From the NCBI RefSeq assembly GCF_014200755.1, contig NZ_JACHCM010000002.1, positions 62,001-126,000 of the forward strand: 64,000 nt of DNA. The letters run 5' to 3'. Of the stretch, positions 1-64,000 are shown piece by piece. The stretch's first letter is position 1, and every line of letters begins with the position of its first letter. The notes under the pieces were generated by a model. The model had not been told where the DNA came from, ran no database searches, and saw only the letters and a list, made by a program, of their open reading frames with translations. The translations under genes were made by a program, and so were the position numbers. The stretch is from Rhodanobacter sp. ANJX3. Lineage in GTDB: Bacteria > Pseudomonadota > Gammaproteobacteria > Xanthomonadales > Rhodanobacteraceae.

Positions 1-142
1 CCAGGGCCAGGCGATCCTTCACCGAGCCGCCGGGATTGAACGCCTCCACCTTGACGTACATCTCCACGTGCTTGGGCGCGAGGCGGTGCAATTTGACGAT
101 AGGCGTACGGCCGATAGTGTCCAGAATGCTGTCGTAAATCAC
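1..142 (-). CDS. cysK: Cysteine synthase, PLP-dependent (5' part only)
   Basis: Only the first 47 codons are inside the window; the gene runs off the left edge. The start is a GTG at 142-140, with GGAG about six bases upstream on the minus strand. The peptide starts [20 protein letters not shown] and reaches NPGGSVKDR, where the Lys is the residue that holds pyridoxal phosphate in cysteine synthases and cystathionine beta-synthases. The family makes L-cysteine from O-acetylserine and sulfide in the cytoplasm. With only the N terminus visible I cannot separate CysK, CysM or a CBS-domain cystathionine synthase. It is transcribed divergently from roxA. Confidence 0.8.
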
Positions 143-235
143 GGGCGTCTCCAAAAAGCGGCGGGGGAATCCGGGCAACCGGATCATGCGCCGGCCACGG
201 TAAAATTTGTATCGGCCCGACCGCCGGCGCACCGC

Positions 236-241
236 TACAAT
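236..241 (+). promoter_or_regulatory. Candidate -10 box (TACAAT) of roxA
   Basis: TACAAT lies six bases before the roxA ATG at 248. If it is used as a -10 element, transcription would start at or next to the start codon and the mRNA would be leaderless. There is no Shine-Dalgarno-like sequence in the short gap and no good -35 at the usual spacing. This is a prediction from sequence only. Confidence 0.4.
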
Positions 242-247
242 GCGGCA

Positions 248-1441
248 ATGACCAAGCCAGCCCCCTTTCCGATTGAAGTCCGCGGCAGCGCCAGACAGCC
301 GTTGGGCATGACGCCCGCCCAGTTCCTGCGCGATTACTGGCAAAAGCGCCCCCTGCTGATCCGCAACGCGTTCGCCGATTTCGAGCCGCCGCTGCAGCCG
401 GACGATCTGGCCGGCCTGGCTTGCGAGACCGGCGTGTTGGCGCGGCTTATCGTGCACGATGAAAAGCGCGATCGCTGGCACGTCCATCCCGGCCCTTTGA
501 GCGAAGATGATTTCGCCAAAACGCCGAAGGATCACTGGACCCTGCTGGTGCAGGACGTCGACAAGTGGGACGCCGATGTCGCCGCGCTTCTGGAACACTT
601 CCGCTTTCTGCCGAGCTGGCGCGTCGACGACATCATGATTTCGTACGCCCAGGAAGGCGGCGGCGTCGGCGCGCATGTCGATCAGTACGACGTGTTCCTG
701 CTGCAGGGCATCGGTCAGCGCCATTGGGCCATCAGCACCGACCCGGCTGCGCCGAAGGACTTTCGCCACGACGTCGAGCTGAAGCAGCTGGCGCACTTCG
801 AATCGACGAACGAGTGGATGCTCGATCCCGGCGACATGCTTTATCTACCGCCCGGCGTGCCGCACGACGGCGTCGCGTTTGGCGGCCCTTGCATGACGCT
901 GTCGATCGGCATGCGCGCCCCCTCGCAGGCCGAACTGACCGGCGATCTGGCCGACCATATCGCCGAGCGACTGCCCGAGGAGCTGCGCTACGCCGATCCC
1001 GACCTGACGCCCGCCAAGGCTACCGGCGAGATCGATCGCGCCGCGATCGAACGCCTGAAAGTCGCGCTGCCATTTGCCGCTGCGCTGGACGACGCCATGC
1101 TGCGCGACTGGTTCGGCCGCTTTATCACCCGCTATCGCAACGCACAGGTGCCCGCCGCGCTGGACAAGCCGGTGAGCGAGGCGGCCTTCGACAAGCAACT
1201 CGATGCTCAACCCACCCTGCTTCGTCATCCGTGGTCGCGCATGGCGTGGACACGCGCAAAATCCGGCTGCACGCTGTTCGTCAGCGGTCACGCGTATCCG
1301 GCCACGCCGGCGCTCGCGCAGCAGCTGTGCGAACAGCGTGAGATCGCACTTGCCGGCAAACTGGGCGCCGCCGAAAAGGCCCTGCTGCTCGCGCTCGTCA
1401 ACGATGGTCACCTACTGATACAAAAGTCGCGCCGCCGGTGA
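248..1441 (+). CDS. roxA: Cupin/JmjC 2-oxoglutarate oxygenase, ribosomal protein L16 arginine hydroxylase
   Basis: 397 residues. The reading frame is open further upstream, but that part overlaps the divergent cysK start, so ATG 248 is chosen; it gives the family N terminus ([20 protein letters not shown]). The iron-binding triad is visible as H143-x-D145 in [10 protein letters not shown] and H206 in PPGVPHDGV, matching the HxD...H pattern of E. coli YcfD/RoxA. That enzyme hydroxylates an arginine of ribosomal protein L16 using O2 and 2-oxoglutarate. The C-terminal half is a winged-helix-like dimer region in the family. The stop overlaps the GTG of the next gene (GTGA), so the two are likely translationally coupled. 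Confidence 0.88.
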
Positions 1442-2391
1442 AACTGCAGAGCTTCCATGTCGGCATCACCGATTGGTCGAAGGAACGCGACCGCGCGGCG
1501 CTGATCGGCATTCGCCAGCAGGTTTTCGTGATGGAACAAGGCGTGCCGGAAGCGCGCGAACGCGATGGCATCGACCCCGAATGCTGGCACGTGCTGGCGC
1601 GCGACGAGGCCGGCCAGCCGATCGGCTGCGCGCGCCTGTCGCCGGACCACAAGATCGGTCGCATGGCGGTGCTGCGCGAATGGCGCGGTCAGGGCGTCGG
1701 CGTGGCGCTGCTGCGCACACTGATTCAGCGTGCCCGCACGCTGGGCTGGAGCGAGGTCGCGCTTGCCGCCCAGGTCAGTGCGATCGGCTTCTATGAGCGC
1801 GAAGGTTTCATCGCGCACGGCAATGTATTCGACGACGCCGGCCTGCCACACCGCGCGATGTCGCTGACGTTTTCGGATGAAGCCGATGGCGATATCGCAC
1901 CGCCGCGCGATATCGGCGAGCTGCCCGTCGCCAGCCGGGCCGACGCCGCGATAGCGCGCCTGCAGGTGCTAGGCGACGCGCGTCACCGTCTTTGCATTCA
2001 CTGGCCCGCGCTGGATAACGATACGTTCGCCAGCCCCGACGAGCTGGCCGAATTCCGGCGCGTGGCCATTTCCGGTCGGGGCGCGCAAGTCCGCGTGCTG
2101 CTGCACGATCCGGCCGCAGCCCTGCGCAACAGCCATCGTTTGATCCCGCTGGTGCAGCGCCTGCCCAGTGCCGTGCAGGTTCGCGTGCCGATCGAGGAAG
2201 CCGACTTGGGCGACATCTCGGCTTACCTGCTCAACGACGTCGGCGGCTATCTCTTCCTGCCCGAGGCGGATCGTCCTCGCGGCCGCGCCGCACGGCACGA
2301 CCGCGCGTCCAACGCACCGCTACAGAAGCACTTCGACGAACTGTGGGAACGCTCGGAACGCGCCAGCGTGCTGCAGACGCTGAATATCTAG
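1438..2391 (+). CDS. GNAT-family acetyltransferase with a C-terminal extension of about 165 residues
   Basis: 317 residues with a GTG start that overlaps the roxA stop by four bases. Residues 1-140 form a GNAT domain similar to ElaA-type proteins: an N-terminal QVFVMEQGVPE segment and the acetyl-CoA binding motif RGQGVG at 83-88, followed by a GFYEREGF segment typical of the last GNAT strands. Residues 150-317 are a second domain rich in Arg, Leu and Asp with no catalytic motif I recognise. It contains AEFRRVAISGRGAQVRVLLHD in part, which suggests an alpha/beta fold. The substrate is unknown. The overlap with roxA suggests co-regulation but not a shared reaction. Confidence 0.75.
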   Translation: MKLQSFHVGITDWSKERDRAALIGIRQQVFVMEQGVPEARERDGIDPECWHVLARDEAGQPIGCARLSPDHKIGRMAVLREWRGQGVGVALLRTLIQRARTLGWSEVALAAQVSAIGFYEREGFIAHGNVFDDAGLPHRAMSLTFSDEADGDIAPPRDIGELPVASRADAAIARLQVLGDARHRLCIHWPALDNDTFASPDELAEFRRVAISGRGAQVRVLLHDPAAALRNSHRLIPLVQRLPSAVQVRVPIEEADLGDISAYLLNDVGGYLFLPEADRPRGRAARHDRASNAPLQKHFDELWERSERASVLQTLNI

Positions 2392-2725
2392 CTCGCCTAT
2401 CCGGCCCGTATGGGGCCACGTGGCGATGTTCCGCTGAATACAAGCTGGCCCGCAGTTTTCACATGCGTGTCGTTCAAGCCGGGATAAACCGCTGAAAATG
2501 CCGGCTTCCCGAAGAACGTCCGCGGCTGGCGCGCATCAGCGCGCACGAACTTGACACTTTCTGGCGTTTTGGGTTGCCGCGTCGCAGCAGGCAAAGGGTA
2601 TAATTCCCCGGCTTTATCCCCAGCCATCCGTGGGGGCGCTTCGCCAGGCTTGCATTAGCGGCGAACAACCGCGACTTCACAGTCACACGGATGGTTGCAA
2701 GCATCCCTTCCCTGCCGGTGGTGAC
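2392..2725 (+). promoter_or_regulatory. GNAT-sucA spacer with a candidate sucA promoter at 2574-2604
   Basis: A 334-base stretch without a gene. It holds a perfect TATAAT at 2599-2604 with TTGCCG 19 bases upstream (2574-2579), a plausible though long-spaced sigma-70 promoter giving a leader of about 115 nt for sucA. A perfect TTGACA at 2551-2556 is too far from any -10 to pair with it. A short hairpin (GCGCGC, 2529-2534 with 2539-2544) has no T-run. The codons between 2630 and 2725 are open in frame with sucA but do not resemble the SucA N terminus. Confidence 0.4.
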
Positions 2726-5569
2726 GTGAGTACTAATCTGATCCGCGAGTTTTTCGACTCTTCGCAACTCGCTGGCGGCAACGCCGATTACGTCGAATCC
2801 CTATACGACTCCTGGCTCGCCGACGCCGCGTCGGTATCCTCCGATTGGGGTCGCTACTTCGAAACGTTCAAAGGCCGCGAATCGGGCGACGTCTCGCACG
2901 TGCCGGCCATCGCGCGCATCGAGGCCGCCCAGAAGCTGCGCCACAACGGCGGCACCGTAGTGTCGGCGGCTGACGACGAGCATGCGCGCAAGCAGGCCGG
3001 TGTACTGCGCCTGTTGACCGCTTACCGCTCGCGCGGCCACCTCGCTGCCGAACTGGATCCGCTGGGCTTGACCGAGAAAATGCCGGCGCCCGATCTCGGC
3101 CTGGCGTTTCACGGCCTGTCCGATGCCGACCTCAATACCGAATTCGATACCGGCAATTATGCCGGCGACGGCAAGCGCCTGAAGCTGGGCGAGTTGCTGA
3201 CACGACTGCAAAAAACCTACGCCAGCACGATCGGCGCCGAGTTCATGTACATCAGCAATCACGAGCAGCGCAACTGGATCTATACGCGGCTCGAGCAGCG
3301 CGCGGGCAAGAGCGGCCTGGACAAGGCCGGCAAGCAGCGCGTACTCGATTGCCTCAACGGCGCCGAAGGTCTGGAACGCTATCTGCACACCAAGTACGTC
3401 GGCCAGAAGCGCTTTTCACTGGAAGGCGGCGACAGCCTGATTCCGATGCTCGACGACGTGGTGCGCGCCGCCGGCGACAACGGTATCAGGGAACTCGTGA
3501 TCGGTATGGCCCATCGCGGCCGCCTCAACGTGCTGGTCAACATTCTGGGCAAGGCGCCGAAGACGCTGTTCGACGAATTCGAAGGCCGCTTCGAGCATCC
3601 GGACGACCCGGCACACTCGGGCGACGTGAAGTACCACATGGGCTTTTCGGCCGACATCAAGACGCCCAAGGGCGGCGTGCACGTGGCGCTGGCGTTCAAC
3701 CCGTCGCATCTGGAAATCGTCAATCCAGTGGTTTCCGGCTCGGTGCATTCGCGCCAGACCCGCCGCCGCGACACGATGCACGAAAAGTCGATGGCCGTGA
3801 TCATCCACGGCGACGCGGCCATGGCCGGCCAGGGCGTGAACATGGAGCTGTTCAACATGTCGCAGGCCCGCGGCTTCAAGATCGGCGGCAGCCTGCACAT
3901 CGTGATCAACAATCAGGTTGGTTTCACCACCTCGAACCCGCAGGACGCCCGCTCGACGCTGTACTGCACCGACCTGGCCAAAATGGTCAACGCACCGGTG
4001 TTTCACGTGAACGGCGACGACCCGGAAGCGGTGATCGAAGTCACCCGCCTCGCCTACGAATTCCGCAAGACGTTCCGCAAGGACGTCGTCATCGACCTGG
4101 TCTGCTACCGCCGCCACGGTCACAACGAGGCGGATGAGCCGTCGGCGACGCAGCCGGTGATGTATCAAATCATCCGCAAGCGCCCGACCACCCGCGATCT
4201 GTATGCGCAAAAGCTGGTCAAGGAAGGCGTACTGGCCGACGGCGAGCCGCAGAAGCAGTTCGAGGCTTACCGCGATCGCCTCGAAGCCGGTGCACCGATG
4301 GCCGACCTCGATCCGTCGCCCAACCGCGATCGCCCGGTCGACTGGGCGCGCTTCGTCGGTGGCAAGCTGTCGACGCCGGTCGACACCACGGTGCCGAAGA
4401 AAAAGCTGCAGGAGCTGGCCAACCAGATCCTCACCCTGCCTGCCGATCTCACGCTGCAGGCACGCGTCGCCAAGATCTACGACGACCGCCGCAAGATGGC
4501 TGCCGGCGAGCAGGCGGCCGACTGGGGCTTTGCCGAGAACCTGGCTTACGCGACCCTAATCGACGGCGGCCACGACCTGCGCATGGTCGGCCAGGATTCC
4601 GGCCGCGGCACGTTCTTCCACCGTCATGCCGTGCTGCATGACCAGAAAGACGGCCACACCTATCTGCCGCTGGCTACCGTGCGCGAGGACGCCGACGTCG
4701 AAGTGATCGACTCGCTGCTCAGCGAAGAAGCAGTCATGGCCTTCGAATACGGCCACTCCACCACCGATCCGGATACGCTGAATATCTGGGAAGCCCAGTT
4801 CGGCGATTTCGCCAACGGCGCGCAGGTCGTCATCGACCAGTTCATCAGCTCCGGCGAAGCGAAGTGGAATCGTCTCAGCGGCCTGGTGCTGCTGCTGCCG
4901 CACGGTTACGAGGGCCAGGGCCCGGAGCACTCCTCCGCGCGTCTGGAGCGTTTCCTGCAGCTATGCGCGATGGAAAACATGCAGGTCTGCGTGCCGACCA
5001 CGCCGGCGCAGGATTTCCACATGATCCGCCGGCAGATGCTGCGCCCGGTGCGCAAGCCGCTGATCGTGATGACGCCCAAATCGCTGCTGCGCCACAAGCT
5101 GGCCGTGTCCAGCCTGGACGAACTGGCCAGTGGCAGCTTCCAGCTGGTGATCGGCGAACACCGCGAGCTGGCGCCGAAGAAGGTGAAGCGCGTGGTGCTG
5201 TGCTCGGGCAAGGTCTACTACGACCTTCTGGAAGAGTCCGAAAAACGCGAATTGAAGGACGTCGCCATCGTCCGCGTGGAGCAGCTGTATCCCTTCCCGC
5301 GGGCCGAAGTCACCGCGGAACTGGAGAAGTACCCGGCGGCCAAGGAAGTGTTCTGGTGCCAGGAAGAGCCGATGAACCAGGGTGCCTGGTTCCAGATCCG
5401 TCATCACCTGCAGGCCTGCGTCAGCAGCAAGCACAGCTTGTCGTATGCCGGTCGCGCGCGCTCTGCGGCCCCCGCCGCCGGCCATCTCAACACGCACGTT
5501 GCCGAACAGGCTGCACTGGTCGAACAGGCGCTCGTCGCGCCGGTCGGCACGGATCACTCGGCAGAATAA
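2726..5569 (+). CDS. sucA: 2-oxoglutarate dehydrogenase E1 component
   Basis: 947 residues, close to E. coli SucA (933). The GTG at 2726 is chosen because it gives the family N terminus STNLIREFFDSSQLAGGNADY; the in-frame codons upstream are unrelated and there is only a weak GGTGGTGA ribosome site. The ThDP and Mg site is visible as GDAAMAGQG near residues 362-370, followed by INNQVGFTTS. The enzyme decarboxylates 2-oxoglutarate and passes the succinyl group to the lipoyl arm of SucB in the cytoplasmic complex. It is first in a sucA-sucB-lpdA set. The 61-base gap to sucB holds a copy of a dispersed hairpin repeat (5571-5618). Confidence 0.97.
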   Translation: MSTNLIREFFDSSQLAGGNADYVESLYDSWLADAASVSSDWGRYFETFKGRESGDVSHVPAIARIEAAQKLRHNGGTVVSAADDEHARKQAGVLRLLTAYRSRGHLAAELDPLGLTEKMPAPDLGLAFHGLSDADLNTEFDTGNYAGDGKRLKLGELLTRLQKTYASTIGAEFMYISNHEQRNWIYTRLEQRAGKSGLDKAGKQRVLDCLNGAEGLERYLHTKYVGQKRFSLEGGDSLIPMLDDVVRAAGDNGIRELVIGMAHRGRLNVLVNILGKAPKTLFDEFEGRFEHPDDPAHSGDVKYHMGFSADIKTPKGGVHVALAFNPSHLEIVNPVVSGSVHSRQTRRRDTMHEKSMAVIIHGDAAMAGQGVNMELFNMSQARGFKIGGSLHIVINNQVGFTTSNPQDARSTLYCTDLAKMVNAPVFHVNGDDPEAVIEVTRLAYEFRKTFRKDVVIDLVCYRRHGHNEADEPSATQPVMYQIIRKRPTTRDLYAQKLVKEGVLADGEPQKQFEAYRDRLEAGAPMADLDPSPNRDRPVDWARFVGGKLSTPVDTTVPKKKLQELANQILTLPADLTLQARVAKIYDDRRKMAAGEQAADWGFAENLAYATLIDGGHDLRMVGQDSGRGTFFHRHAVLHDQKDGHTYLPLATVREDADVEVIDSLLSEEAVMAFEYGHSTTDPDTLNIWEAQFGDFANGAQVVIDQFISSGEAKWNRLSGLVLLLPHGYEGQGPEHSSARLERFLQLCAMENMQVCVPTTPAQDFHMIRRQMLRPVRKPLIVMTPKSLLRHKLAVSSLDELASGSFQLVIGEHRELAPKKVKRVVLCSGKVYYDLLEESEKRELKDVAIVRVEQLYPFPRAEVTAELEKYPAAKEVFWCQEEPMNQGAWFQIRHHLQACVSSKHSLSYAGRARSAAPAAGHLNTHVAEQAALVEQALVAPVGTDHSAE

Positions 5570-5570
5570 G

Positions 5571-5618
5571 ATGTTTGGCCGCTTTATGACCTTCGCGCTC
5601 GCCCACGAGCGCTAAAAC
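5571..5618 (+). repeat. Dispersed hairpin repeat, copy A (sucA-sucB gap)
   Basis: Matches copy B (from 21838) at 32 of 42 aligned bases by eye. The core hairpin is GCGCTC (5595-5600), a six-base loop, GAGCGC (5607-5612). In the other copies the arms are GCGTTC and GAACGC, so the T-to-C change in one arm is balanced by A-to-G in the other. It could also be read as a 14-codon ORF starting ATG at 5571 (MFGRFMTFALAHER). No ribosome binding site supports translation. Confidence 0.6.
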
Positions 5619-5630
5619 CTAGGATTCCCC

Positions 5631-6851
5631 ATGTCGATCGAAGTCAAAGTCCCCGTTCTGCCCGAGTCGGTCTCCGACGCCACCATCGCCACCTGGCACA
5701 AGAAAGCCGGCGACGCAGTGAAGCGCGACGAGAACCTGGTCGATCTCGAAACCGACAAGGTGGTGCTGGAAGTTCCCTCGCCGGTCGACGGCGTGCTGAA
5801 GGAAATCAAGCACGAAGTGGGCGACACGGTGAACAGCGAACAGATCATCGCGATCATCGAGGAAGGCGCCGCAGCTGCCAAAGAAGAGCCCAAGACAGAA
5901 GCCAAGGACGAGAAGCCGGCGCCCGTCGCCGCAGCCAAGTCCGAAGCGCCCAGCGCCGAAAAGGCCTCCGGCAAGGGCAACGAGGATCTGTCGCCAGCTG
6001 GCCTACGCGTGGCCACCGAACAGAAGATCGACGCCTCCAAGGTCGAAGGCACCGGCCGCGACGGCCGCGTGACCAAGGAAGACCTGGTCAACTATGGAAA
6101 GGATGGTGGCGCGAAGGCCGCGCCGGCTGCCGTCAAGCCGACTCCGGGTTCGCGTCCGGAAGAGCGCGTGCCGATGACCCGCATGCGCGCCAAGATCGCC
6201 GAGCGCCTGATGCAGTCGAAGAACTCGATTGCCATGCTGACCTCGTTCAACGAGGTGAACCTGGCCGAAGTCACCAAGATGCGCAAGTCGCTGGGCGAGC
6301 AGTTCCAGAAGACCCACGGCATCAAGCTCGGTTTCATGAGCTTCTTCGTCAAGGCCGCGGCCGAGGCGTTGAAGCGTCGCCCGATCGTCAACGCGTCGGT
6401 CGACGGCAACGACATCATCTATCACGGTTACCAGGACATCTCGATCGCCGTGTCGACCGAGAAGGGCCTGGTCACGCCAGTGCTGCGCGACGTGCAGAAC
6501 ATGGGCTTTGCCGATATCGAACAGGGCATCGCCGACTACGCCAAGAAGGCGCGCGACGGCAAGCTGGGCCTGGACGATCTGCAGGGCGGCACGTTCACCA
6601 TCACCAATGGTGGAACCTTCGGTTCGCTGCTTTCCACGCCGATCGTCAACCCGCCGCAGAGCGCGATTCTGGGCATGCACACGATCAAGGACCGCGCGAT
6701 CGTCGAGAACGGCCAGGTCATCGTGGCGCCGATGATGTACATCGCCATCTCCTACGACCATCGCATCATCGATGGCAAGGATGCGGTGCTGTTCCTGGTC
6801 GACATCAAGGATCAGCTCGAGAATCCGCAGCGTATGTTGCTCGGTCTCTAA
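5631..6851 (+). CDS. sucB: Dihydrolipoyllysine succinyltransferase, E2 of 2-oxoglutarate dehydrogenase
   Basis: 406 residues, the same size as E. coli SucB. Domain order: one lipoyl domain (1-77) with the lipoylated Lys43 in [10 protein letters not shown]; an Ala/Pro/Lys/Glu linker (80-117); a peripheral subunit-binding domain (119-154, [16 protein letters not shown] to TKEDLV); then the catalytic acyltransferase domain. The active-site motif is SYDHRIIDG with His377 and Asp381. It transfers succinyl to CoA and forms the core that binds SucA and Lpd. A weak AGGA lies upstream of the ATG. Downstream, an 11-bp hairpin precedes lpdA. Confidence 0.97.
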
Positions 6852-6857
6852 TCGCTC

Positions 6858-6882
6858 TCTGATGGCGGCCTCCGCCATCAGA
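6858..6882 (+). terminator. Hairpin between sucB and lpdA (attenuator or processing site)
   Basis: A perfect 11-bp stem: TCTGATGGCGG (6858-6868), loop CCT, CCGCCATCAGA (6872-6882). It lies seven bases after the sucB stop. There is no T-run after it, so full termination is unlikely; it may lower read-through into lpdA or protect the sucAB mRNA 3' end. Confidence 0.55.
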
Positions 6883-7010
6883 AAATAGACAACGAGGCTC
6901 TGGAGATTGAGAACTCGCAAACAGCAAATGCTTGCGACTTGTTTTACCAGTCATCAAAGCCGAACCCGCACCGTCAGCGAGCAGTGACTCGCCAGCAAGG
7001 AACTCGAACC

Positions 7011-8435
7011 ATGAGCGACAAATTCGACGTCATCGTCATCGGCGGCGGCCCGGCCGGTTATCACGCCGCCATCCGCGCCGCGCAGCTGGGTCTGAAGACC
7101 GCGGTGGTCGACGCCTGGGCCGGCAAGGACGGCAAGGCCGCCCTGGGCGGTACCTGCCTCAACGTCGGCTGCATTCCTTCGAAGGCGTTGCTGGATTCGT
7201 CCAAGCAGTTCTACAACCTGGCGCACAACCTGCCCGCGCACGGCATCAGCGTGGAAAACGCCAAGGTCGATCTGAAAACCTTCATCGGCCGCAAGGAAAA
7301 AATCGTCAAGCAGTTCACCGGCGGCGTTGCCCAGCTGTTCAAGGCCAACAAGATCACCAGCTATTTCGGTACCGGCAAGCTGCTGAAAGGAAATGAGGTC
7401 GAGATCAGCGGCAACGATGGGCAGAAGCAGACCATCAGCGCTACCAACGTGATCCTGGCCTCGGGCTCTGTGCCGATCGAACTGCCGTTTGCCAAGTTCG
7501 ACGGCAAGCACATCATCGACAACGCCGGCGCGCTGGAACTCGACGCCGTGCCGAAGCGCCTGGGCGTGATCGGCGCCGGTGTGATCGGCCTGGAGCTGGG
7601 CAGCGTGTGGCGCCGTCTCGGTGCGGAAGTAACCGTGCTGGAGGCGTTGCCGGAATTCCTCGGCGCCGCCGATCCCGATATCGCCAAGGTGGCGTTCAAG
7701 GAATTCGGCAAGCTCGGCCTCGACATCAAGCTCGGTGCCAAGCTGACCAAGGCCGAGGTCAGCAAGAACGAAGTGCACATCACCTATAACGACAAAGACG
7801 GCGATCATGACCTGGTCGTCGACAAGCTGCTGGTCGCCGTGGGTCGTCGTGCGTATACCGATGGTCTGCTGTCGGAGGACTGCGGCGTCAAGCTCGACGA
7901 GCGCGGCCGCATCGTGGTCGATGAGCATTGCCACACCGGCGTCGATGGCGTCTGGGCGGTCGGCGATGCCGTGCGCGGCCCGATGCTCGCGCACAAGGGC
8001 TTCGAGGAAGGCATGGCGGTGGCCGAGTGGATCGGCGGCAAGGCCGGCCACGTCAATTACGACACCATTCCCTGGGTCATCTACACCGAACCGGAAATCG
8101 CCTGGGCCGGCAAGACCGAAAAGCAGCTCAAGGAAGAAGGCGTGCCTTACAAGGTCGGCAGCTTTCCGTTTGCCGCCGTCGGCCGTGCCGTGGCGATGAA
8201 TGAGGCCATCGGTCAGGTGAAGATGATCGCTCACGCCGAAACCGATCGCATTCTCGGTGTGCACATGGTCGGACCCGGCGTCTCCGAATTGATCGCCGAG
8301 TGCGTCGTGGCGATGGAGTTCAAGGGTTCGGCAGAAGACATGGCGCGCATTGTCCACGCGCATCCGACTCTGTCCGAAGCCGTGCACGAGGCGGCGCTGT
8401 CGGTCGACAAACGCGCGATCCACAAAGGCAACTGA
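7011..8435 (+). CDS. lpdA: Dihydrolipoyl dehydrogenase (E3)
   Basis: 474 residues. ATG 7011 is chosen because it gives MSDKFDVIVIGGGPAGYHAA, the FAD-binding N terminus; upstream in-frame codons are unlike the family. The redox disulfide is C49/C54 in GGTCLNVGCIPSK. A second GxGxxG (GVIGAGVIGLELG) binds NAD. The C-terminal dimerisation domain carries the His-Glu pair in HPTLSE (H451, E456). It reoxidises the dihydrolipoyl arm of SucB and can also serve pyruvate dehydrogenase and the glycine cleavage system. It lies 159 bases after sucB, with a hairpin in between, so it may also have its own promoter. Confidence 0.96.
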   Translation: MSDKFDVIVIGGGPAGYHAAIRAAQLGLKTAVVDAWAGKDGKAALGGTCLNVGCIPSKALLDSSKQFYNLAHNLPAHGISVENAKVDLKTFIGRKEKIVKQFTGGVAQLFKANKITSYFGTGKLLKGNEVEISGNDGQKQTISATNVILASGSVPIELPFAKFDGKHIIDNAGALELDAVPKRLGVIGAGVIGLELGSVWRRLGAEVTVLEALPEFLGAADPDIAKVAFKEFGKLGLDIKLGAKLTKAEVSKNEVHITYNDKDGDHDLVVDKLLVAVGRRAYTDGLLSEDCGVKLDERGRIVVDEHCHTGVDGVWAVGDAVRGPMLAHKGFEEGMAVAEWIGGKAGHVNYDTIPWVIYTEPEIAWAGKTEKQLKEEGVPYKVGSFPFAAVGRAVAMNEAIGQVKMIAHAETDRILGVHMVGPGVSELIAECVVAMEFKGSAEDMARIVHAHPTLSEAVHEAALSVDKRAIHKGN

Positions 8436-8473
8436 TCGCGCTCGCCATGCCTGGTTTTTTTGCACGAATCGCG

Positions 8474-8494
8474 ACCCGTCCCCCAAGGACGGGT
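8474..8494 (+). terminator. Hairpin after lpdA
   Basis: Stem ACCCGTCC (8474-8481), five-base loop, GGACGGGT (8487-8494), followed by only TTC. A T-run (seven T) lies just before the hairpin, not after it. A weak or partial terminator is the most I would claim; the next gene starts 20 bases later. Confidence 0.5.
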
Positions 8495-8514
8495 TTCGCG
8501 CTTATGGAGGCCTC

Positions 8515-9102
8515 ATGGCTGAAGTGACTTCGCTCTGCGTCTACTGCGGTTCCAGCAGCGGCAAGCATCCCGAATACGCCGAGCAGGCACGCGCCTTCGG
8601 TACCGAAATGGCGCGCCGAGGAATCACCCTGGTCTACGGCGGCGGCAACGTCGGCCTGATGGGCATCGTGGCCGATGCGGTGCTCGCCGGTGGCGGCAAG
8701 GTCATTGGCGTGATCCCACGCCAGCTGGTCGATCGCGAGGTCGCACACGCCGGCCTGACCGAGCTGCAGGTGGTCGACACCATGCACCAGCGCAAGACGC
8801 GCATGTTCGAACTGTCCGATGCCTTCGTCGCCCTGCCCGGTGGCTTCGGCACGCTGGACGAAATGTTCGAGATGCTGACCTGGTCGCAGCTCGGCCTGCA
8901 CAGCTATCCGTGCGCCTTTCTCGACGTGCGCGACTATTACGCGCCGCTGCGCGGCATGATGGACCATATGGTCGGCGAAGGTTTCGTCCGTTCTACCCAG
9001 CGTGAAAACGTGTGGTTCGGCGAAAGCATGAGCCAGCTGTTCGACTGGATGAACCGCGTTCCGGACGTCCATACGTCCAAGCCGAAAGAGGAAGCGCTGT
9101 GA
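8515..9102 (+). CDS. LOG-family nucleoside 5'-monophosphate phosphoribohydrolase
   Basis: 195 residues with a clear GGAGG at 8506-8510 before ATG 8515; longer in-frame starts run back into lpdA. The family motif PGGFGTLDE is at 108-116 and YGGGNVGLMG at 41-50. LOG proteins cleave the N-glycosidic bond of nucleoside monophosphates, releasing free bases. They are called cytokinin-activating in plants and plant-associated bacteria, while many bacterial members act on AMP or related nucleotides. The true substrate here is not predictable. The last bases overlap the GTG of the following reductase gene, so the two are coupled. Confidence 0.85.
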   Translation: MAEVTSLCVYCGSSSGKHPEYAEQARAFGTEMARRGITLVYGGGNVGLMGIVADAVLAGGGKVIGVIPRQLVDREVAHAGLTELQVVDTMHQRKTRMFELSDAFVALPGGFGTLDEMFEMLTWSQLGLHSYPCAFLDVRDYYAPLRGMMDHMVGEGFVRSTQRENVWFGESMSQLFDWMNRVPDVHTSKPKEEAL

Positions 9103-10106
9103 CCGACATGTCCGACTTTCACGCGTTTCGCATCCACAACGACGATGCCGGCTATCGCGCCGGTATCGAAAGCATCGGCGCCGACGCGCTATCGCCCGGC
9201 GAAGTGCTGGTCGCCGTCGCCTATTCCTCGGTCAACTACAAGGATGCGCTCGCCGGTACCGGCAAAGGCAAGATTCTCCGTCAGTACCCCTTGAATGGCG
9301 GCATCGACGTGGCCGGCCACGTGGTCGCCTCGACCGACCCCACCTTCAAGGAAGGCGACGCGGTGCTGTGCACCGGCAGCGGGCTGTCCGAAACGCGCGA
9401 CGGCGGCTACGCCCAGTACATCCGACTGCCGTCTGCCTGGACGATTCCGCTGCCTGCCGGTTTGAGCCTGCGCGAAAGCATGATCCTGGGCACCGCCGGC
9501 TTCACCGCGGCGCTCGGCTTGCTGCGCATGCTGGACAACCATCAGACGCCGCAGCTCGGCCCTATCGCGGTGACCGGTGCCAGCGGCGGCGTGGGCATGC
9601 TGGCCATCGATATCTTCAGCCGCGCCGGCTACGAAGTGCACGCGATCAGCGGCAAGACCGATCATTTCGATTTTCTGCGCGCGCTGGGCGCCGCCGAGTG
9701 CATCGATCGGCATCAGCTGGCTTTCAGCGGCAAACCGATGGATTCGGTGCGTTTCGGCGGTGTACTGGACAACGTGGGCGGCAGCATGCTCGCCGGCCTG
9801 TTGCCCTTGATCAGCCCTCTTGGCAACGTCGCGCTCTGCGGCAACGCAGGCGGCGTGGCCTTCGATACCACCGTGCTGCCCTTCATCATTCGCGGCGCGG
9901 CGCTGCTCGGCATCGCCTCGGCCGGCACACCGCGTGCGGTTCGCGACGAGGTCTGGCGCCGCCTGGCGAACGACTGGAAGCCGCAGCACCTGGATCGTAT
10001 CGCCACAAATGAGATCGCCCTCACAGAGCTGTCCGGTGCGTTTGCGCGTATGCTGACCGGGGACTCTTTCGGCCGTACGCTGGTGCGCATCGATCGCGCC
10101 GCTTGA
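9099..10106 (+). CDS. acuI: MDR-family oxidoreductase, acryloyl-CoA reductase type
   Basis: 335 residues from GTG 9099, or 332 from ATG 9108. GTG is preferred because GAGG at 9088-9091 is seven bases away and it overlaps the preceding stop (GTGA). The protein is a zinc-free medium-chain reductase of the YhdH/AcuI group: SSVNYKDALAGTG near the N terminus, then the NADPH-binding VTGASGGVG at 158-166, and SAGTPRAVRDEVWRRLA near the end. Known members reduce acryloyl-CoA to propionyl-CoA, which detoxifies acrylate. Its link to the LOG gene is positional only. Confidence 0.82.
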   Translation: MTDMSDFHAFRIHNDDAGYRAGIESIGADALSPGEVLVAVAYSSVNYKDALAGTGKGKILRQYPLNGGIDVAGHVVASTDPTFKEGDAVLCTGSGLSETRDGGYAQYIRLPSAWTIPLPAGLSLRESMILGTAGFTAALGLLRMLDNHQTPQLGPIAVTGASGGVGMLAIDIFSRAGYEVHAISGKTDHFDFLRALGAAECIDRHQLAFSGKPMDSVRFGGVLDNVGGSMLAGLLPLISPLGNVALCGNAGGVAFDTTVLPFIIRGAALLGIASAGTPRAVRDEVWRRLANDWKPQHLDRIATNEIALTELSGAFARMLTGDSFGRTLVRIDRAA

Positions 10107-10174
10107 CGAAAGCGTGCTTGGAACTGCCACAGCCACCGCTTAGAATTCACGAAAACCGAAGGAACCAACATCCA

Positions 10175-10552
10175 ATGGCACGCATCTTGATTGTCGACGA
10201 TTCTCCGTCCCAGCTATTGGGCATCAAGCGAATCGTCGAAAAACTCGGACACGAAGCCTTCTCCGCCGAAGATGGCGCCGCCGGCGTCGAGGTTGCCAAG
10301 CAGGAACTACCCGACCTGATCCTGATGGACGTGGTGATGCCGAACCTCAACGGATTCCAGGCCACACGCACGATCAGCAAGAATCCGGAAACGGCGCATA
10401 TCCCGATCATTCTGGTGACCACCAAGGATCAGGAAACCGACAAGGTCTGGGGCATGCGTCAGGGCGCCAAGGCCTATGTCACCAAGCCGATCAAGGAAGA
10501 GGATCTGGTCAAGACCTTGAACGAGTTTCTGCCAGGCGCGCGCGCGCCGTAA
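10175..10552 (+). CDS. pilH: Single-domain response regulator, PilH-like
   Basis: 125 residues, a lone CheY-type receiver. ATG 10175 gives MARILIVDDSPSQLLGIKRI. The acid pocket is D8/D9, the phosphate acceptor is D52 in LMDVVMPNLNGFQATR, and the switch Thr and Lys are in VTTKDQETDKVWG and YVTKP. The region VTTKDQETDKVWGMRQGA is characteristic of PilH proteins of the type IV pilus chemosensory system (Pil-Chp). No other pil gene is adjacent, so it would act in trans; an unrelated CheY-like role is possible. It ends just before a strong bidirectional terminator. Confidence 0.78.
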   Translation: MARILIVDDSPSQLLGIKRIVEKLGHEAFSAEDGAAGVEVAKQELPDLILMDVVMPNLNGFQATRTISKNPETAHIPIILVTTKDQETDKVWGMRQGAKAYVTKPIKEEDLVKTLNEFLPGARAP

Positions 10553-10580
10553 TCGTCAGACTTCCTCAAGAGTCGCCCAA

Positions 10581-10608
10581 AAAAACGGCGCCCGAGAGCG
10601 CCGTTTTT
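10581..10608. terminator. Bidirectional intrinsic terminator between pilH and cbpA
   Basis: AAAAACGGCGC (10581-10591), six-base loop, GCGCCGTTTTT (10598-10608). An 11-bp perfect stem whose ends are A- and T-runs, so it can stop transcription from both converging genes. Confidence 0.9.
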
Positions 10609-10626
10609 CATCGCTGCTCGCCGCTA

Positions 10627-11523
10627 TCAGCTGCGTGGATCGTAATCCGTGAACTGATCGCGCAATGCCTCATAAGCCGCACGTTGGCTGTCGCTTTCGG
10701 CCAGCGGCGCGCGGATCGAGAGTTCGACCAGCTGATCGCCCGGATTGGCACCCGGCATGCCGCGGCCTTTCAGACGCAGTTTGCGGCCCGATTGCGACCC
10801 CGCGGGTATGCGCAAATCCACTTTGCCGGCCAATGTCGGCACGGAAACGGTTGCGCCCAACGCGGCCTCCCAGGGCGAGATCGGCAGGACGTGCAGCACA
10901 TTGCGCCCGTCCAGGCGGAAGCGCGGATCGTCACGGACCGTCACCTCGAGCAACAGGTCGCCCTTGGGACCCCCGCCCATGCCTGCCTGACCCTGGCCGG
11001 ACAGGCGAATGGTCTGGCCGGACTGGATGCCGGCGGGAATCTTCACTTCCAGCACGCGTTCACCGCCAGCGGGATCCTGCATGGAAAGCCGCGTGCGACC
11101 GCCGTCGAAGGCCGTCTGGAGATCGATCTGCACGCTTGCCTGGACGTCGCGCCCGCGCCTTGGACGCGCCTGCCCACGCTGTCCTCCCGCGGCATTGCGG
11201 CCGAACAGGCTCTCGAAGAAGTCGCTGAAGTCGCCATCGCCCATATCGCCGTGACCGGGCTGACCCTGCCAGCCCGGCGGCGGCCGGAACTGTTCACCCT
11301 GTCGATAACCGCCAGCCCGTAGCTCGTCATAGGAGCGCCGCTTGTCGGCATCCTTGAGCACCTCGTTGGCTTCATTGATCGACTTGAATTTTTCCTCGGC
11401 GCCCGCGTCCTTGTTTTTGTCGGGATGGTACTTGCGCGCCAGCTTGCGATACGCCGCCTTGATGTCGGCCTCGCTGGCGTCGGGCTTCACACCCAGAATG
11501 TCGTAATAATCTTTGAATTCCAC
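10627..11523 (-). CDS. cbpA: DnaJ-type co-chaperone, CbpA class
   Basis: 298 residues. Two GTG codons are possible; the one at 11523 is chosen because GGGGAG (11534-11529) is five bases upstream and the start [14 protein letters not shown] aligns with CbpA. The alternative at 11529 overlaps that site and adds two residues. The J domain carries the HPD motif (33-35), followed by a Gly/Phe-rich linker and two C-terminal substrate-binding domains. There is no cysteine zinc finger, which separates it from DnaJ proper. It stimulates DnaK ATPase and, in E. coli, also binds curved DNA. It shares a terminator with pilH. Confidence 0.88.
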
Positions 11524-12027
11524 TGCCACTCCCCAACTTACGCAAAATCCGTATCGGTTCGCTTAACGTTACGGCCTGTTTCGCACTGTGCTGCGGCCAA
11601 CTTTTTCCGATCGACCGCCGCGGTTGATGGTAATGCGTCGCGGCGCCGGTGCGTCTTTATTCGGCCAAATCATTTCCTGCAGCGCTTCACGCACTGCCGA
11701 ATGTTGATGCGGCGGCGTGCACTTAGACAGGCTGGCCTTTCTTAAGGAGCCTTCATCCGAACGCCACCGCAGGCCGCCAGTATTCCAATGACACAGAGCG
11801 ACCGACAACCTAAGTCGACCAGGTAACCGAGACCGACGACCATGCCATGATCTTTTCCATAGCCATGCGGCGCATTGGCCGCCTGTGTTGCAAGATAGGT
11901 ACGCCGGCGAATGATTCAAGGCGACGAAACCAGCCGATCATCACGAGGAAAGTCCGCGATTCAGCCAGACAACAACAATTGCGCGATCGAACATGGTCGC
12001 GCAGCTCCTCAACCGAGAGAGATACGC
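11524..12027. other. Gene-poor spacer between cbpA and the peroxiredoxin gene
   Basis: 504 bases between two divergent genes; promoters for both should lie here but I see no convincing -35/-10 pair. Short ORFs occur on both strands without ribosome sites or recognisable sequence. A GAGGAAAGTCC string at 11949-11959 recalls a conserved RNase P RNA segment, but nothing around it fits. No tRNA, repeat or pseudogene could be identified. Confidence 0.5.
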
Positions 12028-12510
12028 ATGATCATCCAACCCGGCAAAATGATTCCCGACGCCTCCGTGCAGGTTGTCGACGCAGAGGTGCGCAAATGCC
12101 GTACCGCCGAGCTGTTCGCCGCCAGAAAGGTCGTGATGTTCGGCGTACCCGGCGCTTTCACTCCGACCTGCTCGAACAAGCATCTGCCAGGTTACGTCAA
12201 CCATCTGGCCGACTTTCGCGAACGCAACATCACGGTGATGTGCCTGGCCGTGAACGATGCGCATGTGATGCAGGCATGGGCGGCATCGTTACAAGTACCC
12301 GCCGAGCTGCTGATGGTGGCCGACGGCAATGCCGGTTTTACCCGATCGATGGGGCTGGAGCTGGACGGCACCGCCTTCGGCATGGGCATTCGGGTGAAGC
12401 GCTTTGCGCTGTTTGCCGAAGACGGTGTGGTCCGCCTGCTGCATGTCGAAGCCCCCGGCGAGTTTCGCGTGTCCAGCGCCGAGGCGATGCTCGCCGCCAT
12501 CGATCAATGA
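12028..12510 (+). CDS. Peroxiredoxin, Prx5 type
   Basis: 160 residues from ATG 12028, with GAGAGA a few bases upstream; a longer in-frame start at 11911 adds residues unlike the family. The peroxidatic cysteine is C48 in GVPGAFTPTCS, a Prx5 signature, followed by KHLPGYV. Further cysteines at C24 and in VMCLAVND could serve in resolution. It reduces hydrogen and organic peroxides with thiol donors in the cytoplasm. There is no fused glutaredoxin domain. The gene stands alone, divergent from cbpA. Confidence 0.88.
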   Translation: MIIQPGKMIPDASVQVVDAEVRKCRTAELFAARKVVMFGVPGAFTPTCSNKHLPGYVNHLADFRERNITVMCLAVNDAHVMQAWAASLQVPAELLMVADGNAGFTRSMGLELDGTAFGMGIRVKRFALFAEDGVVRLLHVEAPGEFRVSSAEAMLAAIDQ

Positions 12511-12837
12511 GCTATATCTGTTGGGGCAGAGCTGGCACTCGTTGTCGCCAGGCGTGTGAAAAGCTGGAGCTTCCAGGCATACGTGGATGCCTCGAAAAAT
12601 CATAGGCGCCCGTCGTCGCTTCAGACGGCGGGCTCACCAAGCAAAACCAGACGTTCGCGGATGAACTGACTCCCACGGGCGACAGCAAGTCGCATCGGCA
12701 TATTTTCCCACCGACCACGCCTACTCCGACCAGCGCAACGAACTATCCTCCGCCGTTTTGCACTCGCTGGCCTCGCTGCCCAAGTAGCGCGTTCGCAAAG
12801 CCTGCGCCGAAGCGATCACTCCGGAATCCGTCCAATA
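12511..12837. other. Gene-poor spacer after the peroxiredoxin gene
   Basis: About 330 bases with no supportable gene. On the plus strand one frame reads a short protein-like stretch (AYFPTDHAYSDQRNELSS, 12698-12751) ending at a TAG at 12785-12787, which may be a decayed gene end, but I cannot assign it. The spacer ends at the gyrA terminator. Confidence 0.4.
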
Positions 12838-12863
12838 AAAAACCCCGGATACCCGGGGTTTTT
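12838..12863. terminator. Intrinsic terminator downstream of gyrA
   Basis: AAAAACCCCGG (12838-12848), loop ATAC, CCGGGGTTTTT (12853-12863). A GC stem flanked by A- and T-runs; works for gyrA on the minus strand and for any plus-strand transcript from the peroxiredoxin side. Confidence 0.9.
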
Positions 12864-12884
12864 CTTGCCGCGCAAAACGGCTGA

Positions 12885-15500
12885 TCAGTCTTCGACTGGC
12901 GTCGGCTCGACTTCACCGGAGCCACTTTCGTCGACGGGCGAAGCGCCGCCGACAATCTCGCCATCTTCGCCGTTTTCTTCTTCCGCATCGAGCCGCACCA
13001 CGCTGACCAGCTTTTCATCCGCCGGCAGCTTGATCAGGGTGACGCCCTGAGTGTTACGGCTGAGCTGCGATACCTCGGCCACGCGCGTACGTACCAGCGT
13101 GCCCTGATCGGAGATCAGCATCAGCTCGTGCAGTTCGGTGACCTGCGTTGCCGCCACCAGCGCGCCGTTGCGTTCGGAACACTGGATACCGATCACGCCC
13201 TGGGTGCCTCGTCCCTTCTTCGGGAATTCGCTCAGCTCGGTGCGCTTGCCGTAACCACGCTCGGTCGCCGTGAGAATGTCGCCCTCGGCGGCCACGATCA
13301 ACGAGACCACATTTTCGTCCTTGGCCAACCGCATGCCGCGCACGCCGCCGGCGGTACGACCCATCGAGCGCACGGTGTTCTCGTCGAAGCGGTTGACCTT
13401 GCCGTTGGACGCGAACAGCAGCACGTCGCTGTCGCCATTGGTCAGCGCCACGTTGACCAGCGCGTCGCCTTCATCGAGCTTGATCGCGATCTTGCCCTTC
13501 TGCAGCTGAAAGGCAAACTCCGTGAGCGGCGTTTTCTTGACCGTACCCATGCGGGTCGCAAAGAACACGAAGCGGTCTTCGGTGTATTCGCGCACCGGCA
13601 GCACCGCCTGCACTTTTTCGTTTTCGCCCAGTGGAAGCAGGTTCACGATCGGCTTGCCGCGCGCACCCGAGCCCGCTTCCGGCATCTGATATACCTTGAG
13701 CCAATAGACGCGACCGGTGCTGGTGAAGGTCAGCAGGGTATCGTGGGTGTTGACCACCCACAGCTGCTCGACGAAATCCTCGTCTTTCAGCGCGGAGGCC
13801 GAACGCCCCTTGCCGCCACGACGCTGCGAACGATAGCTGCTCGCCGGCTGACGCTTGATGTAACCGGTATGCGACAGCGTCACGACCACATCTTCCGGCG
13901 TGATCAGGTCGAGTACGTTGAGGTCTTCCTGCGAATGCTGGATCTCGGTGCGGCGGGCATCGCCGAACTCTTCCTTCACCGTTTCCAGTTCGCCGCGAAT
14001 TACTTCGAGCAGGCGTTCGGGATTTTCCAGAATTTCAATCAGGCCGCGAATGGTTTCCAGAATCTGCTTGTATTCGTCGGAGAGCTTTTCCTGCTCCAGT
14101 CCGGTCAGACGATGCAGACGCATCGCCAGAATTTCCAAAGCCTGCGCTTCGGACAGCTGATAGCCGTCATCCTTCAGGCCATCGCGCGGATCCATTTCCT
14201 CCGGTCGTGAGGCTTCGGCTCCGGTGGCCGACAACAGCGCGCGAACCAGCCCCGCTTCCCAGCGCCGCACGACCATCCGCTCCCGCGCCTCGGCCGGCGA
14301 GGCCGACGTCTTGATCAGCTCGATCATCTCGTCGATGTTGGCCAGCGCTACCGTGAGGCCTTCGAGGATGTGCGCACGTGCGCGCGCCTTGCGCAGTTCG
14401 AAGATCGTGCGACGTGTCACCACTTCGCGACGATGGCGGATGAACGCCTCGAGGATATCTTTGAGATTCAGCAGACGCGGCTGGCCATCGAGCAGCGCGA
14501 CCATATTGATGCCGAAGGTGACCTGCAGCTGGGTCTGCTGGAACAGGTTGTTGAGCACTACGTCGCCCATCGCATCGCGGCGGATCTCGATCACCACGCG
14601 CATGCCGTCCTTGTCGGATTCGTCGCGCAGCTCGCTGATGCCTTCGAGCTTCTTTTCCTTGACCAGCTCGGCGATCTTTTCGATCAGCCGCGCCTTGTTC
14701 ACCTGATACGGCAGCTCGTGAATGATGATGGTTTCACGGCCGTTCGCCTCGGTTTCCACCTCGGCCTTGGCACGCACCAGAATGCGGCCGCGGCCCGTGC
14801 GATAGGCCTCGATGATGCCGGACGAACCGTTGATGATGCCGTGGGTCGGAAAGTCCGGCCCCGGAATATGCTGCATCAGATCCTCGACGCCCAGCGACGG
14901 ATCGTCGATCAGCGCCAGTGTCGCCGCAATCACCTCGTTGAGGTTGTGCGGCGGAATATTGGTGGCCATACCGACCGCGATGCCGGCAGAACCGTTGATG
15001 AGCAGGTTCGGCACGCGCGCCGGCAGCACCAGCGGCTCGTGCTCGCTTTCGTCGTAGTTGGGACCGAAGTCGACGGTTTCTTTGTCGATATCGGCCAGCA
15101 GCTCGTGCGTGAGGCGCGACATGCGTACCTCGGTGTAACGCATCGCCGCGGCGTTGTCGCCATCGACCGAACCGAAGTTGCCCTGACCGTCGACCAGCAG
15201 ATAGCGCAGTGAAAACGGCTGCGCCATGCGCACGATCGCGTCGTAGACCGAGGCATCGCCGTGCGGATGGTATTTACCGATCACGTCGCCGACCACGCGG
15301 GCCGATTTCTTATAGGGCTTGTTCCACACGTTACCCAGTTCGCTCATCGCAAAAAGCACGCGACGATGCACCGGCTTGAGACCATCGCGGACATCGGGGA
15401 GCGCGCGGCCCACGATCACGCTCATGGCGTAATCGAGGTAGCTCTGGCGCATCTCGTCTTCGATATTGACGCGAATGATTTCTTTGGCGAGATCTGCCAT
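12885..15500 (-). CDS. gyrA: DNA gyrase subunit A
   Basis: 871 residues. The N-terminal breakage-reunion domain has the catalytic Tyr122 in [10 protein letters not shown]. The quinolone region reads [12 protein letters not shown]; numbering matches E. coli, so position 83 is Ala (codon GCC at 15254-15252) and 84 is Ser, with Asp87 conserved. The GyrA box is present as QRRGGKGRS, which marks gyrase rather than topoisomerase IV ParC. The six-bladed C-terminal domain follows, then an acidic tail rich in Glu. It introduces negative supercoils with GyrB. It is transcribed alone, with a terminator after it and an AT-rich palindrome about 105 bases upstream. Confidence 0.97.
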
Positions 15501-15604
15501 GAATTAGCTTTCCTGGAGGACGAAAAAGGTCGCCGGAAGAGCGCTCGCGGCGCGCATGCAGGCGACTGGAAATCAACCCCGGAAGTGTACCACGAATGGC
15601 CTCA

Positions 15605-15632
15605 GATAGATAAGTTTTAAACCTTATCTATC
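15605..15632. repeat. AT-rich palindrome between GtrA and gyrA
   Basis: GATAGATAAG (15605-15614), eight-base centre TTTTAAAC, CTTATCTATC (15623-15632): a perfect 10-bp inverted repeat with only six GC pairs in 20 arm bases. It lies six bases after the GtrA stop codon, and a possible gyrA -10 (TACACT, 15589-15584 on the minus strand) is 15 bases beyond. It could end mtnA-GtrA transcription or be a regulatory site for gyrA. Confidence 0.55.
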
Positions 15633-15638
15633 AATAAC

Positions 15639-16052
15639 TTATGCGGAAGCCTTTGGGTTCTTGAAAAGCGTGCTGCGAGCGGCCGCAAAGTTGACGAATG
15701 CCGCTACCACCGAGCCCGCTGCAGCGCCGATCGCCGGCCACCGGTGAAGCACGGGAAAGTTCATCAGCAAAAGCGCGTAGACACCGTAATTGACCGCTGC
15801 ACCGACGCTCATCAAGCCCATCCAGTGCAGCCATTCGGCGTGCGCCGATCGATCGCTGCGACGATCGGCAAAGGTGTAATGGCGACTCCACCACCAGGTG
15901 AAAGTCGCTGCGATAAGAAACGACGGCACGCGCGCCACGTATGGATTCCAGCCGGCCAGGCCGACCAGCATCTGCACAATGCCCGTATCGATGACCAGAC
16001 CACCGACACCGCCAACGGCAAAGAGAAAAATTTCCCTGTGCAGTTTTACCAT
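15639..16052 (-). CDS. GtrA-like membrane protein
   Basis: 137 residues from ATG 16052, which overlaps the end of mtnA by seven bases (ATGGTAA). Four hydrophobic segments are visible: [20 protein letters not shown], the stretch around [37 protein letters not shown], and the one ending [13 protein letters not shown], a standard GtrA layout. The basic tail [10 protein letters not shown] follows. GtrA proteins help flip or transfer bactoprenol-linked sugars, for example in O-antigen glucosylation or teichoic-acid-like modification. There is no glycosyltransferase next to it, so the sugar pathway is unknown. Confidence 0.85.
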
Positions 16053-17065
16053 CCGAACATCGCCTGCATGGCGATTGAGTTCGGTCGTTCGATCACGCCA
16101 CGCTCGGTCACGATCGCGTCGATCAGTTCCGCCGGCGTCACGTCGAATACCGGATTCCACGCCTGCGCACCATCGACCACGGTGCGCTGCCCGGCGGTAC
16201 TGAGCAGCTCGGTCGAATCGCGCAGCTCGATCTCGATATCCTCGCCGGTGCCAGTCGCCATATCCACCGTCGACGACGGCGCGACGACCATGAATTTCAC
16301 GCCGTGGTATTTCGCGGCAATGGCCAATTGATAAGTGCCTATCTTGTTGGCGGTATCGCCGTTGGCCGCAATGCGATCGGCGCCGACGATCACCCACTGC
16401 ACGGCACCGGATTTCATCAAATGCGACGCCGCCGAATCGGCAATCAGTTTGGCGGGAATGCCGTCGCGCACCAGCTCCCACATGGTCAGCCGCGCACCCT
16501 GCTGCCACGGCCGCGTTTCACCCGCATAGACCTGATCGATCCGGCCACCGGCGACGCCTGCGCGGATAACGCCGAGCGCCGTACCATAACCCGCCGTGGC
16601 GAGCGAACCGGTATTGCAGTGAGTCAGCACGCCGGAATGCGCCGCAATCAAGGACGCGCCGAGCTCGCCCATCCGGCGATTGGCCGCAAGATCCTCGTCC
16701 TGGATGGCCTGCGCCTCGCGCACCAGCCCCGGCGCATCGGCACTGGATGCGATGCGCTTTTTCATCCGATCGAGCGCCCACATCAGGTTGACCGCGGTGG
16801 GCCGCGCCGCGCGCAGCGTGCTCAGTACAGGATCGAGATCGACCTGCTGTTGAGCCGCCATGGCCACGCCCCAAGCCGCCGCGATGCCGATGGCCGGCGC
16901 GCCGCGCACGGCCAGATCGCGGATCGCCTGCGTCACCTGTTGCGCATCACGGCATTCGATCCACCGTTCTTCGGCGGGCAGCAAACGCTGATCGAGCAGG
17001 CGCAGATGATCGCCCTGCCACTGCACGGCGCGAATGGAGTCGAGGTTGGGATTGGGCGTTGTCAT
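16046..17065 (-). CDS. mtnA: S-methyl-5-thioribose-1-phosphate isomerase
   Basis: 339 residues from ATG 17065; an in-frame start 13 codons earlier is possible but unlike the family. Catalytic Cys150 is in [11 protein letters not shown] and Asp230 in [11 protein letters not shown]; their 80-residue spacing equals that of the B. subtilis enzyme (C160, D240). [13 protein letters not shown] and [11 protein letters not shown] further mark the family and separate it from eIF2B subunits. It converts methylthioribose 1-phosphate to methylthioribulose 1-phosphate in methionine salvage. No other mtn gene is in the window. It is followed, with overlap, by the GtrA gene. Confidence 0.95.
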
Positions 17066-17147
17066 CGATCCATTATCGCCGATGACATGCCATCCCGGCG
17101 ACACCTCACAGTGGACGGAAAACGAAGCGAAGGACGAGATCGACGTG

Positions 17148-17339
17148 TCAGCGCGCCTCCGGCACCACCAACCACAGAATGCCGTAAATCAAAATGCCAG
17201 AGCCGCCAAAAAAGGTCAGCACGATCCAGGCGATCCGCACCAGCGTGGGATCCCAGCCGAAATATTCCGCGATGCCTGCGCACACGCCAGCGACGGTCCT
17301 GTTGCTGCGTGATCGATACAAGCGCTTTTCGGTATTCAT
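17148..17339 (-). CDS. PspC-domain small membrane protein
   Basis: 63 residues from ATG 17339, eight bases after GAGG; an ATG six bases earlier is too close to that site. The sequence is almost one PspC domain: [20 protein letters not shown], then [20 protein letters not shown] and [12 protein letters not shown], giving an N-terminal basic part and a hydrophobic membrane part. In E. coli PspC is an inner-membrane partner of the phage shock response; stand-alone short PspC proteins are common and their role is less clear. It starts 23 bases after the phaC stop, so it may share the phaEC transcript. Confidence 0.88.
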
Positions 17340-17362
17340 TCGCATTACCTCATCGAGAGCGA

Positions 17363-18433
17363 TCAGTCGCGTGCATGCAGCCACTGATGAATGGCCGGCG
17401 GCACCTCGCGCTGTGCCCGACCGGAGACGTAAATGCCGATGTGGCCGCCCTTGAACGCCAGCTGGGTGTAATCCTCGGTGCCCAGACGCGTTGCCATGGC
17501 GCGCGACGCGTCGGGCGGCACCAGATGATCCTGCTCGGCAAAAATATTCAACACCGGCTGTTTGATCTGGCGCAGATCCACGCGACGACCGCCGATCTCC
17601 AGCGCGCCACTCATCAGGCCGTTTTGCTGATAGAACTTCTGAATGAACTCGCGAAACGCATCACCGGCCTGGTCGGGTGAATCGAATATCCAGCGCTCCA
17701 TGCGCAGAAAATTTTCCAGCTCGATCGGGCTTTCCAGAATATCGACCAGCCCCACGTATTTCTGCTGATTCAAGCGCACAGGCTTGAGCGAGAGATATAC
17801 GTAATTCATCAACGAGGCAGGAATATTGCCGACGGTATCGACGAATCGATCCACGTCGAGCGTGCGTGCCCAGTGCGAAAGCATATTGTCCGGCGTCTGA
17901 AAATCCACCGGAGTCACCATGGTGATCAGATTCCGGATTTTCTGTGGATGCAGGGCTGTGTAGCACAGCGAAAACGCGCCGCCCTGGCAAATGCCGAGCA
18001 GATCGATCGCGTCGAGCTCGTGCCTCTGGCGCACGGCATCGACACAGCGGTCGAGATAGCCGTTGATGTAATCGTCCAGCGTCAGCCAGCGGTCGGACGC
18101 ATCGGGATAGCCCCAGTCGATCAGATAAACGTCCTCACCCTGCTCCAGCAGATTGCGCACCATCGACCGGTCTTCCTGCAGATCGGTCATCCAGACGGTG
18201 TTGACGAGCGCATAGGCGATAAGCAGGGGAACCCTCGACGTCGGTTTTTTCGCGCCCTTGAAATGCCAGACTTTCAATTTGTCTTCGCTGTACACCAACT
18301 TGCGCGGAGTGTTGGCGTATTCCGGCTGGCGCGCACCATGAAGCCGCCCCATGCCCGAGGCCAGCTTGCGCTGGAAGGCGCTGACCTCGTCCATGATCTT
18401 GTTGGGATCCATTCGAAACGGCGAGTGCTCCAC
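17363..18433 (-). CDS. phaC: Class III poly(3-hydroxyalkanoate) synthase, catalytic subunit
   Basis: 356 residues, the size typical of class III PhaC. The catalytic triad falls exactly where it does in Allochromatium vinosum PhaC: Cys149 in the lipase-like box GICQGG, Asp302 in FAEQDHLVPP and His331 in FKGGHIG. It polymerises hydroxyacyl-CoA, mainly 3-hydroxybutyryl-CoA, on the granule surface. Class III enzymes need PhaE, whose gene is directly upstream with a nine-base gap, so they form one operon. No phaA or phaB lies here, so monomer supply is encoded elsewhere. Confidence 0.95.
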   Translation of the reverse strand: MEHSPFRMDPNKIMDEVSAFQRKLASGMGRLHGARQPEYANTPRKLVYSEDKLKVWHFKGAKKPTSRVPLLIAYALVNTVWMTDLQEDRSMVRNLLEQGEDVYLIDWGYPDASDRWLTLDDYINGYLDRCVDAVRQRHELDAIDLLGICQGGAFSLCYTALHPQKIRNLITMVTPVDFQTPDNMLSHWARTLDVDRFVDTVGNIPASLMNYVYLSLKPVRLNQQKYVGLVDILESPIELENFLRMERWIFDSPDQAGDAFREFIQKFYQQNGLMSGALEIGGRRVDLRQIKQPVLNIFAEQDHLVPPDASRAMATRLGTEDYTQLAFKGGHIGIYVSGRAQREVPPAIHQWLHARD

Positions 18434-18442
18434 GGCCGCTCC

Positions 18443-19591
18443 TTAGCTACGCTTGCGCGGTTTGACTGGCGCCACGCGCTTTGCGCGAAATGGGGAGGCC
18501 GCCGATTTTTTGGCAGCCGCCTTGGTTGTTTTTTTCGATGAAGATTTGGCGATGGACTTCTTTACCGCCGAACGCGACACCTTTTTTACAGCGGCAGTTT
18601 TCGCCGTCGGAGCCTTCTCTGCGGCCGATCGCGTCACCCCGCTCGCCAGCAGCTGCTCCTTGAGCAAGGCTACATCGCGGCGTAATGAGGCCAGCTCTTC
18701 GGCGTGATCGGCGACGGGCGCCGCAGTCTTGCCCTGGCGCATCTCACGCCGCAGCGAATGCAAGCGCTCACCCAGACTCGACACGTCGCTGCGCGTCGGT
18801 ATGCCGAGCTGCTGGCAGAGATATTCGGTCTGCTCCTGCTGCAGCTGCCGCACGCGTATCTGCGTGTTGACCATCTCGCCGTACGCTTCGCGAAATTCTT
18901 CCGAGAGCGCAATCTCGGCGTAGGCTTCTTCCGCGCAATCGACCCACAAGTCGTACAGCACCTTCAGCGATTCGATCTGCTGGCCCGGCGCCGCGAGCTT
19001 GGACAGTCTCGCCTGCAGCTTTTCGATGGCCTGCGCATTGGAACGCTGCATCAGCGCCTGATAACGCTGTAAAGCTTCCAGATGTTTTGCGATGGCATCC
19101 GCCAGCGCCTGCTGCTGCGCGTGCGGGTCGTTGCCAAAGCCCGCAGCGCCGGGTGGCTGTGACTTCGCCGCGGAAGCGTCCGCTTTTTGATGGGAATTCA
19201 GCCACGCCTGCCACTGGTCGACAAAAGTTTTAGCCCCCGCATTATCGGCGCCTGCAAAACCGTGAGAGAAAGGCTGACCAGCGCCGGAGAAAAGCTGCTG
19301 GATCTGCTGCTGCCAGTCGTTCTGCGGGGTGGAAACTCTGGCTGCGGCACTTTGCAGCCAGTCGGCGTAGCTTTTCAGGCCAGCCAGCGCGTGGTCGAGC
19401 GTGAGATTGGGCGACGCACTCTTCGTTGAAGACGAGCGACGCGCATCTTCTGCGCTGGTACCGAACGGCGGCTGCATGTGGGCCGCAAACGCCTCCCAGG
19501 ATTTGCGCACCATATCCTGATAGTCCTTGGCGGCACCGGTCTGGAAAAAATCGTCTGCTTGCTTGGTCACGCGCGGGCTCTCGTCACTCAT
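18443..19591 (-). CDS. phaE: Class III PHA synthase subunit PhaE, with a Lys/Ala-rich tail
   Basis: 382 residues. The conserved PhaE core lies around residues 160-270 (LYDLWVDCAEEAYAEIALSE, then REAYGEMVNTQIRVRQ). It is followed by a helical segment (SLGERLHSLRREMRQ, LRRDVALLKEQLL). The last 60 residues are Lys/Ala/Ser-rich with repeats like AVKKSIAK and TTKAAAKKSA, resembling histone H1 or PhaF-type phasin tails that bind nucleic acid. PhaE activates PhaC and sets polymer length. The tail suggests, but does not prove, that granules could contact the nucleoid. The gene lies immediately before phaC. Confidence 0.88.
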   Translation of the reverse strand: MSDESPRVTKQADDFFQTGAAKDYQDMVRKSWEAFAAHMQPPFGTSAEDARRSSSTKSASPNLTLDHALAGLKSYADWLQSAAARVSTPQNDWQQQIQQLFSGAGQPFSHGFAGADNAGAKTFVDQWQAWLNSHQKADASAAKSQPPGAAGFGNDPHAQQQALADAIAKHLEALQRYQALMQRSNAQAIEKLQARLSKLAAPGQQIESLKVLYDLWVDCAEEAYAEIALSEEFREAYGEMVNTQIRVRQLQQEQTEYLCQQLGIPTRSDVSSLGERLHSLRREMRQGKTAAPVADHAEELASLRRDVALLKEQLLASGVTRSAAEKAPTAKTAAVKKVSRSAVKKSIAKSSSKKTTKAAAKKSAASPFRAKRVAPVKPRKRS

Positions 19592-19646
19592 GTCGCTTCA
19601 TCCTAGCAAAAGCGACCCGCGGAAAAACGGTCACGGCAAAAGCAAA

Positions 19647-19670
19647 AGGCCCGGCGTGAAAGCCGGGCCT
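19647..19670 (-). terminator. Intrinsic terminator of pnp
   Basis: AGGCCCGGC (19647-19655), six-base loop, GCCGGGCCT (19662-19670). On the minus strand it is followed by TTTTGCTTTT. It lies 25 bases after the pnp stop and closes the metY-pnp gene set. Confidence 0.9.
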
Positions 19671-19695
19671 CTCAATCGCATCGATAACTTGAAAC

Positions 19696-21804
19696 TCAGA
19701 CGCCGGCGGCGGCTTCGTCTTCGGTCACGGCTTTCATCGACAGGCGAATACGGCCCTGCTTGTCGACCTCGAGTACCTTCACCTTGACGATATCGCCTTC
19801 CTTGAGCTTGTCGGAAACCTTCTCGACACGCTCGCTGGAGATCTGCGACACGTGCACCAGACCATCCTTGCCCGGCATGATCGTCACGAAGGCACCGAAG
19901 TCCATCAGCTTGGCGACCTTGCCCTCGTAGATGCGGCCCGGCTCGACGTCGGAAACGATCTGCTCGATGCGCTTCTTCGCCGCGTCGCCCGCTTCGCGGT
20001 TGACCGAGGCGATGATGACCGTGCCGTCGTCGTTGATGTCGATCGTGGCGCCGGTCTCTTCGGTGATCGAGCGGATGGTCGCACCGCCCTTGCCGATCAC
20101 TTCGCGGATCTTGTCCGGGTGGATCTTGATGGTGATCAGGCGCGGTGCGTACTCGCTCATCTCGAGACGCGCCGTGGTGATGACCTTGGCCATTTCGCCG
20201 AGGATGTGCAGACGGCCACGCTTGGCCTGCTCCAGCGCTACCTTCATGATCTCTTCGGTGATACCGTCGATCTTGATGTCCATCTGCAGCGCGGAGATGC
20301 CGTTGGCGCTACCGGCCACCTTGAAGTCCATGTCGCCCAGATGATCTTCGTCGCCGAGGATGTCGGACAGCACGACGAAGTCGTTGCCTTCCTTGACCAG
20401 ACCCATCGCGATACCCGCCACCGGCGCCTTCAGCGGCACGCCGGCATCCATCATCGCCAGCGAAGAACCGCACACCGAGGCCATCGACGAGGAGCCGTTG
20501 GATTCGGTGATTTCCGAAACCACGCGCACCACGTAAGGGAATTCCTCGATGCTGGGCTTCACCGCCTGCACGCCGCGCTTGGCGAGACGACCGTGGCCGA
20601 TTTCGCGCCGCTTCGGCGCACCGAAGCGGCCGGCCTCGCCCACCGAGAACGGAGGGAAGTTGTAATGGAACAGAAACGGGTCTTTCGACTCGCCTTCCGG
20701 CGCGTCGATGATCTGCGCATCGCGGGTGGTGCCGAGCGTGGCAATCACCAGCGCCTGGGTTTCACCGCGGGTGAACAGCGCCGAACCGTGCGTGCGCGGC
20801 AGCACGCCAACGCGGCAGGTGATCGGACGCACGTCGTCGAGCTGACGGCCGTCGATACGCACCTTGGTCTTGAGCACGCTGTCGCGCATGGTGTGGTATT
20901 CGAGCTCGGCGAATTCCTTCGACAGCTCGGCCGAATGCCAACCGTTCTCTTCGGCCTGACCCTTGATCGAGGCCAGCGCTTCGGCCTTGATCGCCGAGAT
21001 CGCATCGCGGCGCTGCAGCTTGTCGCGCACCTGGAAGGCCTCTTCCAGCTTGTTGCCGACGGCGCCCTTGACGGCGGCAATCAGCGACTCGTTCTGTGCC
21101 GGCGCCTGCCAGTCCCACGACGGCTTGGCCGCTTCGGACGCCAGCTCGGCAATCGCGCGGATGGCGACCTGCATCTGCTGGTGACCGAACATCACGGCAC
21201 CGAGCATCACGTCCTCGGACAACAGCTTGGCCTCGGATTCCACCATCAGCACCGCACCGCTGGTACCGGCCACGACGAGGTCGAGGTCGGACGTTTTCAG
21301 CTCGGTATGGGTCGGGTTGAGCAGGTACTGGCCGTTGGCGTAACCGACGCGCGCCGCGCCGATCGGCCCCTTGAACGGGATACCGGCCAGGCTCAGCGCG
21401 GCGGAGGCGCCGAGCAGCGCAGCGATGTCGCCGTCGACTTCAGGGTTCAGCGAAACCACCTGGGCGATGACCTGCACTTCGTTCTTGAACTCTTCCGGAA
21501 ACAGCGGACGGACCGGGCGATCGATCAGACGCGAGGTCAGCGTCTCTTTCTCGGTCGGACGGCCTTCGCGCTTGAAGAAGCCACCCGGGATGCGGCCGGC
21601 CGAATAAAACTTTTCCACGTAATCCACGGTCAGCGGGAAGAAATCCTGACCTTCCTTCTGTTTGGTCGCCGCCACGGCGGTAACCAGCACCACCGTGCCG
21701 CCCATGCTGACCATCACCGCGCCGGACGCCTGGCGGGCAATTTCGCCCGTCTCCAGAGTGACTTCGTGACTACCGTACTGGAATGACTTGGTTACTTTTG
21801 CCAC
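19696..21804 (-). CDS. pnp: Polyribonucleotide nucleotidyltransferase
   Basis: 702 residues (E. coli 711). The GTG at 21804 is chosen; AGGA lies about 11 bases before it and the protein then starts [20 protein letters not shown] as in the family. Two RNase PH domains are joined by a helical linker, then a KH domain ([20 protein letters not shown]) and an S1 domain ([18 protein letters not shown]). [19 protein letters not shown] marks the second, catalytic PH core. It degrades RNA 3' to 5' with phosphate and adds tails. The rpsO-pnp gap holds two tandem copies of a hairpin repeat; in E. coli the same gap carries the RNase III site for pnp autocontrol. Confidence 0.97.
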
Positions 21805-21817
21805 GTTGATTTGTCCT

Positions 21818-21882
21818 GAATTGAGGAGTGCGGCTATGGATGACCGCTTTTTGACCTTCGCGTTCAAGGACGAACGCAGGAC
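21818..21882 (+). repeat. Dispersed hairpin repeat, copy B (rpsO-pnp gap)
   Basis: Core hairpin GCGTTC (21860-21865), loop AAGGAC, GAACGC (21872-21877). Upstream it aligns with copy D over about 65 bases, starting GAATTGAGGAGTGCGGCTAT here. It is oriented against the direction of the surrounding genes, so in the pnp leader RNA the reverse complement appears. It starts 14 bases upstream of the pnp start codon and could affect translation or decay. Confidence 0.65.
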
Positions 21883-21890
21883 CTTAATAG

Positions 21891-21945
21891 CGCGGCCAAG
21901 AATGACCGCTTTTCGATCTCTGCGTTCACGGACGAACGCACAGGC
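21891..21945 (+). repeat. Dispersed hairpin repeat, copy C (rpsO-pnp gap)
   Basis: Tandem partner of copy B, in the same orientation and about 62 bases away. Core hairpin GCGTTC (21922-21927), loop ACGGAC, GAACGC (21934-21939), preceded by AATGACCGCTTTTCGATC. The left end is less similar to copies B and D. Confidence 0.6.
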
Positions 21946-21958
21946 TACCTACGCTGAA

Positions 21959-22228
21959 TTACCGACGCAGGCCGAGGCGTTCGATCAGGGTCTGGTAACG
22001 GGCAAGATCGCGATCTTTCAGGTAGCTCAGCAGGCGCTTGCGCTGGTTGACCAGTTTCAGCAGACCGCGGCGGGAATGATGATCCTGCTTGTGCTCTTTG
22101 AAATGGCTGGTCAGGTGGTCGATGCGGGCCGACAGCAGCGCAACCTGGACTTCCGACGAACCGGTGTCGTTGGGGACGCGGCCGAAATCAGCAATGATCT
22201 TGCCGGTTTGTTCTACGGTGAGGGACAT
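21959..22228 (-). CDS. rpsO: 30S ribosomal protein S15
   Basis: 89 residues, identical in length to E. coli S15. Clear family sequence: [40 protein letters not shown], and a basic end. It binds 16S rRNA early in 30S assembly. AAGGA lies upstream of the ATG. In E. coli S15 represses its own mRNA through a leader pseudoknot; here the leader instead shows a perfect 20-bp palindrome (22254-22300), so any control must differ in detail. It lies between truB and pnp. Confidence 0.97.
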
Positions 22229-22253
22229 GAGTATGAATTCCTTGAAAAGCGAT

Positions 22254-22300
22254 GCGAAGCTTACGCAACGTCACCACGAATGACGTTGCGTAAGCTTCGC
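22254..22300. repeat. Perfect 20-bp palindrome in the truB-rpsO gap
   Basis: Arms GCGAAGCTTACGCAACGTCA (22254-22273) and its exact complement at 22281-22300, with a seven-base loop (CCACGAA). On the minus strand it is followed by ATCGCTTTTC and then the rpsO ribosome site, so the hairpin would lie in the rpsO leader, about 26 bases upstream of the ATG. It could be a terminator, an RNase III site or a mobile-element trace. Confidence 0.8.
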
Positions 22301-22390
22301 CTAATGAATGAAAGCGTTTAAATAACCTGTCTATTCTACTGACCACAGTGGTGTTACAACAAGTGCGCGGGGATTATCCCGCTAAATTCG

Positions 22391-23326
22391 CTAGCCCGGC
22401 GGCAGGTTGAATCCGCGCACGATCCGGGTAAATCCCTGAATATCCACTTCGATCAGGGCCAGCAGGGCACCATCGCTGGCGTAAGCCGCGCACTGGCCAA
22501 CCCGCGGCGCAGGATCCAACTGAATCTTCTGACCGCGCGAGATGGCCATGCTCTGACCATCGTCCAGGTTCACCGACGGCAGATCGGCCAATCCGGCCGA
22601 TACGGGAAGCAGCGACGTCAGCAGCGCCTCGTCGCCCTGCTCAGCCGCCTGCTGCAGTTCCTCGATGGTCACCATCCGCGGCTCCCGAAACGGCTCGACC
22701 CAAAGGCGCCGGAGCGTCGTGACGTGCGCTCCGCAGCCCAGATCCTCGCCAATATCCACCGCCAGCGAACGTACGTAGGTGCCCGAACCGCATTCGATAT
22801 GCAAGGTCAGCGTGTCGTCCGTACGGGCCAGTAAATCGAGGCGATAAACGTCGACCTCGCGCGCCGGCACCTCGACCGCCTCGCCGCGGCGGGCCTTGAC
22901 GTACAGTCGCTCGCCGTCCTGCTTCAGCGCCGAGTAAACCGGCGGCACCTGCAGGATGCGACCGCGCAGTTTCACCAGCGCCGCCTCGATGGTGGCCTCA
23001 TCCAAGGCCGGTACCGGCCGGCTCAGCAGAACCTCGCCTTCCTTGTCCGCGGTATCGGTGGTGACGCCGAGCTGGCACTGCGCGATATATGCCTTGCGCG
23101 ACCCCAGCAGGCTACCGGCCAGCTTGGTCGCCTCACCGAAACACAGCGGCAACAGGCCCGTAGCCAGAGGGTCGAGCGCGCCGGTATGACCGCCCTTGGA
23201 AGCGCGCAGCAGTCGTCGAACCGCCTGCAACGCCTGATTGGAACTCAGGCCCAGCGGCTTGTCGAGCAGGAGAATGCCGTGCAGATCGCGGTTTTGAACG
23301 CGCGGAATACGAATGGAACGACTCAT
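22391..23326 (-). CDS. truB: tRNA pseudouridine(55) synthase
   Basis: 311 residues from ATG 23326, five bases after AAGG; a TTG one codon earlier is less likely. The catalytic Asp is D52 in GGHTGALDPLATGLLPL. YVRSLAVDIG and the C-terminal PUA-like segment also fit the family. It makes pseudouridine 55 in the T loop of nearly all tRNAs. It sits between rbfA and rpsO as in E. coli. Confidence 0.96.
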   Translation of the reverse strand: MSRSIRIPRVQNRDLHGILLLDKPLGLSSNQALQAVRRLLRASKGGHTGALDPLATGLLPLCFGEATKLAGSLLGSRKAYIAQCQLGVTTDTADKEGEVLLSRPVPALDEATIEAALVKLRGRILQVPPVYSALKQDGERLYVKARRGEAVEVPAREVDVYRLDLLARTDDTLTLHIECGSGTYVRSLAVDIGEDLGCGAHVTTLRRLWVEPFREPRMVTIEELQQAAEQGDEALLTSLLPVSAGLADLPSVNLDDGQSMAISRGQKIQLDPAPRVGQCAAYASDGALLALIEVDIQGFTRIVRGFNLPPG

Positions 23327-23353
23327 CAATGCCTTGCTGCCAACGTCGATGGA

Positions 23354-23737
23354 TCAGTCTTTCTTGTCGCCGGCGGGCGGCAACAGATCGCGCGATTGTT
23401 GGCGCAGCAGCGATTCGATGCGCTCGCCCTTGTCGACCGAATCGTCGTACTTGAACTTCAACTCGGGCACGCGCCGCATGCGCATGCCGCTGTGCGCCAG
23501 CAAATGACGAATCTCGTGGCTGATGTCGTTGAGCGCCTTCACTGCCGGCAACCCCTGTTCGGGCATCAGCGCGGTAACCCATACCGTGGCCCAGTCCAGG
23601 TCACGGGTGATCTCGACGTCGGACACGCTGACCGACGGCAGGCCGTGATCGCGCACGGCCGCATGCACCAGCAAACCCAGTTCGCGGCGCAGTTCGGCAC
23701 CGATGCGGTCGGTGCGTTTGAAATCACGGGATGGCAT
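23354..23737 (-). CDS. rbfA: 30S ribosome-binding factor A
   Basis: 127 residues. MPSRDFKRTDRIGAELRREL and the KH-like core (DVEITRDLDWATVWVTAL, RHLLAHSGMRMRRVPELKF) are typical. It helps mature the 5' end region of 16S rRNA and is needed in cold adaptation. The Asp/Lys-rich end is unconserved in the family. It starts 85 bases after infB, a gap with purine-rich repeats (23757-23812), and is followed closely by truB. Confidence 0.95.
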   Translation of the reverse strand: MPSRDFKRTDRIGAELRRELGLLVHAAVRDHGLPSVSVSDVEITRDLDWATVWVTALMPEQGLPAVKALNDISHEIRHLLAHSGMRMRRVPELKFKYDDSVDKGERIESLLRQQSRDLLPPAGDKKD

Positions 23738-23756
23738 GGCAGGTTCCTCAAAATCC

Positions 23757-23812
23757 AGGGGCGAGAGACGAGATTCGAGGGACGAGAAAGTCCTCTCGAC
23801 TCGTCCCTCGAC
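23757..23812. repeat. Purine-rich repeats and hairpin in the infB-rbfA gap
   Basis: CGAGAGACGAG (23762-23772) and CGAGGGACGAG (23776-23786) form a direct repeat. The second unit pairs perfectly with CTCGTCCCTCG (23800-23810) across a 13-base loop. Fills nearly the whole gap. Confidence 0.6.
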
Positions 23813-23821
23813 CCTTCGCTG

Positions 23822-26647
23822 TTACAGCGTACGTGCGACTTCCGTGCGCTCGAAGCACTCGATCTGGTCGCCCGGCTTGACGTCGTTGTACTGCTTGACG
23901 GCGATGCCGCACTCCATGCCGTTGCGCACTTCGTCGACCAGCTCCTTGAAGCGGCGCAGCGATTCGAGCTCGCCTTCGAAGATCACCACGTTGTCGCGCA
24001 GCACGCGGATCGGCTTGCTGCGCTTGACCGAGCCCTCTACGACCATACAACCGGCCACGGCGCCGAACTTGGAGCTGCGGAACACGTCGCGGACCTGGGC
24101 GATACCGATGATGTCCTCGCGCACTTCCATGCCGAGCAGGCCGGTGGCCGCCTGGGTCACCTGATCGATCACGTCGTAGATGATTGAGAAGTAACGCACG
24201 TCCAGACCGGACGTCTCGATCACCTTGCGCGCGGAGGCGTCGGCACGCACGTTGAAACCGATCACCAAGGCCTTGGAAGCCGCGGCCAGCGTGGCATCGG
24301 ATTCGTTGATGCCGCCCACGCCGGAGGAAACCACGTTGACGCGCACACGCTCGTTGCCGATCTGCGTCAGCGACTCGCGCAACGCCTCGACCGAACCCTG
24401 CACATCGCCCTTGACCAGGATGTTGAGCGTCTGCTGCTCCACGCCCTGACCCATCTTGGCAATGATGTCTTCCAGACGATTGCTCTTGCTGACCATGCGC
24501 GTTTCGCGACGCTTGAGCTCTCGCTCCTGCGCCACTTCGCGCGCCAGCCGCTCGTCGTCGACGCAGACAAAGTCGTCGCCGGTTTCCGGAACACCGGAAA
24601 GGCCCAGCACCTGCACCGGAATCGACGGGCCGGCCTCCTGCACCTGCTTGCCGTTTTCGTCGATCAGCGCGCGCATACGGCCGTATTCGACGCCGCACAC
24701 GATGAAATCGCCTTTCTTCAGCGTACCCTGCTGCACCAGCACGGTCGCCACCGGACCACGGCCCCGGTCAAGGCTGGACTCGATCACCACGCCCGAGGCG
24801 CGGCCGTCGGCTACGGCCTTCAGCTCCATCACTTCGGCCTGGATCGAGATCGCATCGAGCAGGTCGTCGACACCGGTACCGGCCTTGGCCGACACAGGAA
24901 TGAACTGCACGTCGCCGCCCCAGTCTTCCGGCACCACTTCGTACTGCACCAGACCCTGCTTCACGTTCTCCGGGTTGGCGCCGTCCTTGTCCATCTTGTT
25001 GACGGCGACGATCAGCGGCACCTTGGCGGCGCGCGCATGCTTCACCGCTTCGACGGTCTGGGGCATGACGCCGTCATCGGCGGCCACCACCAGCACCACG
25101 ATATCGGTCGACTGCGCACCGCGGGCACGCATCGAGGTAAACGCCGCGTGTCCGGGCGTGTCGAGGAAGGTGATGACGCCACGCGAGGTTTCGACGTGAT
25201 ATGCGCCGATGTGCTGCGTGATGCCGCCCGCCTCGCCCGACGCCACCTTGGTACGACGGATGTAATCGAGCAGCGAGGTTTTGCCGTGATCGACATGGCC
25301 CATGATGGTGACCACCGGCGGACGCGTGACCTTGTCGCCGACCAGCTCCACATTCTGCGTGTGCGCGGCCAGGGTGTCTTCGGCGTTGCTCTGGGTGTCG
25401 GCCACAACAGTATGGCCGAGCTCCTCGACCACCAGCACGGCGGTATCGTGATCGACGGTCTGGTTGATGGTCGCCATGACGCCCATCTTGAACAGCGCCT
25501 TGACCACCTCCGAACCCTTGACCGCCATCTTCTGCGCCAGATCGGCCACGCTGTTGGTCTCGGCCACGACGACTTCACGCACGACAGGTGCAGTCGGGCG
25601 TGAAAAGCCGTGCGGGCCGGTTGGGGCACTGTTGCTGCGCGACATGTCGCGGCCGGACAGACGACCGGCCTTGCCGCCGCGCTTGTTGTTCGACGACGAC
25701 GAGCGGCGAGCCCGGTCGGCCTCGCTCAAATGCATCTGGCCACCGGCGAAACGCTTGCTGCCGTCGCGCTCTTCCTTGCCGCTTCCAGGGACTTCGCTGC
25801 GCTCTCGCGCATGCTTGGGCTTGCGGCTGGCATCGCCGGACGAGGCGCCGGGTGCAGTGGCGTCGGCGCTCGGTCGTGCCGCTGGTGCAGCGGCGGGCGC
25901 CGCTGGAGCGGGTGCCGGGGCGGGAACGGGCTTGACCAGCTTTTCGCGTTTGCGCGGCTCGTGAATGCGCGGAAGAATCATGCCCAGCTCGCGGGTGTCC
26001 ATGCGCTGGGTCACGAAGGGCTCGTCGGCAGCCGGCGCGGGCGCCGGGGCCGGAGCCTCGGCGACCGGGACGGGAGCGGGCACTTCCGCGACCTGGTCGA
26101 TGCGGGCGGCGGCCGATTCGGCGGCAGCCTGGGCATCGGCCTGCTCCTGCTGGCGCTGCTGCTCTTCCAGGGCGCGCTGCTGCGCTTCCTGCTGGCGGCG
26201 CTGCTCGGCTTCGGCACGCTCCCGCTCTTCGGCCTCGCGCTGCTGCTGCGACTCCTGCAGCTTGCGCATGGCGTCTTCGCGCTCGCCATCGACGCCGGCA
26301 TCGCCCGCGATTTCGCTGCGCTTGACGTAGGTGCGCTTGGCGCGAACCTCGACGTTGACCGTCTTCGCCGTGCCCACCGTGCCACGGGCACCCGGCGTGG
26401 CGATTTTCAATTCACCGACGGTGCGACGCTTGAGCGTGATCTGGCGGGGCGCGCTGTCACCGGTTTCGGCGGCGACTTCGTTCTTGCCGTGCGTGCGACG
26501 CAGGAACCCGAGCAGCTTCACCTTTTCGGTGCTGCTGATGGTCTGTTCCTGATCGGAAAATTCCATGCCGGCTTCGCCGAGCTGCTTGAGCAGCCGGTCG
26601 ACGGGCATGCCCAGTGTATGGGCGAGTTGTTTGATCGTGTCCGACAT
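23822..26647 (-). CDS. infB: Translation initiation factor IF-2
   Basis: 941 residues from ATG 26647, with GGAG about ten bases upstream; a longer in-frame start adds a low-complexity stretch. Layout: IF2_N helix (1-50, [20 protein letters not shown]), an associated domain, a Glu/Gln/Arg/Ala-rich coiled coil near 160-210, a Pro/Ala linker, a second IF2_N-like segment, then the GTPase domain with GHVDHGKTS near 450, [12 protein letters not shown] and SAKAGTG. The C-terminal domains bind fMet-tRNA. It directs initiator tRNA to the 30S subunit. The initiator tRNA gene heads the same cluster. Confidence 0.97.
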
Positions 26648-26758
26648 CGTGTTGTTGCTCCGCCGTTTCCGCGCTTGGGCTCTTGCGGGCCCTGAAGACC
26701 TTTCTCGGTCCTTGTCGACTGTGCCGCGATAAGTTGCACCGCCACCGCCATCCATGGT

Positions 26759-26804
26759 GAAAGGCTTCCGAAGAAACCTTTCTCAGCGCGCCCATCCAGG
26801 GCGC
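26759..26804. repeat. Two hairpins in the nusA-infB gap
   Basis: GAAAGGCTTC (26759-26768) with GAAACCTTTC (26773-26782), one C-A mismatch and a CGAA loop; then GCGCCC (26788-26793) with GGGCGC (26799-26804). The gap is 172 bases, long for this operon, so the mRNA may be processed or regulated here. Confidence 0.5.
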
Positions 26805-26819
26805 AGCCTCGTCCGCGGG

Positions 26820-28325
26820 TTAGCCGCCTTTCTCCAACCGTTCGATCATCGGCGCTCGTGCAGCCATGATCAGAGCAGCGGCCCGCGCTTCGTCCATGCC
26901 TTCGATATCGATCAGGTCGTCCACCGCCTGATCGGCCAGGTCGTCCAGCGTGCTGATTTCGCGGGCGGCCAGCGCATAGGCGGTGGCTTCGTCCATGCCC
27001 TCGAGCGTAAGCAGTTCGTCGGAAGGCTGATGGTCGCCCACGCCCTCCTCCGCTGCCAGTGCCTCGGTGAGCAGCGCATCGCGGGCGCGGGCACGGAGTT
27101 CCTCGACGATATCCTCGTCGAAACCCTCGACCGCCAGCAGCTCGGCGCTGGGAACGTAGGCGATTTCCTCGATGCTGGAAAAGCCTTCCTGCACCAGGAT
27201 AATGGCGATTTCCTGGTCGACTTCAAGCTTGTCCATGAACAGCTGGCGTGCGGCCTCCTGCTCGGACTCGCTCTTGGCGGTGACCTGATCCTGGGTCATC
27301 ACATTGAGCTGCCAGCCGGTCAGCTTGCTGGCCAGACGTACGTTCTGGCCGCCGCGACCGATCGCCTGGGACAGCTTGTCCTCGGCTACCGCGATGTCCA
27401 TCGAGTGCTTTTCTTCATCCATGATGATCGACTGCACTTCGGCCGGCGCCATCGCATTGATGACGAACTGCGCCTGGTTCTCGTGCCACAGGATAATGTC
27501 GACGCGCTCGCCGTTGAGATCGTTCGACACCGCCTGCACGCGCGAACCGCGCATGCCGATGCAGGCGCCGATCGGATCGGTGCGGCTGTCGTGTGCCAGC
27601 ACGGCGATCTTGGCGCGGTCGCCCGGATCGCGGGCGCAGCCCTTGATCTCGACCAAGCCCTGGCCCACTTCCGGCACTTCGAGCTTGAACAGCTCGATCA
27701 TGAACTCCGGTGCGGCGCGCGATACGAACAGCTGCGGGCCGCGCACTTCGGACTTCACTTCATACAAATAGCCGCGCACGCGATCGCCGACGCGGGCCGA
27801 TTCGCGCGGAATCGTCTTGTCGCGCGGAATGAATGCCTCGGCATTGCTGCCCAGGTCCAGATAGATGTTGCCGCGCTCGACGCGCTTGACGATGCCGGTG
27901 ACCAGCTCGCCAACGCGATCGGCGAAGGCGTCGACCACCTGCTGGCGCTCGGCTTCACGCACGCGCTGCACGATCACCTGCTTGGCGGCCTGCGCGGCGA
28001 TGCGGCCGAACTCGGCGTTCTCGACCTGCTGCTCGATGAATTCACCGACCTGAGCATCGGGACGCTCGTCGATCGCGTCCATCAGGCGCAGCTGGTAGGA
28101 CGGCGACTCCATCTCGCCGTCGTCGGCAATCACTTCCCAGCGGCGGAAGGTTTCGTATTCGCCGGTATCGCTGTCGATGGACACGCGAATGTCCGGCTCT
28201 TCGTCCGGATAGCGCTTCTTCGCCGCCGAAGCCAGCGCGGCTTCCATGGCTTCGAAAATGACTTCACGCGGCACGCCCTTTTCATTGGCGACGGCATCAA
28301 CGACCAGCAAAAGCTCTTTGCTCAT
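26820..28325 (-). CDS. nusA: Transcription termination/antitermination factor NusA
   Basis: 501 residues (E. coli 495). N-terminal RNA polymerase-binding domain ([20 protein letters not shown]), an S1 domain ([16 protein letters not shown]), two KH domains ([15 protein letters not shown] and [15 protein letters not shown]), and two acidic helix-hairpin-helix repeats at the C terminus ([25 protein letters not shown]), the latter typical of gammaproteobacterial NusA. It controls pausing, termination and rRNA antitermination. It follows rimP after a 112-base gap holding repeat copy D. Confidence 0.97.
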
Positions 28326-28364
28326 TGCAGCAACTCCATAGGCGCCCGCAGGCTTCCCAAACGT

Positions 28365-28432
28365 CGAGTTTTGCGTTCGTCCCTGAACGCCAGGATCACG
28401 AAGCGGCCATCCATGGCCGCACTATTCAATTC
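28365..28432 (-). repeat. Dispersed hairpin repeat, copy D (rimP-nusA gap)
   Basis: On the minus strand it starts GAATTGAATAGTGCGGCC, nearly the same as copy B. It contains two perfect hairpins: GCGGCCAT/ATGGCCGC (28403-28410 with 28413-28420) and GCGTTC/GAACGC (28373-28378 with 28385-28390). Unlike copies B and C it is in the same direction as the operon. It begins six bases after the rimP stop. Confidence 0.65.
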
Positions 28433-28437
28433 TTCAA

Positions 28438-28983
28438 TCACTTGCTGGCCGGCTTGCCGCCGCGTTTGGGCTGAGGCGCATAACCCAGCGCCACCCAATC
28501 CGGCACCACGCGGGCGGTGTCCACCAGCGAATGCTCGAACGCGAACGTCTTGCCTTCGGCTTCCAGCGTAATGTGCTCGCCTTCCACGGAAACCAGCTTG
28601 CCGCGCAGGCGACGACGGCCGTCCAGTGGTGCGTTCAACAGCAGCTTGATTTCCTGACCGACGACTTTCGCAAACTGCGCTGCGTTGAACAGAGGGCGAT
28701 CCAGGCCGGGCGAGGAAACTTCCAGCACATAGTTGCCTGGAATCGGGTCCTCGACATCCAGCAGCGCGGATAGCTCGCGGCTCGCCGTCTCGCAATCCTC
28801 AATGCCGACCTCGCGACGTTCACCGTCTGCGCCAGCCTCAGCCGTTTCGCTCTTGTCCAGCAAGTCCAGATAAACCCGAAGGGTACTCTGCCCATGCGAC
28901 GGGGTGAACTCCACACCGATGCACTCCAGCCGCAGATCGGCCAGAACGTCGTTGAATCGTACCGCCAATGCCTTTGTATCCAT
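28438..28983 (-). CDS. rimP: Ribosome maturation factor RimP
   Basis: 181 residues from ATG 28983, eight bases after GGGAG. The family signature [16 protein letters not shown] is present, after an N-terminal alpha/beta domain that contains a longer than usual acidic loop ([20 protein letters not shown]). The C-terminal SH3-like domain ends [10 protein letters not shown]. It is needed for 30S subunit maturation. It heads the nusA operon, downstream of the initiator tRNA gene but separated from it by a terminator. Confidence 0.95.
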
Positions 28984-29153
28984 GGGTTTGTCTCCCAGAC
29001 CACCGTCAATCACATCACCAAACTGGGAACCGCAGAAACAAAAAAAGGGCTCCGACGGCCCATTTCCTTACTACGCCGATGTATCTGCTCTACCGCACTC
29101 TACCGCGCCCAAAACATCTCGTTCCGGCACTGCGCAACCCTGCGCCCAACAAA

Positions 29154-29174
29154 AAAGCCTCACAAGGAGGCTTT
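29154..29174 (-). terminator. Intrinsic terminator of the initiator tRNA gene
   Basis: AAAGCCTC (29154-29161), loop ACAAG, GAGGCTTT (29167-29174); on the minus strand followed by TTTTTTG-like sequence. A second weaker hairpin with a seven-T run lies nearer rimP (29046-29060). Read-through into rimP may still occur, as in E. coli. Confidence 0.85.
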
Positions 29175-29193
29175 CTTTGAATCAAGAAAGATC

Positions 29194-29270
29194 TGGTAGC
29201 GGGGGCAGGATTCGAACCTGCGACCTTCGGGTTATGAGCCCGACGAGCTGCCAGACTGCTCCACCCCGCA
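29194..29270 (-). tRNA. metY: Initiator tRNA-fMet (CAT)
   Basis: 77 nt with CCA encoded. On the minus strand it begins TGCGGGGTGGAGC and ends CCCCCGCTACCA. The anticodon loop CTCATAA has CAT. Initiator hallmarks are three G-C pairs at the base of the anticodon stem (GGG/CCC), the A11-U24 pair and no Watson-Crick pair at 1-72. Here position 1 is U and 72 is U, instead of C1-A72 as in E. coli. The gene lies upstream of rimP-nusA-infB, the same place as E. coli metY. Confidence 0.95.
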
Positions 29271-29378
29271 TCAGAGTCCGAGAAGTTTAATCGTATGGCC
29301 GGTTTCTTGCAAGCGAATGGCCACCGAAAAAGTCATAAACATGCAATTAAACGGTCCCGACGACGAAGCGGTGGACGA

Positions 29379-30833
29379 TCACAGACCGAACGCGCTGCGG
29401 CACCAGCCAAGCAGGGGTCCCCAGAACAAGCCCAAAGCGAGCAATGCCAATGCGTTGAGCGACAACACGATTCGTAGCGACCCATCCGGCTTTGCGGCCA
29501 GCACGCTGCCTTCGGCCGGTTTGTCGAAATAGACCACCTTGACCACGTGCAGGTAGTAGTAGAGGCCGATGATCGCAAACACCACACCCACCAGCGACAG
29601 CCACAGCATGTTGGCGTGAATCGCCGACTCCAGCACCAGCACCTTGGCCCAGAAGCCGACCAGCGGGGGTACACCGGCCAGCGAGAACATCGCCAGCATC
29701 ATCAGAAAGGCCAGCCAGGGCGACTTCTGATTCAATCCTTTCAGATCGGAAATCTCCTCGCACTCGAAGCCCGACCGTGCCAGCGCCAGAATCACGCCGA
29801 ATGCCGCCACGCTCATCAGCGCATAGCAGATGGCATAGAACATCGCCGCCGCATAGCCTTCCGGGCTGGCGGCAGACAAGCCGAGCAGCAGATAGCCCAT
29901 GTGCGAGATGGTCGAATAGGCCAGCAGACGCTTCAGATTGGTCTGCACGATCGCGACCAGGTTACCTATCGCCAGCGACAGCACCGCCAGTACCGCCAGC
30001 ATCAGCTGCCACTGGTGCGCCAGATCGCCCATGCCGGCATCGAGCAGGCGATACGCCATGCCGAACGCCGCCAGCTTGGAACCCGACGCGATAAACGCGG
30101 TGACCGGCGTCGGCGCACCCTGATATACGTCCGGAATCCACATGTGGAACGGCGCGGCGCCCAGCTTGAAGCCGATACCGACGATCATGAAGATCAGCCC
30201 GAACAGCAGCAGTTTCGGCGCCGTGGTGTACGACGTGACGTGGTGCAGCTGCGCCAGATCCAGCGTCGGCGTGCCGCCCATGCCCGAGGCGCCGTAAACC
30301 ATCGACATGCCATACAGCAGCATGCCCGAGGCCAGCGCACCCAGCACGAAATACTTGATCGCCGCTTCCGACGGCAGCCGGGCGTCGCGATTCAATGCCA
30401 CCAGCGCATACGAGGACAGCGACAGCAGCTCCAGACCCAGATACACCGTGACCAGACTGCCGGCAGACACCAGCAGCATGATGCCGATCACCGCGAAGAT
30501 CATCAGCGTGTAGAACTCGCCATTGACCAGCTTGCGATCGATCAGATACGGCCTGGCGTACACGAAAACGATGGCCGTGGTGAGCAAGGCGAAGACCTTG
30601 AGGATCTCGGCCACGCGATCACGCACGAACATGCCGCCGAAGGCGGTGACCGTCTGCGCCGGCTGGCCGGCGATGACCAGATAAATCCCAACGAGCAGCA
30701 CCGCAATGGAAATCCAGTGCAGCATCGGCCGCTCGGTGGATTTCATGAACGCGTCCAGCAGCAACAGCAAGCACGCGGCCACTACCAGATAGAACTCCGG
30801 CAGCATGATCAGGATGTCATTCAAATTCGGCAT
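29379..30833 (-). CDS. nuoN: NADH-quinone oxidoreductase subunit N
   Basis: 484 residues, an integral membrane protein with about 14 hydrophobic segments. It is one of the three antiporter-like proton channels of complex I. LLAYSTISHMGYLLLGLSAA and KLGAAPFHMWIPDVYQGAPT are family landmarks and include the buried Lys and the His/Trp loop. It is the last gene of the nuo operon; no clear terminator is visible between it and the tRNA gene 108 bases on. It begins 12 bases after nuoM. Confidence 0.97.
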   Translation of the reverse strand: MPNLNDILIMLPEFYLVVAACLLLLLDAFMKSTERPMLHWISIAVLLVGIYLVIAGQPAQTVTAFGGMFVRDRVAEILKVFALLTTAIVFVYARPYLIDRKLVNGEFYTLMIFAVIGIMLLVSAGSLVTVYLGLELLSLSSYALVALNRDARLPSEAAIKYFVLGALASGMLLYGMSMVYGASGMGGTPTLDLAQLHHVTSYTTAPKLLLFGLIFMIVGIGFKLGAAPFHMWIPDVYQGAPTPVTAFIASGSKLAAFGMAYRLLDAGMGDLAHQWQLMLAVLAVLSLAIGNLVAIVQTNLKRLLAYSTISHMGYLLLGLSAASPEGYAAAMFYAICYALMSVAAFGVILALARSGFECEEISDLKGLNQKSPWLAFLMMLAMFSLAGVPPLVGFWAKVLVLESAIHANMLWLSLVGVVFAIIGLYYYLHVVKVVYFDKPAEGSVLAAKPDGSLRIVLSLNALALLALGLFWGPLLGWCRSAFGL

Positions 30834-30845
30834 GTCTTGTCCCGA

Positions 30846-32354
30846 TCAAATCTTGTGAATGGCAAGCTGCTGCACCAGATGCGACACCGAGGTGTCCATC
30901 AGGTGGACCAACGGCTGCGGCCAGATACCCAGCGCCAGTACCGCGGCGGCGAAGGCGATCAGCACGAACGTCTCGCGACCATTGATCTCCTTCATCTCGG
31001 CCACGTGCGGATTGGTGATGTCGCCCCAGAGCACGCGCTTCACCATCCACAGCGTGTAGGCCGCGCCGATGATCAGCGTGAAGGCGGCGAATAGCGCAAT
31101 CCACGGATTGGCGCTGAAGCTGGCCAGAATCACCATGAACTCGCCGACGAACCCGCTGGTGCCCGGCAGGCCGCAGTTGGCCATGGCAAACAGCACGTAG
31201 AAAAAGCCGAACCACGGCATCACGTTGATGACGCCGCCGTAATCCTTGATCTGGCGCGTGTGCATGCGGTCGTACATCACGCCAATGCAGCTGAACATCG
31301 CGCCCGAGACGAAGCCGTGCGAAATCATCTGGATCATGGCGCCCTGCATGCCGAGCTTGGCCATGTCCACGCTGGCCGGATCGCGCATCAGGAGAAAGGC
31401 GATGAAAATGCCCAGCGTCACGAAGCCCATATGGGCGATCGACGAATACGCCACCAGCTTCTTCATGTCCTCCTGCACCAGCGCGACATAGCCGATGTAG
31501 ACGATCGCAACCAGGCTCAGCACGATCACCAGCCAGGCGTAATGCGCGCCGGCATCGGGCGTAATCGGCAGAATGAAGCGCAGGAAACCGTAGGTACCCA
31601 CCTTCAGCATCACCGCCGCCAGCACCACCGAGCCGCCGGTCGGCGCCTCGACGTGCGCGTCGGGCAGCCAGGTGTGCACCGGCACCATCGGCACCTTGAT
31701 CGCAAAGGCGATGAGGAAGGCGAAGAAGATCCAGGTCTGCTCCTTCATCGTCAGCGGCAGTGCCGCCAGCGTGGCGAGGTCGAACGTGCCGGCCTTCTGA
31801 TACAGGTACAGCAGCGCGATCAGCATGAAGACCGAGCCGAAGAACGTATAGATGAAGAACTTCAGCGTGGCATACACGCGCCGCGGCCCGCCCCAGATGC
31901 CGATGAGGATGAACATCGGGATCAGGATCGCCTCGAACAGCGCATAGAACAGCAGCGCGTCGGTCGCGCAGAACACGCCGATCAGCAGACCCTCCAGCAC
32001 CAGCATTGCGGCCATATACTGGTGCGGCTTGTCCTGAATGACTTCCCATGCGCCGACGATGACCAGGATGCTGACAAAGGTAGTCATCAGAATCAACGCG
32101 ACGGAGATACCGTCTGCCGCCAGCCCGTAATGCACGCCCCACGACGGGATCCACAGGTAGTTCTCGACCAGCTGCATACCGCCGGCATCGGGTTGGTACT
32201 GCACTAGCAGGAACAGGCTGACCACGAAGGTGAGCACCGCCACGATCAGCGACAGCCAGCGTGCGAGATTGGGCCGCTTCGAGCCGGCCAGCAGCACCGG
32301 AATCGCGCCGGCAACAGGTAGCCAGATCAGCAGGCTAAGCAAGTGAGTGAACAT
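30846..32354 (-). CDS. nuoM: NADH-quinone oxidoreductase subunit M
   Basis: 502 residues with about 14 membrane segments. Landmarks: LFYALFEAILIPMFILIGIW (conserved Glu of TM5), the Lys in AFAIKVPMVPVHTWLPDAHV, and KKLVAYSSIAHMGFVTLGIF. It is the second antiporter-like proton channel of complex I. It lies between nuoL and nuoN with gaps of 15 and 12 bases. Confidence 0.97.
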   Translation of the reverse strand: MFTHLLSLLIWLPVAGAIPVLLAGSKRPNLARWLSLIVAVLTFVVSLFLLVQYQPDAGGMQLVENYLWIPSWGVHYGLAADGISVALILMTTFVSILVIVGAWEVIQDKPHQYMAAMLVLEGLLIGVFCATDALLFYALFEAILIPMFILIGIWGGPRRVYATLKFFIYTFFGSVFMLIALLYLYQKAGTFDLATLAALPLTMKEQTWIFFAFLIAFAIKVPMVPVHTWLPDAHVEAPTGGSVVLAAVMLKVGTYGFLRFILPITPDAGAHYAWLVIVLSLVAIVYIGYVALVQEDMKKLVAYSSIAHMGFVTLGIFIAFLLMRDPASVDMAKLGMQGAMIQMISHGFVSGAMFSCIGVMYDRMHTRQIKDYGGVINVMPWFGFFYVLFAMANCGLPGTSGFVGEFMVILASFSANPWIALFAAFTLIIGAAYTLWMVKRVLWGDITNPHVAEMKEINGRETFVLIAFAAAVLALGIWPQPLVHLMDTSVSHLVQQLAIHKI

Positions 32355-32369
32355 GTGTGCATGCTTCCC

Positions 32370-34412
<2,043 letters not shown>

Positions 34413-34416
34413 GTGT

Positions 34417-34722
34417 TCAGCCCTTCATGCTGTCGATATCGGAAATATTGATCGTGCTGCGATTGCGGAACAGCAGCACCAATATCGCCAGACCGATGGC
34501 CGCTTCTGCTGCCGCCACGGTAAGAATGAAGAAGACGAACACCTGACCCGACACATCGCCGAGAAAACGCGAGAACGCCACGAAGTTGGTATTCACTGCC
34601 AGCAGCATCAGCTCGATCGACATCAGCAGCACGATGACGTTCTTGCGGTTGATGAACAGGCCGGCGACAGCGATGCAGAACAGAATGGCGCCAAGCACGA
34701 TGTAGTGCGATAGCGTGATCAT
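34417..34722 (-). CDS. nuoK: NADH-quinone oxidoreductase subunit K
   Basis: 101 residues from ATG 34722, with GGAG upstream; this start overlaps the nuoJ stop (ATGA). Three membrane helices are visible ([56 protein letters not shown]) with the two conserved glutamates in the proton path, in SIELML and AAEAAIG. It forms part of the E-channel of complex I. Confidence 0.96.
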
Positions 34723-35372
34723 GAGCTTGGCTCCTGGGGCGGCACGGGTGTTGGCTGGGCGGGACGCACGGCGTCCATTTTCACGATGCGGACGCGGTCG
34801 CGCGGATTGACGCGAACCTGCTCGCTGGCCGACTCGTGCCGGGTGGCATCGACGCGCTGACGCAGCGTCAGTGCCACGGCGGCCACCACGCCCACGGTAA
34901 GAATCAACGCCGCCACTTCGAACGGCAGCAGGTATTTGGTGTACAGCGCCTGGCCCAGCCAAGCCGTGTTGGACACGCCGGCCACTACCGCCGGATCGGC
35001 GCCCATCACCTGTGCGTGCATGGCCTTGACGCCGATCAGACCGAGCATCTCGACCAGCATCGCCGCAGCCACGATCAGGCCCACCGGCAGGAACTTGACG
35101 AAGCCCTCGCGCATTTTCTCCTGATCGATGTCCAGCATCATCACCACGAACAGGAACAGCACCATCACCGCGCCGACATAGACGACGATGAGCGCCAGCG
35201 CGAGAAATTCGGCGTCGGCCAGCATCCACAGGCAGGCCGCGCTGAAAAACGTCAGTACCAGCGACAATACGGCGTGCACGGTGTTCTTCAGCGTGATCAC
35301 TGCCAGCGCGGCCACTACGGCGATGAAACCGAACAGGTAAAAACAGATGAGTTGCAGCAGTTGGGGATTCAT
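34719..35372 (-). CDS. nuoJ: NADH-quinone oxidoreductase subunit J
   Basis: 217 residues with five hydrophobic segments; [20 protein letters not shown] is the family landmark, including the helix that forms the pi-bulge in complex I. The last 35 residues form a hydrophilic Pro-rich tail ([16 protein letters not shown]). Overlaps nuoK by four bases and follows nuoI after 12 bases. Confidence 0.95.
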
Positions 35373-35384
35373 GGGTCGACGGCC

Positions 35385-35876
35385 TCAGCGATATGCCGCG
35401 TCTTGGGTACGATCGGCGGCAATCTGCTTCTCGAAGCGATCGCCGATGGCGAGCAGCTGCAGCTTGTTCACCACGTTCTCGCCGCGATGTTCGAAATGGT
35501 ATTCGTGGATGCTGGTTTCGACGATCGAGTCCACCGGACAGCTCTCCTCGCAAAAGCCGCAAAAGATGCACTTGAACAGATCGATGTCGTAGCGCGTGGT
35601 GCGGCGCTGGCCGTCACTGGCGCGCGGCGCCGAGTCGATGGTGATCGCCAAGGCCGGACACACCGCCTCGCAAAGCTTGCAGGCGATGCAGCGCTCTTCG
35701 CCGTTGGCGTAACGGCGCAACGCGTGCAGGCCGCGGAAGCGGTTCGACTTCGGAATGTGCTCCATCGGATAGCGCACGGTGTATTTCGGCTTGAACATGT
35801 AACGGATGGTCAAACCCATGCCGCGAAACAGTTCGATCAACAGCAGACTTTTGAAATAGTGGGTAATGCGGGACAT
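35385..35876 (-). CDS. nuoI: NADH-quinone oxidoreductase subunit I
   Basis: 163 residues from ATG 35876; upstream in-frame codons overlap nuoH and are unlike the family. Two [4Fe-4S] motifs: C63-C66-C69-C73 ([12 protein letters not shown]) and C103-C106-C109-C113 ([12 protein letters not shown]), clusters N6a and N6b. It passes electrons from NuoG towards NuoB. The N-terminal amphipathic helix attaches it to the membrane. It begins eight bases after nuoH. Confidence 0.97.
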
Positions 35877-35884
35877 GGCTTTCT

Positions 35885-36913
35885 TCAGACCCCCGTGCCG
35901 ATGGTGACCCAGCCGAAATATTTCAGGCAGCCGGCCACAAGAACCCACACGATGGCGATGGGAATGAATACCTTCCAGCCCAGCCGCATGATCTGGTCAT
36001 AGCGGTAGCGCGGGAAGCTGGCGCGGAACCAGAGGAACAGGAACGAAAACAGGAAAGCCTTGATCAGCAACCACGGGAAACCGGCGTGCCCGATAAAGCC
36101 CCATGATGAAGGAAACGGCGACAGCCATCCGCCCATGAACAGGACCGCGGAGAGAAAGCTCACCAGGATCATGTTGGCGTATTCGGCGAGGAAGAAAATC
36201 GCGAACGCCGAGCCGGAATATTCCACATGGAAACCCGCGACGATTTCCGACTCGCCCTCGGCCACGTCGAACGGTGCGCGGTTGGTTTCGGCCACGCCGG
36301 AGATGAAATAGATCACGAACACCGGCAGCAGCGGCAGCCAGAACCAGTCGAGCAGACCCTTGTGGCCGGCCTGCGCGTTGACGATATCGGTGAGGTTGAG
36401 GCTGCCGGCCAGCACCAGCACGCAGACCAGGCACAGGCCCATCGCCAGCTCGTACGAAATCACCTGAGCCGCCGAGCGCATCGCGCCGAGCAGCGCATAG
36501 CGCGAGTTGGACGCCCAGCCGGCGAGAATGATGCCGTACACGCCGAGCGAGGTCATCGCCAGCAGGTACAGCACGCCGGCGTTCGCGTTCGACAGTACCA
36601 TCTTGCCGCTGAAGGGAATCACCGCCCAGGCCGCGAGCGCCGGCACCAGGGTCAGCATCGGCGCCAGGTAGTAAAGAAAGCGATTGGCCGTGGTCGGCAA
36701 AATCACTTCCTTGATCAGCAGCTTGACCACATCGGCGAAGGCCTGCAGCAGGCCGAGCGGACCGATCTTGTTCGGCCCCATGCGCACGTGCATCCAGCCG
36801 ATGACCTTGCGCTCCCAGTACACGAACATCGCCACGGCGAGGATCAGCGGGATCGTGATGCACAGGATGTAGACGATCGGCCACACGAGATGATTGATGA
36901 GTTGATCAACCAT
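35885..36913 (-). CDS. nuoH: NADH-quinone oxidoreductase subunit H
   Basis: 342 residues with about eight membrane helices. The quinone-site loop shows [20 protein letters not shown] with the run of conserved acids, and [20 protein letters not shown] is the N-terminal landmark. It forms the quinone chamber together with NuoB and NuoD. Gaps of five and eight bases to nuoG and nuoI show tight coupling. Confidence 0.97.
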
Positions 36914-36918
36914 GATGC

Positions 36919-39246
36919 TTATGCCTTGCTCAAAGTAATGGCGGCGCCGTAAGGCGGCAGTGCGGCAGTGATGTCGTGCCCGGCTTCGATCCAGACAGTG
37001 CCATCGGGAACGGCCTGATCGATCGTCAACGCCAGGGTCGCGTCGGCCACGCGAACCTGCTCGCCGCCGGTCAGACCCAGACGCTTCACCTCATCCGCAT
37101 TCACGCGTACCGCAGGCGCGCGATTGAGAGGATGCGCCTGCAGCGCGGTCGCACGGCGCAGCACGGCGTCGGTGCGATAGATCGGCAGTGTGGCCAGACG
37201 AACCAGACCGGAGACATCCTGACGCTTGGCCAACGCATGGGTGACTGTTGTCGGCCGCTCGCCGATGCCGTCGCGCAGACCGGCAAGATCGTCGAATTCG
37301 AAGCCGGCCAGCTGCAGCGAACCGCCCAGCGCACGCAGCACCTTCCAGCCCGCACGGGTCTGTCCGGGGGCTTTGGCACCGGCAGCGACGCTCTGCGCCA
37401 GTCCGTCGACGTTGACCAGGGTCGCGTCGATTTCTGGCAGTAGCGCGATCGGCAGAATCACGTCCGCGACTTCACGCAAGGCGTTGCTGGCGTAGGCACT
37501 GAAAGCAACGACCTGCTCGGCCGCGCGCAGCGCTTTCAGCGCCGCAGCGCCGTCGGCAAAATCGTGCGGCGGCTCGACGCCGTACAGCACGTAGCTCTTG
37601 CGCGCTTGCGCCAGCATGGCCTGCGCATCGAGGCCGCCGTTGCCCGGCTGCACGCCGAGCTTGGCCAGACCGACCGCGTTGGCGCCGACCGGCAATTCGT
37701 TGTAACCGGCACCGGTCGCTTCGGCGATGAAGCGAGCAATCGCACGCAGCCACGAAGCCTGCGGATGCGTCACCGCGGCTTCGCCGAGGATGATGACAGC
37801 GCTGCCGGATTTCAGCGCGCCGATGACTTCGCTGTCGCCATCGTCGCCCTGCGCGCCGTCGATCGCGTCGGCCAGCGCCGATGGCGCCGAAGCGCCGGCA
37901 CTAACGGCCGCTTTGGCCACTGCCAGCAGGGCATCGACCATGGCATGCGGCGCCACGATGGCCTGACCCGCCAGCGGGTAATTGAAGGCGAACTGCGCCG
38001 GGTTGACCAGATAGACCTTGGCGCCCTTCTTGGTCGCCTGGTGCAGCCGGTGATTGACCAGCGGCATCTCGTGACGCAGATCGGAACCGACGATGAGCGC
38101 CGCCTTGACCTTGTCGATCTCGGCCACCGGCAAACCGAACGTCGTGGCGACCGCGTTGTCGGCAAAGTCGAGCTGCCGCAGGCGGTGATCGACGTGCGCG
38201 CTGCCCAGACCGCGAGCCAGACGCATCAGCAGATCGCCCTCCTCGTTCGAGGTCGCGGGATGGACCAGAACACCCAGTTCGCTGCCCGACTCTTTCTTCA
38301 AGGCTTCGCCAGCAGCCTTCAGCGCGTCTTCCCAGGTGGTGACCTGCCACTGGCCATTGCGCTTCACTTCCGGTGCGCTGATGCGATCGGCCGCATACAG
38401 ACCCTGATAGCTGTAGCGATCGCGGTCGGACAGCCAGCACTCGTTGACCGCTTCGTTGTCACGCGGCACCGTGCGCAGCACGTCGCCGCGGCGCGTATGC
38501 AGCCACAGGTTGGAGCCCAGCGCGTCGTGATAGGCGATCGACGGCTTGGCGATCAGCTCCCAGGCGCGCGCCTGGAATTGATACGGCTTGTTGGTCAATG
38601 CGCCGACCGGACACACGTCGATGATGTTGCCGGAAAGCTCGGTCTCCAGCGTCTTGCCGATATAGGTACCGATCTGTAGATTTTCGCCGCGGCTCATGCC
38701 GCCGAGCTCGTAGGTACCGGCAATTTCGCTGGTGAAGCGCACGCAGCGCGTGCACTGGATGCAGCGGGTCATTTCGGTGGCGACCAGCGGACCGAGGTTC
38801 TCGTCGGTGATCGTGCGCTTGCGCTCGGTGTAGCGCGACACGCTGCGGCCGTAGCCCAGCGCCACGTCCTGCAGCTCGCACTCGCCGCCCTGATCGCAGA
38901 TCGGGCAGTCCAGCGGATGGTTGATCAGCAGAAACTCCATCACGTCTTTCTGGAATTTCAGCGCCTTGTCCGAACGCGTAGTGACCTTCATGCCCTCGGC
39001 CACCGGCGTGGCGCAGGCCGGCTGCGGCTTGGGCATCATCTTGCCGCCCATCTCCACGTCGACCAGGCACATGCGGCAATTGGCGGCGATCGGCAGCTTG
39101 CGGTGATAGCAGAAGCGCGGGATGGCCACGCCGATGGCGTCGGCCGCTTCGATGATCATCGCGCCCTTGCGGATCTGGGTCGGCTTGCCGTCGACCTCGA
39201 TATTCAGCAGGTCGGGCGCGGCATGGCTAACGGGCTGCGCGCTCAT
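36919..39246 (-). CDS. nuoG: NADH-quinone oxidoreductase subunit G
   Basis: 775 residues, shorter than E. coli NuoG (908). The N-terminal 220 residues hold the iron-sulfur ligands: a [2Fe-2S] set ([15 protein letters not shown] with a later PACATPV), a His/Cys [4Fe-4S] set ([14 protein letters not shown]) and CIQCTRC with CPVGAL. The rest is a molybdopterin-oxidoreductase-like domain without cofactor function. It carries electrons from NuoE/F to NuoI. The ATG overlaps the nuoF stop by four bases. Confidence 0.96.
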
Positions 39247-40568
39247 GCGGCCACCCCGCGGCTGGCTTCGGCCATCTGGTCTTCAGTCATCGAACGACCG
39301 TGCTCCACGTAATATTCGAATTCATGCCAAAAGCGGTTGAGGAAACCCTGCACTGGCCACGCGGCCGCCTCACCAAAGGCGCAGATGGTGTGGCCTTCGA
39401 TCTGACCGGCGACCGCCTTCAGGCGATGCAGATCGTCCGGCACGCCCTTGCCCTCGACGATGCGCGACAGCACGCGGTACATCCAGCCGGTTCCCTCGCG
39501 GCATGGGGTGCACTGCCCGCAGGATTCGGCGAAGTAGAAGCGCGAAATGCGATGGCAGACCTTCACCGTGCAGGCGGTGTCGTCCATCACGATGACGGCG
39601 CCCGAACCCAGACCCGATCCGGCCTTTTGCAGGCAGTCGAAGTCCATCGTCATGTCCATCATGATCTCGGCCGGCAGCACCTTCATCGAGGCGCCGCCGG
39701 GGATCACGGCCTTCAGCGTGCGGCCCGGCCGCAAACCGCCGGCCATGTCGAGCAGGTCCTTGAACGGGGTGCCCAGGGCGATTTCGAAGTTGCCCGGCTT
39801 GGCCACGTGGCCTGACACCGAGAACACCTTCGGACCGCCGTTGTTCGGCTTGCCGATATTGAGGAACCAGTCCGCGCCGTTGCGCATGATCGCCGGGATC
39901 GAGGCGTAGGTTTCGGTGTTGTTGATCGTCGTCGGCTTGCCGTACAGCCCAAAGTTGGCCGGAAACGGCGGCTTGAAGCGCGGCTGCCCTTTCTTGCCTT
40001 CGAGCGACTCCATCAGCGCGGTTTCTTCACCGCAGATGTAGGCGCCGGCGCCGAGCGCGGCATAAATGTCCACGTCCACACCGCTGCCCAGAATGTCCTT
40101 GCCCAGCAGGCCGGCGGCATAGGCTTCTTTCAACGCCTCTTCGAAATGCTCGAACGGCTCGTGATGAAACTCGCCGCGCAGATAGTTGTACGCCACCGTG
40201 GCACCGGTGCAGTAGCAGCCGATGGCCAGACCTTCGATGACTGCGTGCGGGTTGTAGCGCAGGATATCGCGATCGTGCGAGGTGCCCGGCTCCGACTCGT
40301 CGGAGTTGCACAGCATGTATTTCTGCATCGTGCCTTTCGGCATGAACGACCATTTCAGCCCGGTCGGAAAGCCGGCGCCGCCGCGACCGCGCAGCGCGCT
40401 TTTCTTGACCTCTTCGATCAACGTCGCCGGATCGGGCTTTTCGGCGAGAATTTTCCGCCACGCCTTGTAGCCGTCCATTTGCTCGTAGCTGTCCATCGCC
40501 CACGGCTTGTCGAAATGCAGCGTGGTCAGGACGACCTGATGATCTTTCGGTGCGGGTCCGACTGCCAT
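39243..40568 (-). CDS. nuoF: NADH-quinone oxidoreductase subunit F
   Basis: 441 residues. FMN and NADH site: [14 protein letters not shown] and [20 protein letters not shown]. The [4Fe-4S] cluster N3 ligands are in [13 protein letters not shown] plus a later Cys near [13 protein letters not shown]. It oxidises NADH. It starts three bases after nuoE and overlaps nuoG. Confidence 0.97.
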
Positions 40569-40571
40569 GAT

Positions 40572-41099
40572 CTACTCCAACCCGTCCAGAATTTTGTCGA
40601 GCTGCTGGATATCCAGATGCTCGTGGTAATGGCCGTTGACGGTCATCGCCGGTGCGCGCACGCAGGCCGCGATGCACTCTTCTTCTTTCTTCAGATACAC
40701 GCGGCCGTCGGCCGTGCTTTCGCCCAGCTTTACGCCGAGCTTCTTTTCGCAGTGACGCACAAGGTCGTCCGCGCCGTTGAGCCAGCATGAGATGTTGGTG
40801 CAGATCGCCACATTGTTGCGGCCGACCGGTTTGGTTTCCAGCATCGAGTAGAAGCTGGCCACCTCGTACGCCCAGACCGTGGGCAGATCGAGGTACTTCG
40901 CCACGGCGGCGATCAGGTCGTCGCTGAGAAAGCCCTGGTTCTGCTCCTGCGCCGCGAACAGCGACTGGATCAGCGCCGAGCGCTTGCGGTCGGGCGGAAA
41001 CTTGGCGACCCAGGCGTCGATGTGATGACGCGTGTGCTCGCTGAGCACGACCAGCGGGTCGACGTTCTTGACCTGGTCAAAATGTCCGGTGACTTTCAT
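40572..41099 (-). CDS. nuoE: NADH-quinone oxidoreductase subunit E
   Basis: 175 residues. A thioredoxin-like [2Fe-2S] protein with ligands C100 and C105 (CTNISC) and C142 and C146 (CIAAC), cluster N1a. It pairs with NuoF in the NADH module. The N terminus has the helical FPPDRKRSALIQSLFAAQEQ. It lies 18 bases after nuoD. Confidence 0.96.
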   Translation of the reverse strand: MKVTGHFDQVKNVDPLVVLSEHTRHHIDAWVAKFPPDRKRSALIQSLFAAQEQNQGFLSDDLIAAVAKYLDLPTVWAYEVASFYSMLETKPVGRNNVAICTNISCWLNGADDLVRHCEKKLGVKLGESTADGRVYLKKEEECIAACVRAPAMTVNGHYHEHLDIQQLDKILDGLE

Positions 41100-41117
41100 A
41101 GATGCTTTCCTTCGGAC

Positions 41118-42371
<1,254 letters not shown>

Positions 42372-42373
42372 GA

Positions 42374-43102
42374 TCAGTTCCTCTGCCAGTCGTCGGCGGC
42401 TTCGGCTTCGGCCTGCATCAGGTCGGCGTCGTTGCGGATGGTGCGCGGTACCAGCACGCGCGGCTCGATCGACACCGGCTCGTAGATCACGCGCTTCTGC
42501 TCGGGGTCGTAGCGCACTTCGACGTTGCCGATCAGCGGGAAATCCTTGCGGAACGGATGCCCCACAAAACCGTAGTCGGTGAGAATGCGGCGCAGGTCCG
42601 GGTGACCGTCGAAAATAATGCCGTACAAGTCGAACGCCTCGCGCTCGAACCAGTTCACGCCCGGCCAGATGAGAGTGAGCGACGGCACCACCGGCAGCGT
42701 GTCGTCGTCGCAGAAAACGCGCAGACGCAGGCGGCAGTTGTGCACGATCGATAGCAGATGCACGACCGAAGCAAAGCGGCGCGGCTTGTCCTCGTTGAGC
42801 GGTCGGCTGGCCCAGTCGAAACGGCCCATCGCCTGGCCTTCCACGCCGCGCGAAAAGCCAGTGCTTGAAACCGAGTCGGTATCCCATTCGACCTGGCTGT
42901 AGCCGAGGTAGTCAATACCGCACAGATCCACCAGTTCGCTGAACTGGAATGCCGACTCATCGCGCAAAGCGGTGGCGACCGCGATGAGATCGGCGGCGGA
43001 CAGTTCGGCGGTGGTCTCGTTGCGGACCGTGCTGATAGTGAGCGTTTCGCCGAATCGCGCGGCGAGACGGTCGGCCAGCGCGTTCGAATGTGGGTCGGAC
43101 AT
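42374..43102 (-). CDS. nuoC: NADH-quinone oxidoreductase subunit C
   Basis: 242 residues. The 30-kDa subunit signature lies at [20 protein letters not shown] followed by [20 protein letters not shown]. The extra C-terminal 45 residues ([14 protein letters not shown] and a Glu/Asp-rich end) are common in this group. It bridges the hydrophilic arm. Ten bases after nuoB. Confidence 0.96.
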
Positions 43103-43112
43103 GAAGAGCCTC

Positions 43113-43670
43113 TTACGAACGCGCGATGGTGCTGGTGCGACGAATTTTTTTCTGCAGCTGCAGAATGCCGTGGATCAACGCTTCGGCCGTCGGCGGGCAG
43201 CCCGGCACGTAGATATCGACCGGCACGATGCGGTCGCAGCCGCGCACCACCGAGTACGAGTAGTGGTAGTAGCCGCCGCCGTTGGCGCAGCTGCCCATCG
43301 AGATCACCCACTTCGGCTCCGGCATCTGGTCGTAGACCTTGCGCAGCGCGGGAGCCATCTTGTTGACCAGGGTGCCGGCCACGATCATCACGTCGGACTG
43401 GCGCGGGCTGGGGCGAAAAATCACGCCGTAGCGATCCAGGTCCAGACGCGCCGCACCGGCGTGCATCATCTCCACTGCGCAGCAGGCCAGACCGAAGGTC
43501 ATCGGCCACATGGAGCCGGTGCGCGCCCAGTTCATCAACGCGTCGACACTGGTGGTGGCGAAGCCGCGCTGGACGATCGGGTTGTCGCCGGCCGGCCGCA
43601 GAATATCGTCGACCAGATTCAGCGGCTCCGGGTTGTGCATCACCCGGCTGATGGAATTGCTCATTCCCAT
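43113..43670 (-). CDS. nuoB: NADH-quinone oxidoreductase subunit B
   Basis: 185 residues from ATG 43670, chosen over ATG 43664 because AGGGG is seven bases upstream; the gene overlaps nuoA by ten bases. Ligands of the terminal [4Fe-4S] cluster N2 are the adjacent C63-C64 ([10 protein letters not shown]), C128 ([10 protein letters not shown]) and C158 (VPGCPP). It hands electrons to quinone. The first 40 residues are a variable leader. Confidence 0.97.
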
Positions 43671-44017
43671 TCCAGTGCCCCTTTCTTCCAGACGTAAGCG
43701 AAACCGATCACCAGCAGCAGCAGGAACAACGCCATCTCGATCAGCGCCACGGCGCCGATCTTCTGAAACACCACCGCCCACGGAAACAGGAAGGCGATTT
43801 CCAGATCGAAAATGATGAAGAGAATGGCCAGCAGGTAATAGCGCACGTCGAACTGCATGCGGGCGTCTTCGAACGCCTCGAAGCCGCACTCGTACGGCGC
43901 CAGCTTTTCGGCACCCGGGCGGCTGGGGCCGGCCAGCAGGCCAATGGCGAGAAGCGCCAGGCCCAGACCGATCGCCACGGCGATGAACAACAGAACGGGC
44001 CAATATTCGGCAATCAC
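43661..44017 (-). CDS. nuoA: NADH-quinone oxidoreductase subunit A
   Basis: 118 residues from GTG 44017 with GGAGG eight bases upstream. Three membrane helices, and the loop [20 protein letters not shown] with the conserved Cys that reports the active/deactive state in complex I. It is the first gene of the nuo operon, with about 250 bases upstream and a candidate promoter at 44184-44214. Confidence 0.96.
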
Positions 44018-44183
44018 GATGCAACTACCTCCGCGCCGTGCGGCGCATCAGTGACCGCGGGGAAACGGTCTGGCGGCTTTTGGTTCGTCGGGCCGGAGCA
44101 GCGGGGAGCTGATCGACCACACTTGCAGGCGCGAGGCCCGAAGCATGTGACGTTTCGCGAAGAACGGGTCCGCGAACTTGGTT

Positions 44184-44214
44184 ATTGTACCAGCGCGTAC
44201 GGGTACTACGACAA
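44184..44214 (-). promoter_or_regulatory. Candidate promoter of the nuo operon
   Basis: On the minus strand TTGTCG (44214-44209), a 19-base spacer and TACAAT (44189-44184). The leader to nuoA would be about 165 nt. The spacing is long for sigma-70 and the -35 is weak, so this is a candidate only. A small inverted repeat CCGCA/TGCGG lies upstream (44224-44236). Confidence 0.35.
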
Positions 44215-44263
44215 GCACTAATGACCGCAATGTGCGGTTTGACCGCAGATCGCGACGGCGCGG

Positions 44264-44623
44264 TTACATGGTATGCGTGGGACGATCCGAGCTCAGCGTG
44301 CCGGCAAGAATATTCTCGATGCGGCTGCGCGCCGCCTCGGCGTCACCCGATTCGTTGAAGTGCACACCGATGCCGGCCGTGCGGTTACCCTGCGCGCCCA
44401 GCGGACTGATCCATACCACTTTGCCGACCACCGACAGACGCTCGGTTTCCTCGGCCAGCGTGACCAGCAGAACCACCTCGTCGCCCAAGGCATAGTGTTG
44501 CGCTGTCGGCGCAAACAGTCCGCCGTTCTTGAGGAACGGCATATAGGCGTTGTAAAGCGACGGAGCATCTTTGATTTTCAGCGAGATGATGCCCTGTCGG
44601 ACAGCGGCCACCACGGGTTTCAT
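44264..44623 (-). CDS. pilZ: PilZ-domain protein of type IV pilus biogenesis
   Basis: 119 residues, the usual size for the original PilZ. GGLFAPTAQHYALGDEVVLL and GKVVWISPLGAQGNRTAGIG fit the pilus PilZ group. It lacks the RxxxR and D/NxSxxG residues needed to bind cyclic di-GMP, as is known for this group, which works through FimX and PilB. In xanthomonads pilZ directly follows holB; here a GGDEF-EAL gene and a PIG-L gene lie between. It is 141 bases after the GGDEF-EAL gene. Confidence 0.9.
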   Translation of the reverse strand: MKPVVAAVRQGIISLKIKDAPSLYNAYMPFLKNGGLFAPTAQHYALGDEVVLLVTLAEETERLSVVGKVVWISPLGAQGNRTAGIGVHFNESGDAEAARSRIENILAGTLSSDRPTHTM

Positions 44624-44764
44624 ACTTGACTCCTGCCGGCCGAACGCATCGACCGATCCATGCTTCGATCATAAAGGCTGCGCTGGCATCGCACCACCGC
44701 GGCGGCGGCATCGGGTGCAACCGCGCGATGCGTTTTGCGCAGACGCATGGCGTCGATGGCGTAC

Positions 44765-47650
44765 TCAGGCGCCGAGCTGCCGGCCGTCCAGCAGGGACTG
44801 GCGCTCGCCGGACAGCCGACTCCAAGACGGCGGCGGCAGCCAGCCGGCCACCCACGCTGGCACCGAGAAGCCCGGCATCGGGCGCGAAATGGAAAACCCC
44901 TGCAGCTGATGGCAGCCCAGCGACGCCAGCACGTCCCCCTCTTCCGGCGACTCCACGCCTTCGGCGATCACCGACTTGGCCAGCATGCGGGCCGTGGTGA
45001 TCACACCGGCAGCGATGGCCATATTGCGATCGTCGCCGAGGATATCCCGCACAAAACGTTGGTCGAGCTTGATATGTTCGATATCGAGCTGCTGGATATG
45101 GCTCAGCGACGCGCTGCCGGTGCCGAAATCGTCCAGGCCCACGCGAATGCCGCGGCGACGGCACTCCTCGATCACCACGGCGGCCTGCACATGATCCATG
45201 CTCGGACCGGTTTCGGTGATTTCGATGCAGAAGCCGACGTCCATCACTTCGGGATAAGCGTCCAACGCCACGTCGATGTCGCTGAAGAACGCCGGATGCA
45301 GCAGGTGCCGCGTGCTGATGTTCACCGACACCGGAATCGACGCGCCCTGCTGCAGCCATTCCCGGCAATGCTTGAAAGCTTCGCCCAACACGAAGCGACC
45401 GATTGGCCGCGCCAGCTGCGGATCATCCAGTACATGAGTGAAGTTGGCTGGCTCGATCAGACCCAGTTCGTCGTCATGCAGACGGATGAGCGCCTCCATG
45501 CTGGCCACACCTTGCGGCCCCGCAAGACCGTCAACATAGACGATCGGCTGAAACAGTAGCCGCAATCTCGACTGCACCAGCGCCTGGGCGACGCGCTCGC
45601 GCATGGCCTGCAGACGCAGTTGCTCCTGCTCCATCTGCGGCTCGTAGAAGGCGCCGCGATCCTTGCCCTGCTGTTTAGCCGCGTACATGGCCAGATCGGC
45701 ATGGCGTACCAACCCTTCGGCATCGGCGGAATCGAGCGGAAACAGCGTCCAACCGATGCTGGCCGACAGGTGCAGCTGCTCGCCACTGCAATGAAACGGC
45801 AGCCGCAGCGCCTGCAGGATGCAGCGACTGATCGCGTCGAGCTGCTCCTTGCTGTCCAGGCCGGGGATCATCAGCGCAAACTCGTCGCCACCGAACCGGG
45901 CCAGCACGTCGACCGTGCGCAGCAGGCTGCGCACCCGCACAGAAGCTTCCACCAGCACCTGATCGCCGCCGCCGTGTCCGATCGTGTCGTTGACACTCTT
46001 GAAGCGATCCAGATCCAGCACGCCTATGGCCAACAGCGAGGCATGCTGTCGCGTGCCGGCCCGCGCTTTTTCAAGCAGATCGAACAGCAGGCGCCGATTG
46101 GGCAGCCCGGTGACCACGTCGTAGAACGCCAGGCGGTGGACGCTGGCCTGCTGCGTTTTCTGCGACGTGATATCGCGCTGATTCCAGATGCGTCCGTGGC
46201 GGATGCCGTCAATATAGATAGGCGTGAAGTCGCGCAGCAAGATGCGCCCGTCGCGCATGTGGACTTCCTCATCTTTGATGGCCTCTCCTCGGCGCAGGAT
46301 TTCCCGAAGCCGCAGAAATTCCGCGTCGGGATCGCGGTAGGCATGCGTGAGCCGATCGAAGATCACGCTCGATGCCCGGTTCTCTAATTCGGCCGGTGTC
46401 TGCTCGAAGCCGTACAGCTCGCAGAATGCCTTGTTGGCGAACATCACCCGCCCTTCCTCGGAGATCACCAGAATGCCCGAGTGCTGATGCGAAAGAATCG
46501 TGCGGAAATGCTGCAGGTTGAAGCGCAGCTCCCGCTCGGCCGCAAGACGGGCCGCGCGTGCGCGCTGAAATTGGATACCCAGGCCGAGTTCGATCCCCAT
46601 TTCCGAGAACACCTGGATCTCGATAGCGTTGAACGCATCGGCCTCGGCGGTGCCGATGACAAACACACCGACCGCAACGTCATCGATCCGCAGCGGCAAT
46701 GCCAGCAGCGCGCGCAGCGGCATCGCGGGATCGTCCGTCGGGCGCTCGTCGAGTCCGCAAGAAGAGAGGTACCTGACCTGCGGCTCTCCGGCCTGCAGCG
46801 TCAGCCGAGCTATTTCCTCGGCAAACCCTTCAACCAGCACCGTGCTACCGCTGCCTGCCTCGTTGTCGTGGCTGAAGCCATGACGTGCCCGCCACTGGAT
46901 GCCGGGTTCGATCGGGTCCGGCGACAATCCGATCCATGCCAGGGCGTAATCGCCGACGTGTCGGGCAACATGGCAGGCATCGGCCAGCAGTTGCGGTTCC
47001 TCCCCGCTTCGCGAGACCACCTTGATCATTTCGCTGAGCAGCCGCAGCGCCTGCCGCTGGCGCGCTTCCTCGCGCAGCGACTGCAGCAGGCGCATTCGCT
47101 GCTGATAGGCCTCAAGCCCCAGGCCGATACTCCACGCCGCCTGCTGCAACAGCTCGATCATCGCCGTCGAGAAAAAATCGACATCGGAGGAACGTATTAC
47201 CAGACCGGCCTGCACTTCGCCGAAAGTCAGCACCGGCACCGCGATCGACGAAGTGACGCCGTGGCGCCTGAAGGCCATGCGAAAACTCTCCATGCCCGAC
47301 AGGTGCGCGATATCGGCCTCCAGCTGCGGCGTGCCCTCCCAGAATGAGGGCGTCGCCACGGCGAACGGCAGCCGCTCGGGATAAATATCTTCCATTCCCG
47401 CCGGAACGCGCGCCGGTGCGATGCGCCGAAACCATCCAATGGCGCGATCCACCTCGCCAACCATCACCAGACGCGCGCCGATACGCCGCTCCAGCACCTC
47501 GATCACCGCTTCGTAGAGCACGGCAGGATCGAGCGAGCGCAGCAGTAATTGACCGAGATCGGAAAGCACCGCGTACCGGCTTTCGCTGGATACGTTCCGA
47601 GGTTTCAGCCCGGGGTCAACCCGTCGTGGATTCTGATCCGAAGTACGCAT
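44765..47650 (-). CDS. GAF-GAF-PAS-GGDEF-EAL cyclic-di-GMP protein
   Basis: 961 residues from ATG 47650; the ribosome site is weak and the start uncertain. Two GAF-like domains (about 30-180 and 200-360), a PAS domain (370-500), a GGDEF domain with an intact GGDEF near 585, and an EAL domain with MEALIRL near 717, DDFGTG and EGVE retained. Both output domains keep their key residues, so it could make or degrade cyclic di-GMP. No membrane segment is seen, so sensing is cytoplasmic. Its neighbour PilZ and the PilH gene suggest a role in twitching, but a FimX-like function is not shown, since FimX has degenerate domains. Confidence 0.9.
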   Translation of the reverse strand: MRTSDQNPRRVDPGLKPRNVSSESRYAVLSDLGQLLLRSLDPAVLYEAVIEVLERRIGARLVMVGEVDRAIGWFRRIAPARVPAGMEDIYPERLPFAVATPSFWEGTPQLEADIAHLSGMESFRMAFRRHGVTSSIAVPVLTFGEVQAGLVIRSSDVDFFSTAMIELLQQAAWSIGLGLEAYQQRMRLLQSLREEARQRQALRLLSEMIKVVSRSGEEPQLLADACHVARHVGDYALAWIGLSPDPIEPGIQWRARHGFSHDNEAGSGSTVLVEGFAEEIARLTLQAGEPQVRYLSSCGLDERPTDDPAMPLRALLALPLRIDDVAVGVFVIGTAEADAFNAIEIQVFSEMGIELGLGIQFQRARAARLAAERELRFNLQHFRTILSHQHSGILVISEEGRVMFANKAFCELYGFEQTPAELENRASSVIFDRLTHAYRDPDAEFLRLREILRRGEAIKDEEVHMRDGRILLRDFTPIYIDGIRHGRIWNQRDITSQKTQQASVHRLAFYDVVTGLPNRRLLFDLLEKARAGTRQHASLLAIGVLDLDRFKSVNDTIGHGGGDQVLVEASVRVRSLLRTVDVLARFGGDEFALMIPGLDSKEQLDAISRCILQALRLPFHCSGEQLHLSASIGWTLFPLDSADAEGLVRHADLAMYAAKQQGKDRGAFYEPQMEQEQLRLQAMRERVAQALVQSRLRLLFQPIVYVDGLAGPQGVASMEALIRLHDDELGLIEPANFTHVLDDPQLARPIGRFVLGEAFKHCREWLQQGASIPVSVNISTRHLLHPAFFSDIDVALDAYPEVMDVGFCIEITETGPSMDHVQAAVVIEECRRRGIRVGLDDFGTGSASLSHIQQLDIEHIKLDQRFVRDILGDDRNMAIAAGVITTARMLAKSVIAEGVESPEEGDVLASLGCHQLQGFSISRPMPGFSVPAWVAGWLPPPSWSRLSGERQSLLDGRQLGA

Positions 47651-47841
47651 GCAGGTAGCCAGCCGGTAAACGGAGTCCGTCCACCTGCCGTCCGCCCGGA
47701 GGCAAACAGGTCGGCGGCGTTCTTGTCGGTCCAGACAACGCCACCAGCAGCTTTGCACTGGTCCCTAACATCGGCGTGGTCGTTCCCCCTGCGGCGAAGC
47801 TAGCGCTGTCGCTCAACCGATGCAAGGGCCGCACCGATCTC

Positions 47842-48813
47842 TCAGATTTCGCACCAGCCCCAGCGATCGAAGATCCACAGCGAGGGGAGCGCGCACGCCA
47901 GTCGGGCGAAACGCGGTCCGCCCGCGGCTGCATCCGGTAACTCAAGACGATACCTGCCCTCACCGTCGCGCTGCAGCGGCGCCCGCGACCACGGCCAGGT
48001 CTGCACGGACGACCGATCGACCACGCTCAGGCGCAGCAGCGGCCGCAACCACGTCGGCGGCCGCCAGGGGAGCGCATCGCGTGATGTCGGCGACGCCGGC
48101 AAAACCTGCGTATAGCGTTCGACACGGCCGGCAAGCCGGCGCATGCGACTGCCGCTCAAAGCCATCTGGCTATGATGTGCGTTCAGCGCCTGCAGCTTGG
48201 TGGCCGACTGTTCGGGCGTTCCGATCATGTCGACAAAGCGCTCGTGTGCGCTATGTCCGTGGATGAGATAAGCCAGCTGCAGCGGCGCATCCGACAGCGA
48301 TGCCAAAGCCAGCCGGGTCAGCACATAAGCGGAGCCGTGGTCTGGATGACGGTCATCCATCGACGGCATGGCGACGATGTTGGGACAAAACGCACGGATG
48401 GCCGCGGCCAGCTCCTCCACGGCACGCGAACCGGAGTGCAGCAGAACATCGGTCACGCCCATGTCCGGCCATTCCAGCGTTTGCAGCGCGGCCGATGGAA
48501 CAGCCAGCTGTTGCAGCGCCTGACGCAATTCAATGTGGCGACGCTGCCCCCAGCGCTGCCGGTCGGCCGCGCCGATCCACAGTCGCCGCTCGAGCCAGCG
48601 CTGCGGCCAGGGATTGTTCTCGCCCGCGGTCAGCAGCACCAGCTTCACCTCACCGCCGGCGGCGCGGACGCGCTGGATCAGCACGCCGTTGGCGATCGTC
48701 TCGTCATCCGGATGCGGCGCGATCACCAGCAGACGAGTCTGCGCGGAAAAGGCCGGCAGCTTCAGCGTGGAAGACGATGGGCGCACGCTGACGGCCGCGG
48801 CCGTCAACGCCAT
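47842..48813 (-). CDS. PIG-L family deacetylase
   Basis: 323 residues from ATG 48813, overlapping the holB stop by ten bases; the frame is open further but inside holB. The zinc site is APHPDDE (33-38) with HPDHGSAY further on. The family hydrolyses N-acetyl groups from glucosamine-containing lipids or small molecules (bacillithiol, mycothiol and antibiotic pathways). The N terminus has a short hydrophobic run but no clear signal peptide, and the C-terminal 100 residues are not recognised. It is coupled to holB yet unrelated to replication, so it is likely a later addition to this operon. Confidence 0.85.
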   Translation of the reverse strand: MALTAAAVSVRPSSSTLKLPAFSAQTRLLVIAPHPDDETIANGVLIQRVRAAGGEVKLVLLTAGENNPWPQRWLERRLWIGAADRQRWGQRRHIELRQALQQLAVPSAALQTLEWPDMGVTDVLLHSGSRAVEELAAAIRAFCPNIVAMPSMDDRHPDHGSAYVLTRLALASLSDAPLQLAYLIHGHSAHERFVDMIGTPEQSATKLQALNAHHSQMALSGSRMRRLAGRVERYTQVLPASPTSRDALPWRPPTWLRPLLRLSVVDRSSVQTWPWSRAPLQRDGEGRYRLELPDAAAGGPRFARLACALPSLWIFDRWGWCEI

Positions 48814-49739
48814 TGCGCCAGCAGTTCCAGCAGCAGCAGGTCGGCGCGCAGCGGACCGCGCAGACTTTCCCGCGTGCGATTGACCGCGTTGTACCACTGG
48901 TCGAGCGTCTCGGCGTTCAACGCGCTGGCAAGCGGGCCGGGTTTATCCGTGACCTTGGACCGGATTTCATCGGCCGCGGCCTGCGCGGCGAACCACAGGC
49001 GCTGGGCCGGCTCGTTATCCAGCCAGCGCTTGACCACTTCCATCGGCTGACCGCGACCGGCCGCCAGCGCGGCCAGATCCTTGCGCACTTCGAGCCGGCG
49101 ATCGAGCGCGCCTTCCTGCGCCCATGCGCTGGCAAGGCCTGGATTGCCACCCGCAGCCGCCAGCGCGCCGGCCGCGTCACGCACGCCCTGTGCCTGCAGC
49201 CACGCCAGCGCCTCGGCAGCGTCGGGCAGATGAAACTCGATGCGCTGGCAGCGGCTGCGGATGGTCTGCGGCAAACGCCATGGCGCATCCGCCATCAGGA
49301 TCAGCATGGTCTGCGGCGAGGGCTCTTCCAGCGTTTTCAGCAGCGCATTGCCGGCGGCCGGGTTCATCGCGTCAGCTGGATCGATCAGCGCCACCTGCCA
49401 GCCGCCGAACTGGCTGCTCATGGCCAGCCGGGCGGACAGATCGCGGATCTGGTCGACCACGATTTCGCTGCGCTGCACGCCGTCTTTGCGCAGACCGAAG
49501 CTCAGCTCGATCAGATCCGGATGACTGCCCGCCGCCAGCAGCAGGCAGCGACGGCAGTGCCCGCAGGCGTCGCCATCGACCGGCTGCTCGCACAACAGCC
49601 CGTTGACGAAACGCTGCACGAACTCGCGCTTGCCCAGACCTGCAGCGCCGCAGACCAGCAGCGCATGCGGCAGCGCATCGCGCTGACGGCGCGACTGCAG
49701 GCGCGACCAGTGCTCGGCATGCCAGGGCAAGGCGCTCAT
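48804..49739 (-). CDS. holB: DNA polymerase III subunit delta prime
   Basis: 311 residues. A degenerate P-loop (GAAGLGKR at 31-38) and the zinc-binding cysteines C50, C59, C62 and C65 (CGHCRRC) typical of delta prime. AMSSQFGGWQVALIDPADAM and NALLKTLEEPSPQTMLILMA match clamp-loader AAA+ proteins. It joins tau/gamma and delta in loading the beta clamp. Overlaps tmk by four bases and is overlapped by the PIG-L gene. Confidence 0.94.
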   Translation of the reverse strand: MSALPWHAEHWSRLQSRRQRDALPHALLVCGAAGLGKREFVQRFVNGLLCEQPVDGDACGHCRRCLLLAAGSHPDLIELSFGLRKDGVQRSEIVVDQIRDLSARLAMSSQFGGWQVALIDPADAMNPAAGNALLKTLEEPSPQTMLILMADAPWRLPQTIRSRCQRIEFHLPDAAEALAWLQAQGVRDAAGALAAAGGNPGLASAWAQEGALDRRLEVRKDLAALAAGRGQPMEVVKRWLDNEPAQRLWFAAQAAADEIRSKVTDKPGPLASALNAETLDQWYNAVNRTRESLRGPLRADLLLLELLAQWR

Positions 49740-50392
49740 GACGGCCGACCTGCAAATAATTCGGCGATGGCCTGAGTAGCCGCTCTCAGCACGTCGGCCG
49801 GCGACTGGCTGGCATCGAGCACGCGAAAGCGATCCGGCTCGGCCGCCGCGCGCTCCCGATAGGTCGAGCGAATGCGTTCGAAAAACGCATCCGCCTCGAC
49901 CTCGATGCGATCCGCCTCACCGCGACCGGCGGCGCGGGCGCGGCCGGTCGCCACGGGCAGATCGAGCAGCAGCGTCAGATCGGGCTTGAGCCCGGCGCAG
50001 GCCCAGCGCTCCAGCTCGGCGATGCGCTCGACCGGCTGGCCGCGCCCACCGCCCTGATACGCGTAACTGGCATCGGCAAATCGATCGCACAGCACCCACT
50101 GCCCGGTATCGAGCGCAGGGGCAATCACCTCGCGCACCAGCTGCGCGCGTGAGGCGAACATCAGCAGCAGTTCCGCTTCGGCGGTCAGGCCACGCTGCGC
50201 GGGATCGAGCACGATGGCACGTGCAGCCTCGCCCAGTTGCGTACCGCCGGGTTCGCGCGTCTGCACCAGGGTGAAACCATGCTGCTCGATGGTCGCGCGC
50301 AGCCCGGTCAGCAAGGTGCTTTTACCCGCGCCCTCGCCGCCTTCGAGGCTGATGAATTTTCCACGCGTTGTGGCCTGCGCTATAGCACTCAC
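49736..50392 (-). CDS. tmk: Thymidylate kinase
   Basis: 218 residues from GTG 50392, which overlaps the mltG stop (GTGA); a TTG two codons earlier is possible. P-loop LEGGEGAGKSTL, TREPGGT, and CDRFADASYAYQGGGRG with the LID-region arginines further on. It phosphorylates dTMP to dTDP for DNA synthesis. Sits between mltG and holB as in E. coli. Confidence 0.95.
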   Translation of the reverse strand: MSAIAQATTRGKFISLEGGEGAGKSTLLTGLRATIEQHGFTLVQTREPGGTQLGEAARAIVLDPAQRGLTAEAELLLMFASRAQLVREVIAPALDTGQWVLCDRFADASYAYQGGGRGQPVERIAELERWACAGLKPDLTLLLDLPVATGRARAAGRGEADRIEVEADAFFERIRSTYRERAAAEPDRFRVLDASQSPADVLRAATQAIAELFAGRPS

Positions 50393-51426
50393 TGGCAATG
50401 CTTCCGCTGGTAGCAGTCGACATTGCGATTGTGCGCTTCGAGCGTGCTGGCGAATATGTGCCCGCCGTCGCCGCGAGCGACAAAATACAGGTCGTTACCC
50501 GCGGCCGGATGCAGCGCCGCTTCCAGTGCAGGCTTGCCTGGCAGGGCGATCGGCGTCGGTGGCAAGCCGGCGCGGGTATACGTGTTGTACGGCGTATCGG
50601 TAGTCAGATCGCTCTTGTGAATATTGCCGGTGTACTGCGCGCCCATGCCGTAGATCACGCTGGGATCGGTCTGCAGCATCATGTGGCTTTCCAGCCGCCG
50701 CACGAATACGCCGGCGATGCGCGGACGCTCGTCGGCGCGGCCAGTTTCTTTCTCCACGATCGAGGCCAGAATCAGTGCATCGTACGGCGTGGCCAGCAGC
50801 AGATCCTTGTCGCGCAGCGGCCATAGCGCATCGAGCATCTTGCTCATCGCGCCGTGCGCCCGCTTGAGAATATCCAGATCGCTGTCACCTTTCACGTAGG
50901 CATAGGTCTCCGGCAGAAAGCGGCCCTCGGGGGCTTCGCCGGCAGCACCGATTTTCTGCATCACGGTGGCGTCGTCCAGCCCCACGCTGTCGTGCCTGAG
51001 CTTGTCGGCATGGACCAGCGCCTGACGCAGCTCGGCAAAGGTCCAGCCGTCGACGATAGTGAAATTGCGCTGCAGCACCTTGCCGGCGGCCATGTTGGCC
51101 AGCAGCTGGCGCGGCGTCATGCCGGCATCGATGGCATATTCACCGGCATGCAGCTTGCCCGCCACGCGCATCTGCTCGGCCAGCAGACGCCAATAAAGTC
51201 CGTTGGCATCGCTCACGCCGCGCTGCTGCAGGTCCGTCACGATATTCCGGAAACCCGTGCCGCGCGCAATATCGATGCTTTCGCCCGGCGCCGCGACATG
51301 CAGCGGCGCGCTGGTAAAGCGGTTGTAATCGTAGGCGCCGTAGGCCACCCCGCCGACGATGATCAGCAGCACGATCGTCCACAGCGACTTCGCCAACGCG
51401 CCGCCTTTTATCGTTCTGCGGCTCAT
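50389..51426 (-). CDS. mltG: Endolytic murein transglycosylase
   Basis: 345 residues from ATG 51426, overlapping the pabC stop by four bases; the frame is open upstream but lies inside pabC. One N-terminal membrane helix (SLWTIVLLIIVGGVAYGAYD), a LysM-like region, and the YceG domain with the catalytic Glu in ASIVEKETG. It cleaves nascent glycan strands at the inner membrane and may end their synthesis. Confidence 0.93.
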   Translation of the reverse strand: MSRRTIKGGALAKSLWTIVLLIIVGGVAYGAYDYNRFTSAPLHVAAPGESIDIARGTGFRNIVTDLQQRGVSDANGLYWRLLAEQMRVAGKLHAGEYAIDAGMTPRQLLANMAAGKVLQRNFTIVDGWTFAELRQALVHADKLRHDSVGLDDATVMQKIGAAGEAPEGRFLPETYAYVKGDSDLDILKRAHGAMSKMLDALWPLRDKDLLLATPYDALILASIVEKETGRADERPRIAGVFVRRLESHMMLQTDPSVIYGMGAQYTGNIHKSDLTTDTPYNTYTRAGLPPTPIALPGKPALEAALHPAAGNDLYFVARGDGGHIFASTLEAHNRNVDCYQRKHCQ

Positions 51427-52250
51427 CCTGCCTGCTCCATCGAAAACCCCAGTGTGTGCCAATGCTGCTGAACTTTGCGGGTGATGGTACCCGGCGCATA
51501 CACACGATCGCCGAGCAAGCTTACCGGCACGATGCCCCGCACGCTGGAGGTCAGAAAGATTTCCTCGGCCATCCGCAGCGCATCCAGCGAAATATCGCCG
51601 ATTTGCGCCTGCGGAAATGCCTGCAACACCTCGGCGCGCGCCACGCCGGCGACGCCGCAGCGATCCACCGACGGCGTTAGCAGCGCACCGTCGATGACGG
51701 CAAAAACGTTGGCCATGGTGGCGCAGACGACACGGTCGTCGCTGTCGCAGAGCAAGCCCTCGGCAACCGCCGGCTCGTTCCACTCGGCGCGCGCCAGCAC
51801 CTGCTCCAACCGATTGAGATGCTTGATGCCGGCAAGCGCGGGTTGCGCTGCCATTCGCAGCTCGCACAGACGAACGCACACGCCATCCGCATAATTTTCC
51901 GATGGCACGACGGGCGCCGCGAAAGCTGCCACGATGCGGGTCATCGACGGCCGCGCCGGGGGTGCGTAGCCGCGCTCGCCTACGCCGCGGGTCAACGTGA
52001 TGCGCACGACGGCGTGCGGCAGATCACGACGGACAGCACTCGCTTCTTCCCAGAGCTGTCCGGGGTCGGGTGCCGGCATGCGCAGACGTCGGCAGCTCTC
52101 GTCGAGCCGCCGCATATGCCGCTGCCACAGCGGCGCTTTTGCGCCGACGAAGCGGATGCTTTCGAACAGCCCGTCGCCGTAGGCCAGCCCGCGATCCATG
52201 GGAGAAATCGCGCGCTCGGACGAGCCGTTGATCAGCGTGGCCACGGCCAT
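51423..52250 (-). CDS. pabC: Aminodeoxychorismate lyase
   Basis: 275 residues from ATG 52250, which shares a base with the pabB stop (TGATG). Branched-chain aminotransferase fold: LAYGDGLFESIR near the N terminus, the PLP Lys in GIKHLNRLEQVLARAE, and the cofactor loop CATMANVFAVIDG. It releases pyruvate from aminodeoxychorismate to make p-aminobenzoate for folate. The pair with pabB supports this role over a D-amino-acid or branched-chain aminotransferase. Confidence 0.9.
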   Translation of the reverse strand: MAVATLINGSSERAISPMDRGLAYGDGLFESIRFVGAKAPLWQRHMRRLDESCRRLRMPAPDPGQLWEEASAVRRDLPHAVVRITLTRGVGERGYAPPARPSMTRIVAAFAAPVVPSENYADGVCVRLCELRMAAQPALAGIKHLNRLEQVLARAEWNEPAVAEGLLCDSDDRVVCATMANVFAVIDGALLTPSVDRCGVAGVARAEVLQAFPQAQIGDISLDALRMAEEIFLTSSVRGIVPVSLLGDRVYAPGTITRKVQQHWHTLGFSMEQAG

Positions 52251-53614
52251 CAATCCGGCACTCCGAGTGCTCGCAGCAGTCCGCGGGCCTTGGCGCGAGT
52301 TTCATCGAGTTCGAGCACAGCCATCGAATCGGCCACGATGCCGGCGCCGGCGCGCAGGCTGACCTCGGCGCCCGACAGCGTCAGCGTGCGTATCAGGATG
52401 TTCAGATCGAGGTCGCCGTTGCGATCGAGATAGCCCAGTGCGCCGGTATAGGCGCCGCGCGGAGCGTCTTCCAGTTCGGCGATGATTTCCATGCAGCGCA
52501 CCTTCGGGCAACCGGTGATGGTGCCGCCCGGAAACGTGGCGGCGATGACTCCGCCGGGCGTGACATCGGCGCGCAGTCGGCCTCTAACATTGGAGACGAT
52601 GTGGTGAACGTGGGCATAACTCTCTACCGCCATCAGCTCGTCGACCTCGACCGTGCCGGGCACGCAAACGCGGCCCAGATCGTTACGCTCCAGATCGATC
52701 AGCATCACATGCTCGGCGCGTTCTTTCGAATGGGCGGTGAGTTCGCGAATGCGCTCCCCATCATCATCGCCCGGCAGGCGTGCGCGCGTGCCCGCGATCG
52801 GTCGGGTCTGCGCCAGACCCTGCCGCACCTCGACCAGCCGCTCCGGCGACGAGCTCACCACCGCCCACTCAGGCTGCTGCAGCAAGCCGGCAAACGGTGC
52901 GGGATTGGCCTGTCGCAGTTGACGGTAAAGCGACGCGGGCGACGGCGCTTCGGCGTACTGCGCATGCCAGGCACGCGACAGGTTTACCTGAAAAATATCG
53001 CCGGAGCGCAGATATTCGTGGATGCGTTCCACGCCGTTGAGAAACGACTCGGGCGCATCCTCACGCCATGCCTTCAACGGCGGCAATGGAGGAATCGGCG
53101 GCGCCGCAGCGAGATCGGTCTCGAGCTGATCGAGCAAGCTTTCGTCACCCGCTTCGGCGATCAGAAACGTGCAATCGCGAACGTGATCGACGATGACCGC
53201 CGCAGGACAACGAACGGCCAACGCCACGGGTAGAGACGACGGTGGACGCAGCCGCAGGCGCGGCTCGATTTCACCGGCAAGTTCATAAGCCAGCAGGAGC
53301 ACCCAACCGCCATGAAACGGCAGCTGATCATCCTCGGCGTATGCAACGCGCTCCGCTCTCCATGCAGCGTCCAGCGCATCGAGAAAGGCACTGCCAACAA
53401 CCTGCCCTGCTCCATCGCGCACGATGCCATCGGCAAGCAGCGTCAGCGCCTCACGCGGAAACGCAAACAAGATGTCGTAACGCGACTGCGCTGTGCCGCG
53501 CACCACGCTTTCGAGCAGGCAGGGATAGCGCGCCGGAAAGGCGGCGGCCGGCGCGAGCAGATCGCGCCGGCCGCCGAGAACTCGCCGGCTGAGCGCCGGA
53601 CCGTGCTTTTCCAC
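52250..53614 (-). CDS. pabB: Aminodeoxychorismate synthase component I
   Basis: 454 residues from GTG 53614, two bases after the fabF stop. The chorismate-binding domain shows LIDLERNDLGRVC, PGGTITGCPKVRCMEII and the end LRAGAGIVADSMA. The motif expected as PIKGT in E. coli PabB reads PIAGT here (272-276), so the Lys274 nucleophile is Ala, as in anthranilate synthase TrpE. Position beside pabC favours the p-aminobenzoate pathway. The amidotransferase subunit (PabA/TrpG) is not here. Confidence 0.85.
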   Translation of the reverse strand: MEKHGPALSRRVLGGRRDLLAPAAAFPARYPCLLESVVRGTAQSRYDILFAFPREALTLLADGIVRDGAGQVVGSAFLDALDAAWRAERVAYAEDDQLPFHGGWVLLLAYELAGEIEPRLRLRPPSSLPVALAVRCPAAVIVDHVRDCTFLIAEAGDESLLDQLETDLAAAPPIPPLPPLKAWREDAPESFLNGVERIHEYLRSGDIFQVNLSRAWHAQYAEAPSPASLYRQLRQANPAPFAGLLQQPEWAVVSSSPERLVEVRQGLAQTRPIAGTRARLPGDDDGERIRELTAHSKERAEHVMLIDLERNDLGRVCVPGTVEVDELMAVESYAHVHHIVSNVRGRLRADVTPGGVIAATFPGGTITGCPKVRCMEIIAELEDAPRGAYTGALGYLDRNGDLDLNILIRTLTLSGAEVSLRAGAGIVADSMAVLELDETRAKARGLLRALGVPD

Positions 53615-53616
53615 GC

Positions 53617-54855
53617 TCAGACGCGGCGAAATGCCAGCGTGCCGTTGGTGCCGCCAAAGCCGAACGAGTTGGAAATCGCCACGTCGATCTTGGCCTCGCG
53701 CGCGGTGTTCGGCACGAAATCCAGATCGCAGCCTTCGCTGGGCTCGTCGAGATTGATCGTCGGCGGCAGCACCTGATCGCGCAGCGCCAGGATCGAAAAG
53801 ATCGCCTCGACGCCACCGGCCGCACCGAGCAGATGCCCGGTGGTCGACTTGGTCGAACTCATCGCCAGCTTATAGGCGTGATCGCCAAAGACCGTTTTTG
53901 CTGCCATTACTTCGCCAAGATCGCCCAGCGGCGTCGAGGTGCCGTGCGCGTTCACATACTGCACGTCGGACGCGTTGAGGCCGGCATCGTTCAACGCGGT
54001 CTGCATGCAGCGCGCCGCGCCTTCGCCGCCTTCGCTCGGCGCGGTCATGTGGAAGGCGTCGCCGCTCATGCCGAAGCCGACCAGCTCGGCATAGATGTGG
54101 GCACCGCGCGCCTTGGCGTGTTCGTATTCTTCCAGCATCAATACGCCGGCGCCGTCGGACAGCACGAAGCCGTCGCGGTCCTTGTCCCACGGACGGCTGG
54201 CCTTGGTCGGCTCGTCGTTGCGGGTAGACATGGCCTTGGCCGAGCAGAAGCCGGCCATTGCCGTGCCGGTGGTCGCAAATTCGGTACCGCCGGCAATCAT
54301 CGCGTCGGCGTCGCCGTACTGGATCATTCGCGCCGCCAAGCCAATGTTATGCGAGCCCGTGGTGCAGGCGGTGACGCAGGCAATATTCGGCCCCTTCAGG
54401 CCGAACATGATCGACAACTGGCCGGAAACCATGTTGATGATCGAGCTTGGCACATAGAACGGCGACACCTTGCGCGGGCCTTTGGCGGCCAGATCGAGCG
54501 TGGTGGCTTCGATCGTGTACAGCCCGCCGATGCCGGCGCCCACAGCCACACCGATACGCGGCGCGTTGGCCTCGGTGATCTCCAGACCGGAATCCTTCAG
54601 TGCCTGCGTGCCGGCCGCCACACCGTAGTGGATGAAAGGGTCCATCTTCTTGACGTCTTTCGCCGCCATCCACTGGGCCGGGTCAAAATCGCTGACCTGA
54701 CCGGCGATGCGGGTGGCGTAGGCAGAAGCATCGAAATGCGTGACCGGGACGATGCCACTGATCCCTTTGACGACGCGATCCCATGCGCTGGCAATGTCGT
54801 TGCCAACCGGGGAAATGATGCCCATGCCAGTGACTACTACTCGACGCTTGCTCAT
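53617..54855 (-). CDS. fabF: 3-oxoacyl-ACP synthase II (KAS II)
   Basis: 412 residues. Catalytic triad Cys164 in [15 protein letters not shown], His in [11 protein letters not shown] near 304 and His in [12 protein letters not shown] near 341. It extends acyl-ACP and sets the unsaturated fatty acid balance at low temperature. It follows acpP across a 239-base gap with a strong terminator, so it may have its own promoter, and it is followed by pabB in the same transcript. Confidence 0.96.
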
Positions 54856-55002
54856 GCTGTGTTCCTTGGTAATCCGTCAATCCGCAGTGGTTGGTCAAAC
54901 GGCGCATCGGCGAGCGGCGCATTCGATAGATACGTCATCGGCAGCAACGCAGACGCAGCGCGCACCATACGGGATAGGACGTTACAAAATGCAGAAATGA
55001 AA

Positions 55003-55024
55003 ACTGCGCCGGTAGAGGCGCAGT
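55003..55024 (-). terminator. Intrinsic terminator of acpP
   Basis: ACTGCGCC (55003-55010), six-base loop, GGCGCAGT (55017-55024); on the minus strand followed by TTTTCATTT. Eight-pair GC-rich stem, 70 bases after the acpP stop. The rest of the fabF-acpP gap shows nothing else. Confidence 0.88.
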
Positions 55025-55094
55025 GTTCGATGTGGCCAGATCGGTGGTCGGGCAACGTCGCTGCCAGGCTCCGATCCGACCCATGTCGGATCGA

Positions 55095-55334
55095 TCAATC
55101 CTTGGAGTGGGCCTTGATGTAATCCACAGCCTGCTGCACGGTGGTGATCTTTTCGGCGTCTTCGTCCGGAATCTCGGTCTCGAACTCTTCCTCGAGTGCC
55201 ATGACCAGTTCCACCGTATCGAGCGAATCAGCGCCCAGATCGTCTACGAACGACGCGTTCGCCGTGACTTCATCTTCCTTTACGCCCAGCTGTTCGATGA
55301 CGATTTTCTTGACGCGCTCTTCGATGGTGCTCAT
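55095..55334 (-). CDS. acpP: Acyl carrier protein
   Basis: 79 residues from ATG 55334. The phosphopantetheine Ser37 is in the invariant [20 protein letters not shown]. Strongly acidic, as usual. It carries growing acyl chains for FabD, FabH, FabG and FabF, all encoded around it. In E. coli the order fabH-fabD-fabG-acpP-fabF is the same. Confidence 0.98.
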
Positions 55335-55531
55335 GTTGCCCATACCTCTCAAGGAGTAGTTGTTTGTCCATGCAGGCGAGTGCCTGCACAAGCCCGGCGG
55401 CATTGTAGTGGCTTCGCCGGGAAGCCGCCACGATGTGCCGATGATACGTAGTGACGGCCGAGTCGACCGTCACGAAAGGGTAATTGTCGCCTAAAACGTG
55501 CCCGCTGGCGACCACCCGGTCCACAGGCCTC

Positions 55532-55600
55532 AGGAGCGTGTCGGACTTTAGCTGGCCGGGCCGCAAATAGGCCTCGACCGCTAAAGCCCGATAGGCTCCT
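55532..55600. repeat. 69-nt symmetric palindrome at the fabG 3' end
   Basis: Two 31-base arms (55532-55562 and 55570-55600) around a seven-base centre (GCAAATA). Read as reverse complement, the arms agree at 24 of 31 positions by eye, including AGGAGC at the outer ends and CTTTAGC inside. The right arm includes two bases of the fabG stop codon. It may end the fabG transcript and resembles REP-type palindromes of pseudomonads and xanthomonads. Confidence 0.65.
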
Positions 55601-56342
55601 ACGGCATATACATGCCGCCGTTGACGTGAAGGGTTTCGCCGGTGATGTACGCCGCCGCGGGCGAGGCCAGAAAGCCCACCGCCTTGGCGATATCGGCCAC
55701 GTCACCGAGCCGACCCAGCGCGATCTGTCCCAGCAGCGCCTGCTTCGACTCTTCCGGCAGCGCCTTGGTCATGTCGGTATCGATAAAACCGGGTGCCACC
55801 ACGTTCACCGTGATGCCGCGCGAGCCGATCTCGCGCGCCAGCGACTTGGAGAACGCGATGATGCCGGCCTTGGCCGCTGCGTAATTGGACTGGCCCGGAT
55901 TGCCGGTCAGCCCGATCACCGAGGCGATCGAAATGATGCGACCCTTGCGTGCCTTCATCATGCCGCGCATCACCGCCTTCGACGTGCGATAGACCGAGCT
56001 GAGATTGGTATCGAGGATCACGTTCCAGTCTTCTTCGCGCATACGCATCAGCAGCTGATCGCGGGTAATGCCGGCGTTGTTGACGAGAATCGAAATCGCG
56101 CCGAACTCCTTGCCGATACCGTCGACCAGCGCCTCGACCGCCGCGCTGTCGGTGACGTTCAGCACGCGGCCGTGCCCGCCGCTGGCGGCCAGCCTCTCGC
56201 CGATGGCCGCCGCGCCGCTTTCGCTGGTCGCCGTGCCGATGACCGTGGCGCCCATGGCAGCCAGCTCGTCGGCGATGGCGGCACCGATGCCGCGACTGGC
56301 GCCGGTGACCAGCGCGATTTCACCTTGCAGGGTATTGCTCAT
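55599..56342 (-). CDS. fabG: 3-oxoacyl-ACP reductase
   Basis: 247 residues, a classic short-chain dehydrogenase: NADPH motif TGASRGIG (13-20), NNAG at 88-91, and catalytic S141, Y154 and K158 (YAAAKAG). It reduces 3-oxoacyl-ACP to 3-hydroxyacyl-ACP. It lies between fabD and acpP. A long palindrome begins at its stop codon. Confidence 0.96.
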   Translation of the reverse strand: MSNTLQGEIALVTGASRGIGAAIADELAAMGATVIGTATSESGAAAIGERLAASGGHGRVLNVTDSAAVEALVDGIGKEFGAISILVNNAGITRDQLLMRMREEDWNVILDTNLSSVYRTSKAVMRGMMKARKGRIISIASVIGLTGNPGQSNYAAAKAGIIAFSKSLAREIGSRGITVNVVAPGFIDTDMTKALPEESKQALLGQIALGRLGDVADIAKAVGFLASPAAAYITGETLHVNGGMYMP

Positions 56343-56397
56343 CGATTTGTCCTGATGTTCGCGGAGTGAAGATTGCTATCGAAAAAAGCGTGCCCGG

Positions 56398-57345
56398 TCA
56401 GACCCATTCGGCAACGGCGGTGTCGATATCGGTCGGCGTACCGATGGCGCGCGCTTCGAGACTCTTGTCGATACGCTTGATCAGACCGGTCAATACCTTG
56501 CCCGGACCGCACTCGGCCAGTCGCGTGGCACCGCCGCTGGCCAGCGCCTGCACGCACTGCGTCCAGCGCACCGGCAGATACAGCTGGCGCTGCAGCGCGC
56601 TGCGGATATCGTCGACGGTGGTATATTTCCTGGCTTCGGCGTTCTGCACGACCGGAGTCGACGGCAGCCGCCATGAAATCGACGCCATCCGCTCACCCAG
56701 ACGATCGGCCGCATCGCGCATCAGCGCACAATGCGATGGCACCGACACGGCGAGCTTGATGGCCTTCTTTACGCCCAGTTCGGCCAGCCGCGCCAGCGCG
56801 CGATCGACCGCCTCGGCATTGCCGGCGATCACCAGCTGGCCGGGCGAATTGAAGTTGGCCGGCGCGACCACCTGACCCTGCGCGACCTCTTCGCATACGG
56901 CGGCAATCTGCGCATCGTCACCGCCGAGAATCGCCGCCATGGCGCCGACGCCGGCCGGTACCGCCGCCTGCATCAAACGTCCGCGCTCGGCGACCAGCGA
57001 CGCGGCATCGTGCAAAGACAGCGCATTGGCGCATACGAGGGCGCTGTATTCGCCCAGGCTGTGGCCCGAGAACTGCGACGGCTGTGCGCCACCGAGCTTC
57101 TGCCAGACACGCCACACCGCCACGCTGGCGGCCAGCAGGGCCGGCTGAGTATTTTCGGTGCGATTGAGCTGATCTTCCGGCCCGTGCGCGGCCAGGTTCC
57201 ATAGATCGAGACCGGCACCCTGCGACGCCTCCTCAAACGAGGCCTGCACTTCCGGGTGTGCAGCGGCCAGCTCGGCCAGCATGCCGACCGACTGCGAACC
57301 CTGGCCGGGAAAAACAAAAGCGAGCGAGGCGGACTTTGCGTTCAT
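56398..57345 (-). CDS. fabD: Malonyl-CoA:ACP transacylase
   Basis: 315 residues from ATG 57345; no clear ribosome site precedes it. VFPGQGSQSVGM marks the N terminus, the catalytic Ser96 is in GHSLGEYSAL, and the His partner in VSVPSHCALM. It loads malonate onto ACP. The 148-base gap after fabH holds a hairpin (57438-57461). Confidence 0.96.
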   Translation of the reverse strand: MNAKSASLAFVFPGQGSQSVGMLAELAAAHPEVQASFEEASQGAGLDLWNLAAHGPEDQLNRTENTQPALLAASVAVWRVWQKLGGAQPSQFSGHSLGEYSALVCANALSLHDAASLVAERGRLMQAAVPAGVGAMAAILGGDDAQIAAVCEEVAQGQVVAPANFNSPGQLVIAGNAEAVDRALARLAELGVKKAIKLAVSVPSHCALMRDAADRLGERMASISWRLPSTPVVQNAEARKYTTVDDIRSALQRQLYLPVRWTQCVQALASGGATRLAECGPGKVLTGLIKRIDKSLEARAIGTPTDIDTAVAEWV

Positions 57346-57437
57346 GAGTCGAGCGAATTCGTTCGGAGAAAACCGCCATGGTGCCAGCATCTGCCGCCAT
57401 ACGCAGCTGTATCCGGCAACGCCGGACCGAAACGCAA

Positions 57438-57461
57438 CGATGCCGCACGGAGGCGGCATCG
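57438..57461 (-). terminator. Hairpin between fabH and fabD
   Basis: CGATGCCGC (57438-57446), six-base loop, GCGGCATCG (57453-57461): a perfect nine-pair stem. On the minus strand it is followed by TTGCGTTT, so it may act as a partial terminator between the two genes. Confidence 0.6.
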
Positions 57462-57493
57462 ATGGGTGAAGCTGGAAAACAGTGGAGTCGCTA

Positions 57494-58468
57494 TCAATAA
57501 CGCAGCAGCGCGGAGGCCCAGGTAAAGCCGCCGCCGAACGCTTCCAGCAACAGGTTCTGGCCACGTTGCACCTTGCCCGAGCGCACGGCGTGATCCAGCG
57601 CCAGCGGCACCGAGCCGGACGAGGTATTGGCGTGCTGGTCGACCGTGACAATCACACGATCCATCGACATCTTCAGACGCTTGGCAGTGGCTTCGATGAT
57701 GCGCAGATTGGCCTGATGGGGAATCAACCAGTCGATGTCCGACTCCTGCATGCCGGCGGCCTGCAGGGTTTCGTCGACCAGCGAGTCGAGCGTCTTCACC
57801 GCAACCTTGAATACTTCGCGGCCAGCCATACGGATGCGCACACCGTGATTCGGCTCGTCGGTAAAGCCGACCGATACGCCGACCGGGTTGTACAGCAGAT
57901 TCTTGTGGCCGCCATCGGCATGCAGGCAGGTGGCGTAAATGCCCGGTTCGCTGGACGCTTCCAGCACGACGGCACCGGCGCCGTCACCGAACAGCACGCA
58001 GGTTTCGCGCTCGGTCCAGTCGACCATGCGAGTCAGCGTTTCGGCACCGATCACAAGCACCTTCTTCGATGCTCCGCTCTTGATGAACTTGTCGGCGACG
58101 CCCAGCGCATAGACGAAACCCGAGCAGGCCGCATTGACGTCGAACGCCGCGCAGCCGTTGGCGCCGAGCCGATGCTGCACCAGGCAGGCGGTCGACGGAA
58201 AAATCAGGTCGGGCGTAGTGGTGCCCAATACGATCAGATCGAGCTCGGATGCCCTGACGCCGGCGGCCTCCAGCGCGCGCTGCGCGGCGTCGAAAGCGAG
58301 GTCGCCGGTCGTCTGGCCGTCCGCCGCGATGTGACGTTGGCGAATGCCGGTACGCGTGCGTATCCACTCGTCACTCGTATCGACGATCTTTTCCAGATCG
58401 GCGTTGGTTACCACGCGCTCGGGCAAGGCGCTGCCGGTCGCGATAATGCGGGAGTAGATCTGGGTCAT
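57494..58468 (-). CDS. fabH: 3-oxoacyl-ACP synthase III (KAS III)
   Basis: 324 residues. Cys115 in NAACSGFVYAL, His in WLIPHQANLRI near 250 and Asn in NTSSGSVPLAL near 280 form the Cys-His-Asn triad of initiating condensing enzymes. It joins acetyl-CoA (or branched starters in relatives of this organism) to malonyl-ACP. A strong hairpin separates it from rpmF. Confidence 0.96.
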   Translation of the reverse strand: MTQIYSRIIATGSALPERVVTNADLEKIVDTSDEWIRTRTGIRQRHIAADGQTTGDLAFDAAQRALEAAGVRASELDLIVLGTTTPDLIFPSTACLVQHRLGANGCAAFDVNAACSGFVYALGVADKFIKSGASKKVLVIGAETLTRMVDWTERETCVLFGDGAGAVVLEASSEPGIYATCLHADGGHKNLLYNPVGVSVGFTDEPNHGVRIRMAGREVFKVAVKTLDSLVDETLQAAGMQESDIDWLIPHQANLRIIEATAKRLKMSMDRVIVTVDQHANTSSGSVPLALDHAVRSGKVQRGQNLLLEAFGGGFTWASALLRY

Positions 58469-58559
58469 CGTTTATCCATCAACCAAAGCTCGGGTATCGC
58501 GCAGCATTGCAGCGTCGAAATCAACTGCGCCACGTTACTTTCCATCGGGTAGAAACGCA

Positions 58560-58583
58560 AAACGGCGCGTCATCGCGCCGTTT
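58560..58583 (-). terminator. Intrinsic terminator between rpmF and fabH
   Basis: AAACGGCGCG (58560-58569), loop TCAT, CGCGCCGTTT (58574-58583). On the minus strand it ends in TTTTGCGTTT. It should stop much of the yceD-rpmF transcript before fabH. Confidence 0.8.
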
Positions 58584-58631
58584 CGCCTTCATGGACACCA
58601 TCGGGAACCGGGTAGGGTTCCCGACGAACCA

Positions 58632-58826
58632 TCAATCGTCGACCGACACCGCACCCTTGGTTTCAATCACTTTCTTGCCACGGTAGTAGCCGTCCTTGGT
58701 GACGTGGTGGCGCAGATGCACCTCGCCGCTGGTCGGATCGGTGGACAGCTGCACGGTCTTCAGCGAGTCGTGCGAACGACGCATGCCGCGGGTGGACGGG
58801 GTACGGCGGCTCTTGGCAACTGCCAT
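58632..58826 (-). CDS. rpmF: 50S ribosomal protein L32
   Basis: 64 residues from ATG 58826. [20 protein letters not shown] is the invariant L32 start, and [11 protein letters not shown] follows. It has no zinc-binding cysteine set, so it is the C-minus form. It follows yceD by 83 bases, the usual yceD-rpmF pairing. Confidence 0.97.
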
Positions 58827-58909
58827 GGCATTTCTCCAACAGAAAACTTGAGTGGTCTGAATCAACGTGACCTGGATCGACGACCCGGGCCGGTGGCTAT
58901 TTCTTGTAG

Positions 58910-59428
58910 TTACTTCTTCAGTTCGCGCAAGACCGCAAACGGATTCTCCGAACGCCCCTCGCCGGAAGATTCCTCTTCCGACTCGTGGCTTGTCACTTCG
59001 TCGGGCAGCCTGCTTTCCGGATTGACCGGCACCAGCGGCAACGCCAACAACAATTCGTCTTCAATGACAGCGGCCAGACTCATCCGACCATCGTCGGCAA
59101 CCAGCAGCGGCTCGCAATCAGGCGGCAAACCCGCTTCGTCGCGCTCATGCTTGATCAAGCCCAGTCGCGTATTCACCACCACCGGCAACGCAAACGGTTC
59201 GAGCGAACGCTGGCAAACCACACTCAGCGATGCCTGCGCGCGAACGTCGACGTAGCTGATGCCGAGGCTGTCACGGCCAAAATCCATGCCGTATTCCACC
59301 AACCCATCAGTCGACGACAGTGCCTCGCACAGGCGCGCCAAAGTCGCGATGGGTAGCGTTCCTTCAAATGAACGCCGCGCCGAAACCATGCGCCAAGCGT
59401 CCACGGACTCTGGCAGCGTCACGGACAT
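58910..59428 (-). CDS. yceD: YceD family protein (DUF177)
   Basis: 172 residues. The family is found beside rpmF in most bacteria and is linked to 23S rRNA metabolism in plants and E. coli. Visible landmarks are [10 protein letters not shown], the acidic [15 protein letters not shown] and the end [11 protein letters not shown]. The middle carries a Glu/Ser-rich loop ([12 protein letters not shown]). It is divergent from the unknown gene at 59578. Confidence 0.9.
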
Positions 59429-59577
59429 AATCTGTAAATGTTAGGTTTCCGGCGCGCTTAAGTCAACTGATACAGTTAGAAAACGGGCTTAATTCGCTGA
59501 ATCGGCCGCACATTTTGCCCTATCCGGTCGCTATGCGGCAAACTGCAGCGCATTGCAGCCGAGCCCGAGTGTCGTGA

Positions 59578-60030
59578 ATGCCCAATTTGACGCTCGGCGC
59601 AGCCACCATCGCCGTACTTGTTATTGCTGTGGCAGCCTGGATGGCCTTGTCTCGTCGCCGCCAGGCAAAGCGCACCGCTAGCCTTCAGCATCTGCTCGAC
59701 CTGGCCGACCGGCTCGAGGTAGACCTCAAGACCTGTCGCAGCGGCCTACAGCAGGCCCATGCCGTGATGTCGCTCAACCCCGATCTGCCGGCAGCCAGCG
59801 AGCAGGACGCGCAAAACGCGATCGACGCCGGCCTGCGCGCTCTGCTGCAGCAACGGCTGTGGATACGCGACCGTTCGTCCCGAGCGAGCGAGCGCGAGCT
59901 GGACGAGGCGGCACTGTCGATGACAGCCGCCCGAAATCGCCTGCAGCCGCTGCTGCAGGCGCTGACTCAGGCCCAACGCGATCTCAACAGCGCCATGCGG
60001 GAGCACATCCGCCGCGAGCCGGAAGCGTGA
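59578..60030 (+). CDS. Unknown protein, one membrane helix and a helical region
   Basis: 150 residues, not recognised. Residues 5-24 are strongly hydrophobic (LGAATIAVLVIAVAAWMAL) followed by RRRQAKR, the pattern of a single N-terminal membrane anchor with the rest in the cytoplasm. The remainder is Leu/Gln/Ala/Arg-rich and should be helical, with the possible coiled-coil stretch SMTAARNRLQPLLQALTQAQ. The stop overlaps the GTG of the Maf gene, so the two are co-translated. Position between yceD/rpmF and maf could suggest an envelope or division role, but nothing supports one directly. Confidence 0.7.
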   Translation: MPNLTLGAATIAVLVIAVAAWMALSRRRQAKRTASLQHLLDLADRLEVDLKTCRSGLQQAHAVMSLNPDLPAASEQDAQNAIDAGLRALLQQRLWIRDRSSRASERELDEAALSMTAARNRLQPLLQALTQAQRDLNSAMREHIRREPEA

Positions 60031-60626
60031 GCACCGATCGGGAACGTGCGGTAAGCATCGTGCTTGGATCGACCTCGCGCTATCGCGCCGAGCTTCTGCG
60101 ACGGCTGATTGTCGACTTCGAACAGCGAGCGCCGGGCACCGATGAGGCGGCGCTCGCGGGCGAAACAGCCAGCACGCGGGCCTTACGGCTAGCGGTAGCA
60201 AAGGCGCAGGCGGCGGCCGAGGGGCTGCAAGATGCGCTGGTGATCGGCTCGGATCAGGTGGCCGAACTCGACGGGCTGACGTTGGACAAGCCCGGTAGTG
60301 TCGAAAACGCCTGCCGTCAATTGGCCATGAGCTCCGGCCGCATCGTGCAGTTCCACACGGCGCTGTGCGTGCTCGATACACGCGACGGCAGCCGGCATAC
60401 GCATGTCGATCTCACCCGCGTGCATTTTCGCCGACTCGATCGGGCCGAGATCGAGCGCTATGTCGAACGCGAGAAGCCGCTCGACTGCGCCGGCAGCTTC
60501 AAATGCGAAGGACTGGGCATCAGCTTGTTCGAGCGCATCGACAATCGGGATCCCAGCGCGCTGATCGGACTGCCGCTGATCGCGCTAGCGCGACTGTTGC
60601 GCGAGTGCGGAGTCGTCATCCCGTAA
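60027..60626 (+). CDS. Maf-type nucleoside triphosphate pyrophosphatase
   Basis: 199 residues from GTG 60027 (GTGA overlap with the previous stop). LGSTSRYRAELL, IGSDQVAELDG and SFKCEGLGISLFERID are Maf landmarks; the sequence is closer to the YceF (m7GTP pyrophosphatase) branch than to YhdE. It hydrolyses modified NTPs, keeping them out of nucleic acids. In E. coli yceF also neighbours yceD-rpmF, though there on the opposite arm. Confidence 0.88.
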   Translation: MSTDRERAVSIVLGSTSRYRAELLRRLIVDFEQRAPGTDEAALAGETASTRALRLAVAKAQAAAEGLQDALVIGSDQVAELDGLTLDKPGSVENACRQLAMSSGRIVQFHTALCVLDTRDGSRHTHVDLTRVHFRRLDRAEIERYVEREKPLDCAGSFKCEGLGISLFERIDNRDPSALIGLPLIALARLLRECGVVIP

Positions 60627-60790
60627 CACGCTGGCTACGCAGCAGCATTCTGGATTATCTGCGTACCTCGCTCATTTCGTCGCACGCTCTAGGCATCCGA
60701 GCAAAATATCGCCAACAGGCGAAGGCGAAAGCTACACTGACTCAGCCCTGCGTACGCCGCTTCGACCTCCCGCCAAACCCAAGAAGACCC

Positions 60791-61732
60791 ATGGCCGCCA
60801 CTATCCAGCCGCGCGACGAGACTCTGCAAAAACATCTTGAAGCCGCGATGACTCAGGTCAATCAGGTTCTGCTGGGTAAGCCGCGGCAGGTGAAACTGGC
60901 CTTCGCCTGCCTCATCGCCGGCGGCCATTTGTTGCTGGAAGACGTGCCGGGCGTCGGCAAAACCACCCTCGCCCATGCGCTGGCCGCTACGTTTGCGCTG
61001 GAATTTCAGCGAGTGCAGTTCACCAGCGACCTGCTGCCGTCGGACATCATCGGCGTCAGCATCTACGAGCGTGAAACCGCGACCTTCCGCTTTCATCCCG
61101 GGCCCATCTTTACAGGCCTGTTGCTGGCCGACGAAATCAATCGCGCCAGCCCGAAGACGCAGAGCGCGCTGCTGGAGGCGATGGCCGAAAATCAGGTGAC
61201 CGTGGATGGCCAGACGCATACGCTGCCGCCGCCGTTTTTCGTCGTGGCGACGCAGAACCCGCTCGACCTCAACGGCACCTTTCCCCTGCCCGACTCGCAG
61301 CTCGATCGCTTTATGCTGCGCCTGTCGCTGGATTATCCCGACGCTGCCGCCGAACGATCGCTACTGACCGGCAGCGATCGTCGCGATCTGCTGGCGCAGC
61401 TCACGCCGCAGCTCGATGGTGCGGCGCTGCTCGCACTGAACCGGCAGTCGCAAGCGATCACCGCCAGCGCCGCCCTGCTCGACTATCTGCAGGCCCTGCT
61501 GGCCGCCAGCCGCCGGCATGCCGATATCCGCGTAGGTCTGTCACCACGCGCTGGTCTAGCGCTGTTGGCCGCCGCGCGCGCCTGGGCCTTGCTGAGCAAC
61601 CGTTCGCATGTACTGCCCGAAGATATCCAGGCCCTGTTCGTGCCGCTGGCGGCGCATCGCCTGCTGCCGGCACGTGGCGCCAACGGTGATCTGCTGGCGC
61701 GCCAACTGCTGGCCGAGGTGGCGGTGGATTGA
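60791..61732 (+). CDS. MoxR-family AAA+ ATPase
   Basis: 313 residues from ATG 60791. Walker A DVPGVGKTTL (51-60), Walker B LLLADEINRA near 110-119, sensor residues in VVATQNPLDLNGTFPLPDSQ. MoxR ATPases work as chaperones for partner VWA or membrane proteins; with DUF58 and a transglutaminase downstream this is the common TgpA-type cluster. The stop overlaps the DUF58 ATG (TGATG). Confidence 0.92.
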   Translation: MAATIQPRDETLQKHLEAAMTQVNQVLLGKPRQVKLAFACLIAGGHLLLEDVPGVGKTTLAHALAATFALEFQRVQFTSDLLPSDIIGVSIYERETATFRFHPGPIFTGLLLADEINRASPKTQSALLEAMAENQVTVDGQTHTLPPPFFVVATQNPLDLNGTFPLPDSQLDRFMLRLSLDYPDAAAERSLLTGSDRRDLLAQLTPQLDGAALLALNRQSQAITASAALLDYLQALLAASRRHADIRVGLSPRAGLALLAAARAWALLSNRSHVLPEDIQALFVPLAAHRLLPARGANGDLLARQLLAEVAVD

Positions 61733-62685
61733 TGCGCGGCATGCTGCAGCGCCTGCAAACCTGGGCCGAGCGTCGTCTGCCTGCGCTGACCCGTTACCGT
61801 CGCCCGGAGACGCTGCCGATCGAACTGCATCGGCGGCGCATTTATATTGTGCCGACGATGTTCGGCCTGGGCTTTTCCATTCTGCTCCTGGTCATGCTGG
61901 TCGGTGCGCTCAACTATTCGAACAATGCGGCCCTGTTGTTGACCTGCCTGCTCGGCGCGGCGAGCTCGACCAGCATGCTGTTCGGATTCCGCAGCCTCGA
62001 CGGCTTGCGGCTTACGCAGATTCGCGCGGGGCATGCGGTAGCCGGCCAGCCGATCGAGCTGACCCTGACCTTCGAGACGCTGCGCACACGCAGCGCGATC
62101 CGCCTCGATATCGATGACGCGTTCACTGCGTTTGCCATCGACGCCAACGGCACCGCTGCCGTGAAGCTGACCCTGCAGACCTTTGATCGCGGCTGGCTGC
62201 CGCTGCCGCGCATCCGCCTTTGGACGACCTGGCCGCTGGGGCTGTTTCGCGCGTGGAGCTGGCTGCATCCGGATCAATCCGTGCTGGTGTGGCCGCGATC
62301 GGAATTGTCCGGTCCGCCGCCGCGAGCGCCAGCGGACGATGCGCGGCACATGCGGCTCTACCGCGGCGATGAACTCGCGGCGTTGCGCGAGTACCGCCCC
62401 GGCGACCCGCAGCGCCACATCGCGTGGAAGGCCAGCGCACATCACGACAACCTGCTGGTCAAGGACTTCGAGCAGCCGCAGAACCGCCCGCAGTGGCAGC
62501 TCGACTGGCGGCTGCTCACGAGCATGGACAGCGAGTCGCGGATCGCCCGGCTGGCGCGCTGGATCGGCGAGGCGCAGGCCGAACGACGCAGCTACAGCCT
62601 ATGGGTGCCGGGCACCGAAATTGCCGCCAGCAGCGGCCCACTGCACTATGCCAACTGCATGAGCACGCTGGCGCAATTGCCATGA
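61732..62685 (+). CDS. DUF58 domain membrane protein
   Basis: 317 residues from ATG 61732. Two membrane helices near the N terminus (40-60 and 66-85, LGFSILLLVMLVGALNYS then NAALLLTCLLGAA). The DUF58 signature LREYRPGDPQRHIAWKASAH is at about 223-242. It follows MoxR with a one-base overlap and is itself overlapped by the transglutaminase gene, so all three form one translational unit. Its biochemical role is not known. Confidence 0.92.
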   Translation: MRGMLQRLQTWAERRLPALTRYRRPETLPIELHRRRIYIVPTMFGLGFSILLLVMLVGALNYSNNAALLLTCLLGAASSTSMLFGFRSLDGLRLTQIRAGHAVAGQPIELTLTFETLRTRSAIRLDIDDAFTAFAIDANGTAAVKLTLQTFDRGWLPLPRIRLWTTWPLGLFRAWSWLHPDQSVLVWPRSELSGPPPRAPADDARHMRLYRGDELAALREYRPGDPQRHIAWKASAHHDNLLVKDFEQPQNRPQWQLDWRLLTSMDSESRIARLARWIGEAQAERRSYSLWVPGTEIAASSGPLHYANCMSTLAQLP

Positions 62686-64000
62686 TGGCCGTCGACCTGA
62701 CGTCCTGGATACGACGCAAGAAATCCGTCGAGCCGGCGATCGACAACCGTACATTCGACCTGCTCAGCATCACCGTTGCGCTGGTGCTGGTGGTACACGC
62801 TTCGCATCTGCCGTGGTGGCTGAGCATCGGGTTGGCGTTGATCCTCGGCTGGCGCTGGTGGCAGCGGCGACAACAGACGGGTCGCGTGCCGGCGTGGCTG
62901 AAGATACCCGTGCTGGCCTTGCTCACCCTGGCGGTGATCATCAGCTACGGCAACATCTTTGGGCGTGAACCGGGCACGGCACTGGCTGTTGGCCTGCTTG
63001 TCCTGAAGTTGCTGGAGACGGAAACACCGCGCGACATACGCGTCGGCGCCGGCTTTGCCTGCTTCGCACTGATGAGTGCGCTGCTGATCGACCAGGGTCT
63101 GGTCGTCACCTTCGTGGTGGCGATCGGTCTACTGCCGGCGCTGGCGACGCTGCGTGCGCTGGAGCCGGCGCAGCAACAAACCAGTCTGCCGCACACGCTG
63201 CTGCCCGGGCTGGGATTGCTGGCTGCGGCGCTGCCGATGGCGCTGCTCGCCTTTCTGCTGGTGCCGCGTTTGAGCGAGCCGCTGTGGGGCGCGCCCACAC
63301 CGGACGAGGCTCACACCGGCTTGAGCGACAGCATGTCACCGGGCAACTTCACCGATCTGCTGACCGACGATCGCCCCGCCCTGCGTGTGACGTTCGACCG
63401 CGAGGTGCCGCCGCCGGACCTGCGCTACTTTCGTGCCTACGTCATGTGGGAGTTCGACGGCCGCAGCTGGCGCCGCCCGTTTGTTCGGCGCGGCGAGAAT
63501 CAATCGGCGACACCGATCGAGGCCGCCACCACAATCGGTTACAGCATCAGCCTCGTGCCCACGCATCAGCGGGTGCTGCCCGCTCTCGATGTGGCGCTGA
63601 ATGCACCGGCGCAGGCGCAGTTATTGTCGGACCACGAAATAGTGGCCGACAAACCGGTCAACGACCAACTCAGCTACACGCTACGTTCGGCCCTGCGCTA
63701 TCGCCTGCAACCCGAGCTGGACGATCGCGCACGCCGGCTCGGGCTGCAGCGGCCGATCGGTTTCAATCCGCGCACGCTCGCGTTGGCGACGCAGTGGCGG
63801 CAGCAATTCGGCCATAACGATGCTGCCATCGTGCAGGCGGCTTTATCGCTTTTTCACGACGGCGGCTTTCGCTACACGCTGGCGCCGGCATCGCTGGGCC
63901 GCGATTCGATCGATGATTTTCTTTTCTTTACACACGAAGGTTTTTGCGAGCACTACTCCTCGGCCTTTACGATGCTGATGCGCGATGCGGGCATTCCTGC
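62682..64000 (+). CDS. tgpA: Transglutaminase-like membrane protein, TgpA type (3' end outside the window)
   Basis: 439 residues are visible; the gene runs past the right edge. Start ATG 62682 overlaps the DUF58 stop by four bases (ATGA); ATG 62685 is possible. Five or six membrane helices occupy the first 200 residues, then a periplasmic part, and the catalytic Cys422 in GFCEHYSSAFTMLMRDAG, as in P. aeruginosa TgpA (Cys404), which is essential there. It probably modifies envelope proteins. The His and Asp of the triad would lie beyond the window. Confidence 0.9.
   Translation, partial: MMAVDLTSWIRRKKSVEPAIDNRTFDLLSITVALVLVVHASHLPWWLSIGLALILGWRWWQRRQQTGRVPAWLKIPVLALLTLAVIISYGNIFGREPGTALAVGLLVLKLLETETPRDIRVGAGFACFALMSALLIDQGLVVTFVVAIGLLPALATLRALEPAQQQTSLPHTLLPGLGLLAAALPMALLAFLLVPRLSEPLWGAPTPDEAHTGLSDSMSPGNFTDLLTDDRPALRVTFDREVPPPDLRYFRAYVMWEFDGRSWRRPFVRRGENQSATPIEAATTIGYSISLVPTHQRVLPALDVALNAPAQAQLLSDHEIVADKPVNDQLSYTLRSALRYRLQPELDDRARRLGLQRPIGFNPRTLALATQWRQQFGHNDAAIVQAALSLFHDGGFRYTLAPASLGRDSIDDFLFFTHEGFCEHYSSAFTMLMRDAGIP

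Follow-up and report, generated by a model that had tools for sequence, protein, structure and literature searches.

A palindromic repeat with twin ANGGAY hairpin loops in Rhodanobacteraceae and the possible role of its sense copies as RsmA/CsrA ligands

The gap between rpsO and pnp in Rhodanobacter sp. ANJX3 holds two tandem copies of a palindromic element that recurs in the same genome and in its relatives. We hold firmly that this palindromic element is under nucleotide-level constraint, and this is the sole part of our interpretation that is held so. The reading of its role that we prefer, at slightly less than an even chance, is that of a miniature palindromic element specific to the lineage of Rhodanobacteraceae and their near relatives, in which sense copies would be RsmA/CsrA ligands and antisense copies would be kept as structure. 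Among the top-ranked results of open-licence literature, no report of this element was found. The window, the whole stretch of 64,000 nucleotides (nt) that was analysed, corresponds to positions 62001-126000 of contig C2 of genome G000. Positions are those of the window unless a contig is named.

Structure of the repeat unit and its copies in the window

The repeat unit is about 62 nt long and folds into two 6-bp hairpins, one after the other, both with an A-N-GGA-Y hexaloop. In a gap-free alignment of nine copies, the 62-column consensus runs from TTGAANAGT through hairpin 1, a linker and hairpin 2 into an A-rich end. Hairpin 1 has the consensus GCGGCC-ANGGAY-GGCCGC and hairpin 2 the consensus GCGTTC-ANGGAC-GAACGC, both loops conforming to ANGGAY, and the linker between them is 12 nt long (TTYTTGATCTTC). 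Tandem units abut or almost abut, with a spacing of 62 nt in the window and 62-65 nt elsewhere, and the arrays reach at least three units. The copies in the window and the genes next to them are listed here, with bits and E values for covariance model R1; the names pnp, rpsO and nusA were assigned by us.

5566..5617, + strand: decayed unit between sucA and sucB, sense (22.1 bits, E 0.0022, G000:C2:67566-67617)
19696..21804, - strand: pnp, downstream of the tandem pair (own ORF call; the GTG start agrees with starts in relatives)
21821..21882, + strand: unit 1 of the rpsO-pnp tandem pair (81.1 bits, E 2.7e-23, G000:C2:83821-83882; also by our own hairpin finder)
21830-21847: unit 1, hairpin 1, GCGGCT-ATGGAT-GACCGC, imperfect
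21860-21877: unit 1, hairpin 2, GCGTTC-AAGGAC-GAACGC
21883..21944, + strand: unit 2, abutting unit 1 (75.1 bits, E 2.8e-21, G000:C2:83883-83944; also by our own hairpin finder)
21892-21909: unit 2, hairpin 1, loop AAGAAT, GGA lost
21922-21939: unit 2, hairpin 2, loop ACGGAC
21959..22228, - strand: rpsO, upstream of the tandem pair (own ORF call; the query matches 145/147 family genomes)
26820..28325, - strand: nusA, downstream of the copy at 28368 (own ORF call; the N-terminal 110 aa query matches 145/147)
28368..28429, - strand: lone unit in the rimP-nusA gap, in sense with the two genes (83.2 bits, E 5.3e-24, G000:C2:90368-90429; also by our own hairpin finder)
28373-28390: rimP-nusA unit, hairpin 2, loop AGGGAC
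28403-28420: rimP-nusA unit, hairpin 1, loop ATGGAT

The tandem pair (21821-21944) is antisense to both rpsO and pnp. In the decayed unit between sucA and sucB, hairpin 2 is kept (GCGCTC-GCCCAC-GAGCGC) with its GGA lost, and hairpin 1 is gone; intact copies are present in other species at the same locus group (L057, L066 and L134).

A preliminary description of this DNA had reported a family of hairpin repeats with a tandem pair between rpsO and pnp, and all four of its copies lie where it placed them. The repeat to which it gave 55-65 bases is real, but it was cut too short, the unit of 62 nt having two hairpins. Likewise, the letters of the CCGCTTT-like lead-in are indeed conserved, but they belong to the 3' arm of hairpin 1 (CCGC) and the linker.

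The pattern CCGCTTT-N5-C-N3-GCGYTC-N4-ACGARCGC, with at most three mismatches, finds exactly the four known places in the window and has no match in 100 dinucleotide shuffles of it. Over the whole genome (4.65 Mb, 23 contigs), it finds 10 places, compared with 1 for the reversed control. Covariance model R1 was built from nine of these ten copies, the decayed copy at 5566 being left out, and gives 34 matches at E<=1 in G000. The further copies that had been expected from a covariance search thus exist, and many more were found in the relatives. A separate finder for two successive A.GGA hairpins, blind to the stem letters and symmetric for G-U and A-C, detects 143 places in 1.15 Mb of fetched DNA, which is enriched for the element, and 4 in the same DNA reversed.

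An Rfam search of the window gave only a tRNA above the gathering score and nothing at the element copies, and permissive searches of the tandem pair and five other loci gave no family at the gathering score. A single hairpin weakly matches PrrB_RsmZ (12.8 bits, gathering 44). A sub-threshold match at L047:1105-1229 is to the leader of ribosomal S15 (32.7 bits, with a gathering score of 39.5). A third hairpin on the 5' side (GCTCTT-NTGA-AAGAG), spotted by eye, was discarded, its pairing in the real loci being no better than when re-paired across loci.

Covariation of the stems and conservation of the loops

The two-hairpin structure has 96.3% paired cells in the nine genome copies. Three pairs are changed on both sides, a number reached by 2 of 500 shuffles, and the covariation score is reached by none of 500. 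All three of these pairs are located in helix 2; within this set, two-sided changes are absent from helix 1. A larger set of 124 ungapped copies, taken from named contigs, contains each of the four Watson-Crick forms at pair 43-54 of hairpin 2. This pair and loop 2 are outside the search pattern that collected the copies.

The letters of loop 2 in the 124 copies are A (116), N (G 40, T 36, C 26, A 22), G (122), G (119), A (120), and C (60) or T (55). The free positions of the loops are N and, less so, the sixth base, which is mostly a pyrimidine, T above all in loop 1. The two loops also recur in weaker matches to the model, where the stems and linkers differ considerably. The closing pair is C-G in 71/80 and 105/121 distinct hairpins, and in 113/135 hairpins with other stems; pairs 2-4 are more variable.

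The preliminary description had also left room for a translated micro-ORF, for which these changes are a poor match. The stem changes are compensatory and heedless of codons, and a double change at the rlmD locus of our genome (GCGTTA..TAACGC) creates a stop in frame. The free N of loop 2 falls on the second position of the codon ANG, where it would change the amino acid, and its neighbours are nearly fixed.

Distribution across genomes and loci

Matches to R1 at E<=0.01 are found in 36/36 genomes of the genus (our own and 35 others), with 3-59 in each, and 42/60 genomes of the genus and other members of the order have matches. In a sample of the order, 64/299 genomes match at E<=1e-6, in 24/85 genera, and 53 of the 64 belong to one family. 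Some family members have none: of 20 listed as lacking a match, 12 are from a single genus (g27). A pattern scan found at least 113 stretches, with named matches that include Rhodanobacter, Dyella, Frateuria, Rudaea, Oleiagrimonas, Fulvimonas and Mizugakiibacter. One 96-base query had no match in phage and plasmid collections.

Two observations stand beside this distribution. A contig of a metagenome-assembled genome labelled Candidatus Eremiobacteraeota (L176) carries the element at 79.5 bits, possibly by a binning error. In our genome, two variant elements about 125 bp apart are identical at two distant places (L035/L036, G000:C4:56333 and 409344), which makes them probably part of a larger duplicated stretch; similar pairs are present in G025 and G031.

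Presence at a given locus varies between close species. An rpsO match is present in 145 family genomes; the rpsO-pnp gap was fetched for 70 of them, and 30 of the 70, in six genera, have matches of at least 34 bits. The other 40 have a plain spacer of 9-26 nt (38 genomes) or a long spacer without a match (two). In four Rhodanobacter genomes, stem 1 at this locus is changed from GCGGCC to GCGCCC together with its partner. Upstream of nusA, 27/70 genomes have matches at E<1e-4. When filled and empty rpsO-pnp and mutS sites were compared by eye, no target-site duplication was readable. Species-by-species presence and absence at these two sites provide natural experiments.

The nusA leaders of five Rhodanobacter genomes (L412, L415, L416, L423 and L424) show another arrangement: a hairpin-1-like GCGGCCATCCATGGCCGC whose loop is reversed in sense, with a further hairpin after it. 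They match R1 weakly (25-39 bits) and would be a flipped or an independent insertion in the same gap.

The sequence of stem 2 at one locus is largely common across genera and differs from that at other loci, and compensated variants occur. Examples are GCGGTC/GACCGC at leuC-ilvE, GCGATC/GATCGC at atpG-atpD, and GCCGAC/GTCGGC in gcvP.

Genomic places and orientation

The 246 model hits in the fetched loci fall into 176 distinct clusters and 71 independent loci. Loci were grouped by the family, side and direction of the flanking proteins, so that equal orientation within a group is by construction, and genes were named by us from protein starts except where a homology search was made. The 71 loci comprise 39 antisense, 17 sense, 6 divergent and 3 convergent ones, and 6 unclassified for want of flank. 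Antisense loci are in excess among the 56 codirectional ones (39 vs 17, p 0.005). They include ndk-rlmN, atpG-atpD, rpsO-pnp, leuD-leuB, rplT-pheS, fusA-tuf and rpoA-rplQ, among others; the sense loci include rimP-nusA, yajC-secD, leuA-ilvE, secD-secF and sucA-sucB. In genomes fetched by the flanking gene, the orientation is constant, antisense in 30/30 at rpsO-pnp and sense in 27/27 at nusA. Downstream of sense copies, the distance to the next start codon is commonly 8, 13-15 or 42 nt (range -13 to 256 in 38 values).

The units had been placed in gaps between co-transcribed genes. Most are indeed in codirectional gaps, but some copies are inside genes. With an ORF caller trained on the fetched contigs and checked on the window only, 52/176 clusters first appeared to be in genes (44 antisense, 8 sense); these are partly ORF ends, and an in-gene location is therefore claimed only for mutS, gcvP and fdsA.

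In three single-contig genomes, 80 clusters comprise 46 antisense, 17 sense, 15 in divergent or convergent gaps and 2 with no context. With the terminus assumed opposite dnaA, leading-strand genes have 39/52 antisense and 13 sense copies, and lagging-strand genes 7/11 antisense and 4 sense, numbers so small that they are compatible with one half (p 0.55). Within the limits of these counts, the antisense bias follows the gene rather than replication. Lagging-strand single-strand transposition was rejected as the source of the bias, the sense excess that it predicts being absent in lagging-strand genes, if in small numbers.

Wobble pairs and loop decay on the two strands

G-U pairs are good pairs in RNA, whereas the complementary A-C is not. 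For the core six pairs, the element strand of intergenic antisense loci has 19 A-C and 8 G-U, compared with 5 A-C and 18 G-U at sense loci. Over the intergenic codirectional copies, G-U is on the mRNA strand in 33 vs 13 distinct hairpins. At the two loci fetched by flank, with matches of at least 58 bits, pnp has 12 A-C and 3 G-U and nusA 4 A-C and 12 G-U (Fisher p 0.004), although the sequences are related, which makes this and the other p values too small, and the model threshold favours intact copies. Pooled, G-U is on the mRNA strand in 24 vs 7 (p 0.003). At 65 bits or more, the pooled counts are 12 vs 6 (p 0.24), and the contrast between pnp and nusA is not significant (p 0.34). Divergent gaps have no wobble bias (6, 7), and in-gene copies lean the opposite way, with 7 G-U and 2 A-C on the element strand.

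The presence of G-U on the mRNA strand in both orientations suggests RNA, but a mutational bias from C to T on the mRNA-like strand would have the same effect. The unpaired letters do not settle the strand. At pnp, G in the loops and flanks is changed to A in 12/180 (C to T on the mRNA side), compared with 0/102 at nusA, and the unpaired C39 is changed to T in 13/30 (G to A on the mRNA side), compared with 1/17 at nusA. The pattern fits RNA without proving selection on RNA.

The loops differ between orientations as well. With equal cut-offs of at least 58 bits, 154/160 of the A.GGA letters are kept at the sense nusA locus and 217/244 at the antisense pnp locus (Fisher p 0.009); at 65 bits or more, the numbers are 119/124 and 167/184 (p 0.11). 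A pattern-selected set has the same direction (135/136 vs 438/456, p 0.09). C to T mutation on the mRNA-like strand could explain part of this difference. The pnp loops are 89% intact, and the antisense MutS copies keep 108/112 of the letters (at their score cut-off), which does not agree with a simple decay of antisense loops.

Copies inside protein-coding genes

In the genes for MutS, glycine dehydrogenase (gcvP) and the formate dehydrogenase alpha subunit (fdsA), the element is inserted in frame and antisense, where its product is REDQEAAIHGRT or a closely similar peptide. Aligned with their best PDB homologues, the three proteins have extra residues at the inserts. One of these loci had been taken for nuoG, an identity that was abandoned for formate dehydrogenase alpha. 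In the corresponding gene of Dyella sp. EPa41 (L144:3193-3434), there are about four tandem in-frame copies.

The mutS site was compared in 70 of the 142 genomes with a MutS match, and extra residues are present in 20 (15 flagged by script, five by eye). Of these inserts, 17 give model matches of at least 29 bits, and the 16 intact ones span nine genera. The mutS loci L384, L403 and L407 (of G384, G125 and G293) and L388 (of G209) comprise extra residues whose DNA has lost the fold of the element, and one partial deletion. A tree of 66 MutS genes requires 15 gains or losses of the insert, at least eight of them forced by well-supported branches. Its presence is hardly clustered, since 89/500 label shuffles are as low as 15 changes. 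Repeated precise loss, exchange of mutS alleles between species, or repeated insertion at the same site may have given this pattern.

The 16 intact inserts were collected by protein homology, not by DNA. The identity of codons for the same residue is 973/1069 (0.91) in the inserts and 6731/10116 (0.665; 107 columns) in the flanks, and the value for the inserts is reached by none of 2000 random sets of flank columns. In contrast, the amino-acid identity is 0.742 in the inserts vs 0.813 in the flanks. GC3 is 106/192 (55%) vs 1466/1685 (87%). Omission of the four decayed inserts favours conservation; for all 20, the codon identity is 0.884 vs 0.662 (again 0/2000) and the amino-acid identity 0.611 vs 0.782. 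Earlier codon counts (347/347 for mutS, 98/102 for gcvP and 98/98 for fdsA) were set aside, most of those loci having been chosen by a DNA pattern that fixes the majority of these letters.

In the MutS inserts, it is the nucleotide letters and the folding, and not the encoded protein, that are conserved. The comparison of synonymous with non-synonymous changes that the preliminary description had proposed thus speaks against a peptide. Recent spread or gene conversion could mimic nucleotide constraint; stem 2, however, is locus-specific.

Sense copies as candidate RsmA/CsrA ligands

The high-affinity Csr/Rsm ligand is described as a hexaloop of the form ANGGAX that sits immediately on its stem; N and X are looped out, and there is stacking on a closing C-G pair (PMC4005645). 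The loop and the C-G closing pair of the element agree with this published consensus. A hexaloop of this form directly on the stem is found in loop 2 of the 124 copies and at the unselected loci pnp, nusA and MutS. On the other hand, most copies are antisense, which leaves the majority without a CsrA ligand on the mRNA and is the main objection, and a GGA loop is on the transcribed strand only in the sense copies (17/56 codirectional loci). The RsmA-ligand reading is therefore restricted to sense copies, for which we propose it with moderate confidence.

Our preferred reading starts from what is observed of the element: a few to dozens of copies per genome, two hairpins (four or more in tandem) and in-frame insertion in three protein genes. 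Under this reading, the element would be read as RNA inside operon transcripts. A sense copy would present twin ANGGA hexaloops, usually C-G closed, as a two-site RsmA/CsrA ligand that tunes the next gene. At antisense copies (39/56, including the tandem pair in the window), the mRNA would carry the complementary loops, and the hairpins may be kept as a spacer or stabilising structure, with loops that decay faster. If sense copies do bind RsmA, it would follow that repeats can bring genes into a post-transcriptional network.

Of the 147 family genomes, 144 have a csrA gene, which occurs equally in those without element matches, and its presence is thus uninformative on the element. The genome of the window has a second csrA gene (G000:C5:394346-394501, 81.4 bits).

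Alternative explanations

The strongest alternative, a serious one that still falls short of probable, is that the element is only a selfish mobile DNA repeat of the REP or RPE sort, the ANGGAY hairpins being the single-stranded DNA substrate of some enzyme and any host function incidental. The excess of antisense copies would then reflect survival, as sense copies would burden mRNAs with RsmA sites or false starts. As expected for such a repeat, copies of both orientations, and those within genes too, retain their structure and loops, and the free stems have the look of structure-specific single-strand recognition. RPEs offer a precedent (PMC10969869). The tandem arrays (34 pairs and 7 triples among the 176 clusters, and about four units in L144) and the many changes forced on the MutS tree point the same way. 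However, stems that are locus-specific and common across genera point to mostly ancient copies, and a selfish copy in decay would not be expected to retain pairing, loops and synonymous positions. Nor does the orientation follow replication, as far as the few lagging-strand genes tell. As for an enzyme, Y1_Tnp is found in 5/5 genomes (16 matches), but no R1 match at E<=1 is present in the 8 of the 16 Y1 transposase loci that were fetched, and mobilisation by a RAYT was rejected on these grounds. In G000, G025, G027 and G031, the nearest R1 match among those listed is about 50 kb or more from every Y1, or on another contig.

A mobile palindromic element with a twin RsmA/CsrA ligand core, dispersed through housekeeping operons across a bacterial family, is an unlikely variant. 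A sense insertion would wire the next gene into the Csr network, and antisense or in-gene insertions would be tolerated, the ligand being hidden. Such an element would be a dispersible regulatory site at the RNA level, with orientation deciding between regulation and silence.

A rather improbable explanation is that the elements are intercistronic hairpins which stabilise the operon mRNA or take part in its processing, and that no protein reads the loops. The wobble pairs, with G-U on the mRNA strand in both orientations, would agree with it, and at rpsO-pnp the stems are better conserved than the loops (mean entropy 0.27 and 0.31 vs 0.6 and 0.69). At nusA, in contrast, the loops (0.24 and 0.08) are more conserved than the stems (0.3 and 0.5). 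Moreover, A, GGA and the closing C-G pair hardly vary, whereas the N between A and GGA is free, copies are present inside three genes, and codirectional gaps are not enriched (56/65 loci vs 558/679 adjacent gene pairs on the same contigs).

It is very unlikely that the elements are transcribed against the operons, as antisense-strand RNAs that form a distributed RsmA sponge. For this, the loops match the Csr/Rsm ligand, 39/71 loci are antisense, and a single hairpin weakly matches PrrB_RsmZ, but at intergenic antisense loci the wobble is on the mRNA strand and not on the ANGGA strand, and the antisense pnp loops decay faster than the nusA loops.

As the main reading, a translated micro-ORF or peptide module is refuted. 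In its favour, the tandem units have an open frame in common, a Shine-Dalgarno-like GAGGAG is directly before ATG in 2/9 aligned copies (L009 and L016), and the opposite strand of the element is translated, though only where it sits inside the mutS, gcvP or formate dehydrogenase gene, but the ATG is missing in copies such as L007, L011 and L014, a compensatory change gives a stop in L013, the free base is at a second codon position, and synonymous codons in MutS are far more conserved than the protein.

Comparison with known systems

Xanthomonas campestris belongs to the same bacterial order as Rhodanobacter. Its RsmU is an RsmA-binding RNA cut from the 3' UTR of the comEA mRNA, with four predicted GGA motifs, and changing all four does not abolish RsmA binding (PMC7694677). 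The element differs from RsmU, which is a single locus for which the available part of the source describes no repeat family (PMC7694677).

The likeness of the element to the TwoAYGGAY motif, two AYGGAY loops, is judged by name alone. This motif is in Rfam, and it is absent from the Rfam matches of the tandem pair at E<=10 and of five other loci at E<=1. It is a candidate RNA motif (Weinberg 2010) with a table entry that names human gut, gamma-Proteobacteria and Clostridiales (PMC2864571).

REP sequences with their RAYTs are alike in being genome-wide palindromes between genes, some of them within genes (PMC3733652, the available text of which does not mention Rhodanobacter, Dyella or Frateuria). 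In comparison with REPs tagged by GTAG/CGTC, the hairpins of the element are in direct order, and the consensus of the 62-column alignments, read by eye, has no such tag.

Csr/Rsm ligands, in RsmZ-type sRNAs and leader sites, have ANGGAX on a C-G closed stem, variable N and X, and several sites in a row, as in the element (PMC4005645). The element, on the other hand, is not an sRNA gene, has many copies and is mostly antisense to the operon, and its ligand status is predicted from sequence.

The nearest kind are the RPEs of Rickettsia, to which the element is likened by description and not by sequence. Both are short, lineage-bound palindromic repeats with many copies per genome, inserted in frame inside unrelated genes with a conserved peptide in common (PMC10969869). 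The element differs in its length (62 nt vs about 150 bp for RPEs), its two hairpins with their fixed ANGGAY loops, its mostly intergenic position and its bacterial class. If it is kept at the nucleotide level inside MutS and other core enzymes, it would be an example, beyond Rickettsia, of a repeat that makes itself part of proteins.
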